A DNA stretch of 64,000 nt from Olsenella sp. An285 (GTDB lineage: Bacteria > Actinomycetota > Coriobacteriia > Coriobacteriales > Atopobiaceae). Location of the stretch: the NCBI RefSeq assembly GCF_002159625.1, contig NZ_NFIZ01000006.1, positions 1 to 64,000 of the forward strand, given 5' to 3'. This document shows positions 1-64,000 of the stretch, piece by piece. Positions within the stretch are counted from its first letter, which is position 1; each line of letters opens with the position of its first letter. The position numbers and the translations under genes were made by a program. A model generated the notes under the pieces. The model did not search any database. It saw nothing but the letters and a program-made list of their open reading frames with translations, and had not been told where the DNA came from.

Positions 1-64
1 CATAAAGCGGGACGTGCCTGAAACATGCAGAAAGTTGCACGTTTCAGGCACGTCCCGCTTTATG
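1..64. repeat. GGGAC-family long hairpin repeat, copy 1
   Basis: Inverted repeat with 29-nt arms (1-29 and 36-64; 28 of 29 positions pair) around a 6-nt loop. The arm contains the core GGGACGTGCCTGAAAC, which recurs at 3135-3200 and 54447-54516. It lies just upstream of rdgB. Its size and dispersal suggest a REP/MITE-like element rather than a terminator, since no T tract follows. The mobilising enzyme, if there is one, is not in this window. Confidence 0.8.
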
Positions 65-86
65 CAACTTCCACGAGGGGAGAAGC

Positions 87-710
87 ATGGCACAGGTTGA
101 CATCAAGACGCTGGACCCCGCGGCCACGGTGGTCGTGGCAACGGGCAACGCCCACAAGGTGGTGGAGATCGAGGCGATTCTCTCTCCGGTCATGCCGGGC
201 GTTCGCTTTGTGGCCCTCGGCGAGCTGGGCGACTTCCCCGACCCGGTGGAGGACGGGGAGACGTTCTTCGACAACGCCCTCATCAAGGCACGTGCCGCGC
301 AGGCAGAGACGGGCCTTCTCATGGCGGTCGCCGATGACTCCGGCCTCTGCGTGGACGCCCTCGACGGCGCGCCCGGGATCTTCTCGGCGCGCTGGGCCGG
401 CGAGCACGGCAACGACGCCGCCAACAACGAGAAGCTCGTGGAGCAGATGGCGGACGTCCCCGACGGAGCCCGCACGGCGCGCTTCCACTCGAGCGTGGTC
501 CTCGTGCGCGGGGAAGAGGTCCTGCGCGGCGACGGCGACTGCGAGGGCGTGGTGGGCCGCGTTCCCCGCGGCGAGCACGGCTTTGGCTACGACCCGCTCT
601 TCCTGCCGGACGAGACCCCGGGCAAGACCATGGCGGAGCTCACGCTGGACGAGAAGAACCTCATCTCGCACCGCTTCCACGCCCTCGAGGACCTTGCTGC
701 CAAGCTGTAG
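87..710 (+). CDS. rdgB: RdgB/HAM1 non-canonical purine NTP pyrophosphatase
   Basis: This 207-aa protein of the Ham1/RdgB family hydrolyses dITP, XTP and related deaminated purine nucleotides to monophosphates in the cytoplasm, keeping them out of DNA and RNA. Family signatures are visible in order: VATGNAHKVVEI near residue 17, the acidic ADDSGLCVDALDG block near 90 that binds metal and nucleotide, GFGYDPLF near 166 and SHRFHAL near the C terminus. Length is normal for the family. The ATG at 87 follows GAGGGGAGAAG at a suitable distance. An upstream in-frame start would lie inside the hairpin repeat at 1-64 and was not chosen. The gene appears to be monocistronic and is followed by a second long hairpin. 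Confidence 0.95.
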   Translation: MAQVDIKTLDPAATVVVATGNAHKVVEIEAILSPVMPGVRFVALGELGDFPDPVEDGETFFDNALIKARAAQAETGLLMAVADDSGLCVDALDGAPGIFSARWAGEHGNDAANNEKLVEQMADVPDGARTARFHSSVVLVRGEEVLRGDGDCEGVVGRVPRGEHGFGYDPLFLPDETPGKTMAELTLDEKNLISHRFHALEDLAAKL

Positions 711-720
711 GTTGACGGGC

Positions 721-793
721 GTCCCAAAAGGGGACAGGGGCAGATTGGGACATGCGGTCGATGTCCCAATCTGCCCCTGTCCCCTTTTGGGAC
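721..793. repeat. GGGAC-family perfect 33-bp-arm hairpin
   Basis: Arms 721-753 and 761-793 are perfectly complementary over 33 nt, with a 7-nt loop. The ends read GTCCCAAAAGGGGACAGGGG. Shorter outer complementarity (GTTGACGGG at 711-719 with CCCGTCAAC at 806-814) suggests a nested insertion. The element follows the rdgB stop and could also stop transcription, but no U-run is present. Confidence 0.85.
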
Positions 794-814
794 GCCGCTG
801 ACTGCCCCGTCAAC

Positions 815-1097
815 ATGTCACTCAATTCAGATACCTATCTGCCGCTGCGTCCCCGCCCGCGGCGATTTCGCGCCGCTCGCCCGAATGGGCGGCGAAACAC
901 GGCTGAAATGAGGCAAGATTCAGAGGTGTCCGGGACGGTTTGTCTCGGGTCGCCGCGGACGGGCAGGGGCCTCGACACGGCGAGTCCTTCTCATAGCTTC
1001 TGGCGGCCTCGCCCTGGTGGTCGCAGTCACATTGGCCGCGGCCGATGGGGCCGCACGGCGGGCGGGGGAGCTCGTCGTTCTATGGAAAGGATGCATC
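815..1097 (+). other. nagB upstream region, no gene
   Basis: These 283 nt between the hairpin and nagB contain no convincing ORF. The only structure I can point to is a small dyad, CAGATA-CC-TATCTG, at 828-841. A NagR/GntR-type operator is expected for nagB from other bacteria, but I could not match one. Confidence 0.4.
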
Positions 1098-1832
1098 ATG
1101 AGAATCGTTCGCGCCAAGGATTACGACGACATGAGCCGCAAGGCTGGCAACATCATGGCCGCTCAGGTCGTTGCCAAGCCCGACTGCGTGCTCGGCCTTG
1201 CCACGGGCTCCACGCCCATCGGCGCCTACAAGCGCCTCATCGAGGGTTATGAGGCCGGCGACATCGACTTCTCCCAGGTCAAGACCTACAACCTCGACGA
1301 GTATCGCGGCCTTCCCGGCGATCACGACCAGAGCTATCGCTACTTCATGAACGTGAACCTCTTCGATCACGTGAACATCGACAAGGCCAACACCCACGTG
1401 CCCGACGGCCTGGCCGACGACTACGAGGCCGCCTGCGCCGCCTACGACGAGGCCGTCGCCGACGCCGGCTACCAGGACCTCCAGCTCCTGGGCATCGGCA
1501 ACAACGGCCACATCGGCTTCAACGAGCCCGGCGACGCCTTCGTCAAGGGCACCCACTGCGTCGACCTGACCGAGTCCACCATCCAGGCCAACAGCCGTCT
1601 CTTCGACAGCATCGACGACGTGCCGCGCCAGGCCTACACCATGGGCATCGGCACCATCATGGCCGCCAAGATGGTCCTCGTGATGGCCAACGGCGAGGTC
1701 AAGGCCCAGGCCGTCCACGACATGATCTACGGCCCGATCACCCCGTCCTGCCAGGCCTCCATCCTGCAGCTCCACCCCAACGTGGTGGTCGTCGCCGACG
1801 AGGCCGCGCTCTCGCTCTGCCCGGCCGAGTAG
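1098..1832 (+). CDS. nagB: Glucosamine-6-phosphate deaminase
   Basis: NagB converts glucosamine-6-phosphate to fructose-6-phosphate and ammonia, linking amino-sugar catabolism to glycolysis. The 244-aa product has the phosphate-binding motif GLATGSTPIGAY near residue 33, the YNLDEYRGL motif near 68 with the catalytic Asp, and GIGNNGHIGFNEPG near 134 with the ring-opening His. Length matches the short bacterial NagB form. The ATG at 1098 follows GGAAAGG with 7-nt spacing; an in-frame upstream GTG at 1017 has no ribosome-binding site. nagA is not adjacent, so the gene seems to be a single unit ended by the perfect palindrome at 1856. Confidence 0.96.
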   Translation: MRIVRAKDYDDMSRKAGNIMAAQVVAKPDCVLGLATGSTPIGAYKRLIEGYEAGDIDFSQVKTYNLDEYRGLPGDHDQSYRYFMNVNLFDHVNIDKANTHVPDGLADDYEAACAAYDEAVADAGYQDLQLLGIGNNGHIGFNEPGDAFVKGTHCVDLTESTIQANSRLFDSIDDVPRQAYTMGIGTIMAAKMVLVMANGEVKAQAVHDMIYGPITPSCQASILQLHPNVVVVADEAALSLCPAE

Positions 1833-1855
1833 CCCGGCACACATTGTCCGAACGC

Positions 1856-1891
1856 ACGAGGGGCGAGAAGAACGTTCTTCTCGCCCCTCGT
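1856..1891 (+). terminator. Perfect 36-bp palindrome after nagB
   Basis: Two 18-nt arms (1856-1873, 1874-1891) meet without a loop, giving a core GAGAAGAACGTTCTTCTC. It sits 24 nt after the nagB stop and is followed by CTTGTCC rather than a long T run. It probably acts as a terminator, but the same GAGAAGAAC core recurs in other palindromes in this window. Confidence 0.6.
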
Positions 1892-1913
1892 CTTGTCCTG
1901 CGGTGCTGGCCGG

Positions 1914-1986
1914 TAGCATGCATTCTGCCTGAGCCTGGGCGCATAGGCCCAGTTGGCAGCTCGCGCGTCGGGCAGAATGCATGCTA
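1914..1986. repeat. Convergent intergenic inverted repeat
   Basis: Perfect 16-nt arms TAGCATGCATTCTGCC (1914-1929) and its complement (1971-1986) enclose an inner CTGGGC/GCCCAG stem. It lies between the convergent nagB and peptidase genes, so a bidirectional terminator role is plausible. Confidence 0.6.
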
Positions 1987-2013
1987 GCGGGCTCCGACGC
2001 CCGCGCCCGTACG

Positions 2014-3087
2014 CTACAGGACCGTGAGTCCCTTGGGGTAGCTGTTGAGCACCTCGCAGCCGTCCTCGGTCACGATGACCAGGTCCTCGATGCGCACGCC
2101 CATGTCGCCGGGCAGGTAGATGCCGGGCTCGATGGAGAAGCACTGGCCGGGGCGCACCGGCTCGTCGTGCGTGGCGGAGACGTCGCCCGGCTCGTGGTCC
2201 ACGAGGCCGATCTGGTGGCCCAGGCGGTGGTTGAAGGCCGGGCCCCAGCCCGCCTCCTCGATGACGCTGCGGGCGGCGCGGTCGATTTCCGCAAAGGTCA
2301 CGCCGGGGCGCACGATCTTCTCGGCAGCCTCGTTCGCGCGCCTCACGGCTTCGTAGACCCTGCGCTGGTGCTCGGTGGGCTCCGCCGTGAAGAAGGTGCG
2401 CGTCATGTCGGAGCAGTACCAGTCCCGCTTGCAGCCCACGTCAAAGAGGACCATGTCGCCCTGGGCAAACGCGGTGTCGTCGGGCTCGTGGTGCGGGTCC
2501 GCGGCGTTGGCGCCAAAGCTCACGATGGGGGAGAACGAGTGGCCCTCCGCCCCCAGCCGGCGGTACTCGCCAAGAAGCCCGTCGGCGATCTCGCGCTCCG
2601 TCGCGCCGGGGCGCACCTGCTCCACGAGCCAGGCCATGGCGGCGTCGTTCGTGGCGGAGGCCCGGCGCATGAGCTCCTGCTCGCGAGCGTCCTTGACGGA
2701 GCGCGCGTCATCGACCACGTCTGACGCGAGCACGAAGCCCGCGGCGGCGCGCGCCTCCATGAGCGGCACGAGCCAGCGCGCGGCGAGCTCCTTGTCCACG
2801 CCGAGCGGGCGGTCTGCCGCCGTCACGCCGGCCACCAGGGGCACGGGGTCGTCCGTGTCCGAGAAGCTCGCCACCTGCGCTCCGCAGCCCGAGGCGTCGG
2901 GGAAGAGGCGGTTGGCAAAGAGCGTGGGCTCGCCCTCGGCGGGCACGTAGAGCGCGAGGAAGCGCTCGTAGGGCTCGGTATAGTAGCCGCAGAGCCACCA
3001 GATGGAGAGCGGGTCCACGATGAGCGCCTGCTCGATGCCCCTTCTTGCCATGTTCTCCCGAACGCGTTCCAGACGCCTCTCGTCCAT
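2014..3087 (-). CDS. M24 family Xaa-Pro aminopeptidase/dipeptidase
   Basis: This predicted cytoplasmic dimetal peptidase cleaves Xaa-Pro bonds. The 357-aa protein has a creatinase-like N domain (1-125) and a pita-bread catalytic domain. The metal ligands are visible in order: FDVGCKRDWYCSDMTR (two Asp), HRLGHQIGL (His), SIEPGIY (Glu) and RIEDLV (Glu). The ATG at 3087 is preceded by GAAGGGAG. The frame continues upstream into a hairpin repeat, which is not plausible as coding. It is transcribed towards nagB. Family members include PepP, PepQ and YpdF-type enzymes, and I cannot tell which substrate length is preferred. Confidence 0.9.
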   Translation of the reverse strand: MDERRLERVRENMARRGIEQALIVDPLSIWWLCGYYTEPYERFLALYVPAEGEPTLFANRLFPDASGCGAQVASFSDTDDPVPLVAGVTAADRPLGVDKELAARWLVPLMEARAAAGFVLASDVVDDARSVKDAREQELMRRASATNDAAMAWLVEQVRPGATEREIADGLLGEYRRLGAEGHSFSPIVSFGANAADPHHEPDDTAFAQGDMVLFDVGCKRDWYCSDMTRTFFTAEPTEHQRRVYEAVRRANEAAEKIVRPGVTFAEIDRAARSVIEEAGWGPAFNHRLGHQIGLVDHEPGDVSATHDEPVRPGQCFSIEPGIYLPGDMGVRIEDLVIVTEDGCEVLNSYPKGLTVL

Positions 3088-3134
3088 GGGACTCCCTTCG
3101 CTCGCGATGTTCACGGGCAGTGTAGCACCCGCCT

Positions 3135-3200
3135 GCACAAAACGGGACGTGCCTGAAACGTGCAGAAAGTTGCACGAAACAGGCACGTCCCCTTTTGCGC
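3135..3200. repeat. GGGAC-family hairpin, copy 2
   Basis: Imperfect arms 3135-3154 and 3181-3200 (18 of 20 pair) plus an inner CGTGCA/TGCACG stem. The arm shares GGGACGTGCCTGAAAC with copies at 1-64 and 54447-54516. It lies between the peptidase start and the veg promoter. Confidence 0.8.
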
Positions 3201-3243
3201 AACCGTGCGGCGTGTTCTTGGCGTGAGGGAGAGTTGATTGCGA

Positions 3244-3272
3244 TTGTTGTTGGAGTTGGGACGGACTATGAT
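3244..3272 (+). promoter_or_regulatory. Sigma-70-type promoter of veg-ispE
   Basis: TTGTTG (3244-3249), a 17-nt spacer and TATGAT (3267-3272) make a near-consensus housekeeping promoter about 50 nt upstream of veg. Confidence 0.7.
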
Positions 3273-3322
3273 GGAAATTCCCGACTTATGCACATTCCGC
3301 CTATGTGGCGTACGGAGGCATC

Positions 3323-3619
3323 ATGGAGAACGAGATTCCGCCCGTCAACCGGGTTGATGAGATTCGCGACGAGCTCGGCCGTCTCGAGGGCAAGCGCCTC
3401 AGGGTCAAGGCCAACATGGGCCGCTCCCGCATCGTGGAGCGCGCCGGCACGCTGGTGCACGCCCACCCCTCGCTCTTTGTCGTGGAGGTCGAGGAGCGCC
3501 GCGGCCGCACCTCTCGTCAGTCGTACCAGTACGTGGACGTCCTCACGGGTACCGTGGAGCTCTACGACGCCGAGTCCGGCGAGCGGCTCTTCGACTTTGT
3601 CGAGCCCGTTTCCGAGTAG
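3323..3619 (+). CDS. veg: Veg family protein
   Basis: This is a small 98-aa protein of the Veg (DUF1021) family, known in Bacillus as a stimulator of biofilm matrix gene expression; its biochemical role is unsettled. The family core is clear: LEGKRLRVKANMGRSRI followed by SLFVVEVEE and the RQSYQYVDVLTGTVEL segment. The ATG at 3323 follows GGAG at 3314 and is preferred to a GTG at 3305. The veg-ispE pair is conserved in Bacillus, and here only nine bases separate the two genes, so they are co-transcribed from the promoter at 3244. Confidence 0.9.
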   Translation: MENEIPPVNRVDEIRDELGRLEGKRLRVKANMGRSRIVERAGTLVHAHPSLFVVEVEERRGRTSRQSYQYVDVLTGTVELYDAESGERLFDFVEPVSE

Positions 3620-3628
3620 CGCCCCGCG

Positions 3629-4507
3629 ATGCTCGGCGCCAGGGTCGTCGAGACCCCCTGCAAGGTAAACCTCCACCTCGGAGTCCATGCCCAGAAGGAC
3701 GCGCGGGGCTACCACCTCGTCGACTCCGTGATGGTGCCCGTGGCGCTCTTTGACACCGTGAGCGTCTCCGAGGCGCCCGAGCTCTCTGTGAGCTTTGCCC
3801 CCGAGCTCGAGGTCCCTGCCGAGAAGACCGGCGCGTGGCGCGCGGCCACCCTCCTGGCGGAGGCCCTGGGCGTAGAGCCGCGCGTGCGCGTTGAGGTGAC
3901 CGCACGGATTCCCGAGCGCGCGGGGCTGGGCGGCTCCTCGGCGGATGCCGGCGCGACGCTTCGGGCGCTCGCCGACCTCTGGGGCGTGAGCCCGCTCGAC
4001 CCGCGCGTGCTGGCGGTTGCCCGCCGCGTGGGCGCGGACGTCGCCTTCTTCCTCGATCCCAGGCCGTCGCTCTTTGCTGGTGCCGGTGACGTGCGCGTTC
4101 GGACCTTTCCCGCGCTCGAGGTGCCGCTTGCCCTGGTGATGCCGCGCGCGGACGGCGGCTCCACCGTGGAGGCCTACGCGGAGTTCGACCGCACGGGCAC
4201 TGAGCCCGTGAGCTACGAGCCCATCTGCGCGGCCCTTGCCGCCCGCGACGTTGCCGCCGTTGCGGCGCGCCTGCACAACAACCTCGGCCCCGCCGCCCGC
4301 GCCCTCTGCCCGGAGATCGAGATCGTGGAGACCTGGCTGCGCGCGCAGCCGGGGGTGCTTGCGGCGCAGGTCACGGGCTCGGGCACGTGCTCCTTTGCCA
4401 TCTGCGAGAGCGTGGCGACGGCAGACGAGCTTGCCCGCCGCGCGCAGGAGTTTGGCTGGCGCGCATGGTCCACAAAAACTGTTGGCTCGGAGAGAAAAGT
4501 CTGCTAG
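3629..4507 (+). CDS. ispE: 4-diphosphocytidyl-2-C-methyl-D-erythritol kinase
   Basis: IspE is a GHMP-family kinase that phosphorylates CDP-methylerythritol in the MEP isoprenoid pathway. The 292-aa protein shows the N-terminal CKVNLHLGV motif with the active-site Lys, the ATP loop PERAGLGGSSADAGA near residue 95, and a C-terminal VTGSGTCSFAI GHMP motif. ispD and ispF lie 12 kb downstream, so the pathway genes are split. The TAG stop (4505-4507) overlaps the -10 box of the tRNA-Pro promoter. Confidence 0.95.
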   Translation: MLGARVVETPCKVNLHLGVHAQKDARGYHLVDSVMVPVALFDTVSVSEAPELSVSFAPELEVPAEKTGAWRAATLLAEALGVEPRVRVEVTARIPERAGLGGSSADAGATLRALADLWGVSPLDPRVLAVARRVGADVAFFLDPRPSLFAGAGDVRVRTFPALEVPLALVMPRADGGSTVEAYAEFDRTGTEPVSYEPICAALAARDVAAVAARLHNNLGPAARALCPEIEIVETWLRAQPGVLAAQVTGSGTCSFAICESVATADELARRAQEFGWRAWSTKTVGSERKVC

Positions 4508-4510
4508 AAT
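4482..4510 (+). promoter_or_regulatory. tRNA-Pro promoter inside the ispE 3' end
   Basis: TTGGCT (4482-4487), a 17-nt spacer and TAGAAT (4505-4510) lie directly upstream of the tRNA. The elements are embedded in the last codons of ispE. Confidence 0.7.
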
Positions 4511-4522
4511 ACTCCCTCGCTA

Positions 4523-4599
<77 letters not shown>

Positions 4600-4609
4600 C
4601 GAACTTGCA

Positions 4610-4639
4610 GGTCAGAGGATACGTCCTCTGACCTTTTTT
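4610..4639 (+). terminator. Rho-independent terminator of tRNA-Pro
   Basis: A perfect 10-bp stem GGTCAGAGGA/TCCTCTGACC with a TACG loop is followed by six T. Confidence 0.93.
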
Positions 4640-4668
4640 CGTTTGGGTGCCAAGAGTCACCTGTCGGG

Positions 4669-4913
4669 GTTCCGTATTTTGAGGCCGGGGCACGGATTCT
4701 GGCAGCGGCGTCGCGAAATTGCCGGCCAGGGCACGGAGCCGGGTCGCCGCCGGGCTCCTCTGGCGAGAAGAACGGCTACGTCGAAGCCGCGACCTGCGGT
4801 TCTTCTCGTCCGCTTATGCGTCGGGCGTCGCGCGGCGCCTCGGCTTCGTGCCCTGGCCCGACTTTTCGCGACGCGCCTGCCTAAATCCGCGCCCCAGCCG
4901 CGAAAATGGCAAC
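4669..4913. repeat. 245-bp imperfect palindrome
   Basis: The two halves of this gene-free stretch are diverged reverse complements. Matching blocks include GCGTCGCGAAA (left) with TTTCGCGACGC (right), GGCCAGGGCACG with CGTGCCCTGGCC, and CGGATT with AATCCG. The centre holds GAGAAGAACGGC and, about 30 nt on, GGTTCTTCTCG. A transcript could fold into one long hairpin. It fills the space between tRNA-Pro and the convergent HAD gene. No ORF here is convincing. Confidence 0.7.
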
Positions 4914-4962
4914 GCCCTCCGGCGCCTTCCCTCCGGCGCCTCCTGTGTCGGGCGTCGCAAGC

Positions 4963-5808
4963 CTAGAGCGCGCTCTCCCTGCGCACCGTCGCCAGCATGT
5001 GGCGCGGCACAGCGCCGAGGGCGCAGCTGCCGATGACGTTGCCCGCCGCCTGCTTGGCCGCGTCGCTTGCGCCCTGCGGGGCATAGGCGTGGTCAAAGCG
5101 CTCGAGCATGGCTATGTCGTTGCCGCCGTCCCCGTAGACCGCGACCTCGTTCTCGGAGATGCCCAGCTCTCCCGCCAGCCACGCCACGGCCTCGCCCTTG
5201 TTGACGCTCGCCTCCGTGAGCTCGAAGAGGTCACCGTCAAACGAGGCGTTCACGATGGCGTCCGAGCGCTCCGCCACGAAGGCCGAGATCTCCGCCTTGA
5301 CGCCGGGGTCCAGCTCGCGGCAGTTGACCTTGCAGATGGGGTGGGACAGGACGTCGGCGACCGACTGGTCGTAGGCCATGTCCCCGCTCGGGCCCTTGCG
5401 GCGGAAGCGCCACGCCACGATGCGGCCCATGAGGCCGGGAGAAGGGAGGTATCCCGCCAGCTGGCTCTCGCGTGAGCCGCGCACGAACGTTCCCTCGGCG
5501 GAGACGCAGACGAAGCAGCACGTGGGAAACGCGCGGAGCAGCTCCTCGACCACCTGGGGGTCGATCTCCACGCTGCGCATGAGGTGCCCGTCCGCGCCGT
5601 AGACAAAGGCGCCGTTGCCGCTCACCACCTCCAGGGGCAGGTCGCCAAAGCCGAGCTCGGCGCCCGAGCCGGACCAGCGCCCGGTTGCCAGGGCAACGTG
5701 CCTGCCCGCACCCAGCGTGCGGCGCACCCTGTGCAGGATGCCGCGGTCCGTCTGGTGCAGGGCGTTGTAGAGCGTGCCGTCGAGGTCGCTGGCAAAGAGC
5801 TTGATCAA
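4963..5808 (-). CDS. HAD superfamily (Cof-type, IIB) phosphatase
   Basis: This 281-aa protein is a haloacid-dehalogenase-type phosphatase with a type IIB cap. It carries motif I FASDLDGTLY near residue 6, motif II ALATGRW, and motif IV VYGDGGNDIAML near residue 235. Cof-type enzymes dephosphorylate sugar phosphates or cofactor-related phosphates; the substrate cannot be read from the sequence. The start is a TTG at 5808, placed after GGGAGG with 7-nt spacing. No ATG in a plausible position exists before motif I. The gene is probably in one minus-strand unit with the methyltransferase-like gene upstream. Confidence 0.87.
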   Translation of the reverse strand: MIKLFASDLDGTLYNALHQTDRGILHRVRRTLGAGRHVALATGRWSGSGAELGFGDLPLEVVSGNGAFVYGADGHLMRSVEIDPQVVEELLRAFPTCCFVCVSAEGTFVRGSRESQLAGYLPSPGLMGRIVAWRFRRKGPSGDMAYDQSVADVLSHPICKVNCRELDPGVKAEISAFVAERSDAIVNASFDGDLFELTEASVNKGEAVAWLAGELGISENEVAVYGDGGNDIAMLERFDHAYAPQGASDAAKQAAGNVIGSCALGAVPRHMLATVRRESAL

Positions 5809-5879
5809 GGGGTCGCCTCCCGGTTGGGGTCTCACGGGAGGAAGTATAGTCCGCAGAGCGCCCGGGAGGATTCGCGACG

Positions 5880-6728
5880 CTACCTCACCACGACAGCGCC
5901 CTCGGGGAGCGCGACCTCGGCATCCGTGGCAATCACGGTGTTGTTGCCCGCCTTCTCGGGCTCGCCCTCCCACTCGGGGACGTACGCCACGTGCGCGAAC
6001 TCGCCGCCAAAGGCCTCCTCCACCTCGCGGAGCGGCCGCGCCCCGCGCCCGGCGCACGCGCAGCGCACGTTGGCCAGGTAGACGCCTCCCGGGGCAAGGT
6101 GCTCGCGGATCACGCGCGCGCCCTCGCCCGTCTCCAGCGGTCCCAGCGGCCGCTTTCCGGAGAAGGCGTCGTTCACGATTACGTCGTAGGGCTCGGCGGC
6201 GGCGCGCAGGAACGCCCAGGCATCGTCGTTTACCAGACGGAGCCGCCCGTCCTTCTCGGCCCCTGTCCTCTCGAGGCACTCGTCCAGGAAGAAGCGCTCG
6301 CGCGCGATGCGCGTGATGGCGGGGTCCACCTCCACCACGTCCGCGCGGACCTCGGGAACGTACGCCGCGAGGTACTTGGGCAGGGAGTAGCCGCCCCCGC
6401 CCATCACCATCACGCGCAGCGGGTCCCCGCGAGACGCCCCGCGAGCGCGTACGAGACTCTCGATCACCTGGGCCATCTCGCGGTGGTAGACGCACGCGAG
6501 CTCGAAGCGCAGGCCCTCGGGCACGTAGCTCACAGACTGGAACGTCCCGTTGACGTTGAGCAGGCGCACGGGCGTGCCGTCCGCGTCCGCGGAGTCAAAG
6601 ACCAGGGTGAGGCCAAACTTGGTGCGCAGCATGTCCACGCCGCGACGGCGCAGGATCCAGGGGAGCGCGGCCAGCACCAGGGTGCAGACCACCGTCAGGA
6701 CAACCAGCGCGATGACGAGCTCTCTCAA
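5880..6728 (-). CDS. Spermidine-synthase-like (SpeE-fold) membrane-anchored protein
   Basis: The 282-aa product begins with a hydrophobic helix (about residues 3-24, LVIALVVLTVVCTLVLAALP) and continues with a spermidine-synthase-like Rossmann domain. Visible motifs are RVMVMGGGGYSLPKYL near 100 (S-adenosyl-type nucleotide loop), VVEVDPAI near 125 and VNDDAWAFL. SpeE-fold proteins transfer aminopropyl groups or act as methyltransferases; the YDVIVNDAFSG stretch resembles the catalytic Asp loop of SpeE. No speD lies nearby, so polyamine synthesis is not shown. The start is a TTG at 6728 following AGGAGGAGG. It faces away from tatA. Confidence 0.75.
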   Translation of the reverse strand: MRELVIALVVLTVVCTLVLAALPWILRRRGVDMLRTKFGLTLVFDSADADGTPVRLLNVNGTFQSVSYVPEGLRFELACVYHREMAQVIESLVRARGASRGDPLRVMVMGGGGYSLPKYLAAYVPEVRADVVEVDPAITRIARERFFLDECLERTGAEKDGRLRLVNDDAWAFLRAAAEPYDVIVNDAFSGKRPLGPLETGEGARVIREHLAPGGVYLANVRCACAGRGARPLREVEEAFGGEFAHVAYVPEWEGEPEKAGNNTVIATDAEVALPEGAVVVR

Positions 6729-6795
6729 GGTGCCTCCTCCTGGTTGCGGGTCCGGGTGGCCGCCCGCCCGCGTTGGCATTTCTCGCGTTTAGAGA

Positions 6796-6825
6796 TTGTG
6801 AGTAGCGCGCAACGTCGGCTATACT
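6796..6825 (+). promoter_or_regulatory. tatA-greA promoter
   Basis: TTGTGA (6796-6801), an 18-nt spacer and TATACT (6820-6825) lie about 60 nt upstream of tatA. Confidence 0.6.
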
Positions 6826-6887
6826 AGCTGATGCTGTATTGGGCCTGTGCGCCCACGAGACACATCGCACCGGAAGGACACTTCATC

Positions 6888-7214
6888 ATGATTCTTGGCC
6901 TGGGCCCGCTTGAGCTCGTCATCATCCTCGTCGTTGTTCTTGTCATCTTTGGGCCCAAGAACCTGCCCAAGATCGGCTCCGCCCTCGGCAAGACCGTGAA
7001 GAACGTCCGCGAGGGCATGGAGGAGGGCAAGGAGGACGAGAAGTCCGAGGGCCCCGTCGAGTCCCACGACGACGCCGTCGAGGTCATCGAGGACGACGAT
7101 GACGCCGACCTTCCCGAGAACGCCTCCGACGACTCCGTCTTCTGCTCCAAGTGCGGCGCCAAGAACGACGCCGATGCCGGCTTCTGCTCCAAGTGCGGCG
7201 CGAAGCTCAACTAG
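6888..7214 (+). CDS. tatA: TatA-family translocase subunit with C-terminal zinc ribbon
   Basis: TatA oligomers form the pore-like element of the twin-arginine export system in the membrane. This 108-aa protein has the TatA pattern: a short N-terminal membrane helix (residues 5-21, LELVIILVVVLVIFG), the hinge FGPKNLPKIG, then an amphipathic helix. After an acidic linker (about 45-80) it ends in a two-CxxC zinc ribbon, FCSKCG-8 residues-FCSKCG, which is not part of ordinary TatA. The ATG at 6888 follows GGAAGGA. tatC is not in the window. The ribbon may be a regulatory or interaction module; this is inference. Confidence 0.85.
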   Translation: MILGLGPLELVIILVVVLVIFGPKNLPKIGSALGKTVKNVREGMEEGKEDEKSEGPVESHDDAVEVIEDDDDADLPENASDDSVFCSKCGAKNDADAGFCSKCGAKLN

Positions 7215-7255
7215 GCACGAGCACGCCAGGGCATAGCAGAGAGAGGGAGCAGCAC

Positions 7256-7735
7256 ATGGACAACTCCAAGAAGATCGAGCTCACCGCCGAGGGTCGCGCC
7301 AAGCTCGTCGAGGAGCTCGCGTACCGCGAGGGCGAGAAGCACGACGAGATCGTCGAGCGCATCAAGGAGGCGCGCGGCTTCGGCGACCTCTCCGAGAACT
7401 CGGAGTACGACGCCGCCAAGGAGGAGGAGGCGCGCAACGCCGCCCGCGTGAACGAGATTCGCCAGATTCTCTCGATCGCCACCGTCGTCGAGGCCGGGTC
7501 CTCCCACGACCTCACCGTCTCCATCGGCACCACCGTGGAGCTCGAGGACGAGCACGGCAAGAAGTCCACGTTCACCATCGTGGGCACCACCGAGACCAAC
7601 TCGCTCGAGCACAAGATCTCCAACGAGTCCCCCGTGGGCGCCGCCCTTGTCGGCCACCGCGAGGGCGACGAGATCGAGGTCGTCGCGCCGTCCGGCAAGA
7701 CCAGGAAGTACACCGTCACGGCCATCAGCCGCTAG
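7256..7735 (+). CDS. greA: Transcription elongation factor GreA
   Basis: GreA rescues backtracked RNA polymerase by stimulating its intrinsic RNA cleavage. The 159-aa protein has the N-terminal coiled coil (about 1-75) with the tip motif GDLSENSEYDAAKEEE, whose acidic residues enter the polymerase secondary channel, and a C-terminal FKBP-like domain with SPVGAALVGHREGDE. Length is typical. The ATG at 7256 follows GAGAGGGAG. It lies 41 nt after tatA and is ended by a G/C-rich hairpin, then lysS. Confidence 0.95.
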   Translation: MDNSKKIELTAEGRAKLVEELAYREGEKHDEIVERIKEARGFGDLSENSEYDAAKEEEARNAARVNEIRQILSIATVVEAGSSHDLTVSIGTTVELEDEHGKKSTFTIVGTTETNSLEHKISNESPVGAALVGHREGDEIEVVAPSGKTRKYTVTAISR

Positions 7736-7764
7736 CTACGCGCTTCCTGCGAGAGTGAATCGTA

Positions 7765-7800
7765 GCGCCCCGTGTCTGCAGCGTCGCAGGTGCGGGGCGC
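7765..7800 (+). terminator. Hairpin between greA and lysS
   Basis: GCGCCCCG (7765-7772) pairs with CGGGGCGC (7793-7800), with an inner CTGC/GCAG stem. There is no T tract. It may be a weak terminator or attenuator. I see no T-box element upstream of lysS. Confidence 0.5.
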
Positions 7801-7824
7801 ATTGTGATACGTGAGGAGAAGAGA

Positions 7825-10053
7825 ATGGCCCAGGAGACCATCGCCGGCGCCGCCGGCTCCGCCGCAACCGACGAGCGCACGATGCGCCGCGCGCGCCGTC
7901 AGGCGCTCATTGACGCGGGCGTGAACCCGTATCCCATCGCGTCCGAGGTCACGGCGCACGCCGCCGAGCTGGAGGCCCAGTACGCGGAGCTCGAGGACGG
8001 CGCTGACACCCAGGACGTGGTGAGCGTCGCCGGGCGCATCCGCGCCCTTCGCAAGCAGGGCAAGGCCTGCTTCATCGTGCTCGAGGACGTCTCCGGCTCC
8101 ATCCAGCTCTTCTGCCGCCACGACGTCCTGGGCGACGAGGGCTGGGCGCTCCTTGCCAACCTCGACCTCGGCGACATCCTGGGCGCCACGGGCACCGTCC
8201 TGCGCACGCGCCGTGGTCAGCTCTCCGTCTCGCCCACGAGCCTCACCGTGCTCTCCAAGTCCCTGCGCCCGCTGCCGGAGAAGTTCCACGGCCTCACGGA
8301 CCGCGAGGTCCGCTATCGCCAGCGCTACGTTGACCTCATCATGAACCCCGAGGTCCGCGACGTCTTCCGCAAGCGCAGCCAGATCATCTCCCTCATTCGC
8401 CGCTTCATGGAGGCCCAGGGCTACATGGAGGTCGAGACGCCGATGATGCACGCCATCCTCGGCGGCGCCAACGCCAAGCCCTTCGTGACGCACTTCAACG
8501 CGCTCGACCGCGACTTCTACCTTCGCATCGCTACCGAGCTTCCGCTCAAGCGCCTCATCGTGGGCGGCATGGAGCGCGTCTTTGAGATCGGTCGCCAGTT
8601 CAGGAACGAGGGCATGGACCTCACGCACAACCCTGAGTTCACCTCGATGGAGGCCTACTGCGCCTACTCCGACCTCGAGGGCATGAAGCGGCTCTCCGAG
8701 GGCCTGTTCAAGGCCATCGCGCGCGAGGTCTGCGGCTGCGAGGAGGGGCACGAGGCCATCACCTTCCAGGGCCAGAAGATCGACATGTCGGGCACCTGGG
8801 CCTCCCGCCCGCTCTCCGAGATCGCATCCGAGTGCGTGGGCGAGGAGCTCACGATGGACACCCCCATCGAGCACCTGCGCGAGCTCTGCGAGAAGAACGG
8901 CATCGAGCCCCAGCCCAACTGGGGCGCCGGCAAGCTCCTCTTTGAGCTCTACGACGAGCTGGGCGAGAAGACCATCGTGAACCCCACCTTCGTCTGCGAC
9001 TATCCCGAGGAGGTCTCGCCGCTCTCCAAGCGCAAGGCCGAGGACCCGCGCCTCACCGACCGCTTTGAGCTGGTCATCGCCGGCCACGAGTACGCCAACG
9101 CCTTCTCCGAGCTCAACGACCCCGTGGACCAGGCCGGCCGCTTTGCCGAGCAGGTGGCCGCCAAGGGCATGGGCGACGACGAGGCCATGGGCTACGACTA
9201 CGACTACGTGCGCGCCCTCGAGTACGGCATGCCGCCGGCGGGCGGCATCGGCTACGGCATCGACCGCATGGTCATGCTCTTCTGCGACCAGCCGGCCATC
9301 CGCGACGTCCTGCTCTTCCCGGCCATGAAGCCCGAGACCATCACGCGCGCGGACATCGAGGCGCAGGTCGCCGGTGTCGTGACCGACAACGCGGCAGCCT
9401 CCGTGGACGCCATCGCCGAGGACTCCGAGAAGGTCAGCGTCGCGGCGGCCGAGGCCCCGGCGGCGCTTTCCGCCGGAATCTCCCGCGACGAGGCACTCGC
9501 GCTTCTCGCAGAGCACAACAAGGAGGAGTTCCACCTCGAGCACGGCGAGACCGTGGGTGGCGTGATGCGCCAGTTCGCGCTCCAGGAGGACCCCGAGAAC
9601 GCCGACTTCTGGGAAGTCGTGGGCATCCTGCACGACCTCGACTGGGAGGAGCACCTGGACGACCCCGTGGGCCACACCACCTACGCCGGCGAGCTCATCC
9701 GCGCAGCGGGCGGCTCCGGGGCCCTGGTGCGCGCGATCCAGTCCCACAACTCCATGAACAACCCGGAGCTTCCCGCGCCCGAGCTGCCCATGGAGAAGGT
9801 CCTCTTTGCCGTCGACGAGCTCACGGGCCTCATCGGAGCGGCGGTGATCATGCGCCCGAGCAAGTCCGTCATGGACTTCGAGGTGAAGTCGCTCAAGAAG
9901 AAGTTCAAGGACAAGCGCTTCGCCGCGGGCTGCAACCGCGACGTCATCCGCAAGGGCGCCGAGCTCTGCGGCATGGAGCTCGACGAGCTCTTCTCGCGTA
10001 CCATCGACGCCATGAAGGCTATCGCGCCGGACCGCGATACCTTCGGCAAGTAG
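7825..10053 (+). CDS. lysS: Lysyl-tRNA synthetase (class II) fused to an HD-domain hydrolase
   Basis: The first ~505 of 742 residues form a class II LysRS, which charges tRNA-Lys: an OB-fold anticodon domain (about 65-170), motif 1 near 190, motif 2 with FRNEGMDLTHNPEFTSMEAY near 255-275, and motif 3 GGIGYGIDRMVMLF near 480. Bacterial LysRS normally ends just after the LLFPAMKPE segment (about 500). Here an Ala-rich linker leads to about 190 extra residues (552-735) that match a normally free-standing HD family: HLEHGETVGGVM, VVGILHDLDWEEH, QSHNSMN and VDELTGLIGAA. HD proteins are metal-dependent phosphohydrolases. The ATG at 7825 follows GAGGAG. The reading frame is continuous, so this is a true fusion. 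Confidence 0.93.
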   Translation: MAQETIAGAAGSAATDERTMRRARRQALIDAGVNPYPIASEVTAHAAELEAQYAELEDGADTQDVVSVAGRIRALRKQGKACFIVLEDVSGSIQLFCRHDVLGDEGWALLANLDLGDILGATGTVLRTRRGQLSVSPTSLTVLSKSLRPLPEKFHGLTDREVRYRQRYVDLIMNPEVRDVFRKRSQIISLIRRFMEAQGYMEVETPMMHAILGGANAKPFVTHFNALDRDFYLRIATELPLKRLIVGGMERVFEIGRQFRNEGMDLTHNPEFTSMEAYCAYSDLEGMKRLSEGLFKAIAREVCGCEEGHEAITFQGQKIDMSGTWASRPLSEIASECVGEELTMDTPIEHLRELCEKNGIEPQPNWGAGKLLFELYDELGEKTIVNPTFVCDYPEEVSPLSKRKAEDPRLTDRFELVIAGHEYANAFSELNDPVDQAGRFAEQVAAKGMGDDEAMGYDYDYVRALEYGMPPAGGIGYGIDRMVMLFCDQPAIRDVLLFPAMKPETITRADIEAQVAGVVTDNAAASVDAIAEDSEKVSVAAAEAPAALSAGISRDEALALLAEHNKEEFHLEHGETVGGVMRQFALQEDPENADFWEVVGILHDLDWEEHLDDPVGHTTYAGELIRAAGGSGALVRAIQSHNSMNNPELPAPELPMEKVLFAVDELTGLIGAAVIMRPSKSVMDFEVKSLKKKFKDKRFAAGCNRDVIRKGAELCGMELDELFSRTIDAMKAIAPDRDTFGK

Positions 10054-10060
10054 CCCCTCC

Positions 10061-10093
10061 GCCGCCCCGTTCGACGCCTTCGGACGGGGCGGC
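10061..10093 (+). terminator. Hairpin after lysS
   Basis: A perfect 10-bp stem GCCGCCCCGT/ACGGGGCGGC lies 8 nt after the lysS stop. The following bases begin a GTGCGG-type repeat instead of a T tract. Confidence 0.55.
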
Positions 10094-10121
10094 CGCACTT
10101 CTCGGCGTCCGCGCGGAGCCC

Positions 10122-10270
10122 GCCCGCACTTCTCGCCGCCCTCCGCAGGTGCGGCCCGCGCCGCACCCCTCGGCCGCACCCCCGCACGTCCGGCGGGTGA
10201 CCGCCAGCACTCCCGGCCGAACGGCGGCGAAACCGCCCGCACCTGCGGCCCGCACTCATGAGTGCGGGCC
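10122..10270 (+). repeat. Left 149-bp inverted-repeat arm (GTGCGG family)
   Basis: This arm is dense in short GTGCGG/CCGCAC units. It begins with GCCCGCACTTCTCG and ends in the 16-bp palindrome CGCACTCATGAGTGCG (10251-10266). Between the arm and the downstream gene are two more half motifs, GAGAAGTGCG near 10289 and GAGGAGTGCG near 10309. Confidence 0.9.
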
Positions 10271-10357
10271 ATCTCCCCTCTATTGGCGAGAAGTGCGCCA
10301 TATGGCCGAGGAGTGCGCCGACTTGGTGGAGAGGCGTGCTGACGTGCGGAGCGTCTA

Positions 10358-11461
10358 CTATCCGGGCTTCTCGCTGGGAACTGCGGGTAGCATCTGGCTG
10401 AGAAGAACGTTTCGCATGTGCGTCGAACCTTCGTCCAAGATGGTGGCGCGCACACGAGCTTCGAACTCGGGACCAGCGGTCCGGGCGAGGGAGTGCGCCA
10501 CGCGGGCGAGGTAGCCGTTGAGCGCGTGTACGGTCCTCACGTTCTTGTAGCTCGCGGGAAAGACCGAGATGTTGCAGCTCTGATAGTCTCGGATGCGCCT
10601 CTGGTCCTCCTCGAAGTTCTTTTCGCTCACGTGCTCCTTGCCGTTGTACTCGCTTGCCGTCAGGTATCCCGGCCAGTTGAAGTCCGGTCGCATCTGCTTG
10701 TGCTCCACGAGGTCGCGCGCCTCTTCCGGCCACTCGATCGGCTCGTTCTCCAGAAAGGGCGGCGTCTCGATTCCTCCGAGGTCCGCTGGCAGCTTGAACG
10801 CAAATGAGAGGAGCGTCTCCTCTGGCGACCCCGCCCCGCTCTGTGCGTACGAGGCGGCGAGGCGCGCTCGCTTGAGCCCTTTTATTCCAGCCATGTTGGA
10901 GAGCAGCGCAGTGATCTCCTCGGGTTTGGCGATGGGAGGGAGCTCGAAGGCACACGGCCCGTGCGCGGGGTCGACGGGGTCTCTGACGTAGGAGCCGCAT
11001 GCCTCCATGGGAAAGGTGAGCAGCTTGAAGAAGGCAGCGTTTGGGGTGAGCGAGCCCCTCTGGACAAGCGTCTTGAGCAGCTGCTCCATTCGGACGAGGT
11101 TCAGGCCAGGAGACTCGACAAAGAGCCGAAGCCCGGGATCTCCGGCATAGAGCCAGGGGCTTCCGTCTGCGTGAACCACCTCGAAGAACGCGTTTGTGGG
11201 AAGGTTGGTCAGGAGCGCTCGGGACGAGATGCATCTGGCAGTGCATCGCGTTCCACGGGAGAAGAACGTGAGGCCGAGTGGCTCGGTGGGGGAGAAGGTG
11301 CTCATCTCTTGGGGAAGGGCGATTCTCAGTGCCGTTAGGTCCACGGGGGAGGAGTGCGCATGCTTGTGAGCGTCCCCGGCGGGGATGAGCGCGAGCTCGG
11401 AATCACGCCTCGCTATACGCGTAAGCTTGAGCGAGTCGCTGCCTGCAAGAAAAACGTCCAT
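10358..11461 (-). CDS. Unknown protein with DUF559/Vsr-like nuclease-type C-terminal region
   Basis: I do not recognise a named function for this 367-aa protein. Residues about 215-310 follow the pattern of DUF559/Vsr-type PD-(D/E)XK folds: GSPEETLLSF, then RPDFNWPGYLTASEYNGKEH at 258-277 (Asp260, Glu271), then an EEDQRR helix and a SVFPASY strand. The N-terminal ~200 residues show no clear motif. ATG at 11461 follows AAGGAGG. Codon use is more varied than in neighbouring genes, consistent with acquisition. A related but divergent protein is encoded at 36628-37788, also next to palindromic repeats. A nuclease or DNA-binding role is inference from the pattern alone. Confidence 0.6.
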   Translation of the reverse strand: MDVFLAGSDSLKLTRIARRDSELALIPAGDAHKHAHSSPVDLTALRIALPQEMSTFSPTEPLGLTFFSRGTRCTARCISSRALLTNLPTNAFFEVVHADGSPWLYAGDPGLRLFVESPGLNLVRMEQLLKTLVQRGSLTPNAAFFKLLTFPMEACGSYVRDPVDPAHGPCAFELPPIAKPEEITALLSNMAGIKGLKRARLAASYAQSGAGSPEETLLSFAFKLPADLGGIETPPFLENEPIEWPEEARDLVEHKQMRPDFNWPGYLTASEYNGKEHVSEKNFEEDQRRIRDYQSCNISVFPASYKNVRTVHALNGYLARVAHSLARTAGPEFEARVRATILDEGSTHMRNVLLSQMLPAVPSEKPG

Positions 11462-11689
11462 GCGAGCCTCCTTCCCAGTGGTGTTGTCCGAGCCTAGCAG
11501 TGGGCGCTTGCAGGAAACTTGCCCCTAGCGCGCACTACGCCTGCCGGATGCTGGCTGCGAGTGCGCGAGCGAGGGGAACGAGGCGGGCAGCGGGTACGCG
11601 AACGAAGTGTGCTGGCCGGGAGAGGTTTTGTGCCGGGGCGCCTTCGGGTGCGAAATCTTCACAGGTCGCTCTCGTCTTCGGAGTGCTCC

Positions 11690-11838
11690 GGCCCGCACTC
11701 ATGAGTGCGGGCCGCAGGTGCGGGCGGTTTCGCCGCCGTTCGGCCGGGAGTGCTGGCGGTCACCCGCCAGACGTGCGGGGGTGCGGCCGAGGGGTGCGGC
11801 GCGGGCCGCACCTGCGGGGGGCGGCGAGAAGTGCGGGC
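11690..11838 (-). repeat. Right 149-bp inverted-repeat arm (GTGCGG family)
   Basis: This is the reverse complement of 10122-10270 with two mismatches. It starts with the same CGCACTCATGAGTGCG palindrome (11695-11710) and ends in GAGAAGTGCGGGC. Further GAGAAGTGCGG copies follow near 11858 and 11888, within 110 nt of the clpC start. The rest of 11462-11689 shows nothing I can identify. Confidence 0.9.
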
Positions 11839-11969
11839 AAGGCGTCGGGAGACGCCGAGAAGTGCGGGGTTCTTCTCGCCCGTTAACGAGAAGTGCGGGC
11901 GGCTGTTTGCGTGCGGTGGCGTGTGGGTACAAACTATAGCTGTGAAACTATCGCGAGAGGACGACCTCA

Positions 11970-14552
11970 ATGTTTGAGAAGTTTACCGACAAGGCGCGCA
12001 AGGTCATGAGCCTCGCCCAGGACGAGGCCCGCAGCCTCGGCCAGATGTACGTGGGCACGGAGCACCTGCTCCTCGCGCTCATCAGGGAGGGGGAGGGCAT
12101 CGCCGCCCAGGCGCTCGAGAAGCTCGACATCTCCTATGATGAGGCGCTGACAACCGTGCGCGACCTCACGCCCAGCGAGACCGAGCCCGTCCCCGGCGGC
12201 CACATCCCCTTCACGCCGCGCGCCAAGCGCGTGCTGGAGGGCGCCTATCGCGAGACGATGACGCACGGGCAGACCTACATCTCCACCGAGCACCTGCTCC
12301 TGGGCATCGTCTCCGAGGGCAACGGCCGCGCGATGGACGCCCTGCGCCAGATGGGCGTCTCGGCCGACGCCGTCCGCAACGCCGTGAACGAGCTCATGGC
12401 CAAGCAGCCCTCCGAGGGCGCGCAGCCCGCCACGGCTGACGTCCGCATGGCGGGCTTCGGCCCCGGTCCGCAGCAGGGCGGCGAGGAGGGCTCGGTGCTC
12501 GAGCAGTACGGCCGCAACCTCACCAAGCTCGCTGCCGACGGCAGGCTCGACCCGGTGATCGGCCGCGACCGAGAGATCGAGCGCGTCATGCAGGTCCTGG
12601 CGCGCCGCCAGAAGAACAACCCGCTCATCCTGGGAGATCCGGGCGTGGGCAAGACTGCCATCGTGGAGGGCCTCGCCCAGCTCATCGCCTCCGGCAACGT
12701 GCCCGACATCCTGCGCGGCAAGCAGATCTGGACGCTCGACCTCGCGAGCCTCGTCGCGGGCTCCAAGTACCGCGGCGAGTTCGAGGAGCGCATGAAGAAG
12801 GTCGTCCGCGAGCTTGAGGAGTCCAAGGACGACATCCTCTTCATCGACGAGATCCACACCGTCATCGGCGCGGGCTCGGCAGAGGGCTCCATCGACGCAG
12901 CCTCCATCCTGAAGCCGCCCCTCTCGCGCGGCGAGATTCAGGTCATCGGCGCCACCACGGCGGAGGAGTTCCGCAAGCACGTGGAGAAGGACTCCGCCTT
13001 CGAGCGCCGGTTCCAGCCCGTCAACATCGGCGAGCCCTCCCCGGAGGACACCATCAAGATTATCGAGGGCCTGAAGGACCGCTACGAGAAGCACCACCAC
13101 GTCAGCTACACCGACGCGGCGATCCAGGCCGCCGTCACGCTCTCGAGCCGCTACGTCCAGGACCGCTTCCTGCCGGACAAGGCAATCGACGTCCTTGACG
13201 AGGCCGGCGCCCGCACGCGCGTCCACAAGATGGCGCTCCCGCCCGAGATCGCCCAGACCGACGCCGATCTCGCCCGCGTGCGCGAGGAGAAGGCGTCCGC
13301 CGCCGCGGCCCAGGAGTTCGAGGAGGCGGCCCGCCTGCGCGACGAGGAGAAGGCGCTCGTGGCCCGTCGCGACGAGCTCGAGGCCAAGTGGCGCGAGGAG
13401 CTCGCCGCCAACGTGGTCACGGTTGACGAGGAGGACATCGCCGACGTGGTCTCCTCCATGACGGGCGTGCCGGTCTCCAGCCTCACCGAGGCCGAGGCCT
13501 CCAAGCTCCTGCGCTGCGAGGACGTGCTTCACCAGCGCGTCGTTGGCCAGGACGAGGCCGTGACCAAGGTGGCCAAGGCCATCCGCCGCAGCCGCTCGCC
13601 CCTCAAGGATCCGCGCCGCCCCGGCGGCTCGTTCATCTTCCTCGGCCCCTCGGGCGTGGGAAAGACCGAGCTCGCCAAGGCGCTCGCCGAGTTCCTCTTT
13701 GGGTCCGAGGAGGCGCTCATCTCCTTTGACATGTCCGAGTTCATGGAGAAGCACACGGTCTCCAAGCTCGTGGGCGCGCCTCCCGGCTACGTGGGCTATG
13801 ACGAGGGCGGCGAGCTCACCAAGGCCGTCCGGCGTCGCCCGTACTCCGTCGTGCTCTTCGACGAGGTCGAGAAGGCCCACCCCGACGTCTTCAACGTTCT
13901 TCTCCAGATTCTGGAGGAGGGTCGCCTCACGGACGGCCAGGGCCGTCACGTGGACTTCTCCAACACCGTGATCATCATGACGTCCAACATCGGTGCGCGC
14001 GACATCGCCCAGACCACCACGATGGGCTTCTCCGCCCAGGGCGCCTCCGGCCTCTCGGACAAGGAGATCACGAGCCGCGTGATGTCCGAGCTCAAGAAGC
14101 ACTTCCGCCCGGAGTTCCTCAACCGCGTGGACGAGGTCGTGGTCTTCAAGTCCCTCACCCCCGAGCAGCTGCGCGGCATCGTGGAGCTCATGGTGGCGGA
14201 CCTTCGCGAGCGCCTCATCGCGCAGGGCATGTCCATCGAGCTCACGGACGCGGCGCGCGACCTCGTGGCCAAGGAGGGGGCGGACCCGGTCTACGGTGCT
14301 CGCCCGCTGCGCCGCGCCATCCAGACGCTCATCGAGGACCCGCTCTCCGAGGAGCTGCTGCAGGGCATGTGGCACAGGGGCGAGATCATTCGCGTGGACG
14401 AGAAGGACGGTGCGCTCGTGTTCGAGCACGCCACGGGCGAGATTCCCGCTCCGCGGCGCCGCGAGCACCTCATGAGCCCCGACCTCGCCTCGCTCCCCGA
14501 GCCCTCCTCGGGCGCGTCCGGCGCGGGCGGCATGCTCACCTCCGGAGCGTAA
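11970..14552 (+). CDS. clpC: ATP-dependent Clp protease ATPase subunit ClpC
   Basis: ClpC is an AAA+ unfoldase that feeds substrates to ClpP. The 860-aa protein has a double Clp_N domain (1-145), first AAA domain with Walker A GDPGVGKT near residue 222, a UVR-type helical insert ([15 protein letters not shown], about 450-465) diagnostic of ClpC rather than ClpB, second Walker A GPSGVGKT near 559, and a ClpB_D2-small C domain. The ATG at 11970 follows GCGAGAGGACG. The Firmicutes regulators ctsR, mcsA and mcsB are absent, their usual place being taken by the repeat cassette. I found no CtsR-type heptad repeat upstream. A transcript toward disA would cross the hairpin at 14554. Confidence 0.96.
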
Positions 14553-14553
14553 C

Positions 14554-14600
14554 CGTGACAGGGGGACGGGGGCTTGTCACCGCTCCGTCCCCCTGTCACG
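14554..14600. repeat. GGGAC-family hairpin between clpC and disA
   Basis: Perfect 16-nt arms CGTGACAGGGGGACGG (14554-14569) and its complement (14585-14600). A close relative with GGGACGGGGGGACGG arms sits at 21545. No T tract. Confidence 0.8.
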
Positions 14601-14664
14601 CACGATATACTTTTGACAAGAGTCGCCCGCCCCTTGGGGCCAGCCTGCCTACGGAGGGCCGCAC

Positions 14665-15744
14665 ATGGATGCTTCCCAGCTGGAAAACGGCGTCGCCGAG
14701 CGCGAGCAGCGCTTCGAGGCCGCCATCAGAAACACCGCTCCCGGCACCCCCATGCGCCTTGCGCTCGACATGATCCTCGCCGGGCACCTCGGGGCGCTCA
14801 TCTGCGTGGGCGACACGGAGAACGTGCTCGCCGCGGGCGACGACGGCTTCCGCCTGGACGTCTCGTTCACTGCCAACCGCCTCTTCGAGCTCTGCAAGAT
14901 GGACGGCGCCGTGGTGGTGGACCGCGACCTCACCAAGATCCTGCGCGCCAACTACCACCTCAATCCCGACCCGTCGCTTCCCACCTCCGAGACGGGCACG
15001 CGCCACCGCACCGCGGCACGCATGAGCCTGCTCACCAAGGCCACGGTCATCGCCGTCTCCTCGAGGCGCTCGGTGGTCCACGTCTACGTCGACGGCAAGG
15101 GCTACGAGCTCAAGAGCGTGAGCAGCCTGCTCTCCACGGTCAACCAGCTCACCGTTGCCATGCAGAACACGCGCAACCAGCTCGACCGCAGCCTCCTGCG
15201 CCTCACGAGTCTCGAGCTGGACAACGTGGTCACGCTCGGCGACGTCACCGACATCTTCTACCTCTTCGAGGTTCTTCTCAGCGCCGGCGAGGAGCTGGAC
15301 GGCTGCGTCGTGCAGCTGGGCAGCGAGGGCAAGGTTACCCGCATGCAGCGCGAGGAGTACCTCGCGGGCATGGACGAGGCCTATACCCTCATGATTCGCG
15401 ACTACGCGGTGGACTCCTCCGAGGACGCCGCCCGCGCCATTCGCAAGCGCCTGCACGACACCGTGAACTCCCAGCTCCGCTCCGCCCGCCTCGTGGCCAA
15501 GCTCCTTGGCTTCACGGACGGGCGCGGCGAGGACGCCATCATGACCCCGCTCGGCCTGCGCACGCTCTCCCGCGTGTCCGTCGTCCGCGAGGGTATGGCC
15601 GACAAGATCGTGGACGAGTACGGCTCGCTCCAGGAGGTGCTCGAGGCGGTGGACGACGACCCGTCGCGCCTGGGCGAGATCGGCGTCAAGAACCCCGGCG
15701 TGCTCGCCAACAGCCTGCACCGCATGTGGGGCAAGGGCGAGTGA
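14665..15744 (+). CDS. disA: Diadenylate cyclase DisA
   Basis: DisA makes c-di-AMP from two ATP and scans DNA for branched structures. The 359-aa protein has the DAC domain with the DGA motif (KMDGAVVVD, about residue 80) and the RHR motif (GTRHRTA, about 112), a helical linker, and a C-terminal helix-hairpin-helix region ending in GVKNPGVLANSLHRMWGKGE. Length matches the family. The ATG at 14665 follows GGAGGG. The order clpC-disA-ispD-ispF resembles Bacillus, but radA is missing between clpC and disA. The stop overlaps the ispD start by one base (TGATG). Confidence 0.95.
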   Translation: MDASQLENGVAEREQRFEAAIRNTAPGTPMRLALDMILAGHLGALICVGDTENVLAAGDDGFRLDVSFTANRLFELCKMDGAVVVDRDLTKILRANYHLNPDPSLPTSETGTRHRTAARMSLLTKATVIAVSSRRSVVHVYVDGKGYELKSVSSLLSTVNQLTVAMQNTRNQLDRSLLRLTSLELDNVVTLGDVTDIFYLFEVLLSAGEELDGCVVQLGSEGKVTRMQREEYLAGMDEAYTLMIRDYAVDSSEDAARAIRKRLHDTVNSQLRSARLVAKLLGFTDGRGEDAIMTPLGLRTLSRVSVVREGMADKIVDEYGSLQEVLEAVDDDPSRLGEIGVKNPGVLANSLHRMWGKGE

Positions 15745-16508
15745 TGGGCGCCCCGGCCCCCTGCCCCTGCGCGTGTGCCGAGCGCCTCGGCTTTGCCGGG
15801 GAGGAGCCGGACACCTGCGCCGTCATCGTTGCCGGCGGCACGGGCGAGCGCTTTGGGGACCCACGCGGCAAGCAGTTCGTCGAGCTCTGCGGCCTCCCGC
15901 TCATGTGCTGGTCCCTTGCGGCCTTTGACCGGGCGCCCTCGGTGGCGCGCATCGTCGTGGTGTGCGCACAGGACCGCGTGGCGGAGGTCGAGAAGGACGT
16001 GCTCTCCAGAATCGCCCTGAGCAAACCCGTCTCCCTGGCGCCCTCCGGCGCCACGCGGCAGGCCTCGGTCCTCTCGGGGCTCTCCGCCGCGCCGCGCGAC
16101 CTCGCGCTCGTGGCGATCCACGACGCCGCCCGCCCCCTGGTCGAGCCCGAGCAGATAGAGCGCGTCCTTGCCGCCGTCCGCGTGGACGAGCAGGTGGCCG
16201 GTGCCATCCTCGCGGCCCGCACGGTGGACACGCTCAAGCTCGTGGAGGGCAACACGATCATCGCCACGCCGGACCGCTCGTTCTACTGGTCCGCGCAGAC
16301 CCCGCAGGCGTTTCGCCGGCGCGTCCTGCTGGCGGCGCACAAGGCGGCCGCCCGCGACGAGTACGAGGGAACCGACGACGCCTCGCTCGTCGAGCGCATG
16401 GGGGGGCGCGTGGTGGTGGTCGAGGGTACGCGCGACAACATCAAGGTGACGCTGCCAGAGGACCTGGCCATCGCCGAGGCGGCCCTCGAGCGGCGTCTGC
16501 TGAGCTGA
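15744..16508 (+). CDS. ispD: 2-C-methyl-D-erythritol 4-phosphate cytidylyltransferase
   Basis: IspD transfers CMP to methylerythritol phosphate in the MEP pathway. The 254-aa protein has the nucleotide loop AVIVAGGTGERFG near residue 27, GKQFVELCGLPL, and the signature VAIHDAARPLV near 120. The first ~25 residues (MGAPAPCPCACAERLGF...) are a Cys/Pro-rich extension that standard IspD lacks. The start is set by the one-base overlap with disA; an internal start near the nucleotide loop is less likely because no later ATG precedes it. Translation is probably coupled to disA. Confidence 0.93.
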   Translation: MGAPAPCPCACAERLGFAGEEPDTCAVIVAGGTGERFGDPRGKQFVELCGLPLMCWSLAAFDRAPSVARIVVVCAQDRVAEVEKDVLSRIALSKPVSLAPSGATRQASVLSGLSAAPRDLALVAIHDAARPLVEPEQIERVLAAVRVDEQVAGAILAARTVDTLKLVEGNTIIATPDRSFYWSAQTPQAFRRRVLLAAHKAAARDEYEGTDDASLVERMGGRVVVVEGTRDNIKVTLPEDLAIAEAALERRLLS

Positions 16509-16510
16509 CC

Positions 16511-16598
16511 GGCCGGGGCGCGCAAGGCCCGGCGCTCGGACAGCTTGCCGAGAAGGACGCTCGGCAAGAACTCGCGGCGGGCCTTGCGCGCCCCGGCC
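16511..16598. repeat. Long perfect-arm palindrome between ispD and ispF
   Basis: Perfect 21-nt arms (16511-16531 and 16578-16598, outer end GGCCGGGGCGCGCAAGG) enclose an inner CTTGCCGAG/CTCGGCAAG stem carrying GAGAAGGACG. It starts two bases after the ispD stop. It could regulate or end transcription before ispF. Confidence 0.8.
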
Positions 16599-16631
16599 TG
16601 CCGCTACGACTCGTCACGGGAGGTCCCGCAC

Positions 16632-17111
16632 ATGCTTCGGATCGGACATGGGTTTGACGTGCACGCGTTCGCGGAGGGGCGCAGGCTGATACTGGGCGGC
16701 GTTACCGTGCCGTGTGAGCGCGGCCTGGCCGGCCACTCGGACGCGGACGTGCTCGCGCATGCCCTCATGGACGCCGTTCTGGGCGCCCTGCGCGAGGGCG
16801 ACATCGGCAGGCTCTTCCCCGACGACGACCCCGCCTACGAGGGGGCAGACTCGCTCGTGCTCATGCGCCGCGTGGCCGAGCTCGCGCGCGAGCGGGGCTG
16901 GCGCGTCGCGGACGCGGACTGCACCGTCGCCGCCCAGGCGCCCAAGCTCGCGCCCTACCGCGATCAGATGCGCGCCAACATGGCCGCGGCGCTGGGCGTT
17001 CCGACAGACGCGGTGGGCGTGAAGGCCACCACCACGGAGCGTCTGGGCTTCGTGGGCCGCGAGGAGGGCATCGCCGCCTGGGCCGTGGCCCTTCTCGAGC
17101 GCATCGAGTAG
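16632..17111 (+). CDS. ispF: 2-C-methyl-D-erythritol 2,4-cyclodiphosphate synthase
   Basis: IspF forms the cyclic diphosphate MEcPP, the step after IspE. The 159-aa trimeric zinc enzyme shows the ligands in GHGFDVHAF (Asp8, His10) and the SDADVLAHALMDAVLGA motif with the third His, plus KATTTERLGFVGREEGIAAWA near the C terminus. The ATG at 16632 follows GGGAGG. Separate translation signals and the long hairpin upstream set it apart from ispD. Confidence 0.96.
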   Translation: MLRIGHGFDVHAFAEGRRLILGGVTVPCERGLAGHSDADVLAHALMDAVLGALREGDIGRLFPDDDPAYEGADSLVLMRRVAELARERGWRVADADCTVAAQAPKLAPYRDQMRANMAAALGVPTDAVGVKATTTERLGFVGREEGIAAWAVALLERIE

Positions 17112-17195
17112 CGGAGGAGCCGCGGCGGGAGGTTCTTGTCGCCCTCCGGCGCTATACTGGTCCAACGCAAGACAGCCAACCATCAAGGAGCACCC

Positions 17196-18674
17196 ATGCT
17201 CGTCTACAACAGCCAGACGCACAAGAAGGAGGAGCTCGTCCCCCTGGAGGAGGGCAAGATCCGCATGTACGTCTGCGGCCCCACCGTCTACGACCAGATC
17301 CACATTGGCAACGCGCGGACGTTCCTCGCGTTTGACGTGATTCGCCGCTACCTCATGTACAAGGGCTACCAGGTCACGTTTGCCCAAAACCTCACGGACG
17401 TGGACGACAAGATCATCAACCGCGCCAACGAGGAGGGCAAGACGGCCGCCGAGGTTGCCGAGGAGTGCTCCGCCGCCTTCATCGAGCAGATGCACCGCTT
17501 TGGCGTGATGGACCCGGACATCCGCCCGCGCGCCACACGCGAGATCGAGGCCATGCAGGAGATGATCTCCCTACTCATCGAGCGCGGGCACGCCTACCCC
17601 GTGCCCTCGGGCGACGTCTACTTCTCCGTGCGCTCCGACCACAGCTACGGCGTCCTCTCTGGCCGCGACCTCGACCAGATGCGCGCCGGCGAGCGCGTGG
17701 AGGTCAACGACGAGAAGCGCGACCCCTTTGACTTTGCCCTCTGGAAGGCCGCGAAGCCCGGCGAGCCCAGCTGGCCCAGCCCCTGGGGCGACGGCCGTCC
17801 CGGCTGGCACACCGAGTGCTGCGCCATGATCCACCGCTACCTGGGCACCCCCATCGACATCCACGGCGGCGGCGCCGACCTCATCTTCCCGCACCACGAG
17901 AACGAGACCGCCCAGGCCATGTGCGCCTGGGACAGCGCCCTCGCAAAGACCTGGATGCACACCGGCATGCTCCGCGTGGACGGCGAGAAGATGTCCAAGA
18001 GCCTGGGCAACTTCTACACGCTCAAGGAGGTGCTCGACAAGTACCCGGCGGATGCGGTGCGCCTGCTCATGCTGCAGACCCACTACCGCGCCCCGCTCGA
18101 CTTCTCCTTCGAGCGCCTGGAGGGCGTGGCGGGCACGCTCGAGCGCCTGCAGACCTGCGTCCGCAACCTGCGCTGGTCCGCCGACCGCGCCCCGCAGGAC
18201 GGCGAGCTCAACGAGCTCGATCGCGCGCTCGGGCGCAAGATCGACGAGGCGCGCGCCGAGTTCTGCCGCCAGATGGACGACGACTTCAACACCGCCGGCG
18301 GCCTCGCCGCGATCTTCTCGCTCGTGACGGAGGCCAACACCTACCTCGCGGGCGCCGCGGACGACACCTCCACCGCGGTGTGCCTGCGCGCGGCGGACAT
18401 GCTCTGCGAGCTCGCCGGCGTCATGGGCATAGAGCTCCCGCGCACCTCGCAGGCAGACGACCTCCCCGCGGAGCTTGTTGACCTCGCGCGCGAGCACGCC
18501 GGCTACGAGGGCGACTCCGCCGCCGAGGCCGCCGGGGCGCTTCTCGCCGCCCGGCAGGAGGCTCGCGCCCAGAAGATGTGGGCCACGGCGGACGCCATCC
18601 GCGACGGCATCACCGCGCTCGGCCTCGTGGTCGAGGACACCGCCTCCGGCGCGCGCCTGCACCGCAAGGAGTAG
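17196..18674 (+). CDS. cysS: Cysteinyl-tRNA synthetase
   Basis: CysRS charges tRNA-Cys. The 492-aa class I synthetase has the zinc Cys in MYVCGPTVYD near residue 28, the HIGH-type motif IHIGNART near 36, zinc ligands around WHTECCAM (about 206-210) and HHENE (about 231-235), and KMSKSLGNF near 266. The C-terminal anticodon region is of normal size. The ATG at 17196 follows AAGGAG. A -10-like TATACT (17153-17158) lies upstream, without a well-spaced -35. I see no T-box in the 84-nt leader. The Mini-III RNase gene that follows cysS in Bacillus is absent. Confidence 0.96.
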   Translation: MLVYNSQTHKKEELVPLEEGKIRMYVCGPTVYDQIHIGNARTFLAFDVIRRYLMYKGYQVTFAQNLTDVDDKIINRANEEGKTAAEVAEECSAAFIEQMHRFGVMDPDIRPRATREIEAMQEMISLLIERGHAYPVPSGDVYFSVRSDHSYGVLSGRDLDQMRAGERVEVNDEKRDPFDFALWKAAKPGEPSWPSPWGDGRPGWHTECCAMIHRYLGTPIDIHGGGADLIFPHHENETAQAMCAWDSALAKTWMHTGMLRVDGEKMSKSLGNFYTLKEVLDKYPADAVRLLMLQTHYRAPLDFSFERLEGVAGTLERLQTCVRNLRWSADRAPQDGELNELDRALGRKIDEARAEFCRQMDDDFNTAGGLAAIFSLVTEANTYLAGAADDTSTAVCLRAADMLCELAGVMGIELPRTSQADDLPAELVDLAREHAGYEGDSAAEAAGALLAARQEARAQKMWATADAIRDGITALGLVVEDTASGARLHRKE

Positions 18675-18713
18675 GGTGCCGACGTACGCGCATGCCACCT
18701 TCTCTTTAATTCG

Positions 18714-18755
18714 CGCAAAAAAGTACGAGCAAATTTTTGCTCGTACTTTTTTGCG
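18714..18755. terminator. A/T-rich 20-bp-arm hairpin, bidirectional terminator or operator
   Basis: Perfect arms 18714-18733 and 18736-18755 contain the stem GTACGAGCAAA/TTTGCTCGTAC flanked by A6 on the left and T6 on the right, the classic form of a bidirectional Rho-independent terminator. It is strikingly A/T-rich for this genome. TATACT (18756-18761) adjoins it, 41 nt before the AlbA_2 gene, so it may also act as that gene's operator. Confidence 0.75.
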
Positions 18756-18796
18756 TATACTAGGAGAAAAACCGCGATGAAACCAAGGGGAGCCGC

Positions 18797-20053
18797 ATGC
18801 GCGAGTCCAAGACGGTTGAGTTCAAGGAGTCCGTAAGCAACTCGTTTCTTAAGACTGTCTCTGCATTTGCAAACTATGGTGGCGGTACGGTCTATTTCGG
18901 CGTCGCTGACGACGGGGCGACGGTGGGTCTGCGAGACCCCGTGGGAGCATGCCTCGATATCGAGAATCGCATCAACGACTCGATCTCGCCCGTTCCGGAG
19001 TTTACGCTCAGCGTGCGTGAGTCCACCTCGACCGTCGAGCTCAAGGTCATGCCGGGCATGGCGACCCCCTACCTCTATCGCGCAAAGGCTTTCAAGCGTG
19101 CGGACAGCGCGACGGTCGAGGTCGATCGTGTCGAGCTCATGCGCCTTGCACTCGCCGGCAGCAACCTACGCTTCGAGCAGCTTCCGGCGGATAATCAGGA
19201 CCTTACGTTCACGTGTCTCGGGGCGGCCTTGCGAGACGAGCTGGGGCTCGAGAAGTTCGACTCCGACACCCTCAAGACGCTGGACTTGCTCTCGCCTACG
19301 GGCAGCTATAACAATGCTGCGGCAATCCTGGCCGACAACAGCTCGTTTCCTGGAATCGATGTCGCGCGCTTTGGCGAGAGCATCAGCATGATACTCAAGC
19401 GCGCCACGTATGAAGGGGCATCGGTGCTCGCTGAGTTTGACGACGCGGTCCGGCTCTTTAGGGACGCGTATTGCTATGAGCTGGTGAAGGACGTCCACCG
19501 AACCACGGTGGAGACCATACCGGTCAGCGCCTTTCGCGAGGCTCTTGCAAACGCCGTTGTCCACAGAACCTGGGACGTTGCGGCGCGGGTGCGGGTATCA
19601 ATGTATCCCGATCGCGTCGAGGTCTCGTCCCCGGGGGGTCTTCCAGCGGGCATGTCCGAAGAGGAATATCTCTCCGGCAGGGTCTCTGCCATGCGCAACC
19701 CCATCCTGGCCAACGTGTTCTATCGCCTCAACATCATCGAGGCGTTTGGCACGGGAGTCATCCGGATCAGAGAGGCGTTTGAGCATAGCGTGACAAAACC
19801 CGAGTTCGTCATTTCGGAGAATTCGATAGTGGTCGTTCTCCCCCTCCTAAAGGAGGACAGAGGCCTGACCGAGGACCAGCAGCTGGTGTACGACCTGCTT
19901 GGTCCCGCGCGCCTCATGCCTGCCGGGGAGCTGGACCGGCATGTGAGCTTTAGCAGGTCAAAGCTTACGGGAATCCTTAAGCAGCTGATCTCTCTTGGGC
20001 TTGTGGAGACAAGCGGCACGGGCAGGGGCCTGAAGTATCGTCGCGTTTCGTAA
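18797..20053 (+). CDS. AlbA_2 (Schlafen-like) ATP-binding putative regulator
   Basis: This 418-aa protein starts with an AlbA_2/divergent-AAA domain (ESKTVEFKESVSNSFLKTVSAFAN; GGGTVYFGVADDG, residues 1-130). A GHKL-type ATP-binding region follows (FREALANAVVHRTW near 240; VEVSSPGGLPAGM near 275; GTGVIRI near 320). It ends in a winged-helix-like segment (about 360-418). Such proteins occur as transcription regulators and near defence genes; the target is unknown. ATG at 18797 follows AAGGGGA. It lies between cysS and rlmB, a junction otherwise conserved. Codon use is less G/C-biased than in its neighbours, suggesting transfer. It has its own hairpin upstream. Confidence 0.85.
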   Translation: MRESKTVEFKESVSNSFLKTVSAFANYGGGTVYFGVADDGATVGLRDPVGACLDIENRINDSISPVPEFTLSVRESTSTVELKVMPGMATPYLYRAKAFKRADSATVEVDRVELMRLALAGSNLRFEQLPADNQDLTFTCLGAALRDELGLEKFDSDTLKTLDLLSPTGSYNNAAAILADNSSFPGIDVARFGESISMILKRATYEGASVLAEFDDAVRLFRDAYCYELVKDVHRTTVETIPVSAFREALANAVVHRTWDVAARVRVSMYPDRVEVSSPGGLPAGMSEEEYLSGRVSAMRNPILANVFYRLNIIEAFGTGVIRIREAFEHSVTKPEFVISENSIVVVLPLLKEDRGLTEDQQLVYDLLGPARLMPAGELDRHVSFSRSKLTGILKQLISLGLVETSGTGRGLKYRRVS

Positions 20054-20098
20054 CGCGAGCTCGGTATACTGGCCGAGCGAGTCAACAGAGGGAGTCTC

Positions 20099-21010
20099 AT
20101 GGCAAAGAATCAGTCACGCACGCCGGGCCGCGACGTCCGCGGCGGCAAGGGCAAGGGGGCGCGGCCCGTCCGTCCGTCCGCGGGCAATCGAGCGCGGGGC
20201 GAGAAGAACCGTCCGCCCGCGCCTCGTCAGGGCGCTGCGCGCCGCGAGCCGAGGGACCGAACGGACCTCATTGAGGGCCGCAGGGCCGTCGAGGAGGCGC
20301 TCGCCTGCGGAATGCCGCTGAGAAGCGCGCTCGTTCAGGAGCGCTCGGGCGAGCGCGACCAGGCGCTGGAGCGCATCGCCGCCCGTCTGGAGGAGGCGGG
20401 CGTGCCGGTGGAGCGCGTGCCGCGCTCCCGCCTCGACTCCCTTTCGAGCCACGGCGCCCATCAGGGAGTCGTCGTGCGCACGCGCCCCTTCCAGTACGCC
20501 GAGCTCTCCGACGTGATTGCGGCGGCGGGGGAGGGCGACGCCCTCGTGGTGGTGCTCGACCACGTGACCGACCAGGGCAACTTCGGCGCCATCGTGCGCA
20601 CGGCCGAGGTCGTGGGCGCCGCGGGCGTGGTGGTGGCCAAGGCGCGCGCAGCCTCCGTGGGCGTGGGCGCGTACAAGACCTCCGCTGGCGCCGTCATGCA
20701 CCTGCCCATCGCGCAGGTCCCCAACCTCGCGCGCGCGATCGAGGAGCTCAAGGCGGCCGGCTTCTGGGCCTGCGCCGCCACGGAGCACGCCGAGCAGGAC
20801 GTCTGGCACGCCCCCATGGGCGGCCGTCTGGCGCTCGTCATGGGCTCCGAGGGCGAGGGCATCTCGCGCCTCGTGGCAGAGAAGTGCGACTTCGCGTGCC
20901 GCCTGCCCCAGCGCGGGCGCGTGGAGTCCCTCAACGTCGCGCAGGCCACGACCGTGCTCTGCTACGAGTGGCTGAGGCGCGTGGAGTGCGGGGCGGATGC
21001 CGATGCCTAG
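20099..21010 (+). CDS. rlmB: RlmB/TrmH-family rRNA 2'-O-methyltransferase
   Basis: SPOUT methyltransferase, predicted to methylate the 2'-O of G2251 in 23S rRNA. The 303-aa protein has a basic disordered N-terminal ~55 residues, a substrate-binding domain (RTDLIEGRRAVEEAL), and the knotted catalytic domain with motif 1 DHVTDQGNFGAIVRTAE, motif 2 VMGSEGEGI and motif 3 RVESLNVAQA. The order cysS-rlmB-yacP matches Bacillus. ATG at 20099 follows AGAGGGAG. A TATACT box at 20065 may start a transcript here. Close paralogues (TrmH, TsnR) cannot be wholly excluded. Confidence 0.9.
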   Translation: MAKNQSRTPGRDVRGGKGKGARPVRPSAGNRARGEKNRPPAPRQGAARREPRDRTDLIEGRRAVEEALACGMPLRSALVQERSGERDQALERIAARLEEAGVPVERVPRSRLDSLSSHGAHQGVVVRTRPFQYAELSDVIAAAGEGDALVVVLDHVTDQGNFGAIVRTAEVVGAAGVVVAKARAASVGVGAYKTSAGAVMHLPIAQVPNLARAIEELKAAGFWACAATEHAEQDVWHAPMGGRLALVMGSEGEGISRLVAEKCDFACRLPQRGRVESLNVAQATTVLCYEWLRRVECGADADA

Positions 21011-21539
21011 CCCCGCGCCGCGCGAGCTTCTCGTCGTGGACGGCTACAACGTGATCTACAAGTCCGCCCGCTACCTCGCCCGCATGGACGAGACCTCGGA
21101 CGGGGACCCCTTCGAGCAGGCGCGCGACTTGCTCGTGGCGGACGTGGCCGCCTACGCGAAGGGGCGCTACGAGCCCGTGATCGTCTTCGACGCCGCCGGC
21201 AACCTGTCGCCCGAGCGGCCGAACCTCTCCAAGGCCGGCGTCCGGATGGTCTTCTCGCCGGCCGGCGAGTCCGCGGACACGGTGATTGAGCGCCTGGTGA
21301 CGGAGGCGCGCCTCGCGCCGCAGGCAGTGACCGTGGTGACGTCCGACAGGACGATCCGCGCCACGGTGGGCGGCGTGCCCGTCACGCGCGTCTCGAGCGA
21401 CGTGCTCGTGGCAGACGTGAACGCCCTCGCCACGGAGTACAGCCGCGAGAACGAGGCGCGTCAGACGCAGCACATGCGCCTCGAGGACAGGATCGACCCC
21501 GCTGCGCGCGAGAAGCTCTGGAAGATCCTTCGCGGCTGA
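20997..21539 (+). CDS. yacP: NYN-domain RNase of the YacP/Rae1 family
   Basis: The 180-aa protein belongs to the YacP family; Bacillus Rae1 is a ribosome-associated endoribonuclease. The NYN/PIN-type acidic motifs are visible: LLVVDGYNVIYKS near residue 10, VIVFDAAG near 62, SADTVIERL near 92 and VVTSDRTIR near 111. The start overlaps rlmB by 14 nt (ATG at 20997; an ATG at 21003 is an alternative), so translation is likely coupled. sigH, which follows yacP in Bacillus, is absent; tRNAs follow instead. Confidence 0.88.
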   Translation: MPMPSPAPRELLVVDGYNVIYKSARYLARMDETSDGDPFEQARDLLVADVAAYAKGRYEPVIVFDAAGNLSPERPNLSKAGVRMVFSPAGESADTVIERLVTEARLAPQAVTVVTSDRTIRATVGGVPVTRVSSDVLVADVNALATEYSRENEARQTQHMRLEDRIDPAAREKLWKILRG

Positions 21540-21544
21540 CGCAT

Positions 21545-21589
21545 GGGACGGGGGGACGGAGCGGTGACAACCCCCCGTCCCCCCGTCCC
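21545..21589. repeat. GGGAC-family hairpin after yacP
   Basis: Perfect 15-nt arms GGGACGGGGGGACGG (21545-21559) and complement (21575-21589), starting 5 nt after the yacP stop. Related to 14554-14600. Confidence 0.8.
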
Positions 21590-21618
21590 GTCCGGTATCC
21601 GCTATCATGTATGTGCGC

Positions 21619-21693
21619 GCCGGTATGGCTCAATGGCAGAGCAACGGTTTTGTAAACCGTGGGTTGGGGGTTCGACTCCCTCTACCGGCTCCA
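21619..21693 (+). tRNA. tRNA-Thr (anticodon TGT)
   Basis: Acceptor GCCGGTA pairs with TACCGGC; the anticodon stem ACGGT/ACCGT holds loop TTTGTAA with anticodon TGT. CCA is encoded at 21691-21693. A TATCAT box at 21603-21608 is a possible -10. Confidence 0.94.
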
Positions 21694-21702
21694 GATTTTT
21701 TT

Positions 21703-21734
21703 CGAGGCCGTAGCGCGCCCGCGCCGCGGCCTCG
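21703..21734 (+). terminator. Hairpin after tRNA-Thr(TGT)
   Basis: CGAGGCCG (21703-21710) pairs with CGGCCTCG (21727-21734), followed by CTTCTTTC. It separates this tRNA from the promoter of the next tRNA-tuf unit. Confidence 0.55.
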
Positions 21735-21818
21735 CTTCTTTCGAACAGCGAACACCTTGTCTGACCTGCGCATGTGTGCAACTCGTGTGTATAGATACGC
21801 CCGGCAGCGGGGTATAGA

Positions 21819-21847
21819 TTGACAAGAGATTTGCATCGTCGTAAATT
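21819..21847 (+). promoter_or_regulatory. Strong promoter of the tRNA-Tyr/Thr/Met-tuf unit
   Basis: Consensus TTGACA (21819-21824), exactly 17 nt, then TAAATT (21842-21847), 51 nt before tRNA-Tyr. The region is locally A/T-rich, as expected for a stable-RNA promoter. Confidence 0.85.
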
Positions 21848-21898
21848 ATTCCCCGCTTGCGAGGGAGAAAGCGCCTCGCGGGTGGCTGAAAACGGAAT

Positions 21899-21982
21899 GG
21901 GGATGTGGCACAGCGGCAACTGCGGCGGACTGTAAATCCGCTCCCTCTGGGTTCCTTGGTTCGAGTCCAAGCATCCCCACCA
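21899..21982 (+). tRNA. tRNA-Tyr (anticodon GTA)
   Basis: 84-nt tRNA with the long variable arm typical of Tyr. Acceptor GGGGATG pairs with CATCCCC; anticodon loop CTGTAAA gives GTA. CCA is encoded. Confidence 0.95.
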
Positions 21983-21985
21983 TTC

Positions 21986-22061
21986 GCCCGTGTAGCTCAG
22001 TCGGTAGAGCACTTCGTTGGTAACGAAGAGGTCACCGGTTCAAATCCGGTCGCGGGCTCCA
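21986..22061 (+). tRNA. tRNA-Thr (anticodon GGT)
   Basis: Acceptor GCCCGTG pairs with CGCGGGC (one G-U); the anticodon loop TTGGTAA gives GGT. CCA is encoded. It lies three bases after tRNA-Tyr, clearly co-transcribed. Confidence 0.95.
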
Positions 22062-22089
22062 TTTTCCCTTTTCGGTCGCAAGGCACCAT

Positions 22090-22166
22090 GCCGGTGTAGC
22101 TCAGTTGGTTAGAGCACGCGGCTCATACCCGCGATGTCACTGGTTCGAGTCCAGTCACCGGTACCA
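22090..22166 (+). tRNA. tRNA-Met (anticodon CAT)
   Basis: Anticodon stem CGCGG/CCGCG with loop CTCATAC gives CAT. Acceptor GCCGGTG pairs with CACCGGT through a G1-U72 wobble, with CCA encoded. It lacks the C1-A72 mismatch of initiators, so it is an elongator Met tRNA or possibly a tRNA-Ile2 with modified C34. Confidence 0.9.
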
Positions 22167-22175
22167 GAGTTCTTG

Positions 22176-22193
22176 GCGGCGCTTCGGCGCCGC
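22176..22193 (+). promoter_or_regulatory. Hairpin between tRNA-Met and tuf
   Basis: GCGGCGC-TTCG-GCGCCGC is a very stable UUCG-capped hairpin, flanked by GTTCTT and AAGAAC that can extend the stem. There is no T tract. It could serve as a processing site or partial attenuator between the tRNAs and tuf. Confidence 0.6.
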
Positions 22194-22258
22194 TTGGCAT
22201 AAGAACGAAGCAAGTACATTGGGAAGGCCAAAAGGTCGGTTCCAGAAGGAGGATGGCA

Positions 22259-23464
22259 ATGGCCAAGGAGAAGTTCGATCGTTCCAAGCCCCACGTAAAC
22301 ATCGGTACCATTGGTCACGTCGACCACGGCAAGACCACCACGACCGCGGCCATCACCAAGGTCCTCTCCGAGACCGACGGCTGCAAGGCTGACTACACCG
22401 CCTTCGAGAACATCGACAAGGCTCCCGAGGAGCGTCAGCGCGGCATCACCATCAACGTTGCCCACATCGAGTACGAGACCTGGGAGCGCCACTACGCTCA
22501 CGTCGACTGCCCGGGCCACGCTGACTACATCAAGAACATGATCTCCGGTGCGGCTCAGATGGACGGCGCCATCCTCGTCATCGCCGCCACCGACGGCCCC
22601 ATGGCCCAGACCCGCGAGCACATCCTTCTCGCCCGTCAGGTCGGCGTTCCCTACATCATCGTCTTCCTCAACAAGTGCGACATGGTTGACGACGAGGAGC
22701 TCATCGACCTCGTCGAGATGGAGACCCGCGACCTCCTGACCGAGTACGACTTCCCCGGCGACGACCTGCCGATTATCCGTGGCTCCGCCCTCGGCGCCCT
22801 CAACGGCGAGCAGAAGTGGGTCGACTCCATCGTCGAGCTCATGCACGCTGTCGACTCCTACATCCCGACCCCGCCGCGTGACAACGACAAGCCGTTCCTG
22901 ATGGCCATCGAGGACGTCATGACCATCTCCGGCCGCGGCACCGTCGCTACCGGCCGTGTCGAGCGCGGCGAGCTCAAGCTCAACGACCCCGTCGAGATCG
23001 TCGGCATCCGCGAGAAGCAGACCTCCGTCGCCACCGGCATCGAGATGTTCCGCAAGACCATGGACTTCTGCGAGGCTGGCGACAACGTCGGCATCCTGCT
23101 CCGCGGCATCAAGCGCGAGGACATCGAGCGCGGCCAGGTCATCTGCAAGCCCGGCTCCGTCCAGCCGCACCAGAAGTTCACCGGTGAGATCTACGTCCTC
23201 ACCAAGGAGGAGGGTGGCCGTCACACCCCGTTCTTCGCCGGCTACCGTCCGCAGTTCTACTTCCGCACCACCGACGTCACCGGTGACATCTCCGAGCTCA
23301 CCGATGCCAACGGCACCAAGGTTGAGATGGCTATGCCTGGCGACCACATCACCGTCACCTGCGAGCTCATCCACCCGATCGCTATGGAGCAGGGCCTCAA
23401 GTTCGCTATCCGCGAGGGTGGCCACACCGTCGGCGACGGCCGTGTCTCCTCGATTCTCGACTAA
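22259..23464 (+). CDS. tuf: Elongation factor Tu
   Basis: EF-Tu delivers aminoacyl-tRNA to the ribosome. The 401-aa protein has the G1 loop GHVDHGKT near residue 19, G2 RGITIN, G3 DCPGH, G4 NKCD and G5 GSALGAL, then beta-barrel domains II and III. The ATG at 22259 is preferred to the one at 22253 because AGAAGGAGG ends at 22252. It is transcribed with the preceding Tyr, Thr and Met tRNAs, like the E. coli tRNA-tufB operon, and is not in the str operon here. A strong terminator follows. Confidence 0.97.
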
Positions 23465-23484
23465 CTTCTACCGAAGCTAGTTCT

Positions 23485-23519
23485 GGACCCGGCGTCCCTT
23501 AAGGCGCCGGGTCCTTTTT
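23485..23519 (+). terminator. tuf Rho-independent terminator
   Basis: A perfect 10-bp stem GGACCCGGCG/CGCCGGGTCC is followed by five T. Confidence 0.93.
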
Positions 23520-23532
23520 CAGCTGCGAATGC

Positions 23533-23561
23533 CGTGCAAGAGTGACAGGCACTTTTGCACG
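23533..23561. repeat. Short GGGAC-family relative
   Basis: Arms CGTGCAAGAGTG (23533-23544) and CACTTTTGCACG (23550-23561) pair at 11 of 12 positions. The sequence matches the arm of the element at 42786-42862. Confidence 0.6.
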
Positions 23562-23627
23562 GGCGTTTTCTGCTGCGGCGCTCACATTTGCGGATTTTGT
23601 GATGTAGCCAACGCACACCTGGAAGAG

Positions 23628-23657
23628 TTGACAACATGGGCGTGCCGATGGTATCGT
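23628..23657 (+). promoter_or_regulatory. rpmG promoter
   Basis: TTGACA (23628-23633), an 18-nt spacer and TATCGT (23652-23657), about 60 nt upstream of rpmG. Confidence 0.65.
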
Positions 23658-23717
23658 TCTCCATCGCGTCACGTTCGAGGGAAACCCCCTCCAACGAGAA
23701 GTTCTTCAGGAGGATCA

Positions 23718-23867
23718 ATGCGTACTCTAGTTACCCTCGCGTGCACCGAGTGCAAGCGCCGCAACTACACCACGGACAAGAACAAGGCCAACAACCCCGA
23801 TCGCATGGAGTTGAAGAAGTACTGCCCGTGGTGCCGCAAGCACACGCTTCACAGGGAGACCCGCTAA
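23718..23867 (+). CDS. rpmG: 50S ribosomal protein L33
   Basis: This 49-aa zinc-binding form of L33 has CTEC near the N terminus and CPWC near residue 36, giving a four-Cys ribbon. It is a structural component of the large subunit near the E site. The ATG at 23718 follows CAGGAGG. It heads a transcript continuing through tRNA-Trp into secE-nusG, as in many Gram-positives. Confidence 0.96.
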
Positions 23868-23887
23868 CCTAGGTGGGTTTTCATCAC

Positions 23888-23963
23888 AGGCCAGTAGCTC
23901 CAATGGTAGAGCGGCGGTCTCCAAAACCGTTTGTTGAGGGTTCGAGTCCTTCCTGGCCTGCCA
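23888..23963 (+). tRNA. tRNA-Trp (anticodon CCA)
   Basis: Acceptor AGGCCAG pairs with CTGGCCT; the loop CTCCAAA gives anticodon CCA. CCA tail encoded at 23961-23963. It sits between rpmG and secE. Confidence 0.95.
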
Positions 23964-24034
23964 GATTTCACCACCGGCTTTCCCTTCGGGGTTAGCCGGT
24001 TTCCATGTAAGGGACGTTTTCTAGGAGTCGACGG

Positions 24035-24421
24035 ATGGCGAACAAGGACCGTAACAAGAGGAGCGCCCGCAAGGCTCGCGCCGAGGAGCGCGCCCGCGTC
24101 GAGGCCGCCCAGGCCGCGTCTGCGCCCGCCGACGACTCCAAGAAGGCGGCCAAGGGCCTGACCAAGGCCAAGGACGAGAAGAAGCCCGAGAAGAAGGCGG
24201 ACAAGAAGGCCGAGAAGAACCCTGGCTTCTTCGGTCGCCTTCGCTCGTACCTCGGCGACGTTCGCTCCGAGATGCGCCGCGTCGTGTGGCCCTCTCGCGA
24301 GGAGCTCAAGAGCTACTCCGTCGCGATCATCGCCATGCTCATCGTCTTTGGCATCGTCATCTGGCTCGTTGACTCCGGCATCGTGGCTGCGCTGGTGGGC
24401 TTCACCGGCCTGAGGGGGTAG
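24035..24421 (+). CDS. secE: Preprotein translocase subunit SecE
   Basis: SecE stabilises SecY in the Sec channel. The 128-aa protein has a long Lys/Ala-rich cytoplasmic extension (1-65), the conserved amphipathic segment EMRRVVWPSREEL near 82, and a single membrane helix (about 97-115, IIAMLIVFGIVIWLV). The single helix is the usual Gram-positive form; the basic extension is common in actinobacteria. It is followed two bases later by nusG. Confidence 0.95.
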   Translation: MANKDRNKRSARKARAEERARVEAAQAASAPADDSKKAAKGLTKAKDEKKPEKKADKKAEKNPGFFGRLRSYLGDVRSEMRRVVWPSREELKSYSVAIIAMLIVFGIVIWLVDSGIVAALVGFTGLRG

Positions 24422-24423
24422 GC

Positions 24424-24972
24424 ATGGCTAAGCGTTGGTATGTGATTCACACCTACTCCGGCTACGAGAACAAGGTCAAGGCTGACCTCGAGCACCGCAT
24501 CGAGACCTACGGCCTCGAGGACAAGGTTGTGGACATCCAGATCCCGACCGAGGAGGTCACCGAGATCAAGGACGGCGGCAAGCGCGAGACCAAGGAGTCC
24601 AAGGTCTTCCCGAGCTACGTCCTCGTTCGCATGGAGATCGACGACAACACCTGGGCCGTCGTGCGCAACACGCCCGGCGTCACCGGCTTCGTCGGCCTCG
24701 ACGGCAAGCCCACCCCGCTTCGTCGCGACGAGTTCGACAAGATCATGCGTCGCTCCGGCGGCCGCGGCACCACCGCCTCCGTGCCCAAGCGCACCTCCAC
24801 CAACCTCGAGGTCGGCCAGACCGTGCGCGTCCTCTCGGGCCCGCTCGCGGACTTCGACGGCCAGATCTCCGAGGTCATGGCCGAGTCCGGCAAGGTGAAG
24901 GTCATGCTCATGATTTTCGGCCGCGAGACCCCCGTGGAGCTCACCCTCGACCAGATCTCCGTCATCAGCTAG
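24424..24972 (+). CDS. nusG: Transcription termination/antitermination factor NusG
   Basis: NusG binds RNA polymerase and links it to Rho or the ribosome. The 182-aa protein has the NGN domain starting KRWYVIHTYSGYENKVKAD and a C-terminal KOW domain (VGQTVRVLSGPLADFDGQI). No actinobacterial N-terminal extension is seen. It begins two bases after secE. Confidence 0.96.
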   Translation: MAKRWYVIHTYSGYENKVKADLEHRIETYGLEDKVVDIQIPTEEVTEIKDGGKRETKESKVFPSYVLVRMEIDDNTWAVVRNTPGVTGFVGLDGKPTPLRRDEFDKIMRRSGGRGTTASVPKRTSTNLEVGQTVRVLSGPLADFDGQISEVMAESGKVKVMLMIFGRETPVELTLDQISVIS

Positions 24973-25068
24973 GAGTTCCCGCCAGCCCGGCATCGGTGAG
25001 GATAGCTTCTCGGGCTCGGCGCTTACATAGCAGTATCTTCACGACACGTTTCCCCAAGGAGAAGAACC

Positions 25069-25497
25069 ATGGCCAAGAAGCAGGTCACGCACTTCATCAA
25101 GCTCCAGATTCCGGCCGGTGCCGCCAACCCGGCGCCTCCCGTCGGCCCCGCCCTCGGTGCCGCCCAGGTCAACATCATGCAGTTCTGCCAGGCGTTCAAC
25201 GCCGCCACGGCGGACAAGCAGGGTGACATCATCCCCGTCGAGATCACGGTCTACGAGGACCGCACCTTCGACTTCATCTGCAAGACCCCGCCCGCGGCCC
25301 AGCTCATCAAGAAGGAGCTCGGCCTCAAGAGCGGCTCCGGCGTGCCCCAGCGCGACAAGGTCGGCCAGCTCACCCAGGAGCAGCTCACCAAGATCGCCGA
25401 GATCAAGATGCCGGACCTCAACGCCAACGACATCGAGGCCGCCAAGAAGATCGTCGCCGGCACCGCCCGCTCCATGGGCGTCACCATCGCCGAGTAG
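25069..25497 (+). CDS. rplK: 50S ribosomal protein L11
   Basis: L11 forms the GTPase-associated stalk base with 23S rRNA. The 142-aa protein has the N-terminal proline-rich [16 protein letters not shown] loop and a C-terminal RNA-binding domain ending [16 protein letters not shown] at 25069 follows AAGGAGAAGAACC. The 96-nt leader shows no obvious L1-binding mimic. A GGGAC hairpin separates it from rplA. Confidence 0.97.
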
Positions 25498-25498
25498 G

Positions 25499-25527
25499 GT
25501 TGACAAAGGGACTGTCCCCTTGTCAAC
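25499..25527. repeat. Small GGGAC hairpin between rplK and rplA
   Basis: GTTGACAA and TTGTCAAC arms close around an AGGGACTGTCCCC core, immediately after the rplK stop. It interrupts an operon junction that is normally tight. Confidence 0.75.
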
Positions 25528-25574
25528 AACGATGTGGGAGGGCGTGAAGCCCGCTGACCACAGGAGGAAGTAAT

Positions 25575-26282
25575 ATGCCTAAGCACGGAAAGAACTACAA
25601 GGCCGCCGCCGCCAAGGTCGAGAGCTCCAAGCTCTACTCTCCGAAGGAGGCCATGGAGCTCGCCAAGGAGCTCGCTCCCGCCAAGTTTGACGAGACCGTC
25701 GAGGTCGCCGTCCGCCTGGGCGTCGACACCCGCAAGGCCGACCAGAACGTCCGCGGCTCCATCTCCCTGCCCCACGGCACCGGCAAGTCCGTCCGCGTCG
25801 CCGTCTTCGCCGAGGGCGAGAAGGCCCGCGAGGCCGAGGCCGCTGGCGCCGACGTCATCGGCTCCGACGATCTCGTCGCCCAGATTCAGGCCGGCGAGCT
25901 GAACTTCGACGCCGCCATCGCCACGCCCAACATGATGGGCAAGGTCGGCCGCCTGGGCAAGATCCTCGGCCCCCGTGGCCTCATGCCCAACCCCAAGCTC
26001 GGCACCGTCACCATGGACGTCGCCAAGATGGTCGGCGAGCTCAAGGCCGGTCGCGTGGAGTACCGCGCCGACCGCTACGGCATCTGCCACGTCCCCATGG
26101 GCAAGGTCTCCTTTGACACCCAGAAGCTCGTCGAGAACTACGGCGCGCTTCTCACCGAGCTCCTCCGCGTGAAGCCGTCCAGCGCCAAGGGCAAGTACGT
26201 CAAGTCCGTGGTCATCTCCACCACCATGGGCCCTGGCATCAAGGTCGACCCCACCAAGACCCGCAACTTTATGGAGGAGTAG
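25575..26282 (+). CDS. rplA: 50S ribosomal protein L1
   Basis: L1 builds the mobile stalk at the E site and often autoregulates its operon. The 235-aa sequence is collinear with bacterial L1, including [37 protein letters not shown] and TMGPGIKVD near the C terminus. ATG at 25575 follows AGGAGGAAG. Confidence 0.97.
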
Positions 26283-26311
26283 TTCTTCTCGCTTGAAGAT
26301 ACTCTGAACGC

Positions 26312-26340
26312 TTGACGGGCGTCCTGTGCAATGGCACAAT
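26312..26340 (+). promoter_or_regulatory. rplJL promoter
   Basis: TTGACG (26312-26317), 17 nt, CACAAT (26335-26340). The -10 is weak, but the spacing and position upstream of the L10 leader fit. Confidence 0.5.
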
Positions 26341-26371
26341 GTCTCAGCGCAAGACGCCCGTCTTGTGTTTT

Positions 26372-26500
26372 TGCTCATCAGCACGTCCGCTGCCAAAGAC
26401 AGCCGGTGCCGCAAGGCTCAAAGGGGTAACCCGCCTGCCGAGGTGGTCTCAGAGATAGCATCTTCGAGGACCCCGCTTTGGCTGCGCCATGCGGGGTCTT
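26372..26500 (+). promoter_or_regulatory. L10 leader region (rplJ-rplL autoregulation)
   Basis: The 287-nt gap before rplJ contains the usual pieces of a ribosomal L10 leader: a CTGCCGAGGTGGT element (near 26431) and a final hairpin GACCCCGC/GCGGGGTC (26469-26498) followed by TTCTC. In other bacteria the L10-L12 complex binds such a leader. The assignment rests on position and these motifs; a covariance-model search would settle it. Confidence 0.65.
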
Positions 26501-26569
26501 CTCATGCGGAAGGCCCGCCCGCGTCGGCGGCTCGTGCCCGACCGCATCGAAGAGGAGGTGTACTGATAC

Positions 26570-27091
26570 ATGCCGTCCAAGTCCAATGTTGCCATGCTCG
26601 AGAAGGTCGCCAGCTCCCTGGAGTCCTCGAACGGCGTCTTCGTCGTTGACTATCGTGGCCTCTCCGTCAAGGAGACTCAGGAGGTTCGCCGCGCTCTGCG
26701 CGAGGCGGGCGCCGAGATGAAGGTCTACAAGAACAACATCGTCAAGATCGCCCTCGAGAACGCCGGGATGCCCAACGTCGACGATATGCTCGCCGGTACC
26801 TGCGCCTACGTCTTCTATGAGAAGGACCCCGTTGATGCCGCCAAGGTCATCAAGGAGCAGTCCGAGAAGCTCAAGAAGATGGCGTTCGTCGGCGCCATCG
26901 CCGATGGCAAGGCCCTCACGGCCGAGGAGGCGAAGGCCTACGCTGACCTGCCCAACCGCGATCAGCTCATGGGTATGCTCGCCGGCCTCATCAACGGCTT
27001 CGCCCGCGACATCGCCGTGTGCGTCAAGGAGGTCCCCGCTGGCCTCGCGCGCTCCGTCAACGCTGTCTCCGAGCAGAAGCAGGCCGCCTAG
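26570..27091 (+). CDS. rplJ: 50S ribosomal protein L10
   Basis: L10 anchors L12 dimers on the stalk. The 173-aa protein shows the GVFVVDYRGLSVKETQEVRR and KVYKNNIVKIA signatures and a C-terminal helix that binds L12. ATG at 26570 follows AGAGGAGGTG. rplL follows after 96 nt. Confidence 0.96.
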   Translation: MPSKSNVAMLEKVASSLESSNGVFVVDYRGLSVKETQEVRRALREAGAEMKVYKNNIVKIALENAGMPNVDDMLAGTCAYVFYEKDPVDAAKVIKEQSEKLKKMAFVGAIADGKALTAEEAKAYADLPNRDQLMGMLAGLINGFARDIAVCVKEVPAGLARSVNAVSEQKQAA

Positions 27092-27187
27092 CGGCACCCC
27101 GAGGCCTGGCCGCACCAAGAGAGGCGAGAGCCTCAGACACGCAAAGACCATCCGCACGCCCCGTGCGGGATCGAAAGGAAACCAAAA

Positions 27188-27568
27188 ATGGCTAAGCTTA
27201 CCACCGAGGAGATCATTGACGCCCTCAAGGAGATGACCCTTCTTGAGGCCTCCGAGCTCGTTAAGGCTATCGAGGACACCTTCGGCGTCTCCGCCGCCGC
27301 CCCCGTCGCCGCCGTGGCCGCCGCTCCGGCCGCCGCTGCCGCCGAGGAGGAGGAGAAGACCAACTTCGACGTCGTGCTCGAGTCCTTCGGCGACAACAAG
27401 ATTGCCGTCATCAAGGTCGTCCGCGCTCTGACCAGCCTCGGCCTCAAGGAGGCCAAGGAGGTCGTCGAGGGTGCCCCCAAGGCCGTCCTCGAGGGCGCCA
27501 AGAAGGAGGACGCCGAGGCCGCCAAGAAGCAGCTCGAGGAGGCCGGCGCCACCGTCACCCTCAAGTAA
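27188..27568 (+). CDS. rplL: 50S ribosomal protein L7/L12
   Basis: The flexible stalk protein that recruits translational GTPases. Its 126 residues comprise the N-terminal dimerisation domain, an Ala-rich hinge (about 36-55), and the C-terminal domain with [31 protein letters not shown] and [14 protein letters not shown] at 27188 follows GAAAGGAAACC. Confidence 0.97.
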
Positions 27569-27609
27569 GTTCGCTTACTTCACCGGGTATCGCGCAAGCG
27601 CACCTTCAA

Positions 27610-27640
27610 GGGGTCGGGCCCAACGGGTCCGGCCCCTTTT
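27610..27640 (+). terminator. rplL terminator
   Basis: GGGGTCGGGCCC and GGGTCCGGCCCC pair with two G-U, followed by four T, 41 nt after rplL. Confidence 0.8.
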
Positions 27641-27660
27641 CGTGTGCATGGGGCCAGCGG

Positions 27661-28005
27661 GGCCGAGAAGTGCGGGCGCACGTCTCGCTGTGCGCCGAGA
27701 GGCGGACCGCACTCCCTGATTCGAACAAGGAGTGCGGTCAGTTTTGGCGGGCCGGAGCGTCAGGTGCGGTTGGCCTCTTGGCGTCCGTTGCCAGGTGCGG
27801 GCAGGGAGTGCCCTCCGCCCCGCACTCACGGGTGCGGCCGAGAAGTGCGGGCAGTTTTGCCGTGGCGAGGCGCCGAGTGCGGGGTTGCTCTCGGCATCCG
27901 TAGCCAGGTGCGGGCGGGGAGTGCCCTCCGGCCCGCACTCATGAGTGCGACCGAGAAGTGCGGGCACGTGGCAAACGTTTACCGAGAAGTGCGTGGCCAG
28001 CGGCG
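27661..28005. repeat. GTGCGG-family repeat cluster with 113-bp tandem duplication
   Basis: No gene is convincing in 27641-28128. The stretch holds many GTGCGG/CCGCAC units. A ~73-nt core (GCGTCCGTTGCCAGGTGCGG... ending GAGAAGTGCGGGCA) at 27781 recurs at 27894, an offset of 113. The second copy contains CGCACTCATGAGTGCG, as in the cassette arms at 10122 and 11690. An inner CCGCACTCC/GGAGTGCGG dyad lies at 27707-27737. It separates rplL from the rpoB promoter. Confidence 0.85.
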
Positions 28006-28128
28006 ATCAGACCGCATGGCCCCACCGAACCTACACATGTCAGGTTCTTCTCGGCAAAGCATTTCCGCAGGTAGATTGAGTAAGCGCGAAAACATACTCG
28101 AAAACGAGGCGCAAGTCAAGACTTTTCA

Positions 28129-28157
28129 TTGACCCAGGGGCGGGATTTCGGTAGCTT
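28129..28157 (+). promoter_or_regulatory. rpoBC promoter
   Basis: TTGACC (28129-28134), 17 nt, TAGCTT (28152-28157), about 50 nt before rpoB. The A/T content rises locally. This supports rpoBC being transcribed separately from rplJL. Confidence 0.65.
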
Positions 28158-28209
28158 ATTACGTTGCGACAATTGCCGCCTTCCACCCTTTTTGAAGGAG
28201 GATAGCCTG

Positions 28210-31200
28210 GTGTCTACTGCAAAGATTGCACTTACCAAACCACAAGGCACGACGGGACGCAAGACCTTTAGCAAGATTGCCCCTGCGATGGAGCTCCCCA
28301 ACCTGATCTCGGTTCAGAAGGAGTCCTTCGAGCGCTTCATGGGCGAGGGCCTTGCCGAGTCCTTTGCGGAGTTCTCTCCCATCGAGAACTCTGCCCACAC
28401 CCTGCAGGTCACCTTTGGCGACCACCAGTTTGGCGACCCCGCGCACACCATCGCGGAGTGCCGCGCCAAGGACATCTCCTACCAGGCACCTCTCTTCGTT
28501 GACGTGCGCTTTGTCAACAAGGAGACCGGCGAGATGAAGGAGCAGCTCGTCTTCATGGGCGACTTCCCGCTCATGACCGAGCGCGGCACCTTCGTCATCA
28601 ACGGCACCGAGCGCGTGGTGGTCTCTCAGCTCGTCCGCTCGCCCGGCGTGTACTTCTCGTCCGAGATGGACAACGGCGTGCGCGTGCACAAGGCACAGTT
28701 CATCCCCGCCCGCGGCGCGTGGCTCGAGTTCGAGGTCGACAAGCGCGGCCACCTCGTGGTCTCCATCGACCGCAAGCGTCGCCAGTCCGCCACGATGTTC
28801 CTGCGCGCCCTCGGCATTGCCGAGTCCGACGACGAGATCCTGTCCCTCCTGGGCGACTCCGACGTCGTGCGCAACACCGTCGAGCGTGACACCGCCACCA
28901 CCCGCGAGGACGCCCTCCTGGAGATCTACCGTCGCCAGCGCCCCGGCGAGCCCCCCACCGTGGACTCCGCCCGCTCGCTCATCGACGGCCTCTACTTCAA
29001 CGAGCAGCGCTACGACCTCGCGCGCGTGGGCCGCTACAAGGTCAACAAGAAGCTCGGCATCGACGTCGAGTCCTCCGCGCGCGTCCTCACGCAGGAGGAC
29101 ATCGTCGAGTCCCTGCGCTACCTGCTTGCCCTTCACGCGGGCGACCCCTCCAAGCGCCTCGACGACATCGACCACTTTGGCAACCGCCGCGTCCGCACCG
29201 TGGGCGAGCTCGTGCAGAACCAGTTCCGCATTGGCATGAGCCGCATGGAGCGCGTGGTGCGCGAGCGCATGGCGTCCCAGGACGTTGACGACATCACGCC
29301 GCAGTCGCTCATCAACATTCGCCCCATCGTGGCCGCGATCAAGGAGTTCTTCGGCTCCTCGCAGCTCTCCCAGTTCATGGACCAGGCCAACCCGCTCGCC
29401 GGCCTCACGCACAAGCGTCGTCTGTCGGCCCTGGGCCCGGGCGGTCTCGCCGGCCACAAGTCCGGATCCAGCCGCCGCACCAATGTTCCTACCGCGGTGC
29501 GCGACGTCCACAACTCGCACTACTCCCGCATGTGCCCGATCGAGACCCCCGAGGGTCCCAACATCGGCCTCATCGGCTCGCTCGCCCTCTACGCGCACGT
29601 CAACGAGTACGGCTTCATCGAGGCCCCGTACCGTCGCGTCGAGGACGGCAAGGTCACCGACAAGATCGACTGGATGACGGCCGACGAGGAGGAGACGCAC
29701 AACATCGCCCCCGCCAACACGCCGTTCGACCCCAAGACCGGCGAGTTCGTGGAGGTCGACTCCAAGGGCAACATCTCCCACCCCGAGCGCATCATCGCCC
29801 GCACGCGCGACTTCGACGGCTCGTTCGGCGCGCCGGCGCAGGTGAGCGTCGAGGACGTCGACTACATGGACGTCTCCCCGCGCCAGCTGCTCTCCGTGGC
29901 CGCCAACCTCATCCCGTTCCTCGAGCACGACGACGCCAAGCGTACCCTCATGGGCGCCAACATGCAGCGCCAGGCCGTGCCGCTGATCCGCACGAGCGCC
30001 CCCTTCGTGGGCACGGGCATGGAGGAGCGCGCCGCGCTCGACTCCGGTGAGCTCGTCTGCGCCGCCCACGCCGGCACCGTCTCCGAGGTCGACGCCGCCC
30101 ACGTGGTGGTCTACTCGGACGAGTACGGCTCTGAGCGCTACGACCTGCCCAAGTACCAGCGCTCCAACCAGTCCACCTGCATCAACCACCGTCCGATCGT
30201 CCACGCCGGCGATCACGTCGAGGCCGGCCAGCCGCTTGCGGACGGCACCTCGATCGACCACTCCGAGCTCGCCCTCGGCGCCAACCTCACCGTGGCCTAC
30301 ATGCCGTGGGAGGGCTTCAACTACGAGGACGGCATCATCGTCTCCGAGCGCGTGGTCCAGGAGGACCTGCTGACCTCCATCAGCATCTCCCGCCACGAGA
30401 TCGACGCCCGCGACACCAAGCTCGGGCCCGAGGAGATCACCCGCGAGATCCCCAACCTCTCCGAGGACATGCTCGCCAACCTCGACGATGACGGCATCAT
30501 CCGCATCGGCGCCGAGGTCGGCCCCGGCGACATCCTCGTGGGCAAGGTCACGCCCAAGGGCGAGACGGCCCTCACCGCCGAGGAGCGCCTGCTGCGCGCC
30601 ATCTTTGGCGCCAAGGCCCACGACGTGCGCGACACCTCCCTCAAGATGCCGCACGGCGCCTACGGCCGCGTGGTCAACGTCGTGCGCTTCAGCCGCGAGG
30701 CCGGCGACGACCTCCCGCCGGGAGTCAACGAGCTCGTCCGCGTCTTCGTCGCGCAGCGCCGCAAGATCCAGCAGGGCGACAAGATCGCCGGCCGTCACGG
30801 CAACAAGGGCGTCGTCTGCAACGTCCTGCCCGTGGAGGACATGCCCTACATGGCCGACGGCACGCCCGTCGACGTCCTTCTCGACCCGCTGGGCGTCCCG
30901 TCCCGTATGAACGTCGGCCAGCTCCTCGAGTGCCACCTCGGCTGGGGCGCCTCCCACGGTTGGGACGACGAGTCCGACGCCTCCGAGCGCTACGTGCCCG
31001 GCCCCATCCGCGTGGCCACGCCCGTCTTCGACGGCGCCACGGACGACGAGGTCGCCGAGCTGCTGCGCCGCTGCAACGTCAACCTCATGAACAAGGCCCG
31101 CCTGGACTACGGCGACCACATGCGCGAGGAGTTCGTCCCGCAGCTCAACGAGCTCGGCAAGACCACGCTCTACGACGGTCGCACGGGCGAGCCCTTCGAG

Positions 31201-31728
31201 AGCCCCATCACCGTGGGCACGAGCTACATCCTGAAGCTCGGCCACATGGTCGACGACAAGATCCACGCCCGCTCGACCGGCCCCTACAGCCTCGTCACGC
31301 AGCAGCCCCTGGGCGGCAAGGCCCAGTTTGGCGGCCAGCGCTTCGGCGAGATGGAGGTCTGGGCCCTCTACGCCTACGGTGCCGCGAACGTCCTCCAGGA
31401 GATCCTCACGGTCAAGTCCGACGACACCAACGGCCGCGTGAAGACCTACGAGTCCATCGTCAAGGGCGAGAACATCCCCGCCGCCGGCATCCCGGAGTCC
31501 TTCAAGGTCCTGGTCAAGGAGATTCGCTCCCTGGCCCTGGACATCGAGCCGATCTCCTACCGCAGGCGCACCGAGCGCACCGCGCAGGAGGAGGCCGTCT
31601 CCGCCGAGAGCGCCGTGGACGTCTTCGCCGAGATGACCGACGCCGACGAGCTCGCGACCGCGCCCGCCGACGACCTCGAGAACGCCGACGTTGCCCTCGT
31701 GGGCAGCGCGGACAGCGATAAGGAGTAG
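28210..31728 (+). CDS. rpoB: RNA polymerase beta subunit
   Basis: The beta subunit forms one pincer of RNA polymerase and the rifampicin pocket. The 1172-aa protein contains all main blocks, including the rifampicin-region [20 protein letters not shown] followed by LSALGPGGL, which looks wild type. Others are [30 protein letters not shown], and the C-terminal [19 protein letters not shown]. Start is GTG at 28210, eight bases after AAGGAGG; an upstream in-frame ATG would place the promoter inside the gene. The last ~50 residues form an acidic tail. rpoC follows after 5 nt. Confidence 0.97.
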
Positions 31729-31733
31729 CGACT

Positions 31734-36158
<4,425 letters not shown>

Positions 36159-36190
36159 CCCCTAGCACCAATGACGCCGCAAGGCGACTC

Positions 36191-36226
36191 AGGCGCCGGT
36201 TCCGCAGCTGCGGGGCCGGCGCCTTT
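36191..36226 (+). terminator. rpoC terminator
   Basis: AGGCGCCGG pairs with CCGGCGCCT, extended by G-U pairs, and is followed by TTTT, 33 nt after rpoC. Confidence 0.85.
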
Positions 36227-36267
36227 TGCGTCGCGCGCCTGGCGGCCGGCCAAACCGGGGCCCATCA

Positions 36268-36393
36268 AACTCTGAGATTTCTGTACATTGGGAGCGGACC
36301 CTTCCAGGCCGTCCGGCGTTTGCGCAGCTCGACGAGGTGCTCGTTCTTCTCGCCCCGTCGAGCGCCCGCGCAATGTACAGAAAAGTCAGAGTT
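36268..36393. repeat. 126-bp GTACAT-type palindromic element, copy 1
   Basis: The ends are inverted: 36268-36289 and 36372-36393 pair at 20 of 22 positions (outer AACTCTGA, inner TTCTGTACATT). The interior holds GTTCTTCTCGCCCC. A second element of exactly the same length lies at 37808-37933 with identical arms. Its interior resembles this one read in reverse. The two bracket the gene at 36628. The rest of 36394-36627 shows nothing identifiable. Confidence 0.88.
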
Positions 36394-36627
36394 CGCCGGC
36401 GGGTACGCGGCAGACCGCGACGGTGGCCACCCCGTCCACCGGCAGAAAGGCGCCGCCCGCGAAGGTTACACGAACCTATCGACGTGAGTCACTTTCTGCA
36501 CTTTTTTGTGCGCGGGCGCCCCTGGCCTTGTGCTTCGTTGCCGCAAGACATAAACGCTCAAACGTATAGGCCAATTCTGCCCGTCTTGGCTTCGGCGCGC
36601 CTGGGGGCGAGGTGATAGCCTCCGCGC

Positions 36628-37788
36628 ATGGAGACCATCATCTGTGACATATCCGCGTTTCTGTACTGGCGCGTTCCGCCGATCGTCCGCCTGCTCGCCA
36701 GCGCGGCGGACGACGACCCCCTGCTCGCCAATCTGGTGAGCCCCGAGGAGCTTTCCAATCTGTGCGCGGGCTGCGCCGAGCTTCCCCTGGCTCGCGCATG
36801 CGCATCCTCCGGCACTCACTGGCGGGCTGCCGGGGAGGCCTCGCGCGCGATTCGCACGTCGTCGGCGCTTCTCTCTGTGTGCATGGAAGGACCCGTGGAC
36901 GTGCTGGTGACAAGGCGCGAGCAGACTCGGCGAGCAACCATCGTGAGGCCGCGCCTGTGGTCGGCCGGCGTTCCGCAAGGTGAGCTGAGCCGGATATCAG
37001 ATGATCTTCGCGTGGTATCGCCCGGGTTTGCGCTCTTGCAGCTTGCCCGGAGGGCGAGCCTGGCGAGGACGGTGCTCCTTGCTGCCGAGCTCTGCGGCTC
37101 CTTTGCGGTCTATTCGGCTCCGGAGTGCCTGCGGGAGGTGCTCCAGCGCCTTGTGGACGCCAACCTTCTCCCGCGGATGGGCGGCTGGGAGCCCTGCCTC
37201 GACCGCGAGGGCAAGCTCACGGACCTCTGGTCGAGAAAGCCCCTGGTCACTCCCGCCGACCTGCGACGCATCGCGGAGCAGTCGCCTTCGCCGGGCGGGC
37301 GCGAGCGGCTGCTCGAGGCAGCGCGGCTGGTGACTCCGGGCGCGGCGTCTCCGTTCGAAGCGAGGGCGGGAATCATCTTGGGCTTCTCGCGCAGACGGGG
37401 CGGGGAGGGGCAGGATGGGTTTGCCCACAATCAGCGTATCGCGCTCACGCCCGAGGCTCGGGCGCTCGCCGGGCGGTTCAGCTGCTATTGCGATCTCTAC
37501 TGGAGGGAGGGGCTGGACCTCGAGTGTCAGAGCAGGCTCGCACACGACGTCGGCTCGAGCTTTCTCTCGGACTCCGACAGAACGGCCGCTCTAAAGCTGA
37601 TGGGGGTGGAGGTCTTGCCCGTTACCTATCGGCAGCTCAAGAATGAGGCCCGCACCCAGGCGCTCTCCAAGATGGTGGCGGAGAAGAGGGGCGTTTCCTG
37701 GGCACCGCCGACGGAGCGGCAGCGTGCGGCAGGTCGGCGCCTAAGAGACGAGGTCCTCGTTGACTGGGAGAGCCTTCCTTTTGTCTGA
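36628..37788 (+). CDS. Unknown protein, second member of the DUF559/Vsr-like family
   Basis: I do not recognise a named function for this 386-aa protein. Its C-terminal third follows the DUF559/Vsr-like pattern also seen in the gene at 10358: ASPFEARAGIILGFSRRRGG near 233, a NQRIAL strand, CYCDLYWREGLDLECQ at 286-301 (Asp289, Glu299), then DSDRTAALKLMG and VLPVTYRQL. The N-terminal half starts CDISAFLYWR and includes ISDDLRVVSPGFALLQLAR, resembling the antitoxin-like half of AbiEi-type proteins only loosely. ATG at 36628; a GAGGTGA lies rather far upstream (14 nt), so expression may be weak. It sits between the two 126-bp elements and breaks the usual rpoC-rpsL linkage. Confidence 0.6.
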   Translation: METIICDISAFLYWRVPPIVRLLASAADDDPLLANLVSPEELSNLCAGCAELPLARACASSGTHWRAAGEASRAIRTSSALLSVCMEGPVDVLVTRREQTRRATIVRPRLWSAGVPQGELSRISDDLRVVSPGFALLQLARRASLARTVLLAAELCGSFAVYSAPECLREVLQRLVDANLLPRMGGWEPCLDREGKLTDLWSRKPLVTPADLRRIAEQSPSPGGRERLLEAARLVTPGAASPFEARAGIILGFSRRRGGEGQDGFAHNQRIALTPEARALAGRFSCYCDLYWREGLDLECQSRLAHDVGSSFLSDSDRTAALKLMGVEVLPVTYRQLKNEARTQALSKMVAEKRGVSWAPPTERQRAAGRRLRDEVLVDWESLPFV

Positions 37789-37803
37789 AGCCCGGCGTCA
37801 CAG

Positions 37804-37937
37804 GGCGAACTCTGAGATTTCTGTACATTACGGGGGCGCCTGAAGAGGCGAGAAGAACGATCAGCTCGCCTACCTGCAAAAACTTGGAAGGCCCTTCGGG
37901 CGTCCGCGCGTAATGTACAGAAAAGTCAGAGTTCGCC
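37804..37937. repeat. 126-bp GTACAT-type palindromic element, copy 2, with extended arms
   Basis: The element proper is 37808-37933; in this copy the arms extend to 27 nt each (37804-37830, 37911-37937, 25 pair). The interior carries GGCGAGAAGAACGATCAG. The stop codon of the convergent birA (TCA on this strand, 37926-37928) lies within the right arm. Confidence 0.88.
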
Positions 37938-38711
37938 GGCGGGCACGCGGGTGGGCGCGGCGCCGGTGGGCGGGCACGCCGATCGCAGGGAGACCTGCTC
38001 GGTCGAGAAGGACCTCGGGCCGTCGGGGGCCTCGACTACGGCGCGGCCCCAGAGATCCACGGCGAGAAGATTTCCGCGACAGAGTACGTATCCCTCAGGC
38101 GAGAGCGCCACGACCTGCTGCCCCAGCCAGGTGAGGCGCGCAAGGTAGTCGTCCCGGATTCCGGCAAGGGGCTCGATGCCCCCGGCCGCTGCCCAGGCGT
38201 CCGTCCGGGCGACGATGCCATCTCGCAGCGCCTCGGCGAGCGCCGAGAAGGACGGTGCGGCTCCAAGGTCCGCCAGACAGATTGCCCCCAGGTTCGCGGG
38301 CGCTCGCTCGATGTTGACGCCCACGCCGCAGACGGCAAAGGTCTCTCCGGCCTCGTCGCGCCCCGCCTCAACGAGTATCCCGGCGAGCTTTCGCTCGCGC
38401 GCAAGGACGTCGTTGGGCCACTTGAGCTGTGGCACATTTGAAAGCCCAAAGCCATCGAGGGCGTCCAGCATGCCGAGGCCGCAGGCCGCCGCAAGCCCGG
38501 GCAGCTTTGAGGGCGGCACGGCGGGCCGCAGCAGGACGGACAAGTAGAGGTTGCCCTCCGGCGACGCCCACGTGTGGCCGCGCCTCCCGCGCCCGGCGGT
38601 CTGGCGGCGCGCGGCGACGGCCGCGCCGCTCGGCGCGCCGGACCGGCCGAGCGCCCGGGCCTCGTCGTTGGTCGATCCGACCTCCTCGAGGGTCTGGAGT
38701 GGCGGGAGCAC
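37926..38711 (-). CDS. birA: Biotin--[acetyl-CoA carboxylase] ligase
   Basis: BirA attaches biotin to the AccB lysine. The 261-aa protein is the short type lacking the N-terminal DNA-binding domain, so it is not expected to be a repressor. It has VGSTNDEARAL near residue 12, the biotin-AMP loop AGRGRRGHTW near 43, the KWPND motif near 96, GILVEAG, and a small C-terminal SH3-like domain. Start is GTG at 38711 after GAGGAGGAGAAGAAC. It is divergent from the fatty-acid cluster that encodes its substrate. The last ~3 codons and the stop come from the palindromic repeat at 37804-37937. Confidence 0.93.
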   Translation of the reverse strand: MLPPLQTLEEVGSTNDEARALGRSGAPSGAAVAARRQTAGRGRRGHTWASPEGNLYLSVLLRPAVPPSKLPGLAAACGLGMLDALDGFGLSNVPQLKWPNDVLARERKLAGILVEAGRDEAGETFAVCGVGVNIERAPANLGAICLADLGAAPSFSALAEALRDGIVARTDAWAAAGGIEPLAGIRDDYLARLTWLGQQVVALSPEGYVLCRGNLLAVDLWGRAVVEAPDGPRSFSTEQVSLRSACPPTGAAPTRVPAGEL

Positions 38712-38883
38712 GTTCTTCTCCTCCTCACGCTGGCGGATTTGATGGCGGGTGGGCCGGGACCGTGTGGAGGTATCATGGCAAAATGGTCCCGGCAAAAGAA
38801 TAACGCTGCACGGCATCCGCCGATTGACTAGCCTACCAATGAGATGTTGACTCGTTAACAACATGACGACAGGGGGCGAGAAG
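38712..38883. promoter_or_regulatory. birA-fabH divergent control region
   Basis: Contains a perfect hairpin GCCGGGACC/GGTCCCGGC (38753-38793), and a direct pair TTGACTAG (38824) and TTGACTCG (38847) 23 nt apart near fabH, partly within GTTGACTCGTTAACAAC. These could be a regulator site for fatty-acid genes. No match to FapR or FabT boxes is evident to me. Confidence 0.4.
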
Positions 38884-39843
38884 ATGGGACTCCGCATTCT
38901 GGGCACGGGCTCCGCGCTTCCGGCGCGCTCGGTGACCAACGACGACCTGTCCGAGTTCCTTGATACCTCCGACGAGTGGATCTTCCCGCGCACCGGCATC
39001 AAGAGCCGTCGCATCTGCGCGGAGGAGACCCTCGACGACCTCTCCGTCGAGGCGAGCCGCCTGGCCCTCGAGGCCGCCGGTGTCACGCCCGACCAGCTCG
39101 ACCTCATCATCTGCTCCACCACGAGCGGTGACCACCTCATCCCCGCGGAGGCCTGCGCCATCGCGGAGCGCCTGGGTGCGAGCTGCCCCGCCTTCGACGT
39201 CTCCGCCGCCTGCGCGGGCTTCGTCTTCGCGCTCGACGTGGCTGACGGCTACTTCGCGCGCGGCCGCGCGGAGCGCGTGCTCGTGGTGGCGGCCGAGAAG
39301 ATGAGCCGCCTCGTCGACTGGGAGGACCGCGCCACGTGCGTCCTCTTTGGCGACGGTGCCGCCGCGGCGGTGCTGGGCGCGGGCGGGGAGAGCCCGCTCG
39401 CCATGCGCCTCGAGACCGAGCCCTCGGTGGAGATCCTCCACGTGCCGGGCATCGGTGGCAGCTCGCCCTACGACAGGACCGAGCACCCCGCGAACGTCCT
39501 AACCATGGAGGGGCGCCGCGTCTTCAAGTTTGGCGTGAACGCCATCTGCTCCTCGGTGAGCGCCCTCTGCGAGGAGGCGGGCGTCTCTGTCGAGGACATC
39601 GACCACTTTGTCTTCCACCAGGCCAACGAGCGCATCCTCTCCTCGGCCGTGACCCGCCTTGGCATCGACCCCGCCAAGGTGGCGCGCGTCCTCGAGGAGA
39701 CGGGCAACATCTCGAGCGCCTGCATCCCCCTTGCCCTCGACAGGCTCGTCCGCTCGGGCGAGCTCTCGTCCGGCCAGCTCGTCGTTCTCGTGGGCTTTGG
39801 CGCCGGGCTCGACACGGGGGCCTGCCTGCTCCGCTGGGAGTAG
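38884..39843 (+). CDS. fabH: 3-oxoacyl-ACP synthase III
   Basis: FabH starts fatty-acid synthesis by condensing acyl-CoA with malonyl-ACP. The 319-aa thiolase-fold enzyme has the catalytic triad: Cys110 in VSAACAGF, His245 in FHQANERI and Asn275 in TGNISSA (commonly GNTSAA, so slightly divergent). The ATG at 38884 follows AGGGGGCGAG; an ATG at 38863 lacks a binding site. It is the first gene of the cluster. Confidence 0.95.
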   Translation: MGLRILGTGSALPARSVTNDDLSEFLDTSDEWIFPRTGIKSRRICAEETLDDLSVEASRLALEAAGVTPDQLDLIICSTTSGDHLIPAEACAIAERLGASCPAFDVSAACAGFVFALDVADGYFARGRAERVLVVAAEKMSRLVDWEDRATCVLFGDGAAAAVLGAGGESPLAMRLETEPSVEILHVPGIGGSSPYDRTEHPANVLTMEGRRVFKFGVNAICSSVSALCEEAGVSVEDIDHFVFHQANERILSSAVTRLGIDPAKVARVLEETGNISSACIPLALDRLVRSGELSSGQLVVLVGFGAGLDTGACLLRWE

Positions 39844-39900
39844 GCCAAGCAACGTCCATCGGCGCGCCCGACCGGGCGCACGGAGATAAGGAGAAGAACC

Positions 39901-40137
39901 ATGGCAGATCAGAGCACCTTCGACCGCGTGTGCGCTATCGTCCGCGAGCAGGGCGGCCTCGACGACGTCGAGCTGACCGCCGAGACCACGCTCGCCGAGG
40001 TGGGCCTGGACAGCCTGGCCACCGTCGAGGCCGTCATGGCCTGCGAGGACGAGTTCGGCATCGAGATCGACGCCGAGTCCAACCCCACCACCATCGGCGA
40101 GTTCGTCGAGATGGTCGACTCCCTGCTGGAGAACTAG
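39901..40137 (+). CDS. acpP: Acyl carrier protein
   Basis: A 78-aa acidic carrier whose Ser38 in GLDSLATVE takes the phosphopantetheine arm that holds growing acyl chains. ATG at 39901 follows AAGGAGAAGAACC. It lies between fabH and fabK. Confidence 0.95.
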   Translation: MADQSTFDRVCAIVREQGGLDDVELTAETTLAEVGLDSLATVEAVMACEDEFGIEIDAESNPTTIGEFVEMVDSLLEN

Positions 40138-40139
40138 TC

Positions 40140-41084
40140 ATGCTGCGCACCCCCATCTGCGACCTTCTCGGCATCGAGAAGCCCGTCTTCCAGGGCGGGA
40201 TGGCATGGATCGCCGACGCCTCCCTCGCCTCGGCCGTGTCCGAGGCCGGCGGCCTGGGCGTCATCGCCGCCATGAACGCCAACGCCGACTGGCTGCGCGA
40301 GCAGATCCACGAGCTTCGCGAGAAGACCGACAAGCCCTTTGGCGTGAACGTCATGCTCATGAGCCCGTTTGCCGACGAGGTTGCCCAGGTCGTCATCGAC
40401 GAGCACGTCCCCGTGGTCATCACGGGCGCGGGCAACCCCACCAAGTACATGAAGGCGTGGAACGCCGCGGGCATCAAGGTCATCCCCGTGGTCGCCTCCG
40501 TTGCCATGGCAAGGCTCGTTCAGCGGGCCGGTGCCGTGGCCGTGGTGGCCGAGGGCACCGAGTCCGGCGGCCACATCGGCGAGACCACCACGATGGCTCT
40601 TGTTCCGCAGGTCGTCGACGCCGTGAAGATCCCCGTCATCGCCGCGGGCGGCATCGCCGACGGGCGCGGCTTCGCCGCCGCCCTCATGCTCGGCGCCGTG
40701 GGGGTCCAGGTGGGGACGCGCTTCCTCGTGGCCAACGAGTGCACCGTGTCCGACCAGTACAAGGACATGGTCATCAAGGCCAACGACATCTCCACGCGCG
40801 CGACCGGCCGCTCCACCGGGCACCCGGTCCGCGCCCTCAAGAACCCCTTCTCCAACAAGTACGCCCAGATGGAGTCCGCGGGCGCATCCGAGGAGGAGCT
40901 CAACGCGCTGGGCACCGGCGCGCTGCGCAAGGCGGCCAAGGAGGGCGACTACGAGAACGGCTCGTTCCTCTGCGGCCAGATCGCCGGCATGGTGCGCGAG
41001 CGCCAGAGCGCGCTCGAGATCGTGGACGACCTCGTCAACGGGGCTGAGAAGGTCCTGTCTGGAGCGATGCAATGGGTAAGGTAG
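40140..41084 (+). CDS. fabK: Enoyl-ACP reductase II (FabK)
   Basis: FabK is the FMN-dependent alternative to FabI and completes each elongation cycle. The 314-aa protein is of the nitronate-monooxygenase-like TIM barrel type: FQGGMAWIADASLASAVSEAGGLG at the N terminus, VITGAGNP, EGTESGGHIGE near 140, PVIAAGGIADGRG and GAVGVQVGTRFL near 190. The ATG at 40140 lies two bases after acpP. It overlaps fabD by 13 nt. No FabI gene is seen here; FabK confers natural insensitivity to triclosan in other bacteria. Confidence 0.94.
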   Translation: MLRTPICDLLGIEKPVFQGGMAWIADASLASAVSEAGGLGVIAAMNANADWLREQIHELREKTDKPFGVNVMLMSPFADEVAQVVIDEHVPVVITGAGNPTKYMKAWNAAGIKVIPVVASVAMARLVQRAGAVAVVAEGTESGGHIGETTTMALVPQVVDAVKIPVIAAGGIADGRGFAAALMLGAVGVQVGTRFLVANECTVSDQYKDMVIKANDISTRATGRSTGHPVRALKNPFSNKYAQMESAGASEEELNALGTGALRKAAKEGDYENGSFLCGQIAGMVRERQSALEIVDDLVNGAEKVLSGAMQWVR

Positions 41085-42007
41085 CCTTCCTCTTTGCCGG
41101 CCAGGGCGCCCAGCACCCCGGCATGTGCGCAGACCTCATCGAGTCCGAGGCCGCGGCGAAGGCCGTCTTTGACGCCGCCGACGCCGTGCGCCCCGGCACC
41201 ACCGAGCAGTGCCTCTCCGGCACCAAGGAGGAGCTCTCTCAGACCATCAACACGCAGCCCTGCGTGTTTGCGGCGGACCTCGCGTGCGCCCGCGCCCTCG
41301 AGGCGCGCGGCGTGACGCCGGACGTGGTCGCGGGCTTCTCCCTTGGCGAGGTGGCCGCGCTCACGTTTGCCGGCGCCTACACCGACGAGCAGGGCTTCGA
41401 GCTCGTGTGCCGCCGCGCCGAGCTCATGGCCGACGCCGCTGCCGCCAATCCCGGCGCCATGCGCGCCGTGGTGAAGCTCGACGCCGCCACCGTCGAGCGT
41501 CTCGCCGCCGAGGCGGGCGAGGCCTGGCCCGTCAACTACAACAGCCCGCTCCAGACCGTCGTGGCCGGGACCGCCGAGGCATGCGAGCGCCTCGACGTCC
41601 TCGTGAAGGAGGCCAAGGGCCGCGCGATGAAGGTCGCCGTCTCCGGTGCCTTCCACAGCCCGTTCATGGCAGACGCAGAGCGCGGCCTCGCGGCCTACCT
41701 CGCCGACGGGCACGAGCCCGGCGAGACCCGCGTCCCCGTGCTCGCCAACCGCACGGGCGAGCCGTACCCGGCGGACGCCCCCGAGCGCGCCGCCCTTCTC
41801 GCCAGTCAGGTGGCCAACCCCGTCCAGTGGGTGCGCACCCTGCAGAACATGGCGGCCGACGGCGTGGACACCTTCATCGAGGTGGGCCCGGGCAAGACCC
41901 TCACGGGCCTCGTGTCGCGCACCCTCGAGGGCGTGACCGCGCTGCCGTGCGAGACGGTTGAGCAGCTCGAGGCGGTTCTCGCCGCCCTCTCCGAGAAGGG
42001 GGAGTAG
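41072..42007 (+). CDS. fabD: Malonyl-CoA:ACP transacylase
   Basis: FabD loads malonyl groups onto ACP. The 311-aa enzyme has GQGAQHPGM near residue 10, the nucleophile Ser90 in GFSLGE, and His195 in GAFHSPFM. ATG at 41072 overlaps fabK, so translation is probably coupled. Confidence 0.96.
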   Translation: MGKVAFLFAGQGAQHPGMCADLIESEAAAKAVFDAADAVRPGTTEQCLSGTKEELSQTINTQPCVFAADLACARALEARGVTPDVVAGFSLGEVAALTFAGAYTDEQGFELVCRRAELMADAAAANPGAMRAVVKLDAATVERLAAEAGEAWPVNYNSPLQTVVAGTAEACERLDVLVKEAKGRAMKVAVSGAFHSPFMADAERGLAAYLADGHEPGETRVPVLANRTGEPYPADAPERAALLASQVANPVQWVRTLQNMAADGVDTFIEVGPGKTLTGLVSRTLEGVTALPCETVEQLEAVLAALSEKGE

Positions 42008-42009
42008 CA

Positions 42010-42780
42010 ATGGCCGAGAAGATCGGGGCCATCGAGCGCGACGCCTCCCGCCGCGTGGCCCTCGTCACGGGCGCCTCGCGCGGCATCGGCCGCGCCGTCG
42101 CGGAGGGGCTTGCCGCCGACGGCTTTGACCTCGCCCTCGTCTACGCCGGCAACGAGGCCGCGGCCGCCGAGGCCGTGGCCGCCTGCGAGGCCGCCGGCGC
42201 CACCGCGCGCGCCTACCGCTGCGACGTCTCCGACCCGGAGGCCGTCAAGGCCACCGTCGACGCGGTGCTGGCGGACTTTGGCGGCGTCTGGGCCCTCGTC
42301 AACAACGCGGGCGTCACGCGTGACGGCCTGCTCGTGCGCATGTCCGACGAGGACTTCGCCCGCGTCATCGACGTCAACCTCAAGGGCGCCTTCCACACCA
42401 TCCGCGCCCTCTCGCGCGCCTTCATGCGCCAGCGCGGAGGCCGCATCGTGAACATGGCCTCCGTCGTGGGCCTCATGGGCAACGCGGGCCAGGCCAACTA
42501 CGCGGCCTCCAAGGCCGGCCTCATCGGCCTCACCAAGTCCGTCGCGCGCGAGCTCGCCCCGCGCGGGGTCACCGTCAACGCCATCGCGCCGGGCTTCGTC
42601 GAGACCGACATGACGGCCGTGCTCTCCGAGAGCGTGGTCGAGGGCTACGAGAAGCAGATTCCCCTCGGCCGCCTCGCGAGCGCGGAGGAGATCTCCGCGG
42701 TGGCCCGCTTCCTCGTGAGCGACGCCGCGTCCTACGTTACCGGAGAGGTCATTCGCGTCGACGGCGGCATGGCGATGTAA
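42010..42780 (+). CDS. fabG: 3-oxoacyl-ACP reductase
   Basis: Short-chain dehydrogenase that uses NADPH for the first reduction. The 256-aa protein has TGASRGIG near residue 21, NNAGVTRDG near 97, catalytic Ser151, Tyr164 and Lys168 (NYAASK), and a C-terminal VIRVDGGMAM. It starts two bases after fabD. A GGGAC palindrome separates it from fabF. Confidence 0.96.
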   Translation: MAEKIGAIERDASRRVALVTGASRGIGRAVAEGLAADGFDLALVYAGNEAAAAEAVAACEAAGATARAYRCDVSDPEAVKATVDAVLADFGGVWALVNNAGVTRDGLLVRMSDEDFARVIDVNLKGAFHTIRALSRAFMRQRGGRIVNMASVVGLMGNAGQANYAASKAGLIGLTKSVARELAPRGVTVNAIAPGFVETDMTAVLSESVVEGYEKQIPLGRLASAEEISAVARFLVSDAASYVTGEVIRVDGGMAM

Positions 42781-42785
42781 CTGGC

Positions 42786-42862
42786 ACGCGTGCAAAAGGG
42801 ACAGTCACTTTTGCACGCCCGCACGACAGACGTGCAAAAGTGACTGTCCCTTTTGCACGCGT
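42786..42862. repeat. GGGAC-family perfect 32-bp-arm palindrome inside the fab operon
   Basis: Arms 42786-42817 and 42831-42862 are perfectly complementary (GTGCAAAAGGGACAGTCAC). Each arm is itself partly palindromic (GTGCAAAAG/CTTTTGCAC). It lies 6 nt after fabG and 12 nt before fabF. The short form of the same arm occurs at 23533. Confidence 0.9.
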
Positions 42863-42873
42863 TGGGAGTTGAG

Positions 42874-44121
42874 ATGGAGCACAGAGTAGCAATCACCGGC
42901 ATCGGCGCCGTCACGCCGCTCGGCAACACCGCCAAGGAGACCTGGGAGGCCATGGTCGCCGGCACGTGCGGCATCGGTCCCATTACCCACTTCGACACCG
43001 AGAACTTCAAGGTCAAGGTCGCGGCTGAGGTCAAGGACTTCGACGGCGCCGCCCTTCTCGGCAAGCAGGAGGCCGCGCACCTGGACCTCTTTTCCCAGTA
43101 CGCGCTCGTCGCCTCCGACGAGGCGATGGCCGACTCCGGCCTCGACGCCGAGGGCGCCATCGACCGCGAGCGCCTGGGCGTCTACGTGGGCTCCGGCGTG
43201 GGCGGCATCAACGCCTTTGCCGACAACGTCCACGTCATCGCCGACCGCGGCCCGCGTCGCGCGTCCCCGTTCATGATCACGATGATGATCGCCAACATGG
43301 CGACCGGCAACATCGCCATCCGCCACAAGGCACTGGGCCCCACGCTTCCCGTCGTGACCGCGTGCGCCACCTCCGCCCACGCCGTGGGCGAGGCGTTCCG
43401 CGCGATCAAGCACGGCTACGCCGACGCCATCCTCGCCGGCGGCGCCGAGGCCGCCATCATGCCGGAGTCCATCGCCGGCTTCACCAGCTGCCGCGCCCTC
43501 ACCACCAACCCCGATCCCGCTACCGCGTGCCGCCCGTTCGACGCGGAGCGCAACGGCTTCGTCATGGGCGAGGGCGCCTGCATGCTCGTCCTCGAGGAGT
43601 GGGAGCGCGCGGTCGCGCGCGGCGCCCACATCTACGCCGAGCTCGTGGGCTACGGCAACACCGACGACGCCTATCACATCACGAGCCCCGACCCCGAGGC
43701 CGCCGGCATCACCCGCGCCATCAGGCTGGCCGTGGAGGAGGGCGGCGTGAAGCCCGAGGAGGGCCTCTACATCAACGCGCACGGCACCTCCACCAAGCTC
43801 AACGACGCCTCCGAGACGCTCGGCTTCAAGCAGGCGCTTGGCGAGGAGGCCGCCCGCGCGGCGCACGTCTCCTCCACCAAGTCCATGACCGGCCACATGA
43901 TCGGCGCCACCGGTGCCGTGGAGGCCATGGCCTGTGCCCTCGCCCTCGAGAACGGCGTCGTGCCGCCCACGATCAACTACCACACGCCCGACCCGGCGTG
44001 CGATCTCGACTACACGCCCAACGAGGCCGTCGAGTGCGAGCTCACCTGGGCTCTCTCCACCAACCTCGGCTTTGGCGGACACAACGCGGCGCTCGCCCTG
44101 CGCGCCGTGGAGAGGAGCTAA
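42874..44121 (+). CDS. fabF: 3-oxoacyl-ACP synthase II
   Basis: FabF carries out chain-elongating condensations. The 415-aa enzyme has Cys164 in VTACATSAH, His303 in NAHGTST and His341 in MTGHMIGA, the Cys-His-His set of KAS I/II. The ATG at 42874 follows GGGAG directly downstream of the palindrome; an upstream in-frame ATG would lie in the repeat. Confidence 0.96.
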   Translation: MEHRVAITGIGAVTPLGNTAKETWEAMVAGTCGIGPITHFDTENFKVKVAAEVKDFDGAALLGKQEAAHLDLFSQYALVASDEAMADSGLDAEGAIDRERLGVYVGSGVGGINAFADNVHVIADRGPRRASPFMITMMIANMATGNIAIRHKALGPTLPVVTACATSAHAVGEAFRAIKHGYADAILAGGAEAAIMPESIAGFTSCRALTTNPDPATACRPFDAERNGFVMGEGACMLVLEEWERAVARGAHIYAELVGYGNTDDAYHITSPDPEAAGITRAIRLAVEEGGVKPEEGLYINAHGTSTKLNDASETLGFKQALGEEAARAAHVSSTKSMTGHMIGATGAVEAMACALALENGVVPPTINYHTPDPACDLDYTPNEAVECELTWALSTNLGFGGHNAALALRAVERS

Positions 44122-44123
44122 CC

Positions 44124-44600
44124 ATGGATTCGGCCAAGATTTCCGAGATTGCCGACATCATGAGGAGCCACGGCCTCACGCGCGTCCGCGTGGAGGACCC
44201 GGACGGCTCCGCCGTCGAGCTCGAGTGCGGCGGCGCCCCCGCGGCGGCCCCGGCCCCCGTGCCGTTCCCCGCGCCCGCGGCTCCCGCCGCCCCGGCGCCC
44301 GCATCCGCTCCCGCGCCTGCCCCGGCCCCTGTGCCCGCCGGCGACGAGCCCCTCGACATGTCCCACACCACCGCGGTGCGCGCCCCCATGGTCGGCGTCT
44401 TCTACGCCGCTCCCGCCCCTGGTGCGGAGCCCTTCGTGCAGGTGGGCTCCAAGGTCAAGAAGGGCGACACCCTCTGCGTCATCGAGGCCATGAAGGTCAT
44501 GAACGAGGTGACGGCCGAGGAGGACGGCGAGGTCGTGGACATCTGCGTGCACGACGGCGACCTCGTCGAGTACGGCTGCTGCCTCATGAAGATCTACTAG
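44124..44600 (+). CDS. accB: Biotin carboxyl carrier protein of acetyl-CoA carboxylase
   Basis: AccB carries the biotin that shuttles CO2 between AccC and AccDA. The 158-aa protein has an N-terminal helical segment, a long Ala/Pro linker (about 38-75), and the biotinyl domain with Lys124 in EAMKVMNE, the BirA target. It starts two bases after fabF. Confidence 0.95.
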   Translation: MDSAKISEIADIMRSHGLTRVRVEDPDGSAVELECGGAPAAAPAPVPFPAPAAPAAPAPASAPAPAPAPVPAGDEPLDMSHTTAVRAPMVGVFYAAPAPGAEPFVQVGSKVKKGDTLCVIEAMKVMNEVTAEEDGEVVDICVHDGDLVEYGCCLMKIY

Positions 44601-44613
44601 GGGAGGGCGTCGC

Positions 44614-45027
44614 ATGAACAAGGAAGAGCTCAAGGACCTGCTGCCGCACCGCGAGCCGATGCTTCTCCTCGACGAGGCTGAGGTCGTCGACGGCGAGGCG
44701 CACGGCAAGATCACCATCACGGGGGACGAGTTCTTCGTCCAGGGCCACTTCCCCGGCAACCCCATCGTCCCCGGGGTCATCCAGTGCGAGATGCTCGCGC
44801 AGAACTGCTGCGTCCTGCTTGCCAATGACCTTGCCGCCAAGGGCGCCACGCCCCTCTACACGAGCCTCGACAAGGTGCGCTTCAAGCACCCCGTGCGCCC
44901 CGGCGACACCATCGAGCTCACCTGTCGCATCACCAAGAGTCGCGGGCCCTTCCGCTTTGCCACGGGCGAGGCCCGCGTCAACGGGGAGCTCTGCTGCCAG
45001 GCGGAGATGTCCTTCGCCCTGATGTAG
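44614..45027 (+). CDS. fabZ: 3-hydroxyacyl-ACP dehydratase
   Basis: FabZ dehydrates hydroxyacyl-ACP. The 137-aa hot-dog-fold protein has LLPHREPMLLLD near the N terminus, His45 in QGHFPGNPIVPGV and Glu59, the catalytic pair. It follows accB after 13 nt with GGGAGGG as binding site. Two hairpins separate it from accC. Confidence 0.95.
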   Translation: MNKEELKDLLPHREPMLLLDEAEVVDGEAHGKITITGDEFFVQGHFPGNPIVPGVIQCEMLAQNCCVLLANDLAAKGATPLYTSLDKVRFKHPVRPGDTIELTCRITKSRGPFRFATGEARVNGELCCQAEMSFALM

Positions 45028-45035
45028 TGGCTGCA

Positions 45036-45103
45036 GGGTGATGGGAGGGGACGCTTCCCTCTCATCACCCGCGTTTGATGAAAAGGGACGGTCCCTTCTC
45101 GTC
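45036..45103. repeat. Two adjacent GGGAC-type hairpins between fabZ and accC
   Basis: First hairpin GGGTGATGGGAGGG (45036-45049) with CCCTCTCATCACCC (45057-45070), one mismatch. Second GATGAAAAGGGAC (45077-45089) with GTCCCTTCTCGTC (45091-45103), 11 of 13. They fill the gap up to the accC binding site. Confidence 0.75.
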
Positions 45104-45118
45104 GCCCAGGAGGCATAG

Positions 45119-46456
45119 ATGTTCGACAAGATTCTCATTGCGAACCGCGGGGAGATCGCTGTCCGCGTGATTCGCGCGTGCAAGGAGATGGGCGTCAAGA
45201 CCGTGGCGGTGTACTCCACGGCGGACGCCGAGGCCCTCCACGTGGCCCTCGCCGACGAGGCCTACTGCATCGGCGGGCCGCGCCCCGCGGACTCCTACCT
45301 CAACGAGGACGCCATCCTCACGGTGGCCCTTCAGTCCGGCGCCAAGGCCATCCACCCGGGCTACGGGTTCTTCTCGGAGAACTCGCACTTCGCCCGCGAG
45401 TGCAAGGAGTGCGGCCTCGTCTTCATAGGACCGGACCCCGACGTCATCGACCGCATGGGCGACAAGGACAACGCCCGCCGCACCGCCCGCGACGCCGGCG
45501 TGCCCATCGTCCCGGGCTGCGACCTGCTCAAGACCCCGGAGGAGGCCGTGGCCGAGGCCGGGCGCATCGGCTGCCCCGTGCTCATCAAGGCCCGCTCCGG
45601 CGGCGGCGGTCGCGGCATCCGCAAGGTCGAGAGCCCCGAGGACGCCGGCAAGGCCTTCACCGAGGCCCACGCCGAGGCCGAGGCCGCCTTTGGCGACGGC
45701 GAGTGCTACATGGAGAAGTTCGTCTCGCCGGCGCACCACGTTGAGGTGCAGGTCCTGGCGGACGCGCACGGCAACGTGGTCTCCCTCGGCGAGCGCGAGT
45801 GCTCCGTGCAGCGCCGCAACCAGAAGCTCATCGAGGAGAGCCCCGCGCCCTGCCTGGACGCGCACCCCGGCGTGCGCGAGAGCATGCACAAGGCCGCCCG
45901 CGACCTCACGCGCGCGGTGGGCTACGTGGGCGTGGGCACGATCGAGTTCCTCTTTGCGGACGACGGCAGCTTCTACTTCATGGAGATGAACACGCGCCTG
46001 CAGGTGGAGCACCCCGTCACCGAGTTCGTGAGCGGCATCGACCTCGTGAAGTGGCAGCTGCGCGTGGCCTCCGGCTCCGAGCTTCCCTTCACGCAGGACG
46101 ACATCGCCATCGCCAACCACGCCATCGAGTGCCGCATCAACGCGGAGACCCCCGACTTCCTCCCGTCCTGCGGGGACATCACCATGCTGCACGTCCCGGG
46201 AGGCCCGCAGGTGCGCTTTGACTCCGCGCTCTACGTGGGGGCGGTCGTGCCGCCCTACTACGACTCGCTGCTGGGCAAGCTCATCGTGTGCTCCTCCACG
46301 CGCGAGGAGACCATCCGCAAGATGCGCTCCGCCCTCGGCGAGCTCGTGATCGACGGCGTGGCGGAGAACAGCGAGCTTCACCTCGACATCCTCTCCAACC
46401 CCGAGTTCGTCTCGGGCAACTACCACACCAACCTGATGGAGCACCTCTATGAGTAA
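45119..46456 (+). CDS. accC: Biotin carboxylase subunit of acetyl-CoA carboxylase
   Basis: AccC uses ATP and bicarbonate to carboxylate biotin on AccB. The 445-aa ATP-grasp protein has ILIANRGEIAVRVIRAC at the N terminus, HPGYGFFSEN near 80, the Gly-rich lid SGGGGRGIRK near 160, and MEMNTRLQVEHPVTE near 286. ATG at 45119 follows CAGGAGG. It overlaps accDA by eight nt. Confidence 0.96.
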   Translation: MFDKILIANRGEIAVRVIRACKEMGVKTVAVYSTADAEALHVALADEAYCIGGPRPADSYLNEDAILTVALQSGAKAIHPGYGFFSENSHFARECKECGLVFIGPDPDVIDRMGDKDNARRTARDAGVPIVPGCDLLKTPEEAVAEAGRIGCPVLIKARSGGGGRGIRKVESPEDAGKAFTEAHAEAEAAFGDGECYMEKFVSPAHHVEVQVLADAHGNVVSLGERECSVQRRNQKLIEESPAPCLDAHPGVRESMHKAARDLTRAVGYVGVGTIEFLFADDGSFYFMEMNTRLQVEHPVTEFVSGIDLVKWQLRVASGSELPFTQDDIAIANHAIECRINAETPDFLPSCGDITMLHVPGGPQVRFDSALYVGAVVPPYYDSLLGKLIVCSSTREETIRKMRSALGELVIDGVAENSELHLDILSNPEFVSGNYHTNLMEHLYE

Positions 46457-48170
46457 GCGGGAGAAGAGCGTCAACGCGCTCGAGGGTCCGGTCACGGAGA
46501 TATCCGCCGAGTTCCCCGAGCGCCACATCCTCGTCAAGTGCCCCGGCTGCAAGCGCGTCATCGAGCAGGCGAAGTTTGCCGAGAACCTCGACGTCTGCCC
46601 GCGCTGCGGACGCCACCTGCGCGTCTCCGGGCGCAAGCGCATGCGCATCACCGTTGACGCGGGGAGCTTCGAGGAGTGGGACGCCGCTCTTGCCGCCACG
46701 GACTTCCTCGAGTTCCCCGGCTACGCGGAGAAGCTCGCGGACGCTCGCGAGAAGAGCCATGAGAACGACGCCGTGGTCTGCGGCCGCGGCACGATAGGGG
46801 GCCACGAGGCCGCGCTCTTCTTCATGAACGCGGACTTCATGATGGGCTCCATGGGCTCGGTCGTGGGCGAGAAGATCTGCCGCACCTTCGAGCGCGCCAC
46901 GGAGCTCGGCCTGCCCGTCGTGGGCTTCACCGTCTCCGGCGGCGCCCGCATGCAGGAGGGCACGACCTCCCTCATGCAGATGGCCAAGGTCTCCGCGGCG
47001 GTCCGCCGCCACTCCGAGGCCGGCCTGCTCTACCTCACCGTCCTCACCGACCCCACCACCGGTGGCGTCACGGCGAGCTTTGCCATGGAGGGCGACGTCA
47101 TCCTGGCCGAGCCCGGCGCGCTCGTGGCCTTTGCCGGCCCGCGCGTCATCGAGCAGACCACCCACAAGCGCCTGCCCGCCGGCTTCCAGCGCTCGGAGTT
47201 CCTCGTGGAGCACGGCTTCTGCGACCTCATCGTGGAGCGCAAGGACATGGTCGCCACCATCTCCGAGCTTCTCGCCCTGCACGAGGGCAAGGTCCCCGGC
47301 CCCCTCGCGCCCCACAGGCTCACCCACGAGGAGCCCCGCGGCCGTCGCGGCAACAGGCCCAAGCGCGTCCAGGAGCCCGCGGGCGCCTACGACATCGTCA
47401 AGCTCACGCGCTCCGCGGACCGCGCCACCGCGCTCGAGCTCATCGAGCGCTCGCTCGACGGCTTCGTGGAGCTCCACGGAGACCGCCTCTACGCGGACGA
47501 CCCCGCCATCGTGGCCGGCATCGGCTGGAAGGGCGACCGCGTGCTCACGGTCGTGGCCATCGAGCGCGGCAACTCCACCAAGGAGCGCGTGCGCCGCAAC
47601 TTTGGCATGGCGCACCCCGAGGGCTACCGCAAGGCCCAGCGCCTCATGCGCCAGGCCGAGAAGTTCGGCCGCCCCGTGCTCTGCCTCGTGGACACCTCGG
47701 GCGCGTACTGCGGCATTGGCGCCGAGGAGCGCGGCCAGGGCGAGGCCATTGCCTCGAGCCTCGTGGAGATGAGCGGCCTTGCCACCCCCATCGTGAGCGT
47801 CATCGTGGGGGAGGGCGGCTCGGGCGGCGCGCTCGCGCTCGCCGTGGCCGACCGCATCCTCATGCTCGGGAGCGCCGCGTACTCCGTGGTGAGCCCCGAA
47901 GGCTGCGCCTCGATTCTCTGGAAGGACACCAAGCGTGCGGACGAGGCGGCGGAGGCGCTGCGCATCACCGCGTCCGACCTCGCCGAGCTGGGCCTCGCGG
48001 ACGCCGTGGTGCCCGACCTCGGGCTCACGCACGCAGAGATCGCCCACGACCTCATGCGCGAGGTCGAGCTCGCGCTCGACGAGCTCACCGGGCTCACTGC
48101 CGAGGAGCTCGTCTCCCGGCGCTACGACAAGTTCCGTGCGATGGGAGGAAATCGCATATGCTCGCGATAG
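46449..48170 (+). CDS. accDA: Fused acetyl-CoA carboxylase carboxyltransferase (AccD-AccA)
   Basis: One 573-aa chain carries both carboxyltransferase subunits that transfer CO2 from biotin to acetyl-CoA. Residues 1-300 are AccD-like: a zinc ribbon (KCPGC...VCPRCG, about 30-55), then FTVSGGARMQEG near 160 and DPTTGGVTASFA near 200. Residues 305-573 are AccA-like: ELHGDRLYADDPAIV near 340, NFGMAHPEGYRKA near 380, DTSGAYCGIGAEERGQGEAIA near 420 and GEGGSGGALALA near 460. The frame is continuous with no stop at the junction. E. coli has separate AccA and AccD. The start overlaps accC; the end overlaps the degV-like gene by 13 nt. Confidence 0.94.
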   Translation: MSKREKSVNALEGPVTEISAEFPERHILVKCPGCKRVIEQAKFAENLDVCPRCGRHLRVSGRKRMRITVDAGSFEEWDAALAATDFLEFPGYAEKLADAREKSHENDAVVCGRGTIGGHEAALFFMNADFMMGSMGSVVGEKICRTFERATELGLPVVGFTVSGGARMQEGTTSLMQMAKVSAAVRRHSEAGLLYLTVLTDPTTGGVTASFAMEGDVILAEPGALVAFAGPRVIEQTTHKRLPAGFQRSEFLVEHGFCDLIVERKDMVATISELLALHEGKVPGPLAPHRLTHEEPRGRRGNRPKRVQEPAGAYDIVKLTRSADRATALELIERSLDGFVELHGDRLYADDPAIVAGIGWKGDRVLTVVAIERGNSTKERVRRNFGMAHPEGYRKAQRLMRQAEKFGRPVLCLVDTSGAYCGIGAEERGQGEAIASSLVEMSGLATPIVSVIVGEGGSGGALALAVADRILMLGSAAYSVVSPEGCASILWKDTKRADEAAEALRITASDLAELGLADAVVPDLGLTHAEIAHDLMREVELALDELTGLTAEELVSRRYDKFRAMGGNRICSR

Positions 48171-48976
48171 TTACCGACTCCACCTGTGGCCTCACGAGGG
48201 TCGAGGCGGCAGAGCTCGGCGTTGATGTCATCCCCATGAGCTACACCGTCGACGCCACCTGGTACGAGGAGGGCTTCGTCGGAGAGAACGGCGACTACGC
48301 CGAGCTCTTCTCGGCAAGCCGCCACGTTGCCACGCACGCGGTCCGCACCGCCTCCTTCGAGAAGGCGATTCGCGCGCACCTGGACAAGGGCGACGAGGTT
48401 CTGTGCGTCACCATCTCCTCGCGCCTGTCCGGCGCGTTCCGCAGCGCCGAGGACGCCGCCACCCACGTCTCGAGCGGTAACGTGGCCGTGCTCGACTCCT
48501 GGGTCACCGCCGGTGCGCTCGAGTTTCTCGTTCGTCGCGCCCGGGCGCTCGCCAACGGCGGCTGCCCGCTCGACGAGGTGGTCGAGGACCTCACCAAGAT
48601 CCGCATGGACACCCGCATCGTCTTCAGCGTGCCGGACATGGCCGCCCTCTCCCGGAGCGGCAGGCTCGGCGCCATCCGCCGCGCGGTTGCCACCAAGCTC
48701 AACCGCTACCCGGTGATGGCGCTCTCCGAGGGCGGCATCGTGCAGCTCGCGGACGGGCGCGGCGCGCGCGGCATGGCCGCCGCGATGGCCGAGCAGGTGC
48801 CCGACGACACCACGGACCTCATCGTCTCCCACTTCGGCCCCCGCGGGCCCGAGGCGCGCGAGGTCTTCCTCGCCGCGCGCTCCCGCTTCCCCGAGGCGCA
48901 CATCCGCGTGAAGGACGGGGGCCCGGTCCTGGCCGAGCACCTCGGCCTCGGAGCCGTGGGCCTCTCCTGGGCGTAG
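48158..48976 (+). CDS. DegV family fatty-acid-binding protein (FakB-like)
   Basis: DegV/FakB proteins bind one fatty acid and present it to the kinase FakA for phosphorylation. The 272-aa protein has VTDSTCGLT at the N terminus, the lipid-head contact TISSRLSGAF near 87, and FSVPDMAALSRSGRLG near 150, all typical. Overlap with accDA by 13 nt places it in the fatty-acid operon, which supports a lipid role. No fakA is in the window, so the partner is unknown. Confidence 0.88.
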   Translation: MLAIVTDSTCGLTRVEAAELGVDVIPMSYTVDATWYEEGFVGENGDYAELFSASRHVATHAVRTASFEKAIRAHLDKGDEVLCVTISSRLSGAFRSAEDAATHVSSGNVAVLDSWVTAGALEFLVRRARALANGGCPLDEVVEDLTKIRMDTRIVFSVPDMAALSRSGRLGAIRRAVATKLNRYPVMALSEGGIVQLADGRGARGMAAAMAEQVPDDTTDLIVSHFGPRGPEAREVFLAARSRFPEAHIRVKDGGPVLAEHLGLGAVGLSWA

Positions 48977-49009
48977 GGCCCCAGTCGCGGCGCCCGGCCC
49001 GCGGGGACC

Positions 49010-49258
49010 CGGCCCGCACTTCTCGCTATCGCCCGAGAGCCTGCCCGCACTTCTCGGTTTGCGGCATCAGGTGCGGCCCGGCCCGCACTCCTGGCGGGCA
49101 CTTGAGCGTATCGCTGGGGTGGCAGCCCGCACTCAGTGAGAATAACGCGTCATGAAGGCCGCACTTCTTGAGTGCGGCTGAGGGGTGCGAGCGGGCTCTC
49201 GGGAGAGGCCGAGAAGTGCGGGCGGCCCCCCGCAAGATGGCGAGAAGTGCGCCCCGCT
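49010..49258. repeat. GTGCGG-family repeat cluster upstream of rpsL
   Basis: The 462-nt gap after the degV-like gene has no gene. It begins with two CCCGCACTTCTCG units (near 49014 and 49042), has a perfect hairpin GCCGCACT/AGTGCGGC (49158-49178) in the middle, and ends with two GAGAAGTGCG units in the opposite sense (near 49210 and 49239). The cluster is thus symmetric overall. The remaining 49259-49438 holds the rpsL promoter. Confidence 0.8.
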
Positions 49259-49321
49259 GCCAGGTCGCCCCTTCTGCGTGAACATACCGTGAAGGATGGA
49301 TACGCCCGGGTCCGTGGCGTT

Positions 49322-49350
49322 TTGACAACAGCCACCCTCCGGCGTAAAGT
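49322..49350 (+). promoter_or_regulatory. str operon promoter
   Basis: Consensus TTGACA (49322-49327), 17 nt, TAAAGT (49345-49350), about 90 nt upstream of rpsL. Confidence 0.85.
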
Positions 49351-49438
49351 TCATCGTCGCGTCAATCCGGGGCAGAGGTGCTGCTCGGCCCTTGAATACA
49401 ACAAACAGGCACGTTGATAGGTATAGAAGGAGAGAGCT

Positions 49439-49810
49439 TTGCCTACTATTAACCAGCTGGTTCGCAACGGGCGCATGAGCGTCAAGTCCAAGTCCAAGAA
49501 CGCAGCCCTGCAGCACAACCCCCAGAAGCGCGGCGTGTGCACCCGCGTCTTCACCACCACCCCCAAGAAGCCGAACTCCGCCCTTCGCAAGGTCGCCCGT
49601 GTGCGCCTCGTGAACGGCATCGAGGTCACCGCCTACATCCCCGGCGAGGGCCACAACCTCCAGGAGCACTCCATCGTGCTCATCCGCGGCGGCCGCGTGC
49701 GTGACCTCCCCGGTGTCCGCTACAAGATCATCCGTGGCGCCTACGACTGCGCCGCCGTCCAGAACCGCCAGAAGGCCCGTTCTCGCTACGGCACCAAGCG
49801 CCCGAAGTAG
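49439..49810 (+). CDS. rpsL: 30S ribosomal protein S12
   Basis: S12 monitors codon-anticodon pairing at the decoding centre. The 123-aa sequence is canonical, with [12 protein letters not shown] and [12 protein letters not shown], so the positions linked to streptomycin resistance look wild type. The start is TTG at 49439 after GAAGGAGAG; the family N terminus MPTINQL begins exactly there, and no ATG is near. Confidence 0.97.
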
Positions 49811-49848
49811 AACCACGTAACAGCTTCCAAGATCTGAGGAGATAGAAC

Positions 49849-50322
49849 ATGCCGCGTCGTGCATCCAAGACTCATCGCCGCGAGATTCAGCCGGACGCCG
49901 TCTACAACAACCGTCTCGTCTCGCAGCTCATCAACAAGGTCCTTCTTGATGGCAAGAAGGCCACCGCGGAGCGCATCGTCTACGGTGCCTTCGACATCGT
50001 TGCCGAGAAGTCCGGCGAGGACGCCCTGACCGTCTTCAAGAAGGCCATGGACAACATTCGCCCGACCCTCGAGGTCAAGCCCAAGCGCGTCGGTGGCGCC
50101 ACCTACCAGGTGCCCATGGAGGTCAACTCCCGTCGTGCCACCCAGCTCGCCATCCGCTGGATGGTCAACTTCTCCCGTGCCCGCAAGGAGAAGACCATGG
50201 CCGAGCGTCTTGCCAACGAGATCCTCGACGCCTCCAACGGCGTGGGCGCTTCCGTGAAGCGTCGCGAGGACCTCTTCAAGATGGCCGAGGCCAACCGCGC
50301 CTTCTCTCACTACCGCTTCTAG
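49849..50322 (+). CDS. rpsG: 30S ribosomal protein S7
   Basis: S7 nucleates assembly of the 30S head. The 157-aa sequence is canonical, starting [16 protein letters not shown] and ending [11 protein letters not shown], with the [10 protein letters not shown] motif. ATG at 49849 follows GAGGAG. Confidence 0.97.
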
Positions 50323-50346
50323 TCCGCGAGACCGAGGAGAAGCCAC

Positions 50347-52443
50347 ATGGCAAAGGTTAAGTACAAGCTCGAGGACCTCCGCAACATCGGCATCATGGCT
50401 CACATCGACGCCGGTAAGACCACCACGACGGAGCGCATCCTCTACTACACCGGCAAGACCCACAAGATCGGTGAGGTCCACGATGGCGCCGCCACCATGG
50501 ACTGGATGGTTCAGGAGCAGGAGCGCGGCGTTACCATCACCTCCGCCGCCACCACGTGCTTCTGGAAGGACCACGTCATCCAGATCATCGACACCCCGGG
50601 TCACGTCGACTTCACCTCCGAGGTCGAGCGCTGCCTGCGCGTCCTCGACGGCGCGGTCGCGGTCTTCGACGCCGTCGCCGGCGTCCAGCCGCAGTCCGAG
50701 ACCGTCTGGCGTCAGGCCACGACCTACGGCGTCCCCCGCATCGCCTTCATCAACAAGTTCGACCGCGTGGGCGCTGACTTCTTCCACGCCATCGACACCA
50801 TGAAGGACCGTCTGCACGCCAACGCCGTTGCCGCGCAGATCCCCATGGGCGCCGAGTCCAACTTCTGGGGCCTCATCGACCTGGTCACCATGACCGCGTG
50901 GGACTTCAAGGAGGACTCCAAGGGCATGATCTACCCCGAGCCCATGGACGCCATCCCCGATGAGTTCATGGACCTCGCCCAGGAGAAGCGCGAGGAGCTG
51001 CTCGACGCCGCCTCTAACTTCTCCGACGAGATCATGGAGGCTGTGCTCGAGGAGGCCGAGATCTCCGTCGACGACCTCAAGGCCGCTCTGCGCAAGGGCG
51101 TCATCGACGGCGAGCTCAACCTCGTCTTCGTTGGCTCCGCCTACAAGAACAAGGGCATCCAGGAGCTCCTCGACGCCGTCGTGGACTACCTCCCCAGCCC
51201 GCTCGACGTCGCCGAGATCGACGGCACCAACCTCAAGGGTGAGCCCGAGGTCCGTCACGCCGACCCGAAGGAGCCCTTCGCGGCCCTCGCCTTCAAGATC
51301 ATGACCGACCCCTACGTCGGCAAGCTCACCTACATCCGCGTCTACTCCGGCCAGGCCGAGGCGGGCTCCTACGTCTACAACTCGGTTAAGGACAACCGCG
51401 AGCGTCTGGGCCGCATCCTCGAGATGAACGCCAACGAGCGCGTCGACCGCGAGAACTGCTCCGCCGGCGACATCGTCGCCTGCGTCGGCCTCAAGAACAC
51501 CACCACCGGTGAGACCCTCTGCGACGAGAAGCACCCCGTGATCCTCGAGTCCATCGAGTTCGCCACGCCGGTCATCTCCGTCGCCGTTGAGCCCAAGACC
51601 AAGGCCGAGCAGGACAAGATGTCCGTGGGCCTGGCCAAGCTCGCCGAGGAGGACCCGACCTTCCAGGTCCACACCGACCACGAGACCGGTCAGACCATCA
51701 TCTCCGGCATGGGCGAGCTTCACCTCGAGATCATCGTCGACCGTCTGCGTCGCGAGTTCAAGGTCGACTGCAACGTCGGCAAGCCGCAGGTCGCCTACCG
51801 CGAGACCGCCGGCAAGGCCGTCGCGCACGCGGAGGGCAAGTTCGTCCGCCAGTCCGGCGGCCGCGGCCAGTACGGCCACGCCGTCATCGACATGGAGCCC
51901 AACGAGCCGGGCAAGGGCTACGAGTTCGAGAACGCCATCGTCGGTGGCGTCATCCCGAAGGAGTACATCCCCTCCATCGACAAGGGCATCCAGGAGGCGC
52001 TCGAGAGCGGCGTCGTCGCCGGTTACCCGGTCGTCGACATCAAGGTCAAGCTGATTGATGGCTCCTACCACGAGGTCGACTCCTCCGAGGCCGCCTTCAA
52101 GATCGCCGGCTCCATGGCCATCAAGGACGCCCTCAAGAAGTCCGACCCCGTTCTTCTCGAGCCGATCGAGCAGGTCGAGGTCGAGACGCCCGAGCAGTAC
52201 ATGGGCGACGTCATGGGCAACCTCTCCTCCCGCCGCGGCAAGATCGAGGGCATGGAGGACCGTCGCGACACCAAGGTCATCAAGGCCAAGGTGCCCCTGG
52301 GCGAGATGTTCGGCTACGCCACCGACCTTCGCTCCCAGACGCAGGGCCGCGCGAGCTACACCATGCAGTTCGACTCCTACGAGGCCGTGCCGAAGGCCAT
52401 CCGTGACGAGATCGTCGCCAAGAACGGCGGCAACGCTTCCTAG
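50347..52443 (+). CDS. fusA: Elongation factor G
   Basis: EF-G drives ribosomal translocation. The 698-aa protein has G1 [15 protein letters not shown] near residue 17, G2 [11 protein letters not shown]3 DTPGHVDF near 83, G4 NKFD, and domains II-V. Length is normal. tuf does not follow it, unlike in many str operons; it lies 27 kb upstream instead. Confidence 0.97.
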
Positions 52444-52481
52444 TTAACGACCACGAGCCCTAGCTCATTTGGAGGTACAAA

Positions 52482-52790
52482 GTGTCAAGCCAGAAGATCA
52501 GGATTCGCCTCAAGGGCTACGATCACGAGGTCGTTGATCAGTCCGCGAAGCTCATCGTCGACACCGCCCAGAAGACCGGTGCCCGCGTGTCCGGCCCCAT
52601 CCCCCTGCCCACCGAGCGCAACCTCTACACGGTCATCCGCTCGCCGCACAAGGACAAGGACTCCCGCGAGCAGTTCGAGATGCGCACCCACAAGCGCCTC
52701 ATCGACATCCTCGACCCCTCGCCCTCCACGGTCGACTCGCTCATGCGTCTTGACCTCCCGGCCGGCGTTGACATCGAGATCAAGCTCTAG
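52482..52790 (+). CDS. rpsJ: 30S ribosomal protein S10
   Basis: S10 is a 30S head protein and NusE in antitermination. The 102-aa sequence is canonical: [38 protein letters not shown] and [13 protein letters not shown]. Start is GTG at 52482 after GGAGG. It is separated from rplC by ~2 kb with two unrelated genes and a terminator-like hairpin. Confidence 0.97.
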
Positions 52791-52812
52791 GCCGTAAGTT
52801 CTCAGCAGTGGG

Positions 52813-52878
52813 GAGGCCCCCGACCCTGTATGCGGAAGTGCACATCGTGAAACTTCCGCTTAGCAGGGTCGGGGCCTC
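52813..52878 (+). terminator. Long branched hairpin after rpsJ
   Basis: GAGGCCCCCGACCCTG (52813-52828) pairs with CAGGGTCGGGGCCTC (52864-52878) with one bulged C. The inner hairpin GCGGAA/TTCCGC encloses GTGCACATCGTGAAAC (52838-52853). No T tract. A similar design with the same inner pattern follows rplX at 60425. Confidence 0.75.
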
Positions 52879-52952
52879 TGCTATTGAAGCAACGGGTCCA
52901 ACCGTTTGAGCGCGATGAATGTTTCGCGGCTGGTCCTATGCTCCGACTTGCG

Positions 52953-52981
52953 TTGAATGCGCACTGACCGCACGCTAGTAT
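52953..52981 (+). promoter_or_regulatory. thrH promoter
   Basis: TTGAAT (52953-52958), 17 nt, TAGTAT (52976-52981), 36 nt upstream of thrH. Confidence 0.65.
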
Positions 52982-53017
52982 GGCGAGAAGAACGGCGTTG
53001 TCGGAGGTGACATCCCC

Positions 53018-53617
53018 ATGAATATCGTCTGCCTGGACCTTGAGGGCGTGCTGGTGCCGGAGATCTGGATCGCGTTTGCGGAGGAGTCCGGCATCCCCGA
53101 GCTGCGTCGCACCACGCGAGACGAGCCGGACTACGACAGGCTCATGGCCTATCGCCTTGAGATCCTGCGCGAGCGCGGGCTGGGGCTGCCGCAGATCCAG
53201 GAGACCATCTCCCGCATAGACCCGCTGCCCGGCGCGCGCGAGTTTCTCGATGCGCTGCGCGAGCGCACGCAGGTCGTCATCTTGAGCGACACCTTCGAGG
53301 AGTTCGCGCGTCCCCTCATGGCCAAGCTCGGATGGCCCACGCTGCTCTGCAACTCCCTTGAGGTGGCACCCGACGGCGAGATTCTCCGTCATCTCATGCG
53401 CTGCGAGAACTCCAAGCTCACTACCGTGCGCGCCCTCCAGTCCTGCGGGTACGAGACCATAGCCGCCGGGGACTCCTTCAACGACCTCGCCATGATCCGC
53501 GCCGGCAAGGCGGGCTTCCTCTTTAGGAGCACGGCCGCCATCTGCGAGGCAAACTCGGACGTCCCCGCCTATGACGGCTACGACGAGCTTCTCGCGGCCA
53601 TCACGGGGGCGCTCTAG
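53018..53617 (+). CDS. thrH: ThrH-type phosphoserine phosphatase/homoserine phosphotransferase
   Basis: HAD-family enzyme; Pseudomonas ThrH acts as phosphoserine phosphatase and transfers phosphate to homoserine. The 199-aa protein has motif I CLDLEGVLVPEIW, motif II ILSDTFEEFARP near 90, the conserved Lys in ENSKLTTV and motif III/IV AAGDSFNDLAMI near 150. The DLEGVLVPE form distinguishes ThrH from SerB. ATG at 53018 follows GGAGGTG. It lies in a two-gene unit inserted between rpsJ and rplC. Confidence 0.9.
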   Translation: MNIVCLDLEGVLVPEIWIAFAEESGIPELRRTTRDEPDYDRLMAYRLEILRERGLGLPQIQETISRIDPLPGAREFLDALRERTQVVILSDTFEEFARPLMAKLGWPTLLCNSLEVAPDGEILRHLMRCENSKLTTVRALQSCGYETIAAGDSFNDLAMIRAGKAGFLFRSTAAICEANSDVPAYDGYDELLAAITGAL

Positions 53618-53618
53618 G

Positions 53619-54224
53619 ATGCCCGCGCTCTATCTGCTGAGGCACGGGCAGACCCAGTACAACCTCGAGCACCGCGTGCAGGGGCACTGTGACTCGCCGC
53701 TCACGGAGCTTGGCATCGCGCAGGCACGTGCGGCCGGCGCCTGGCTAGCCGCCCAGGGCGCGAGCTTCGAGAGGGTCTTCTCGTCGCCGCTCGGTCGGGC
53801 GCTCGCGACGGCCGAGGTGGCGCGAGAGGAGCTGCTTGCCGCCGGGCTTCCTGCGCCTCGGGTCGAGCCGGTGGACGGTCTCATCGAGCGGAGCTACGGC
53901 CCCTTCGAGGGCGGTCCTGCCGCGGACGTTCCCGCCGAGCTCTGGGACCCCGGAGAGACGCTCGTGCCCTACGGCGGAGAGGGGAGCGCCGCCCTGCGCG
54001 AGCGCATCGTGGATACGCTCACCAAACTCATGCTGTCGTCTGATGCCAAGAACGTGCTCGCGGTGAGCCACGGCTCCGCCACCCTGCAGTTCAAGCTGGC
54101 GTGGGAGCACCTTGCCCGTTGCGAACAGGACGTTCACCTCGGCAACTGCTGCGTGCTCGTCTACGGCTTCGACCGTTCTTCTCGCCAGTTTGTCTGCGAG
54201 AAGATCGTGAACCAGACGGTGTAG
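53619..54224 (+). CDS. Histidine phosphatase family protein
   Basis: A 201-aa branch-1 histidine phosphatase (phosphoglycerate-mutase-like). It has the LLRHGQTQYNLEHRVQG motif with the nucleophilic His near residue 8, a FSSPLGRALATAE arginine segment, ERSYGPFEGG near 88, and the second His in VSHGSATLQF. The substrate is unknown. ATG at 53619 lies one base after thrH, so the two are co-translated. A 20-bp piece of its 3' end (54197-54216) is repeated at 54419-54438. Confidence 0.88.
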   Translation: MPALYLLRHGQTQYNLEHRVQGHCDSPLTELGIAQARAAGAWLAAQGASFERVFSSPLGRALATAEVAREELLAAGLPAPRVEPVDGLIERSYGPFEGGPAADVPAELWDPGETLVPYGGEGSAALRERIVDTLTKLMLSSDAKNVLAVSHGSATLQFKLAWEHLARCEQDVHLGNCCVLVYGFDRSSRQFVCEKIVNQTV

Positions 54225-54438
54225 GGGAGACATTCTCGCTCCTGCGGCTGAACGAGTGCGGCCCAGGCCGCACTCATAAGTGCGGTCGAGAAGTGCGGCC
54301 GTTTTTGGGCGATCTGCTCCTCAGGTGCGTCCGCCCTCTCGCGTGATACCCTCAAGTGCGGCGAACGAGTGCGGCTGGGACCGCACTCAATGCAAAGTCC
54401 AAGAAGTGAAACTGCCACCGAGAAGATCGTGAACCAGA
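54197..54438. repeat. 20-bp direct repeat bracketing a GTGCGG cluster
   Basis: CGAGAAGATCGTGAACCAGA occurs at 54197-54216 (inside the phosphatase 3' end) and again, identically, at 54419-54438. Between them lies a GTGCGG-family cluster (54254-54395) including CCGCACTCATAAGTGCGG and GAGAAGTGCGG. The geometry resembles an insertion with target duplication, or a duplication by slippage. Confidence 0.75.
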
Positions 54439-54446
54439 ACCTTTGA

Positions 54447-54516
54447 TTGCACAAAAGGGGACGTGCCTGAAACATGCAAGGATTTGCATATTTCAGGCAC
54501 GTCCCCTTTTGTGCAA
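54447..54516. repeat. GGGAC-family hairpin, copy 3
   Basis: Arms 54447-54479 and 54484-54516 pair at 32 of 33 positions around a 4-nt loop. It carries GGGGACGTGCCTGAAAC, as at 1-64 and 3135-3200. It lies beside the GTGCGG cluster and upstream of the rplC promoter. Confidence 0.9.
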
Positions 54517-54587
54517 GAGGATGGATACGCCCGGGAGCGCGGAAACTCGAGCCGCAGCTCAGAGCACACAAAACTTTTGCGTAGACA

Positions 54588-54616
54588 TTGTGAATTCACC
54601 TGAGGGCGTGTAGACT
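54588..54616 (+). promoter_or_regulatory. rplC (S10-like operon) promoter
   Basis: TTGTGA (54588-54593), 17 nt, TAGACT (54611-54616). The 127-nt leader to rplC contains a GGGGCA/TGCCCC hairpin near 54692 that could take part in control. I cannot match it to the known S10 leader bound by L4. Confidence 0.75.
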
Positions 54617-54743
54617 AGACAGGCTGCGCTATTGGGGAGAGCTGTGTCTTGACCTGGTGGGCGGCAGATACAGGACGTGGTCCGCTGGGGAGGGGCAAAG
54701 GGTGCCCCAAAGGTCCCATGACCACCGAGGGTTAGGAAAGAGC

Positions 54744-55364
54744 ATGGTCAGCACGATCCTTGGCCGCAAGCTTGGGATGACGCAGATCTGGGACGAGAAC
54801 GACAACGTCGTGCCCGTCACCGTCATCCAGGCTGGCCCCTGCACCGTCTCGCAGGTCAAGACGAAGGCGACCGACGGCTACGACGCCGTTCAGATCGGCT
54901 TCGGAGACATCTCCGCCAAGCACGTCAACAAGCCCATGGCCGGGCACTTTGCCAAGGCCGGCGTCGAGCCCATGCGCTACCTGCGCGAGGTTCGCGTTGA
55001 GAACGGCGAGGAGCACCACACCGGCGACGTCGTGACCGTCGCTGACTTCGCCGAGGTCAAGGCCGTCGACGTCATCGGCACCTCCAAGGGCAAGGGCTTC
55101 CAGGGCACCGTCAAGCGCTGGAACTTCTCCCGTGGCCCCATGACCCACGGCTCCCGCAACCAGCGCCGTCCGGGTTCCATCGGCCAGTGCGCCTATCCCG
55201 CTCGCGTCCGCAAGGGCCTGCACATGTACGGCCACATGGGCGACGAGCGCGTCACGGTGAAGAACCTCAAGCTCGTTCGCGTTGACGCCGAGCAGAACCT
55301 CATGCTCATCAAGGGCGCTGTCCCCGGCGGCAAGAACGCTCTCGTCCAGGTCCGCATGGCCTAA
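54744..55364 (+). CDS. rplC: 50S ribosomal protein L3
   Basis: L3 is an early 50S assembly protein. The 206-aa sequence starts MVSTILGRKLGMTQIWDEN, as in the family, and contains KGKGFQGTVKRWNF and GPMTHGSRNQRRPGSIG near 120-150. ATG at 54744 follows TAGGAAAG. Here it heads the operon because rpsJ has been separated. Confidence 0.97.
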   Translation: MVSTILGRKLGMTQIWDENDNVVPVTVIQAGPCTVSQVKTKATDGYDAVQIGFGDISAKHVNKPMAGHFAKAGVEPMRYLREVRVENGEEHHTGDVVTVADFAEVKAVDVIGTSKGKGFQGTVKRWNFSRGPMTHGSRNQRRPGSIGQCAYPARVRKGLHMYGHMGDERVTVKNLKLVRVDAEQNLMLIKGAVPGGKNALVQVRMA

Positions 55365-55401
55365 GTGCCAGGAAATCTCTTAGGCTAACAAGGAGGACAG
55401 A

Positions 55402-56028
55402 ATGTCCAAGTACGCTATCAAGAACGCTGAGGGGGCCCAGGTCACCGAGACCGAGCTCGCTGACGGCGTCTTCGGCATCGAGCCGAACATCCCCTGCATC
55501 CACCAGGTCGTGACCTGCCAGGACGCCTGCCTGCGCCAGGGCACCCACTCCGTCAAGAACCGCCACGAGGTCTCCGGCGGCGGCGTCAAGCCCTATCGCC
55601 AGAAGGGCACCGGCCGCGCTCGTCAGGGCTCCATCCGCGCTGGTCAGTGGACCGGCGGCGGCGTGATCTTCGGGCCCACCCCGCGCAGCCACGCCAAGCG
55701 CATCAACAACAAGATGGTCAAGCTCGCCATGAGGTCCGTCCTCTCCGGCAAGGTCGCCGACCAGGAGCTCGTGCTCGTCGACGCCCTCTCCTTCGAGACG
55801 CCCTCCACCAAGCAGGCCAAGGCCCTTCTCGCCGCCCTCGGCATCGCCGAGAAGCGCGTGACCGTCGTGGTTCCCGATGACGACATCAACACCTACCTCT
55901 CCTTCCGCAACCTGGAGAAGGTCAACGTGATCGGCGTCTCCGAGGCCACCACCCGCTCCCTCATCGACAACGGCGCCCTCGTCATGACCGCCGACGTCGC
56001 GAAGCAGTTCGAGGAGGTGCTCGCATAA
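55402..56028 (+). CDS. rplD: 50S ribosomal protein L4
   Basis: L4 lines the exit tunnel and often autoregulates this operon. The 208-aa protein has VTCQDACLRQGTHSVKNR, the tunnel loop KPYRQKGTGRARQGSIRAGQ near 60-80 and PTPRSHAKRINNKM. Its stop overlaps the rplW start by one base. Confidence 0.97.
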   Translation: MSKYAIKNAEGAQVTETELADGVFGIEPNIPCIHQVVTCQDACLRQGTHSVKNRHEVSGGGVKPYRQKGTGRARQGSIRAGQWTGGGVIFGPTPRSHAKRINNKMVKLAMRSVLSGKVADQELVLVDALSFETPSTKQAKALLAALGIAEKRVTVVVPDDDINTYLSFRNLEKVNVIGVSEATTRSLIDNGALVMTADVAKQFEEVLA

Positions 56029-56327
56029 TGAACTCCGTCTACAACGTGATCATTCGCCCGATCGTCTCCGAGCGTTCCTTCGACCTCATGGAGCAGGGCA
56101 AGTACACCTTCGAGGTTGCCAAGAACGCCCCGAAGGAGGAGATCGCCGACGCCGTGGAGAAGCTCTTCAACGTGCACGTGGTCAAGGTCAACACCATGAA
56201 CGTGTCCGGCAAGAAGAAGCGCGTCCGCTATCAGACGCCCGGCACCACGCGCTCCTGGAAGAAGGCCGTCGTGACCCTCGCCGCCGGCGAGACGATCGAG
56301 ATCTTCGGCAACCAGGCCGCCGAGTAG
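56028..56327 (+). CDS. rplW: 50S ribosomal protein L23
   Basis: L23 sits at the tunnel exit, where trigger factor and SRP dock. The 99-aa protein has VIIRPIVSERSFDLMEQGKYTF and VVKVNTMNVSGKKKR. It is translationally coupled to rplD. Confidence 0.97.
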   Translation: MNSVYNVIIRPIVSERSFDLMEQGKYTFEVAKNAPKEEIADAVEKLFNVHVVKVNTMNVSGKKKRVRYQTPGTTRSWKKAVVTLAAGETIEIFGNQAAE

Positions 56328-56464
56328 CAAGGCACCCCGCCCGCGCCTCCCACGGGAGGCTGGGCTCTTATGCCGCGCACGATGGATACGCGCGGTACCG
56401 TGGTAATCCGGTGTCGCCCGCCAATCCCTGAGCGGGTCGGCCAACGGAAGAAGAAGGGAAAGAA

Positions 56465-57301
<837 letters not shown>

Positions 57302-57331
57302 TAGCAACACGAGTAGTAGGAGATAGAAAGC

Positions 57332-57592
57332 ATGAGCAGAAGTCTCAAGAAGGGCCCGTTCGTGGAGACTCGCCTCCTCGCGCGTGTCGCCGCTCAGAAC
57401 GAGGCCGGCACCAAGGAGGTCATCAAGACCTGGTCGCGCTCCTCGACCATCTTCCCGGAGATGGTGGGCCACACGATCGCCGTTCACGACGGCCGCAAGC
57501 ACGTGCCCGTGTACGTCACCGAGTCCATGGTCGGGCACAAGCTGGGCGAGTTCGCCCCCACCCGCACCTTCCGTGGTCACAAGGAAAAGTAG
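57332..57592 (+). CDS. rpsS: 30S ribosomal protein S19
   Basis: An 86-aa 30S head protein. It shows [27 protein letters not shown] and [18 protein letters not shown] at 57332 follows AGGAGATAG. Confidence 0.97.
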
Positions 57593-57608
57593 GGGGTAGG
57601 GAGTTAAC

Positions 57609-57971
57609 ATGCCTCAGAACACCAACACCAACGAGGTCCGCGCGACGGCCAAGTACGTCCGCGTTGCCCCTCGCAAGGCCCGTGCCGTCGTCTCGCTGAT
57701 CCGCAACCTCCCGGTTGCCAAGGCCCTCGAGGTCCTGCAGTTCTCCACCCGCGCCGCCTCCGTGGACGTGGCCAAGGTTCTGCGCTCCGCGATCGCCAAC
57801 GCCGTCAACAACAACGGCCTGCGCGAGGACAACCTCGTCGTCAAGCTCGCCTACGTTGACGAGGGCCCCACGCTCAAGCGCATCCGTCCGCGCGCCAAGG
57901 GCTCCGCTTCCCGCATCAACAAGCGCATGAGCCACATCACCGTCGTCGTCGCTCCTCGAAAGGAGGCGTAG
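57609..57971 (+). CDS. rplV: 50S ribosomal protein L22
   Basis: A 120-aa tunnel-lining protein. It has [19 protein letters not shown] and the beta-hairpin loop [16 protein letters not shown] that contacts the macrolide region. Confidence 0.97.
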
Positions 57972-57978
57972 GGAAAGC

Positions 57979-58689
57979 ATGGGTCACAAGGTTCAGCCTA
58001 CTGGCTTCCGTCTCGGCATCACCGAGGAGTGGCGTTCCCGCTGGTACGCCGATAAGAACTACGCCGAGAACCTCGGCAACGATCTTGCCATCCGCAAGTA
58101 TCTCGAGAAGCGCCTTGCCAAGGCCGCCCTTTCCCGCGTTGACATCGAGCGCGCCGGCGACAAGGTCAAGGTGACCATCTACACCGCCCGCCCGGGCATC
58201 GTCATTGGCAAGAAGGGCGCCGACATCGACGTCCTGCGCGCCGACCTCGAGAAGGTCGCCGGCGTGAGCAAGGGCCAGGTCGCCGTTGACGTCGTCGAGG
58301 TCAAGCGCCCCGAGCTCGACGCCAACCTCGTCGCCCAGTCCATCGCCGAGCAGCTCGAGCAGCGCGTTGCCTTCCGTCGCGCCATGCGCAAGGCCGTCCA
58401 GTCCGCCCGCAAGGCCGGCGCCAAGGGCATTCGTATCCAGTGCTCCGGCCGCCTCAATGGCGCCGAGATGGGCCGTCGCGAGTGGTACCGCGAGGGTCGC
58501 GTGCCCCTGCACACCCTGCGTGCCGTGATCGACTACGGCCAGTCCACCGCTCGCACCACCATGGGCGCCTGCGGCATCAAGGTTTGGATCTACCTCGGCG
58601 AGAAGCTCCCCGGCCAGCCCACGCCCCGTCCGGCGCTTGAGGGCTCCAGCCGTCCCCGTCGTGGTCGCAACGAGAGGAGGAACCGCTAA
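57979..58689 (+). CDS. rpsC: 30S ribosomal protein S3
   Basis: S3 contacts mRNA at the entry channel. The 236-aa protein has [14 protein letters not shown], the KH-domain loop [13 protein letters not shown] near 74 and [19 protein letters not shown]. It ends with a basic RRGRNERR tail and overlaps rplP by one base. Confidence 0.97.
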
Positions 58690-59114
58690 TGCTCGCTCCT
58701 AAGCGCGTTCTTCACCGCAAGGTCCAGCGCGGCTCCATGAAGGGCCACGCCAAGGGCAATACTGAGCTGCACTTTGGCAGCTATGGCATCCAGGCCCTCG
58801 AGGCCCACTGGATCACCAACCGCCAGATCGAGGCCTGCCGTGTCGCCATGACCCGTTACATGAAGCGTGGCGGCAAGGTCTGGATCACCATCTTCCCGGA
58901 CAAGCCCATCACCAAGAAGCCGGCTGAGACCCGCATGGGCTCCGGCAAGGGCAACCCCGAGGAGTGGGTGGCCGTGGTCAAGCCGGGCCGCATCATGTTC
59001 GAGATCGACGGCGTCGCCGACGAGGTCGCTCGTGAGGCTCTCCGTCTTGCTCAGCACAAGCTGCCCATCAAGACCAAGATCGTCGCCCGCACCGAGTCCG
59101 GCGAGGAGGCATAG
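58689..59114 (+). CDS. rplP: 50S ribosomal protein L16
   Basis: L16 positions tRNAs at the A site. The 141-aa protein has [15 protein letters not shown], the [17 protein letters not shown] segment and [15 protein letters not shown] near 82. Confidence 0.97.
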
Positions 59115-59119
59115 CCACA

Positions 59120-59335
59120 ATGAAGTACACCGAGATCAAGGCCATGAGCGACGACGAGCTCGCCAAGAAGCTGGAGGAGGGCCGCGCTGAGCTCTTCAAC
59201 CTCCGCTTCCAGATGGCCACGAGCCAGCTTGACAACACGGCCCGCGTCAAGACCGTGAAGAAGGACATCGCGCGCGTCCTCACCGAGCAGCGCGCCCGTC
59301 AGATCGCTGCGGAGAAGTCCGCCGCGCAGAACTAG
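59120..59335 (+). CDS. rpmC: 50S ribosomal protein L29
   Basis: A 71-aa helical-hairpin protein beside the tunnel exit. It has MSDDELAKKLEEGRAELFNLRF and VKTVKKDIARVLTEQR. Confidence 0.95.
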   Translation: MKYTEIKAMSDDELAKKLEEGRAELFNLRFQMATSQLDNTARVKTVKKDIARVLTEQRARQIAAEKSAAQN

Positions 59336-59353
59336 ATCGCAGGAGAATGACTT

Positions 59354-59620
59354 ATGGCTGAGACCGAGAAGAGGAACTCGCGCAAGGTCGTCACCGGGAC
59401 GGTCGTCTCCATTTCTGGCGACAAGTCCATCACGGTGAAGATCGACTACCGCAAGCGTCACCCCAAGTACGGCAAGATGATGACCATCTCGAAGAAGCTC
59501 CACGCTCACGACGAGAAGAACGAGTGCGGCATCGGCGACCTCGTTACCGTCATGGAGACCCGCCCGCTGTCCAAGACCAAGCGTTGGCGTCTCGTGGAGA
59601 TCGTCGAGCGCGCCAAGTAA
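59354..59620 (+). CDS. rpsQ: 30S ribosomal protein S17
   Basis: An 88-aa OB-fold 16S-binding protein. It shows [46 protein letters not shown]-type blocks and a basic C terminus. Length is typical. Confidence 0.96.
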
Positions 59621-59699
59621 GTATCAGTGACGAGCCCAACCCACGTGCGTCGCTCGCGTGGACGCACCTCTGGGTGGGCACACGTTCGGAGGAACACCA

Positions 59700-60068
59700 A
59701 TGATTCAGATGGAGACCATGCTCAACGTCGCTGACAACAGCGGCGCCCGACGCGTGAAGTGCGTCAAGGTCCTCGGTGGCTCCAAGCGTCGCTACGCCGG
59801 CCTGGCCGACGTCATCATCGGCGCCGTTCAGGAGGCCACGCCTGGCGGACAGGTGAAGAAGGGCGACATCGTGCGCTGCGTCATCGTGCGCACCGTCAAG
59901 GAGACCCGCCGCAAGGACGGCAGCTACATCCGCTTCGACCAGAACGCCTGCGTCCTGGTCAACAAGGATGGCGAGCCCAAGGGCACCCGTATCTTCGGGC
60001 CCGTCGCCCGCGAGCTCCGCGACCACCGTTACATGAAGATCGTCTCGCTCGCGCCTGAGACGCTCTAG
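59700..60068 (+). CDS. rplN: 50S ribosomal protein L14
   Basis: L14 sits at the subunit interface. The 122-aa sequence is canonical: [37 protein letters not shown] and [24 protein letters not shown] at 59700 follows GGAGGAACACCA; an upstream in-frame ATG adds non-family residues. Confidence 0.97.
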
Positions 60069-60081
60069 GGAGTGAGGACGA

Positions 60082-60399
60082 ATGGCTAAGATGCATGTGA
60101 AGACCGGCGACAAGGTCGTCGTTCTCTCCGGTAAGGACAAGGGCAAGGAGGGCACCATCCTCCGCGCCAAGCCCGCTGAGGGCAAGGTCATCGTCGAGGG
60201 CGTCGCCGTTGCCAAGAAGGCCGTGCGCCCCAACGCCCAGAACCAGCAGGGCGGCATCATCGAGCAGGAGGCCTTCATCGACGCCTCCAACGTCATGCTC
60301 GTCTGCCCCACCTGCGGCAAGCCCACCCGCGTTGGCCACGACGTTGACGACGAGGGCAAGAAGGTCCGCGTCTGCAAGAAGTGCGGCGCCAAGTTCTAG
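60082..60399 (+). CDS. rplX: 50S ribosomal protein L24
   Basis: L24 starts 50S assembly. The 105-aa protein has a KOW motif ([19 protein letters not shown]) and a C-terminal CPTCG...CKKCG pair that could bind zinc, as in several actinobacterial L24 proteins. It is the last gene before the antisense dehydrogenase. Confidence 0.96.
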
Positions 60400-60424
60400 G
60401 AGCTTGACCACATCGCAGTAGGGG

Positions 60425-60489
60425 AGCCCCCGGTATTCCTTCGAGAGGTGCGCTAAGCGAAACCTCTCTCCGGAATGCCGGGGGCTTTT
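60425..60489 (+). terminator. Branched terminator after rplX
   Basis: AGCCCCCGGTATTCC (60425-60439) pairs with GGAATGCCGGGGGCT (60472-60486), followed by T4. An inner GAGAG/CTCTC hairpin encloses GTGCGCTAAGCGAAAC (60448-60463). The shape and inner motif match the hairpin after rpsJ. Confidence 0.88.
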
Positions 60490-60537
60490 CGTTGCGGGCG
60501 CAGGACTCTGGCTGCTGTTGCGGGTCCTGAGTCGGTT

Positions 60538-60583
60538 TTCGCCCCCGTTCCTACACTCTGATGCGTGTAAGAACGGGGGCGAA
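60538..60583. repeat. 19-bp-arm hairpin between rplX and the dehydrogenase
   Basis: Arms 60538-60556 and 60565-60583 (TTCGCCCCCGTTCCTACAC) pair at 18 of 19 positions. A diverged relative of the inner part, TTACACTCTGCAGGGTG, follows at 60615. It lies between convergent genes and may end both transcripts. Confidence 0.7.
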
Positions 60584-60659
60584 ATCTTAGAAATGGTCGA
60601 GTTCGAGCCGGTTGTTACACTCTGCAGGGTGGAGTAACGCGGCGGGGCCGTCGGAGAAG

Positions 60660-61736
60660 CTAGCCCTCCGCGAGGTAGCTCTTGAGCTCGTCGAGGGACA
60701 TGCCGGCGATGCCAAGGTCCTCGAGCGAGCGTCCGGTCTCCCAGCAGTCCTCCTCCAGAAGGACGCCGCCCAGGCTCACGAGGGAGTCCATGACCGGCGT
60801 TGCCACGCCCACGAGGTGCGCGAGCTTTGCCCAGGACGCGATGCCGTAGGGGATGTCCTCGGAGTAGTAGCGGTTCTTGAGGCTGTCCGGCCCCACGATC
60901 TTGGCGAAGTTGGGGTCGCTTGCGATGGCCACCTCGATGGAGTCGGTCTCCACGGCGCCGCCCACGCCATGCGCCGCGATGTCAGAGGCGTAGCCAAAGG
61001 CGTCGAGAAGGGCGATGCGCTCGGCGTCGACCGCGTCCGTGAGGCGCGCGACGCAGCTCGTGAAGCCCTCGGTGTAGAAGTGGAAGTCGCCCTTGGCGTA
61101 CTCGATGCGGCCGGCGTTGAGGATGCAGCCGGGAACGTGGATGATGGGGTTCAGGCTGGAGAGCCCGCAGGCCACCACGCTCTCCACCGCCTCGATGCCC
61201 GGGAAGACGCCGTCGAGCTCGGCCATGACCTCGTCCGTCCTGGAGGCGGGCATGACGCCCACTTTGAGCGGGTCAAAGCGGCTCATGACGAGCGACTTAC
61301 CGGGGCCGAGCAGGCGCGTTGCGTAGGGGAGGGTGTTGGTCTCGGCAACGGTCACACCCTCGACGCCGTGCTCGCGGAAGGCGCGCCAGAACATGAGGGA
61401 GCCAAAGGTGCCGGGGAGCACGACCACGATCTGTCCCGGACGGACGACCCCGGCGAGCTTCTCGGCATAGGCGCCGTGCGCGAAGGCGGGGACGGCAACC
61501 AGGATGAGCCTGACGTCGGAGATGGCGGCCTCGAGATCGCTCGTCACCATGGCGAGCTTGGCCGTGCCCTGACCCGCCGCGCCGGAGAGCTCGATGGTCC
61601 CGGTGTCAAAGACCGTCTGCATGTTGGGCGCAAAGCGCTCGTCCTCATAGAGATTGACCTCGTAGCCGCGCAGCGTGAGGTCTGCCGCCGCGGCGTGGGC
61701 GCCGTTGCCCCCGCCGAGCACCGCAATTCGTGCCAT
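60660..61736 (-). CDS. NAD/NADP octopine/nopaline dehydrogenase family protein
   Basis: The 358-aa protein belongs to the opine dehydrogenase family, which reductively joins an amino acid and an alpha-keto acid. It has an N-terminal Rossmann loop VLGGGNGAHAAAADLTLRGY, a GTFGSLMFWR segment near 110, and the family C domain with SLNPIIHVPGCILNAGRIE near 200. The catalytic His and Asp surroundings look intact. ATG at 61736 follows GAGGAGAAAGG. It is encoded antisense between rplX and rplE, splitting the spc operon. Substrates are not predictable from the sequence. Confidence 0.87.
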   Translation of the reverse strand: MARIAVLGGGNGAHAAAADLTLRGYEVNLYEDERFAPNMQTVFDTGTIELSGAAGQGTAKLAMVTSDLEAAISDVRLILVAVPAFAHGAYAEKLAGVVRPGQIVVVLPGTFGSLMFWRAFREHGVEGVTVAETNTLPYATRLLGPGKSLVMSRFDPLKVGVMPASRTDEVMAELDGVFPGIEAVESVVACGLSSLNPIIHVPGCILNAGRIEYAKGDFHFYTEGFTSCVARLTDAVDAERIALLDAFGYASDIAAHGVGGAVETDSIEVAIASDPNFAKIVGPDSLKNRYYSEDIPYGIASWAKLAHLVGVATPVMDSLVSLGGVLLEEDCWETGRSLEDLGIAGMSLDELKSYLAEG

Positions 61737-62088
61737 GAGAGTGCCTTTCTCCTCGTGTTGGGAATAGAGCCAAGGCTTTTTAACATGGGGTGACTTTTTT
61801 GGCGCGACCTATGGGGCGAGCGGCCGCAAGTAGTTGTTAAGCGGCATAGCTTGTTATGTCAGCGGGGAGCGGAGGAGTGGGGGCGGCCTCGAGGCCGCGA
61901 ATGTGAACGTCCCGCGCATGTGAGCGACGGGCTGGAATTTCTGTGTGCGAAGGCATAAACTGTTTCCTTGCGTCTGTAGGTAGGGAGAGTTCTGCCTCGG
62001 TCGCATGACAAGGCTCCCGGATCGCCAACCCGGGAGGTACGAGGTTGGAAACCCCGTGCTGAGAACCCCAGGAGTTAAGGAGAAGGAC
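61737..62088 (+). promoter_or_regulatory. Gene-free region upstream of rplE
   Basis: This 352-nt gap separates the divergent dehydrogenase and rplE. It contains a perfect 16-bp palindrome GCGGCCTCGAGGCCGC (61883-61898), a hairpin CTCCCGG/CCCGGGAG (62014-62036), and a weak promoter-like pair TGGAAT-17-TAAACT (61933-61961). A new promoter for rplE onward must exist here or just upstream, because rplX ends in a terminator. Confidence 0.45.
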
Positions 62089-62646
62089 ATGGCAGACAAG
62101 TACGTCCCCCGTCTCAAGGAGCAGTATTTCGCCACCGTGCGTGACGAGCTCCAGAAGCAGTTCAACTACACCAACGTTCACCAGATCCCCAAGATCGAGA
62201 AGATCGTCGTGAACATGGGCGTCGGCGAGGCCGCCACGGACGCCAAGGCCATCGACGGCGCCGTTGCCGACCTGCGCGCCATCACCGGCCAGCAGCCGCT
62301 CGTGACCCACGCCCGCAAGTCCATCGCCACCTTCCACCTGCGCGCCGGCATGCCCATCGGCGCCAAGGTCACCCTCCGCGGCGACCGCATGTGGGAGTTC
62401 TTCGATCGCCTGATCTCCATCGCCATCCCGCGCATCCGCGACTTCCGCGGCATCTCCCCGAAGAGCTTCGACGGCCGTGGCAACTTCTCCATGGGCGTCA
62501 CCGAGCAGCTCATCTTCCCGGAGATCGACTTCGACAAGATCGACCACACCCGCGGCATGGACATCACCATCGTGACCACCGCTCAGACCGACGAGGAGGG
62601 CAAGGCGCTGCTCAAGGCCTTCCACTTCCCGTTCAAGGCTGAGTAG
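62089..62646 (+). CDS. rplE: 50S ribosomal protein L5
   Basis: L5 binds 5S rRNA. The 185-aa sequence is canonical: [45 protein letters not shown] and [20 protein letters not shown] at 62089 follows AAGGAGAAGG. Confidence 0.97.
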
Positions 62647-62708
62647 GTCAAATATCAACACGGCGCCTCGGACACCCGGGGCGCCAGGATTGCACTGAAG
62701 GAGGATTT

Positions 62709-62894
62709 GTGGCTAAGACATCGATGATCGTCAAGGCTCAGCGCGAGCCGAAGTTCTCGACGCGCAAGCAGAACCGCTGCCAGCGTTGTGGGCGTCCCCA
62801 CTCCGTCTATCGCAAGTTCGGCCTCTGCCGCGTCTGCTTCCGCGAGCTGGCGAGCAAGGGCGAGCTTCCTGGCGTCCGCAAGGCGAGCTGGTAG
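62709..62894 (+). CDS. rpsN: 30S ribosomal protein S14, zinc-binding type
   Basis: The 61-aa short form of S14 with a CxxC-CxxC zinc site (NRCQRCG and LCRVC), known as type Z and normal in Gram-positives. Start is GTG at 62709 after AAGGAGG. Confidence 0.96.
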
Positions 62895-62984
62895 GACGCA
62901 AAGGGCTCTGACGCCCAGGCGCACGCTCCACGGGTGCGTGCGAACCGGGCACTCAGGTTCATCATTACCGAAGGAGAATGATCC

Positions 62985-63383
62985 ATGAAGATCACTGATC
63001 CCATTTCTGACATGCTGACGCGCATCCGCAACGCGAACGCTGCCAACAAGCCGGAGGTCTCCATGCCTTCGACCAAGGTGCTCGTTGAGATCGCGCGCGT
63101 CATCTGCGAGGAGGGCTACATCGCGGGCTACGAGGTCGAGGACACGACCCCGCAGAAGACCCTGCACGTGACCCTCAAGTACGGCGCCCGTCACGCCAAG
63201 GTCATCCGCGGCATCCGCCGCATCTCCAAGCCGGGCCTTCGCATCTACACCACCGCTGAGAAGCTCCCGCGCGTCCTCGGTGGCCTCGGCACCGCCGTTA
63301 TCTCCACTTCCAAGGGCATGATGTGCGACCGCGACGCCCGCAAGCAGGGCATCGGCGGCGAGGTCATCGCCTACATCTGGTAA
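62985..63383 (+). CDS. rpsH: 30S ribosomal protein S8
   Basis: S8 binds helix 21 of 16S rRNA and often represses the spc operon. The 132-aa protein has DPISDMLTRIRNAN at the N terminus and VISTSKGMMCDRDARKQGIG near the C terminus. Confidence 0.97.
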   Translation: MKITDPISDMLTRIRNANAANKPEVSMPSTKVLVEIARVICEEGYIAGYEVEDTTPQKTLHVTLKYGARHAKVIRGIRRISKPGLRIYTTAEKLPRVLGGLGTAVISTSKGMMCDRDARKQGIGGEVIAYIW

Positions 63384-63411
63384 CTCTCGGCAGGAATGAA
63401 AGGAGACTGAC

Positions 63412-63948
63412 GTGTCTCGTATTGGTAAGCAGCCTGTCCAGGTTCCCGCCGGAGTCACTGTGACAGTTGATGGCACCACCGTTACCGTCAAGGGCGGCAA
63501 GGGCGAGCTCACCCGCACCTTCTCCGACCTCGTCAAGATCGAGGAGGAGGGCGAGGAGCTCCACGTCGTGCGCGTTGACGAGTCCACCGCCTCCAACGCC
63601 CAGCAGGGCCTCACCCGCACCCTTCTTCACAACATGGTCATCGGCGTCTCCGAGGGCTTCGAGAAGAAGCTCGAGCTCACCGGCGTCGGCTACCGTGCCA
63701 CGCTCAAGGGCAAGGACCTCGACCTCTCCCTGGGCTACTCTCACCCCGTGATCTACGTCGCTCCCGAGAACATCACGTTCGAGGTGCCCGACAACACGCA
63801 CATCAACGTGAAGGGCATCTCCAAGGAGCAGGTCGGCCAGGTCGCCGCTGAGATTCGCATGAAGCGTCCTCCCGAGCCTTACAAGGGCAAGGGCATCCAC
63901 TACGTTGGCGAGCACATCCGCAGGAAGCTCGGCAAGGCCGCCAAGTAG
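63412..63948 (+). CDS. rplF: 50S ribosomal protein L6
   Basis: L6 lies near the factor-binding site. The 178-aa protein begins SRIGKQPVQVPAGVTVTV and ends with the signature RMKRPPEPYKGKGIHYVGE followed by RRKLGKAAK. Start is GTG at 63412 after AAAGGAG. The last 52 bases of the window after it hold no start I can identify; rplR is expected next. Confidence 0.97.
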   Translation: MSRIGKQPVQVPAGVTVTVDGTTVTVKGGKGELTRTFSDLVKIEEEGEELHVVRVDESTASNAQQGLTRTLLHNMVIGVSEGFEKKLELTGVGYRATLKGKDLDLSLGYSHPVIYVAPENITFEVPDNTHINVKGISKEQVGQVAAEIRMKRPPEPYKGKGIHYVGEHIRRKLGKAAK

Positions 63949-64000
63949 CCATAGGGCTGGTACAAGACCATCACCCCGTCAGGTGGTGGCACGTCTAAGG

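Follow-up and report, generated by a model that had tools for sequence, protein, structure and literature searches.

A putative endonuclease gene paired with its own dispersed palindromic element in Olsenella: what looks like a gene-and-repeat partnership of a previously undescribed kind in gut bacteria

At the junction between lysS and clpC in Olsenella sp. An285, a single gene is enclosed by two long inverted repeats, which raises the question of whether the gene and the repeat belong together and, if they do, what the encoded protein may do to the repeat. The locus lies in the window, i.e. the whole stretch of 64,000 nucleotides that was analysed. The left arm (10122–10270, plus strand) represents one complete element that ends in a 24-bp perfect palindrome (10247–10270), and an identical palindrome is found at positions 11690–11713 of the right arm (11690–11838, minus strand). 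The near-perfect 149-bp inverted arms around one minus-strand gene, noted in a preliminary description of this DNA, were confirmed: the arms of 149 nt are 99% complementary and separated by 1419 nt, while gapped alignment widens the pair to 10093–10270 and 11690–11867 (179 columns, 95%). When each arm was folded alone as single-stranded DNA, z values of -3.8 and -4.4 were obtained. The arms had been described as being built of GTGCGG units that also occur elsewhere; the recurrence of the motif held, but the repeated unit proved to be longer and more structured than GTGCGG. The window contains the motif GAGAAGTGCG 16 times versus 0.25 expected (a number reached in none of 100 shuffles), and the 2.41-Mb genome contains GAGAAGTGCGG 53 times versus four times for a reversed control pattern. 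Among the same-strand spacings of GAGAAGTGCGG below 200 bp, 31 bp is the most frequent (12 of 21); this spacing separates the left motifs (10093–10134, minus strand; 10093–10103 and 10124–10134) as well as the right motifs (11826–11898, plus strand; starting at 11826, 11857 and 11888).

The gene between the arms (10358–11461, minus strand) encodes a protein of 367 amino acids with an endonuclease-type core composed of D260, E271, H277 and D286, together with E215 and N239. In a conservation count, D260, H277, E215, S212 and N239 were present in all 71 family members, and E271 and D286 in 68 of them. The protein encoded in the window matched no Pfam or NCBIfam model, its paralog L005 scored above the DUF559 cut-off (22.6 versus 20.6 bits), and at E ≤ 0.01 DUF559 was matched by 11 and the MTES_1575 REase by five of 59 family members, the best DUF559 E value among them being 4e-6. 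In the part of the source consulted, MTES_1575 is presented as a Vsr-type REase domain (PMC3710099). A search of PDB with the family profile returned 3hrl, an 'Endonuclease-Like Protein' (E 0.0063), with which the conserved residues align. The 'Mobile intron protein' 3r3p, which we take to be I-Bth0305I, was matched across the catalytic region at a non-significant E value of 0.36, and three ribosomal proteins at E 0.12–0.13 are taken for chance matches. AlphaFold modelling with 12 orthologs gave a poor fold (pLDDT 55, with residues 228–331 mostly below 50), and a Foldseek search with this model returned nothing at E ≤ 0.001. No transposase model was matched by the window protein (Pfam, NCBIfam) or by family members, and the Pfam family of HUH/Y1 (TnpA-REP) transposases was absent in a set of 12 members as well as in a set of 59. 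We read these data as indicating a putative intact endonuclease core, and the assignment of the family to nucleases, based on the weak profile matches to 3hrl and DUF559, should be regarded as a prediction. The earlier designation of the protein as nuclease-like is thus borne out at the level of the family, which has an endonuclease-type core comprising the D-E-H-D set and weak DUF559/Vsr-type matches. The N-terminal half is variable and may carry specificity. E271 is substituted in three of the 71 members, namely L002 (N), L273 (D) and L276 (D); no inverted arms were found at L002 and L273, and L276 has only a weak 40-nt pair. Members with a changed core may lose their arms.

The length and conservation of the arms had been thought to imply, among other possibilities, recent insertion. 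For the gene, this notion was overturned by comparison of the lysS–clpC junction among relatives. Eleven close orthologs (L020–L030; 64–75% identity; Olsenella, Atopobiaceae and Thermophilibacter provencensis) and four remoter ones (L042–L045; 40–46% identity) are all situated between lysS and clpC, and the gene is ancestral at this position, where it is an old resident. In a survey of the genus, a clpC match was found in 29 of 31 genomes; the gene is present at the junction in 16 (the window genome included) and not in 12, and in G006 a contig end cuts off the junction 128 nt upstream of clpC. There is one close match per genome, and the next matches in the window genome are only 26–29% identical. 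Relative to lysS and clpC, the gene is in the opposite orientation in the window and eight relatives (L020–L026 and L045) and in the parallel orientation in seven (L027–L030 and L042–L044), which on the best LysS+ClpC tree amounts to three orientation changes, at least one of them being forced by well-supported branches. At three junctions that lack the nuclease gene (L108, L114 and L122, in G007, G002 and G024, respectively), another ORF is found upstream of clpC; it encodes an apparent membrane protein, presumably acyltransferase-like, and its presence makes the lysS–clpC junction a possible hot spot of insertion. The gene-free junction L119 (G010) carries, at 1207–1500, a different palindromic repeat of the ACATCGTCTGTATT type.

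All 11 close orthologs have arms that match within their own genome, whether strongly or weakly; the arms are inverted in 10 (weakly in L027, which shares its genome with L039) and strong but direct in L030, and in nine of the 11 inverted arms span the gene at E ≤ 1e-3. Among the remoter orthologs, clear arms were found in L045, only short ones in L042 and L043, and none in L044. Between species, the gene and its element diverge together; the sequence of the arms varies by species, containing GTGCGG in the window and L020–L022 and being GACACTCATGAGTGTC-like in L026–L029. In three cases, the match within a genome greatly exceeds that to the arms of other species (276 versus 54 bits for the window, 322 versus 56 for L023 and 344 versus 59 for L030). 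On the other hand, the arms of L020 and L021 match each other as strongly as they match within each genome, for L022, L024, L025, L027 and L029 an arm of another species matches equally well or better, and the self-match exceeds the values of both row and column in only four of 12 cases. The arms are young by virtue of concerted evolution.

Copies of the element are dispersed through the genomes. In a comparison of 23 genomes at E ≤ 1e-3, the arm from the window gave at least 29 matches in G000, at least 35 in G018, at least 30 in G016, at least 17 in G009 and at least 23 in G006, while among the matches listed there were 0–5 in the other 18 genomes. The arm of L026, searched against 23 genomes, gave 14 matches in its own genome (G011), seven in G014, four each in G003 and G028, three in G019, two each in G005 and G006, and 0–1 in the remaining 16. 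These counts indicate that, in each genome, the dispersed copies are similar to the arms found there. Among eight genus members in which no ortholog was found at the locus, seven have 0–4 arm copies listed. The exception is G006, in which no ortholog was found yet at least 23 copies are present; a motif lies near its contig end, and the gene is possibly located within the assembly gap before clpC.

In the window, dispersed elements of this family include one at 27660–27995, at a site common to G018 and outside the comparable sites of G015, the genome sister to that of the window; one at 49000–49262, present in G018 but missing from G015, which has 88 bp without a motif there; and one at 54250–54400, likewise absent in G015. 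The last is flanked by a 20-bp direct repeat (54197–54216 and 54419–54438) that is single in G015, which suggests that this element (w54288) was inserted. Such a repeat resembling a target duplication was seen at only one of 20 element sites, the other 19 being no better than mismatched flank pairs; no defined transposition reaction is therefore visible, and target duplication was rejected as the mechanism. Of 47 element sites, delimited by eye from motif clusters, 41 are intergenic according to a crude gene call. Among 20 element sites retrieved from G018, 10 coincide with element sites of the window genome. Other dispersed repeats of approximately 70 bp occur in the window at 1–76, 720–794, 3134–3208, 42784–42862 and 54447–54517; they mostly match in both orientations, i.e. 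are self-complementary, and have many copies in G015. At L075 (G000:C12:97100-99200, ~1020–1200), a GTGCGGCAAAACGACG-type repeat shares GTGCGG but appears to belong to a family of its own; it is missing from the corresponding site of G015.

The comparison of lysS–clpC junctions for empty sites, which the preliminary description had proposed, yielded one in G015, where the gene and arms are absent and the flanks are collinear. The missing stretch corresponds to 10070–11871 of the window, and the G015 junction consists of 135 bp of intergenic DNA with one inverted motif pair and no gene. On the LysS+ClpC tree, G015 and the window genome are sisters with a support of 100/100 (LysS 96%, ClpC 98%), and the gene-bearing group that encloses both has a support of 90/98, which is under the star of the program. 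Since G015 is nested among gene-bearing relatives, loss is the best reading of its empty site, and recent insertion of the gene was rejected on this ground as well. The assembly of this one genome is 85% complete and comprises 290 contigs.

The dispersed elements are also depleted in G015, where only two window-arm matches at E ≤ 1e-3, both from one site, were found. Window-type elements have been kept at two of 12 comparable sites (L083 and L084), comparable meaning that both flanks could be located in a G015 sample of 1.22 Mb; they are gone at L072, L074, L078, L079, L080, L086, L090, w49010 and w54288, and at L068 the element is replaced by 1.6 kb of other DNA. L008/L009-type elements, which belong to two paralogs of the window gene, have been kept at six of eight comparable sites (Fisher p 0.019 for 2/12 versus 6/8; 2/11 and p 0.024 without L068), with the retention at L297 and the loss at L300 each resting on one short motif, and G015 retains both an L008-family gene (L253, 93%) and an L009-family gene (in L188). 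The comparable sites represent 12 of the 27 window-type and eight of the 20 L008/L009-type sites, the other 15 and 12, respectively, being left out. Among the 34 loci examined for this comparison (L060–L093), 24 entered it as element sites; coding sequence or a lone motif attributable to chance was the reason for leaving out L061, L070, L071, L073, L081, L085, L087, L089 and L093, a single motif at window position 20879 was taken out of the final count, and L075 was dropped as an apparent repeat of another family, although it is also absent in G015 and its inclusion would favour co-loss. L074 and L090, with three and four loose motif matches in G015 that seemingly belong to a different repeat, were scored as absent. 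The elements at L068, L080 and w49010 are present in the outgroup G018 and in the window genome and not in G015, and were thus lost in G015, while at L074 the direction is less clear. G015 has apparently lost the gene and its repeats together. An accidental pairing, suggested earlier as the outcome if gene and arms occurred in relatives without correlation, is accordingly not what is seen, since all 11 close orthologs have both and the sister G015 has neither.

The pairing extends to other genes of the family and hence is not peculiar to the window gene. The window genome encodes eight paralogs, four of which (L005, L007, L008 and L009) have inverted arms that are dissimilar to each other and to those of the window gene; no inverted arms were found at L002, L003, L004 and L006, so that four of the nine family loci of this genome are armless. 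The arms of L005, L008 and L009 form strong hairpins (z -6 to -12). L009 itself lies in the window (36628–37785, plus strand; 386 amino acids) between different arms of its own: the left arm (36268–36397, plus strand) is a hairpin with TTTCTGTACATT-type ends and recurs at approximately ten dispersed sites of the genome, and the inverted right arm (37804–37933, minus strand) is 76% identical to it. Dispersed copies were likewise found at approximately ten sites for the L008 arm and at four for that of L005. One genome thus contains four gene–repeat pairs (the window gene, L009, L008 and L005), and each of these four arm types has dispersed copies. In the L008 group, inverted arms were found at 12 of 15 orthologs, and both flanking genes are common to 16 of 18 loci (a count that includes three diverged members), with L257 and L266 being located elsewhere. 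The gene at the L008 locus has the same orientation in all 16 syntenic genomes, which indicates that flipping is not general. L267–L269, which occupy the same locus (30–35% identity), have very different arm motifs; in this group, the arm motif shifts with protein divergence. Across the wider family, arms were found in only 21 of 51 rows, in which some loci are counted twice. For the four family members of G033 (L233, L234, L235 and L054; 30–32% identity to the window protein), no inverted arms were found. In an inverted-repeat control covering 1.117 Mb (the window and 80 stretches of G015), six of eight family genes were bracketed, while 15 pairs not involving the family, each with arms of 40 nt or longer, were left; these mostly enclose several genes or are coding matches, and two enclose no called ORF.

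Several explanations for these observations have to be weighed. The protein could be a sequence-specific DNA-binding regulator or chromosome organiser that neither cuts nor spreads the element but uses the arms as its own operators and binds at the dispersed copies. The 31-bp spacing of GAGAAGTGCGG (12 of 21), i.e. approximately three helical turns, the location of the gene between two copies of the element and the fact that paralogs have site types of their own would all fit such a function. Nevertheless, we consider it unlikely. The 40 element sites for which both neighbours were called comprise 19 convergent, 18 tandem and three divergent ones, against seven, 48 and seven, respectively, among 62 gene pairs of the window (p 6e-5 for the convergent excess); this convergent bias and the scarcity of divergent sites make the elements more like extragenic palindromes than operators. 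Moreover, each element is a long hairpin and not a short site, and the near-invariant D, E, H and D suggest catalysis. A nuclease-type core, several paralogs per genome and the apparent disappearance of the repeats along with the gene in G015 would be compatible with a defence or addiction system, in which the nuclease attacks DNA that is foreign or lacks protection, while the repeats in the chromosome serve as a self mark, as decoys or as a penalty on cells that lose the gene. This explanation appears distinctly improbable, given that PADLOC applied to 12 members returned nothing convincing (one member at E 0.035), that a second gene is absent between the arms and that the gene was lost in G015 with its flanks left collinear.

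The occurrence of both orientations among species and the near-identity of the arms in some of them might alternatively reflect an invertible or recombining cassette, in which general homologous recombination acts on the inverted repeats and the gene is a passenger with switched orientation or expression. We give this view very little credence: it does not account for dispersed copies elsewhere, for paralogs with different arms or for the apparent loss of dispersed copies along with the gene in G015, the arms of L030 are direct, and the L008 locus is unflipped in 16 of 16 genomes. Finally, other kinds of intergenic repeats are common in these genomes, and generic repeats could have come to flank the gene by chance and been kept alike by gene conversion. 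Such an accident, hardly credible in our opinion, is already disfavoured by the bracketing of six of eight family genes in 1.117 Mb, by the four gene–repeat pairs and by the species-specific matching.

The explanation that we favour, and regard as probable, is that a putative domesticated, repeat-specific DUF559/Vsr-like endonuclease maintains its palindromic element and at times spreads it. Whereas the pairing of gene and repeat is well supported, the action of the protein on the repeat is what we infer from it. The variable N-terminal half would recognise the repeat, and the C-terminal D-E-H-D core would nick or cut the repeat or the hairpin extruded from it; repair templated by another copy would then convert or restore the element and occasionally copy it elsewhere, resulting in homing of the element within the genome. 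Such cut-and-repair would keep the arms alike, at times flip the bracketed segment and renew the dispersed copies, which would decay after loss of the gene, and it would explain both the species-specific motifs and the several orthogonal gene–repeat pairs. In its broadest form, the proposal is more tentative, and we rate its chances at somewhat short of even: that several mutually orthogonal pairs coexist in these genomes, each made up of a repeat-specific, restriction-fold endonuclease and a palindromic element that is spread and maintained by cut-and-repair, as a second, independent invention of the RAYT–REPIN kind, in which the nuclease is of a homing type and the survival of the element depends on the gene.

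If true, the association of a dedicated, domesticated enzyme with palindromic repeats scattered through a genome would be a convergent solution rather than a peculiarity of HUH transposases, and an uncharacterised multi-copy family of endonuclease-like proteins would gain a substrate. The four gene–repeat pairs in one genome constitute natural specificity swaps, and the sister genome with its apparent joint loss makes the persistence of REP-like repeats in bacteria directly testable. Among the matches listed from open-licence PMC literature, a DUF559/Vsr-like gene paired with dispersed repeats has not been described, and what is seen here looks like a gene-and-repeat partnership of a previously undescribed kind in gut bacteria.

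The system shares features with several known ones. Like insertion sequences and MITEs, it comprises inverted repeats that enclose one gene and gene-free dispersed relatives; unlike them, it combines the lack of a transposase match with a single-copy syntenic gene and no general target duplication. An insertion sequence was rejected on these grounds, in keeping with the earlier opinion that the locus is not a standard one. With the EDxHD homing endonucleases, it shares the idea of a selfish site-specific nuclease, together with the weak and non-significant match to 3r3p; however, the window gene interrupts no conserved host gene or intron and is bracketed by its presumed target rather than inserted into it. 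The likeness to the DUF559/MTES_1575/Vsr-like endonucleases concerns the C-terminal half, with the conserved catalytic-type residues D260, E271, H277 and D286 (aligned with 3hrl) and the passing of the DUF559 cut-off by L005, although the window protein itself matches no model.

The RAYT–REPIN systems offer the broadest parallel. According to the portions consulted of the papers concerned, RAYT genes are single-copy, vertically inherited and adjoin their own REPIN clusters (PMC3116915, PMC8049555), SBW25 has three RAYTs, each beside its own REPIN cluster (PMC3116915), E. coli genomes with a RAYT gene contain more REPIN copies (PMC8049555), and a GTAG/CGTC tag lies at the foot of each REP (PMC3733652). 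The features held in common are a gene flanked by its own palindromic repeat, dispersed extragenic copies of that repeat (here 41 of 47 intergenic by the crude gene call), a single-copy, vertically inherited gene (here at the same locus in 15 relatives) and several gene–repeat pairs per genome. The differences lie in the protein, which in the window family has a D-E-H-D endonuclease-type core and no transposase match, and in the elements, which here reach approximately 150 bp and more and contain 31-bp arrays. Since the defining transposase is absent, the window system is not a member of the RAYT–REPIN group, though it appears to work alike.
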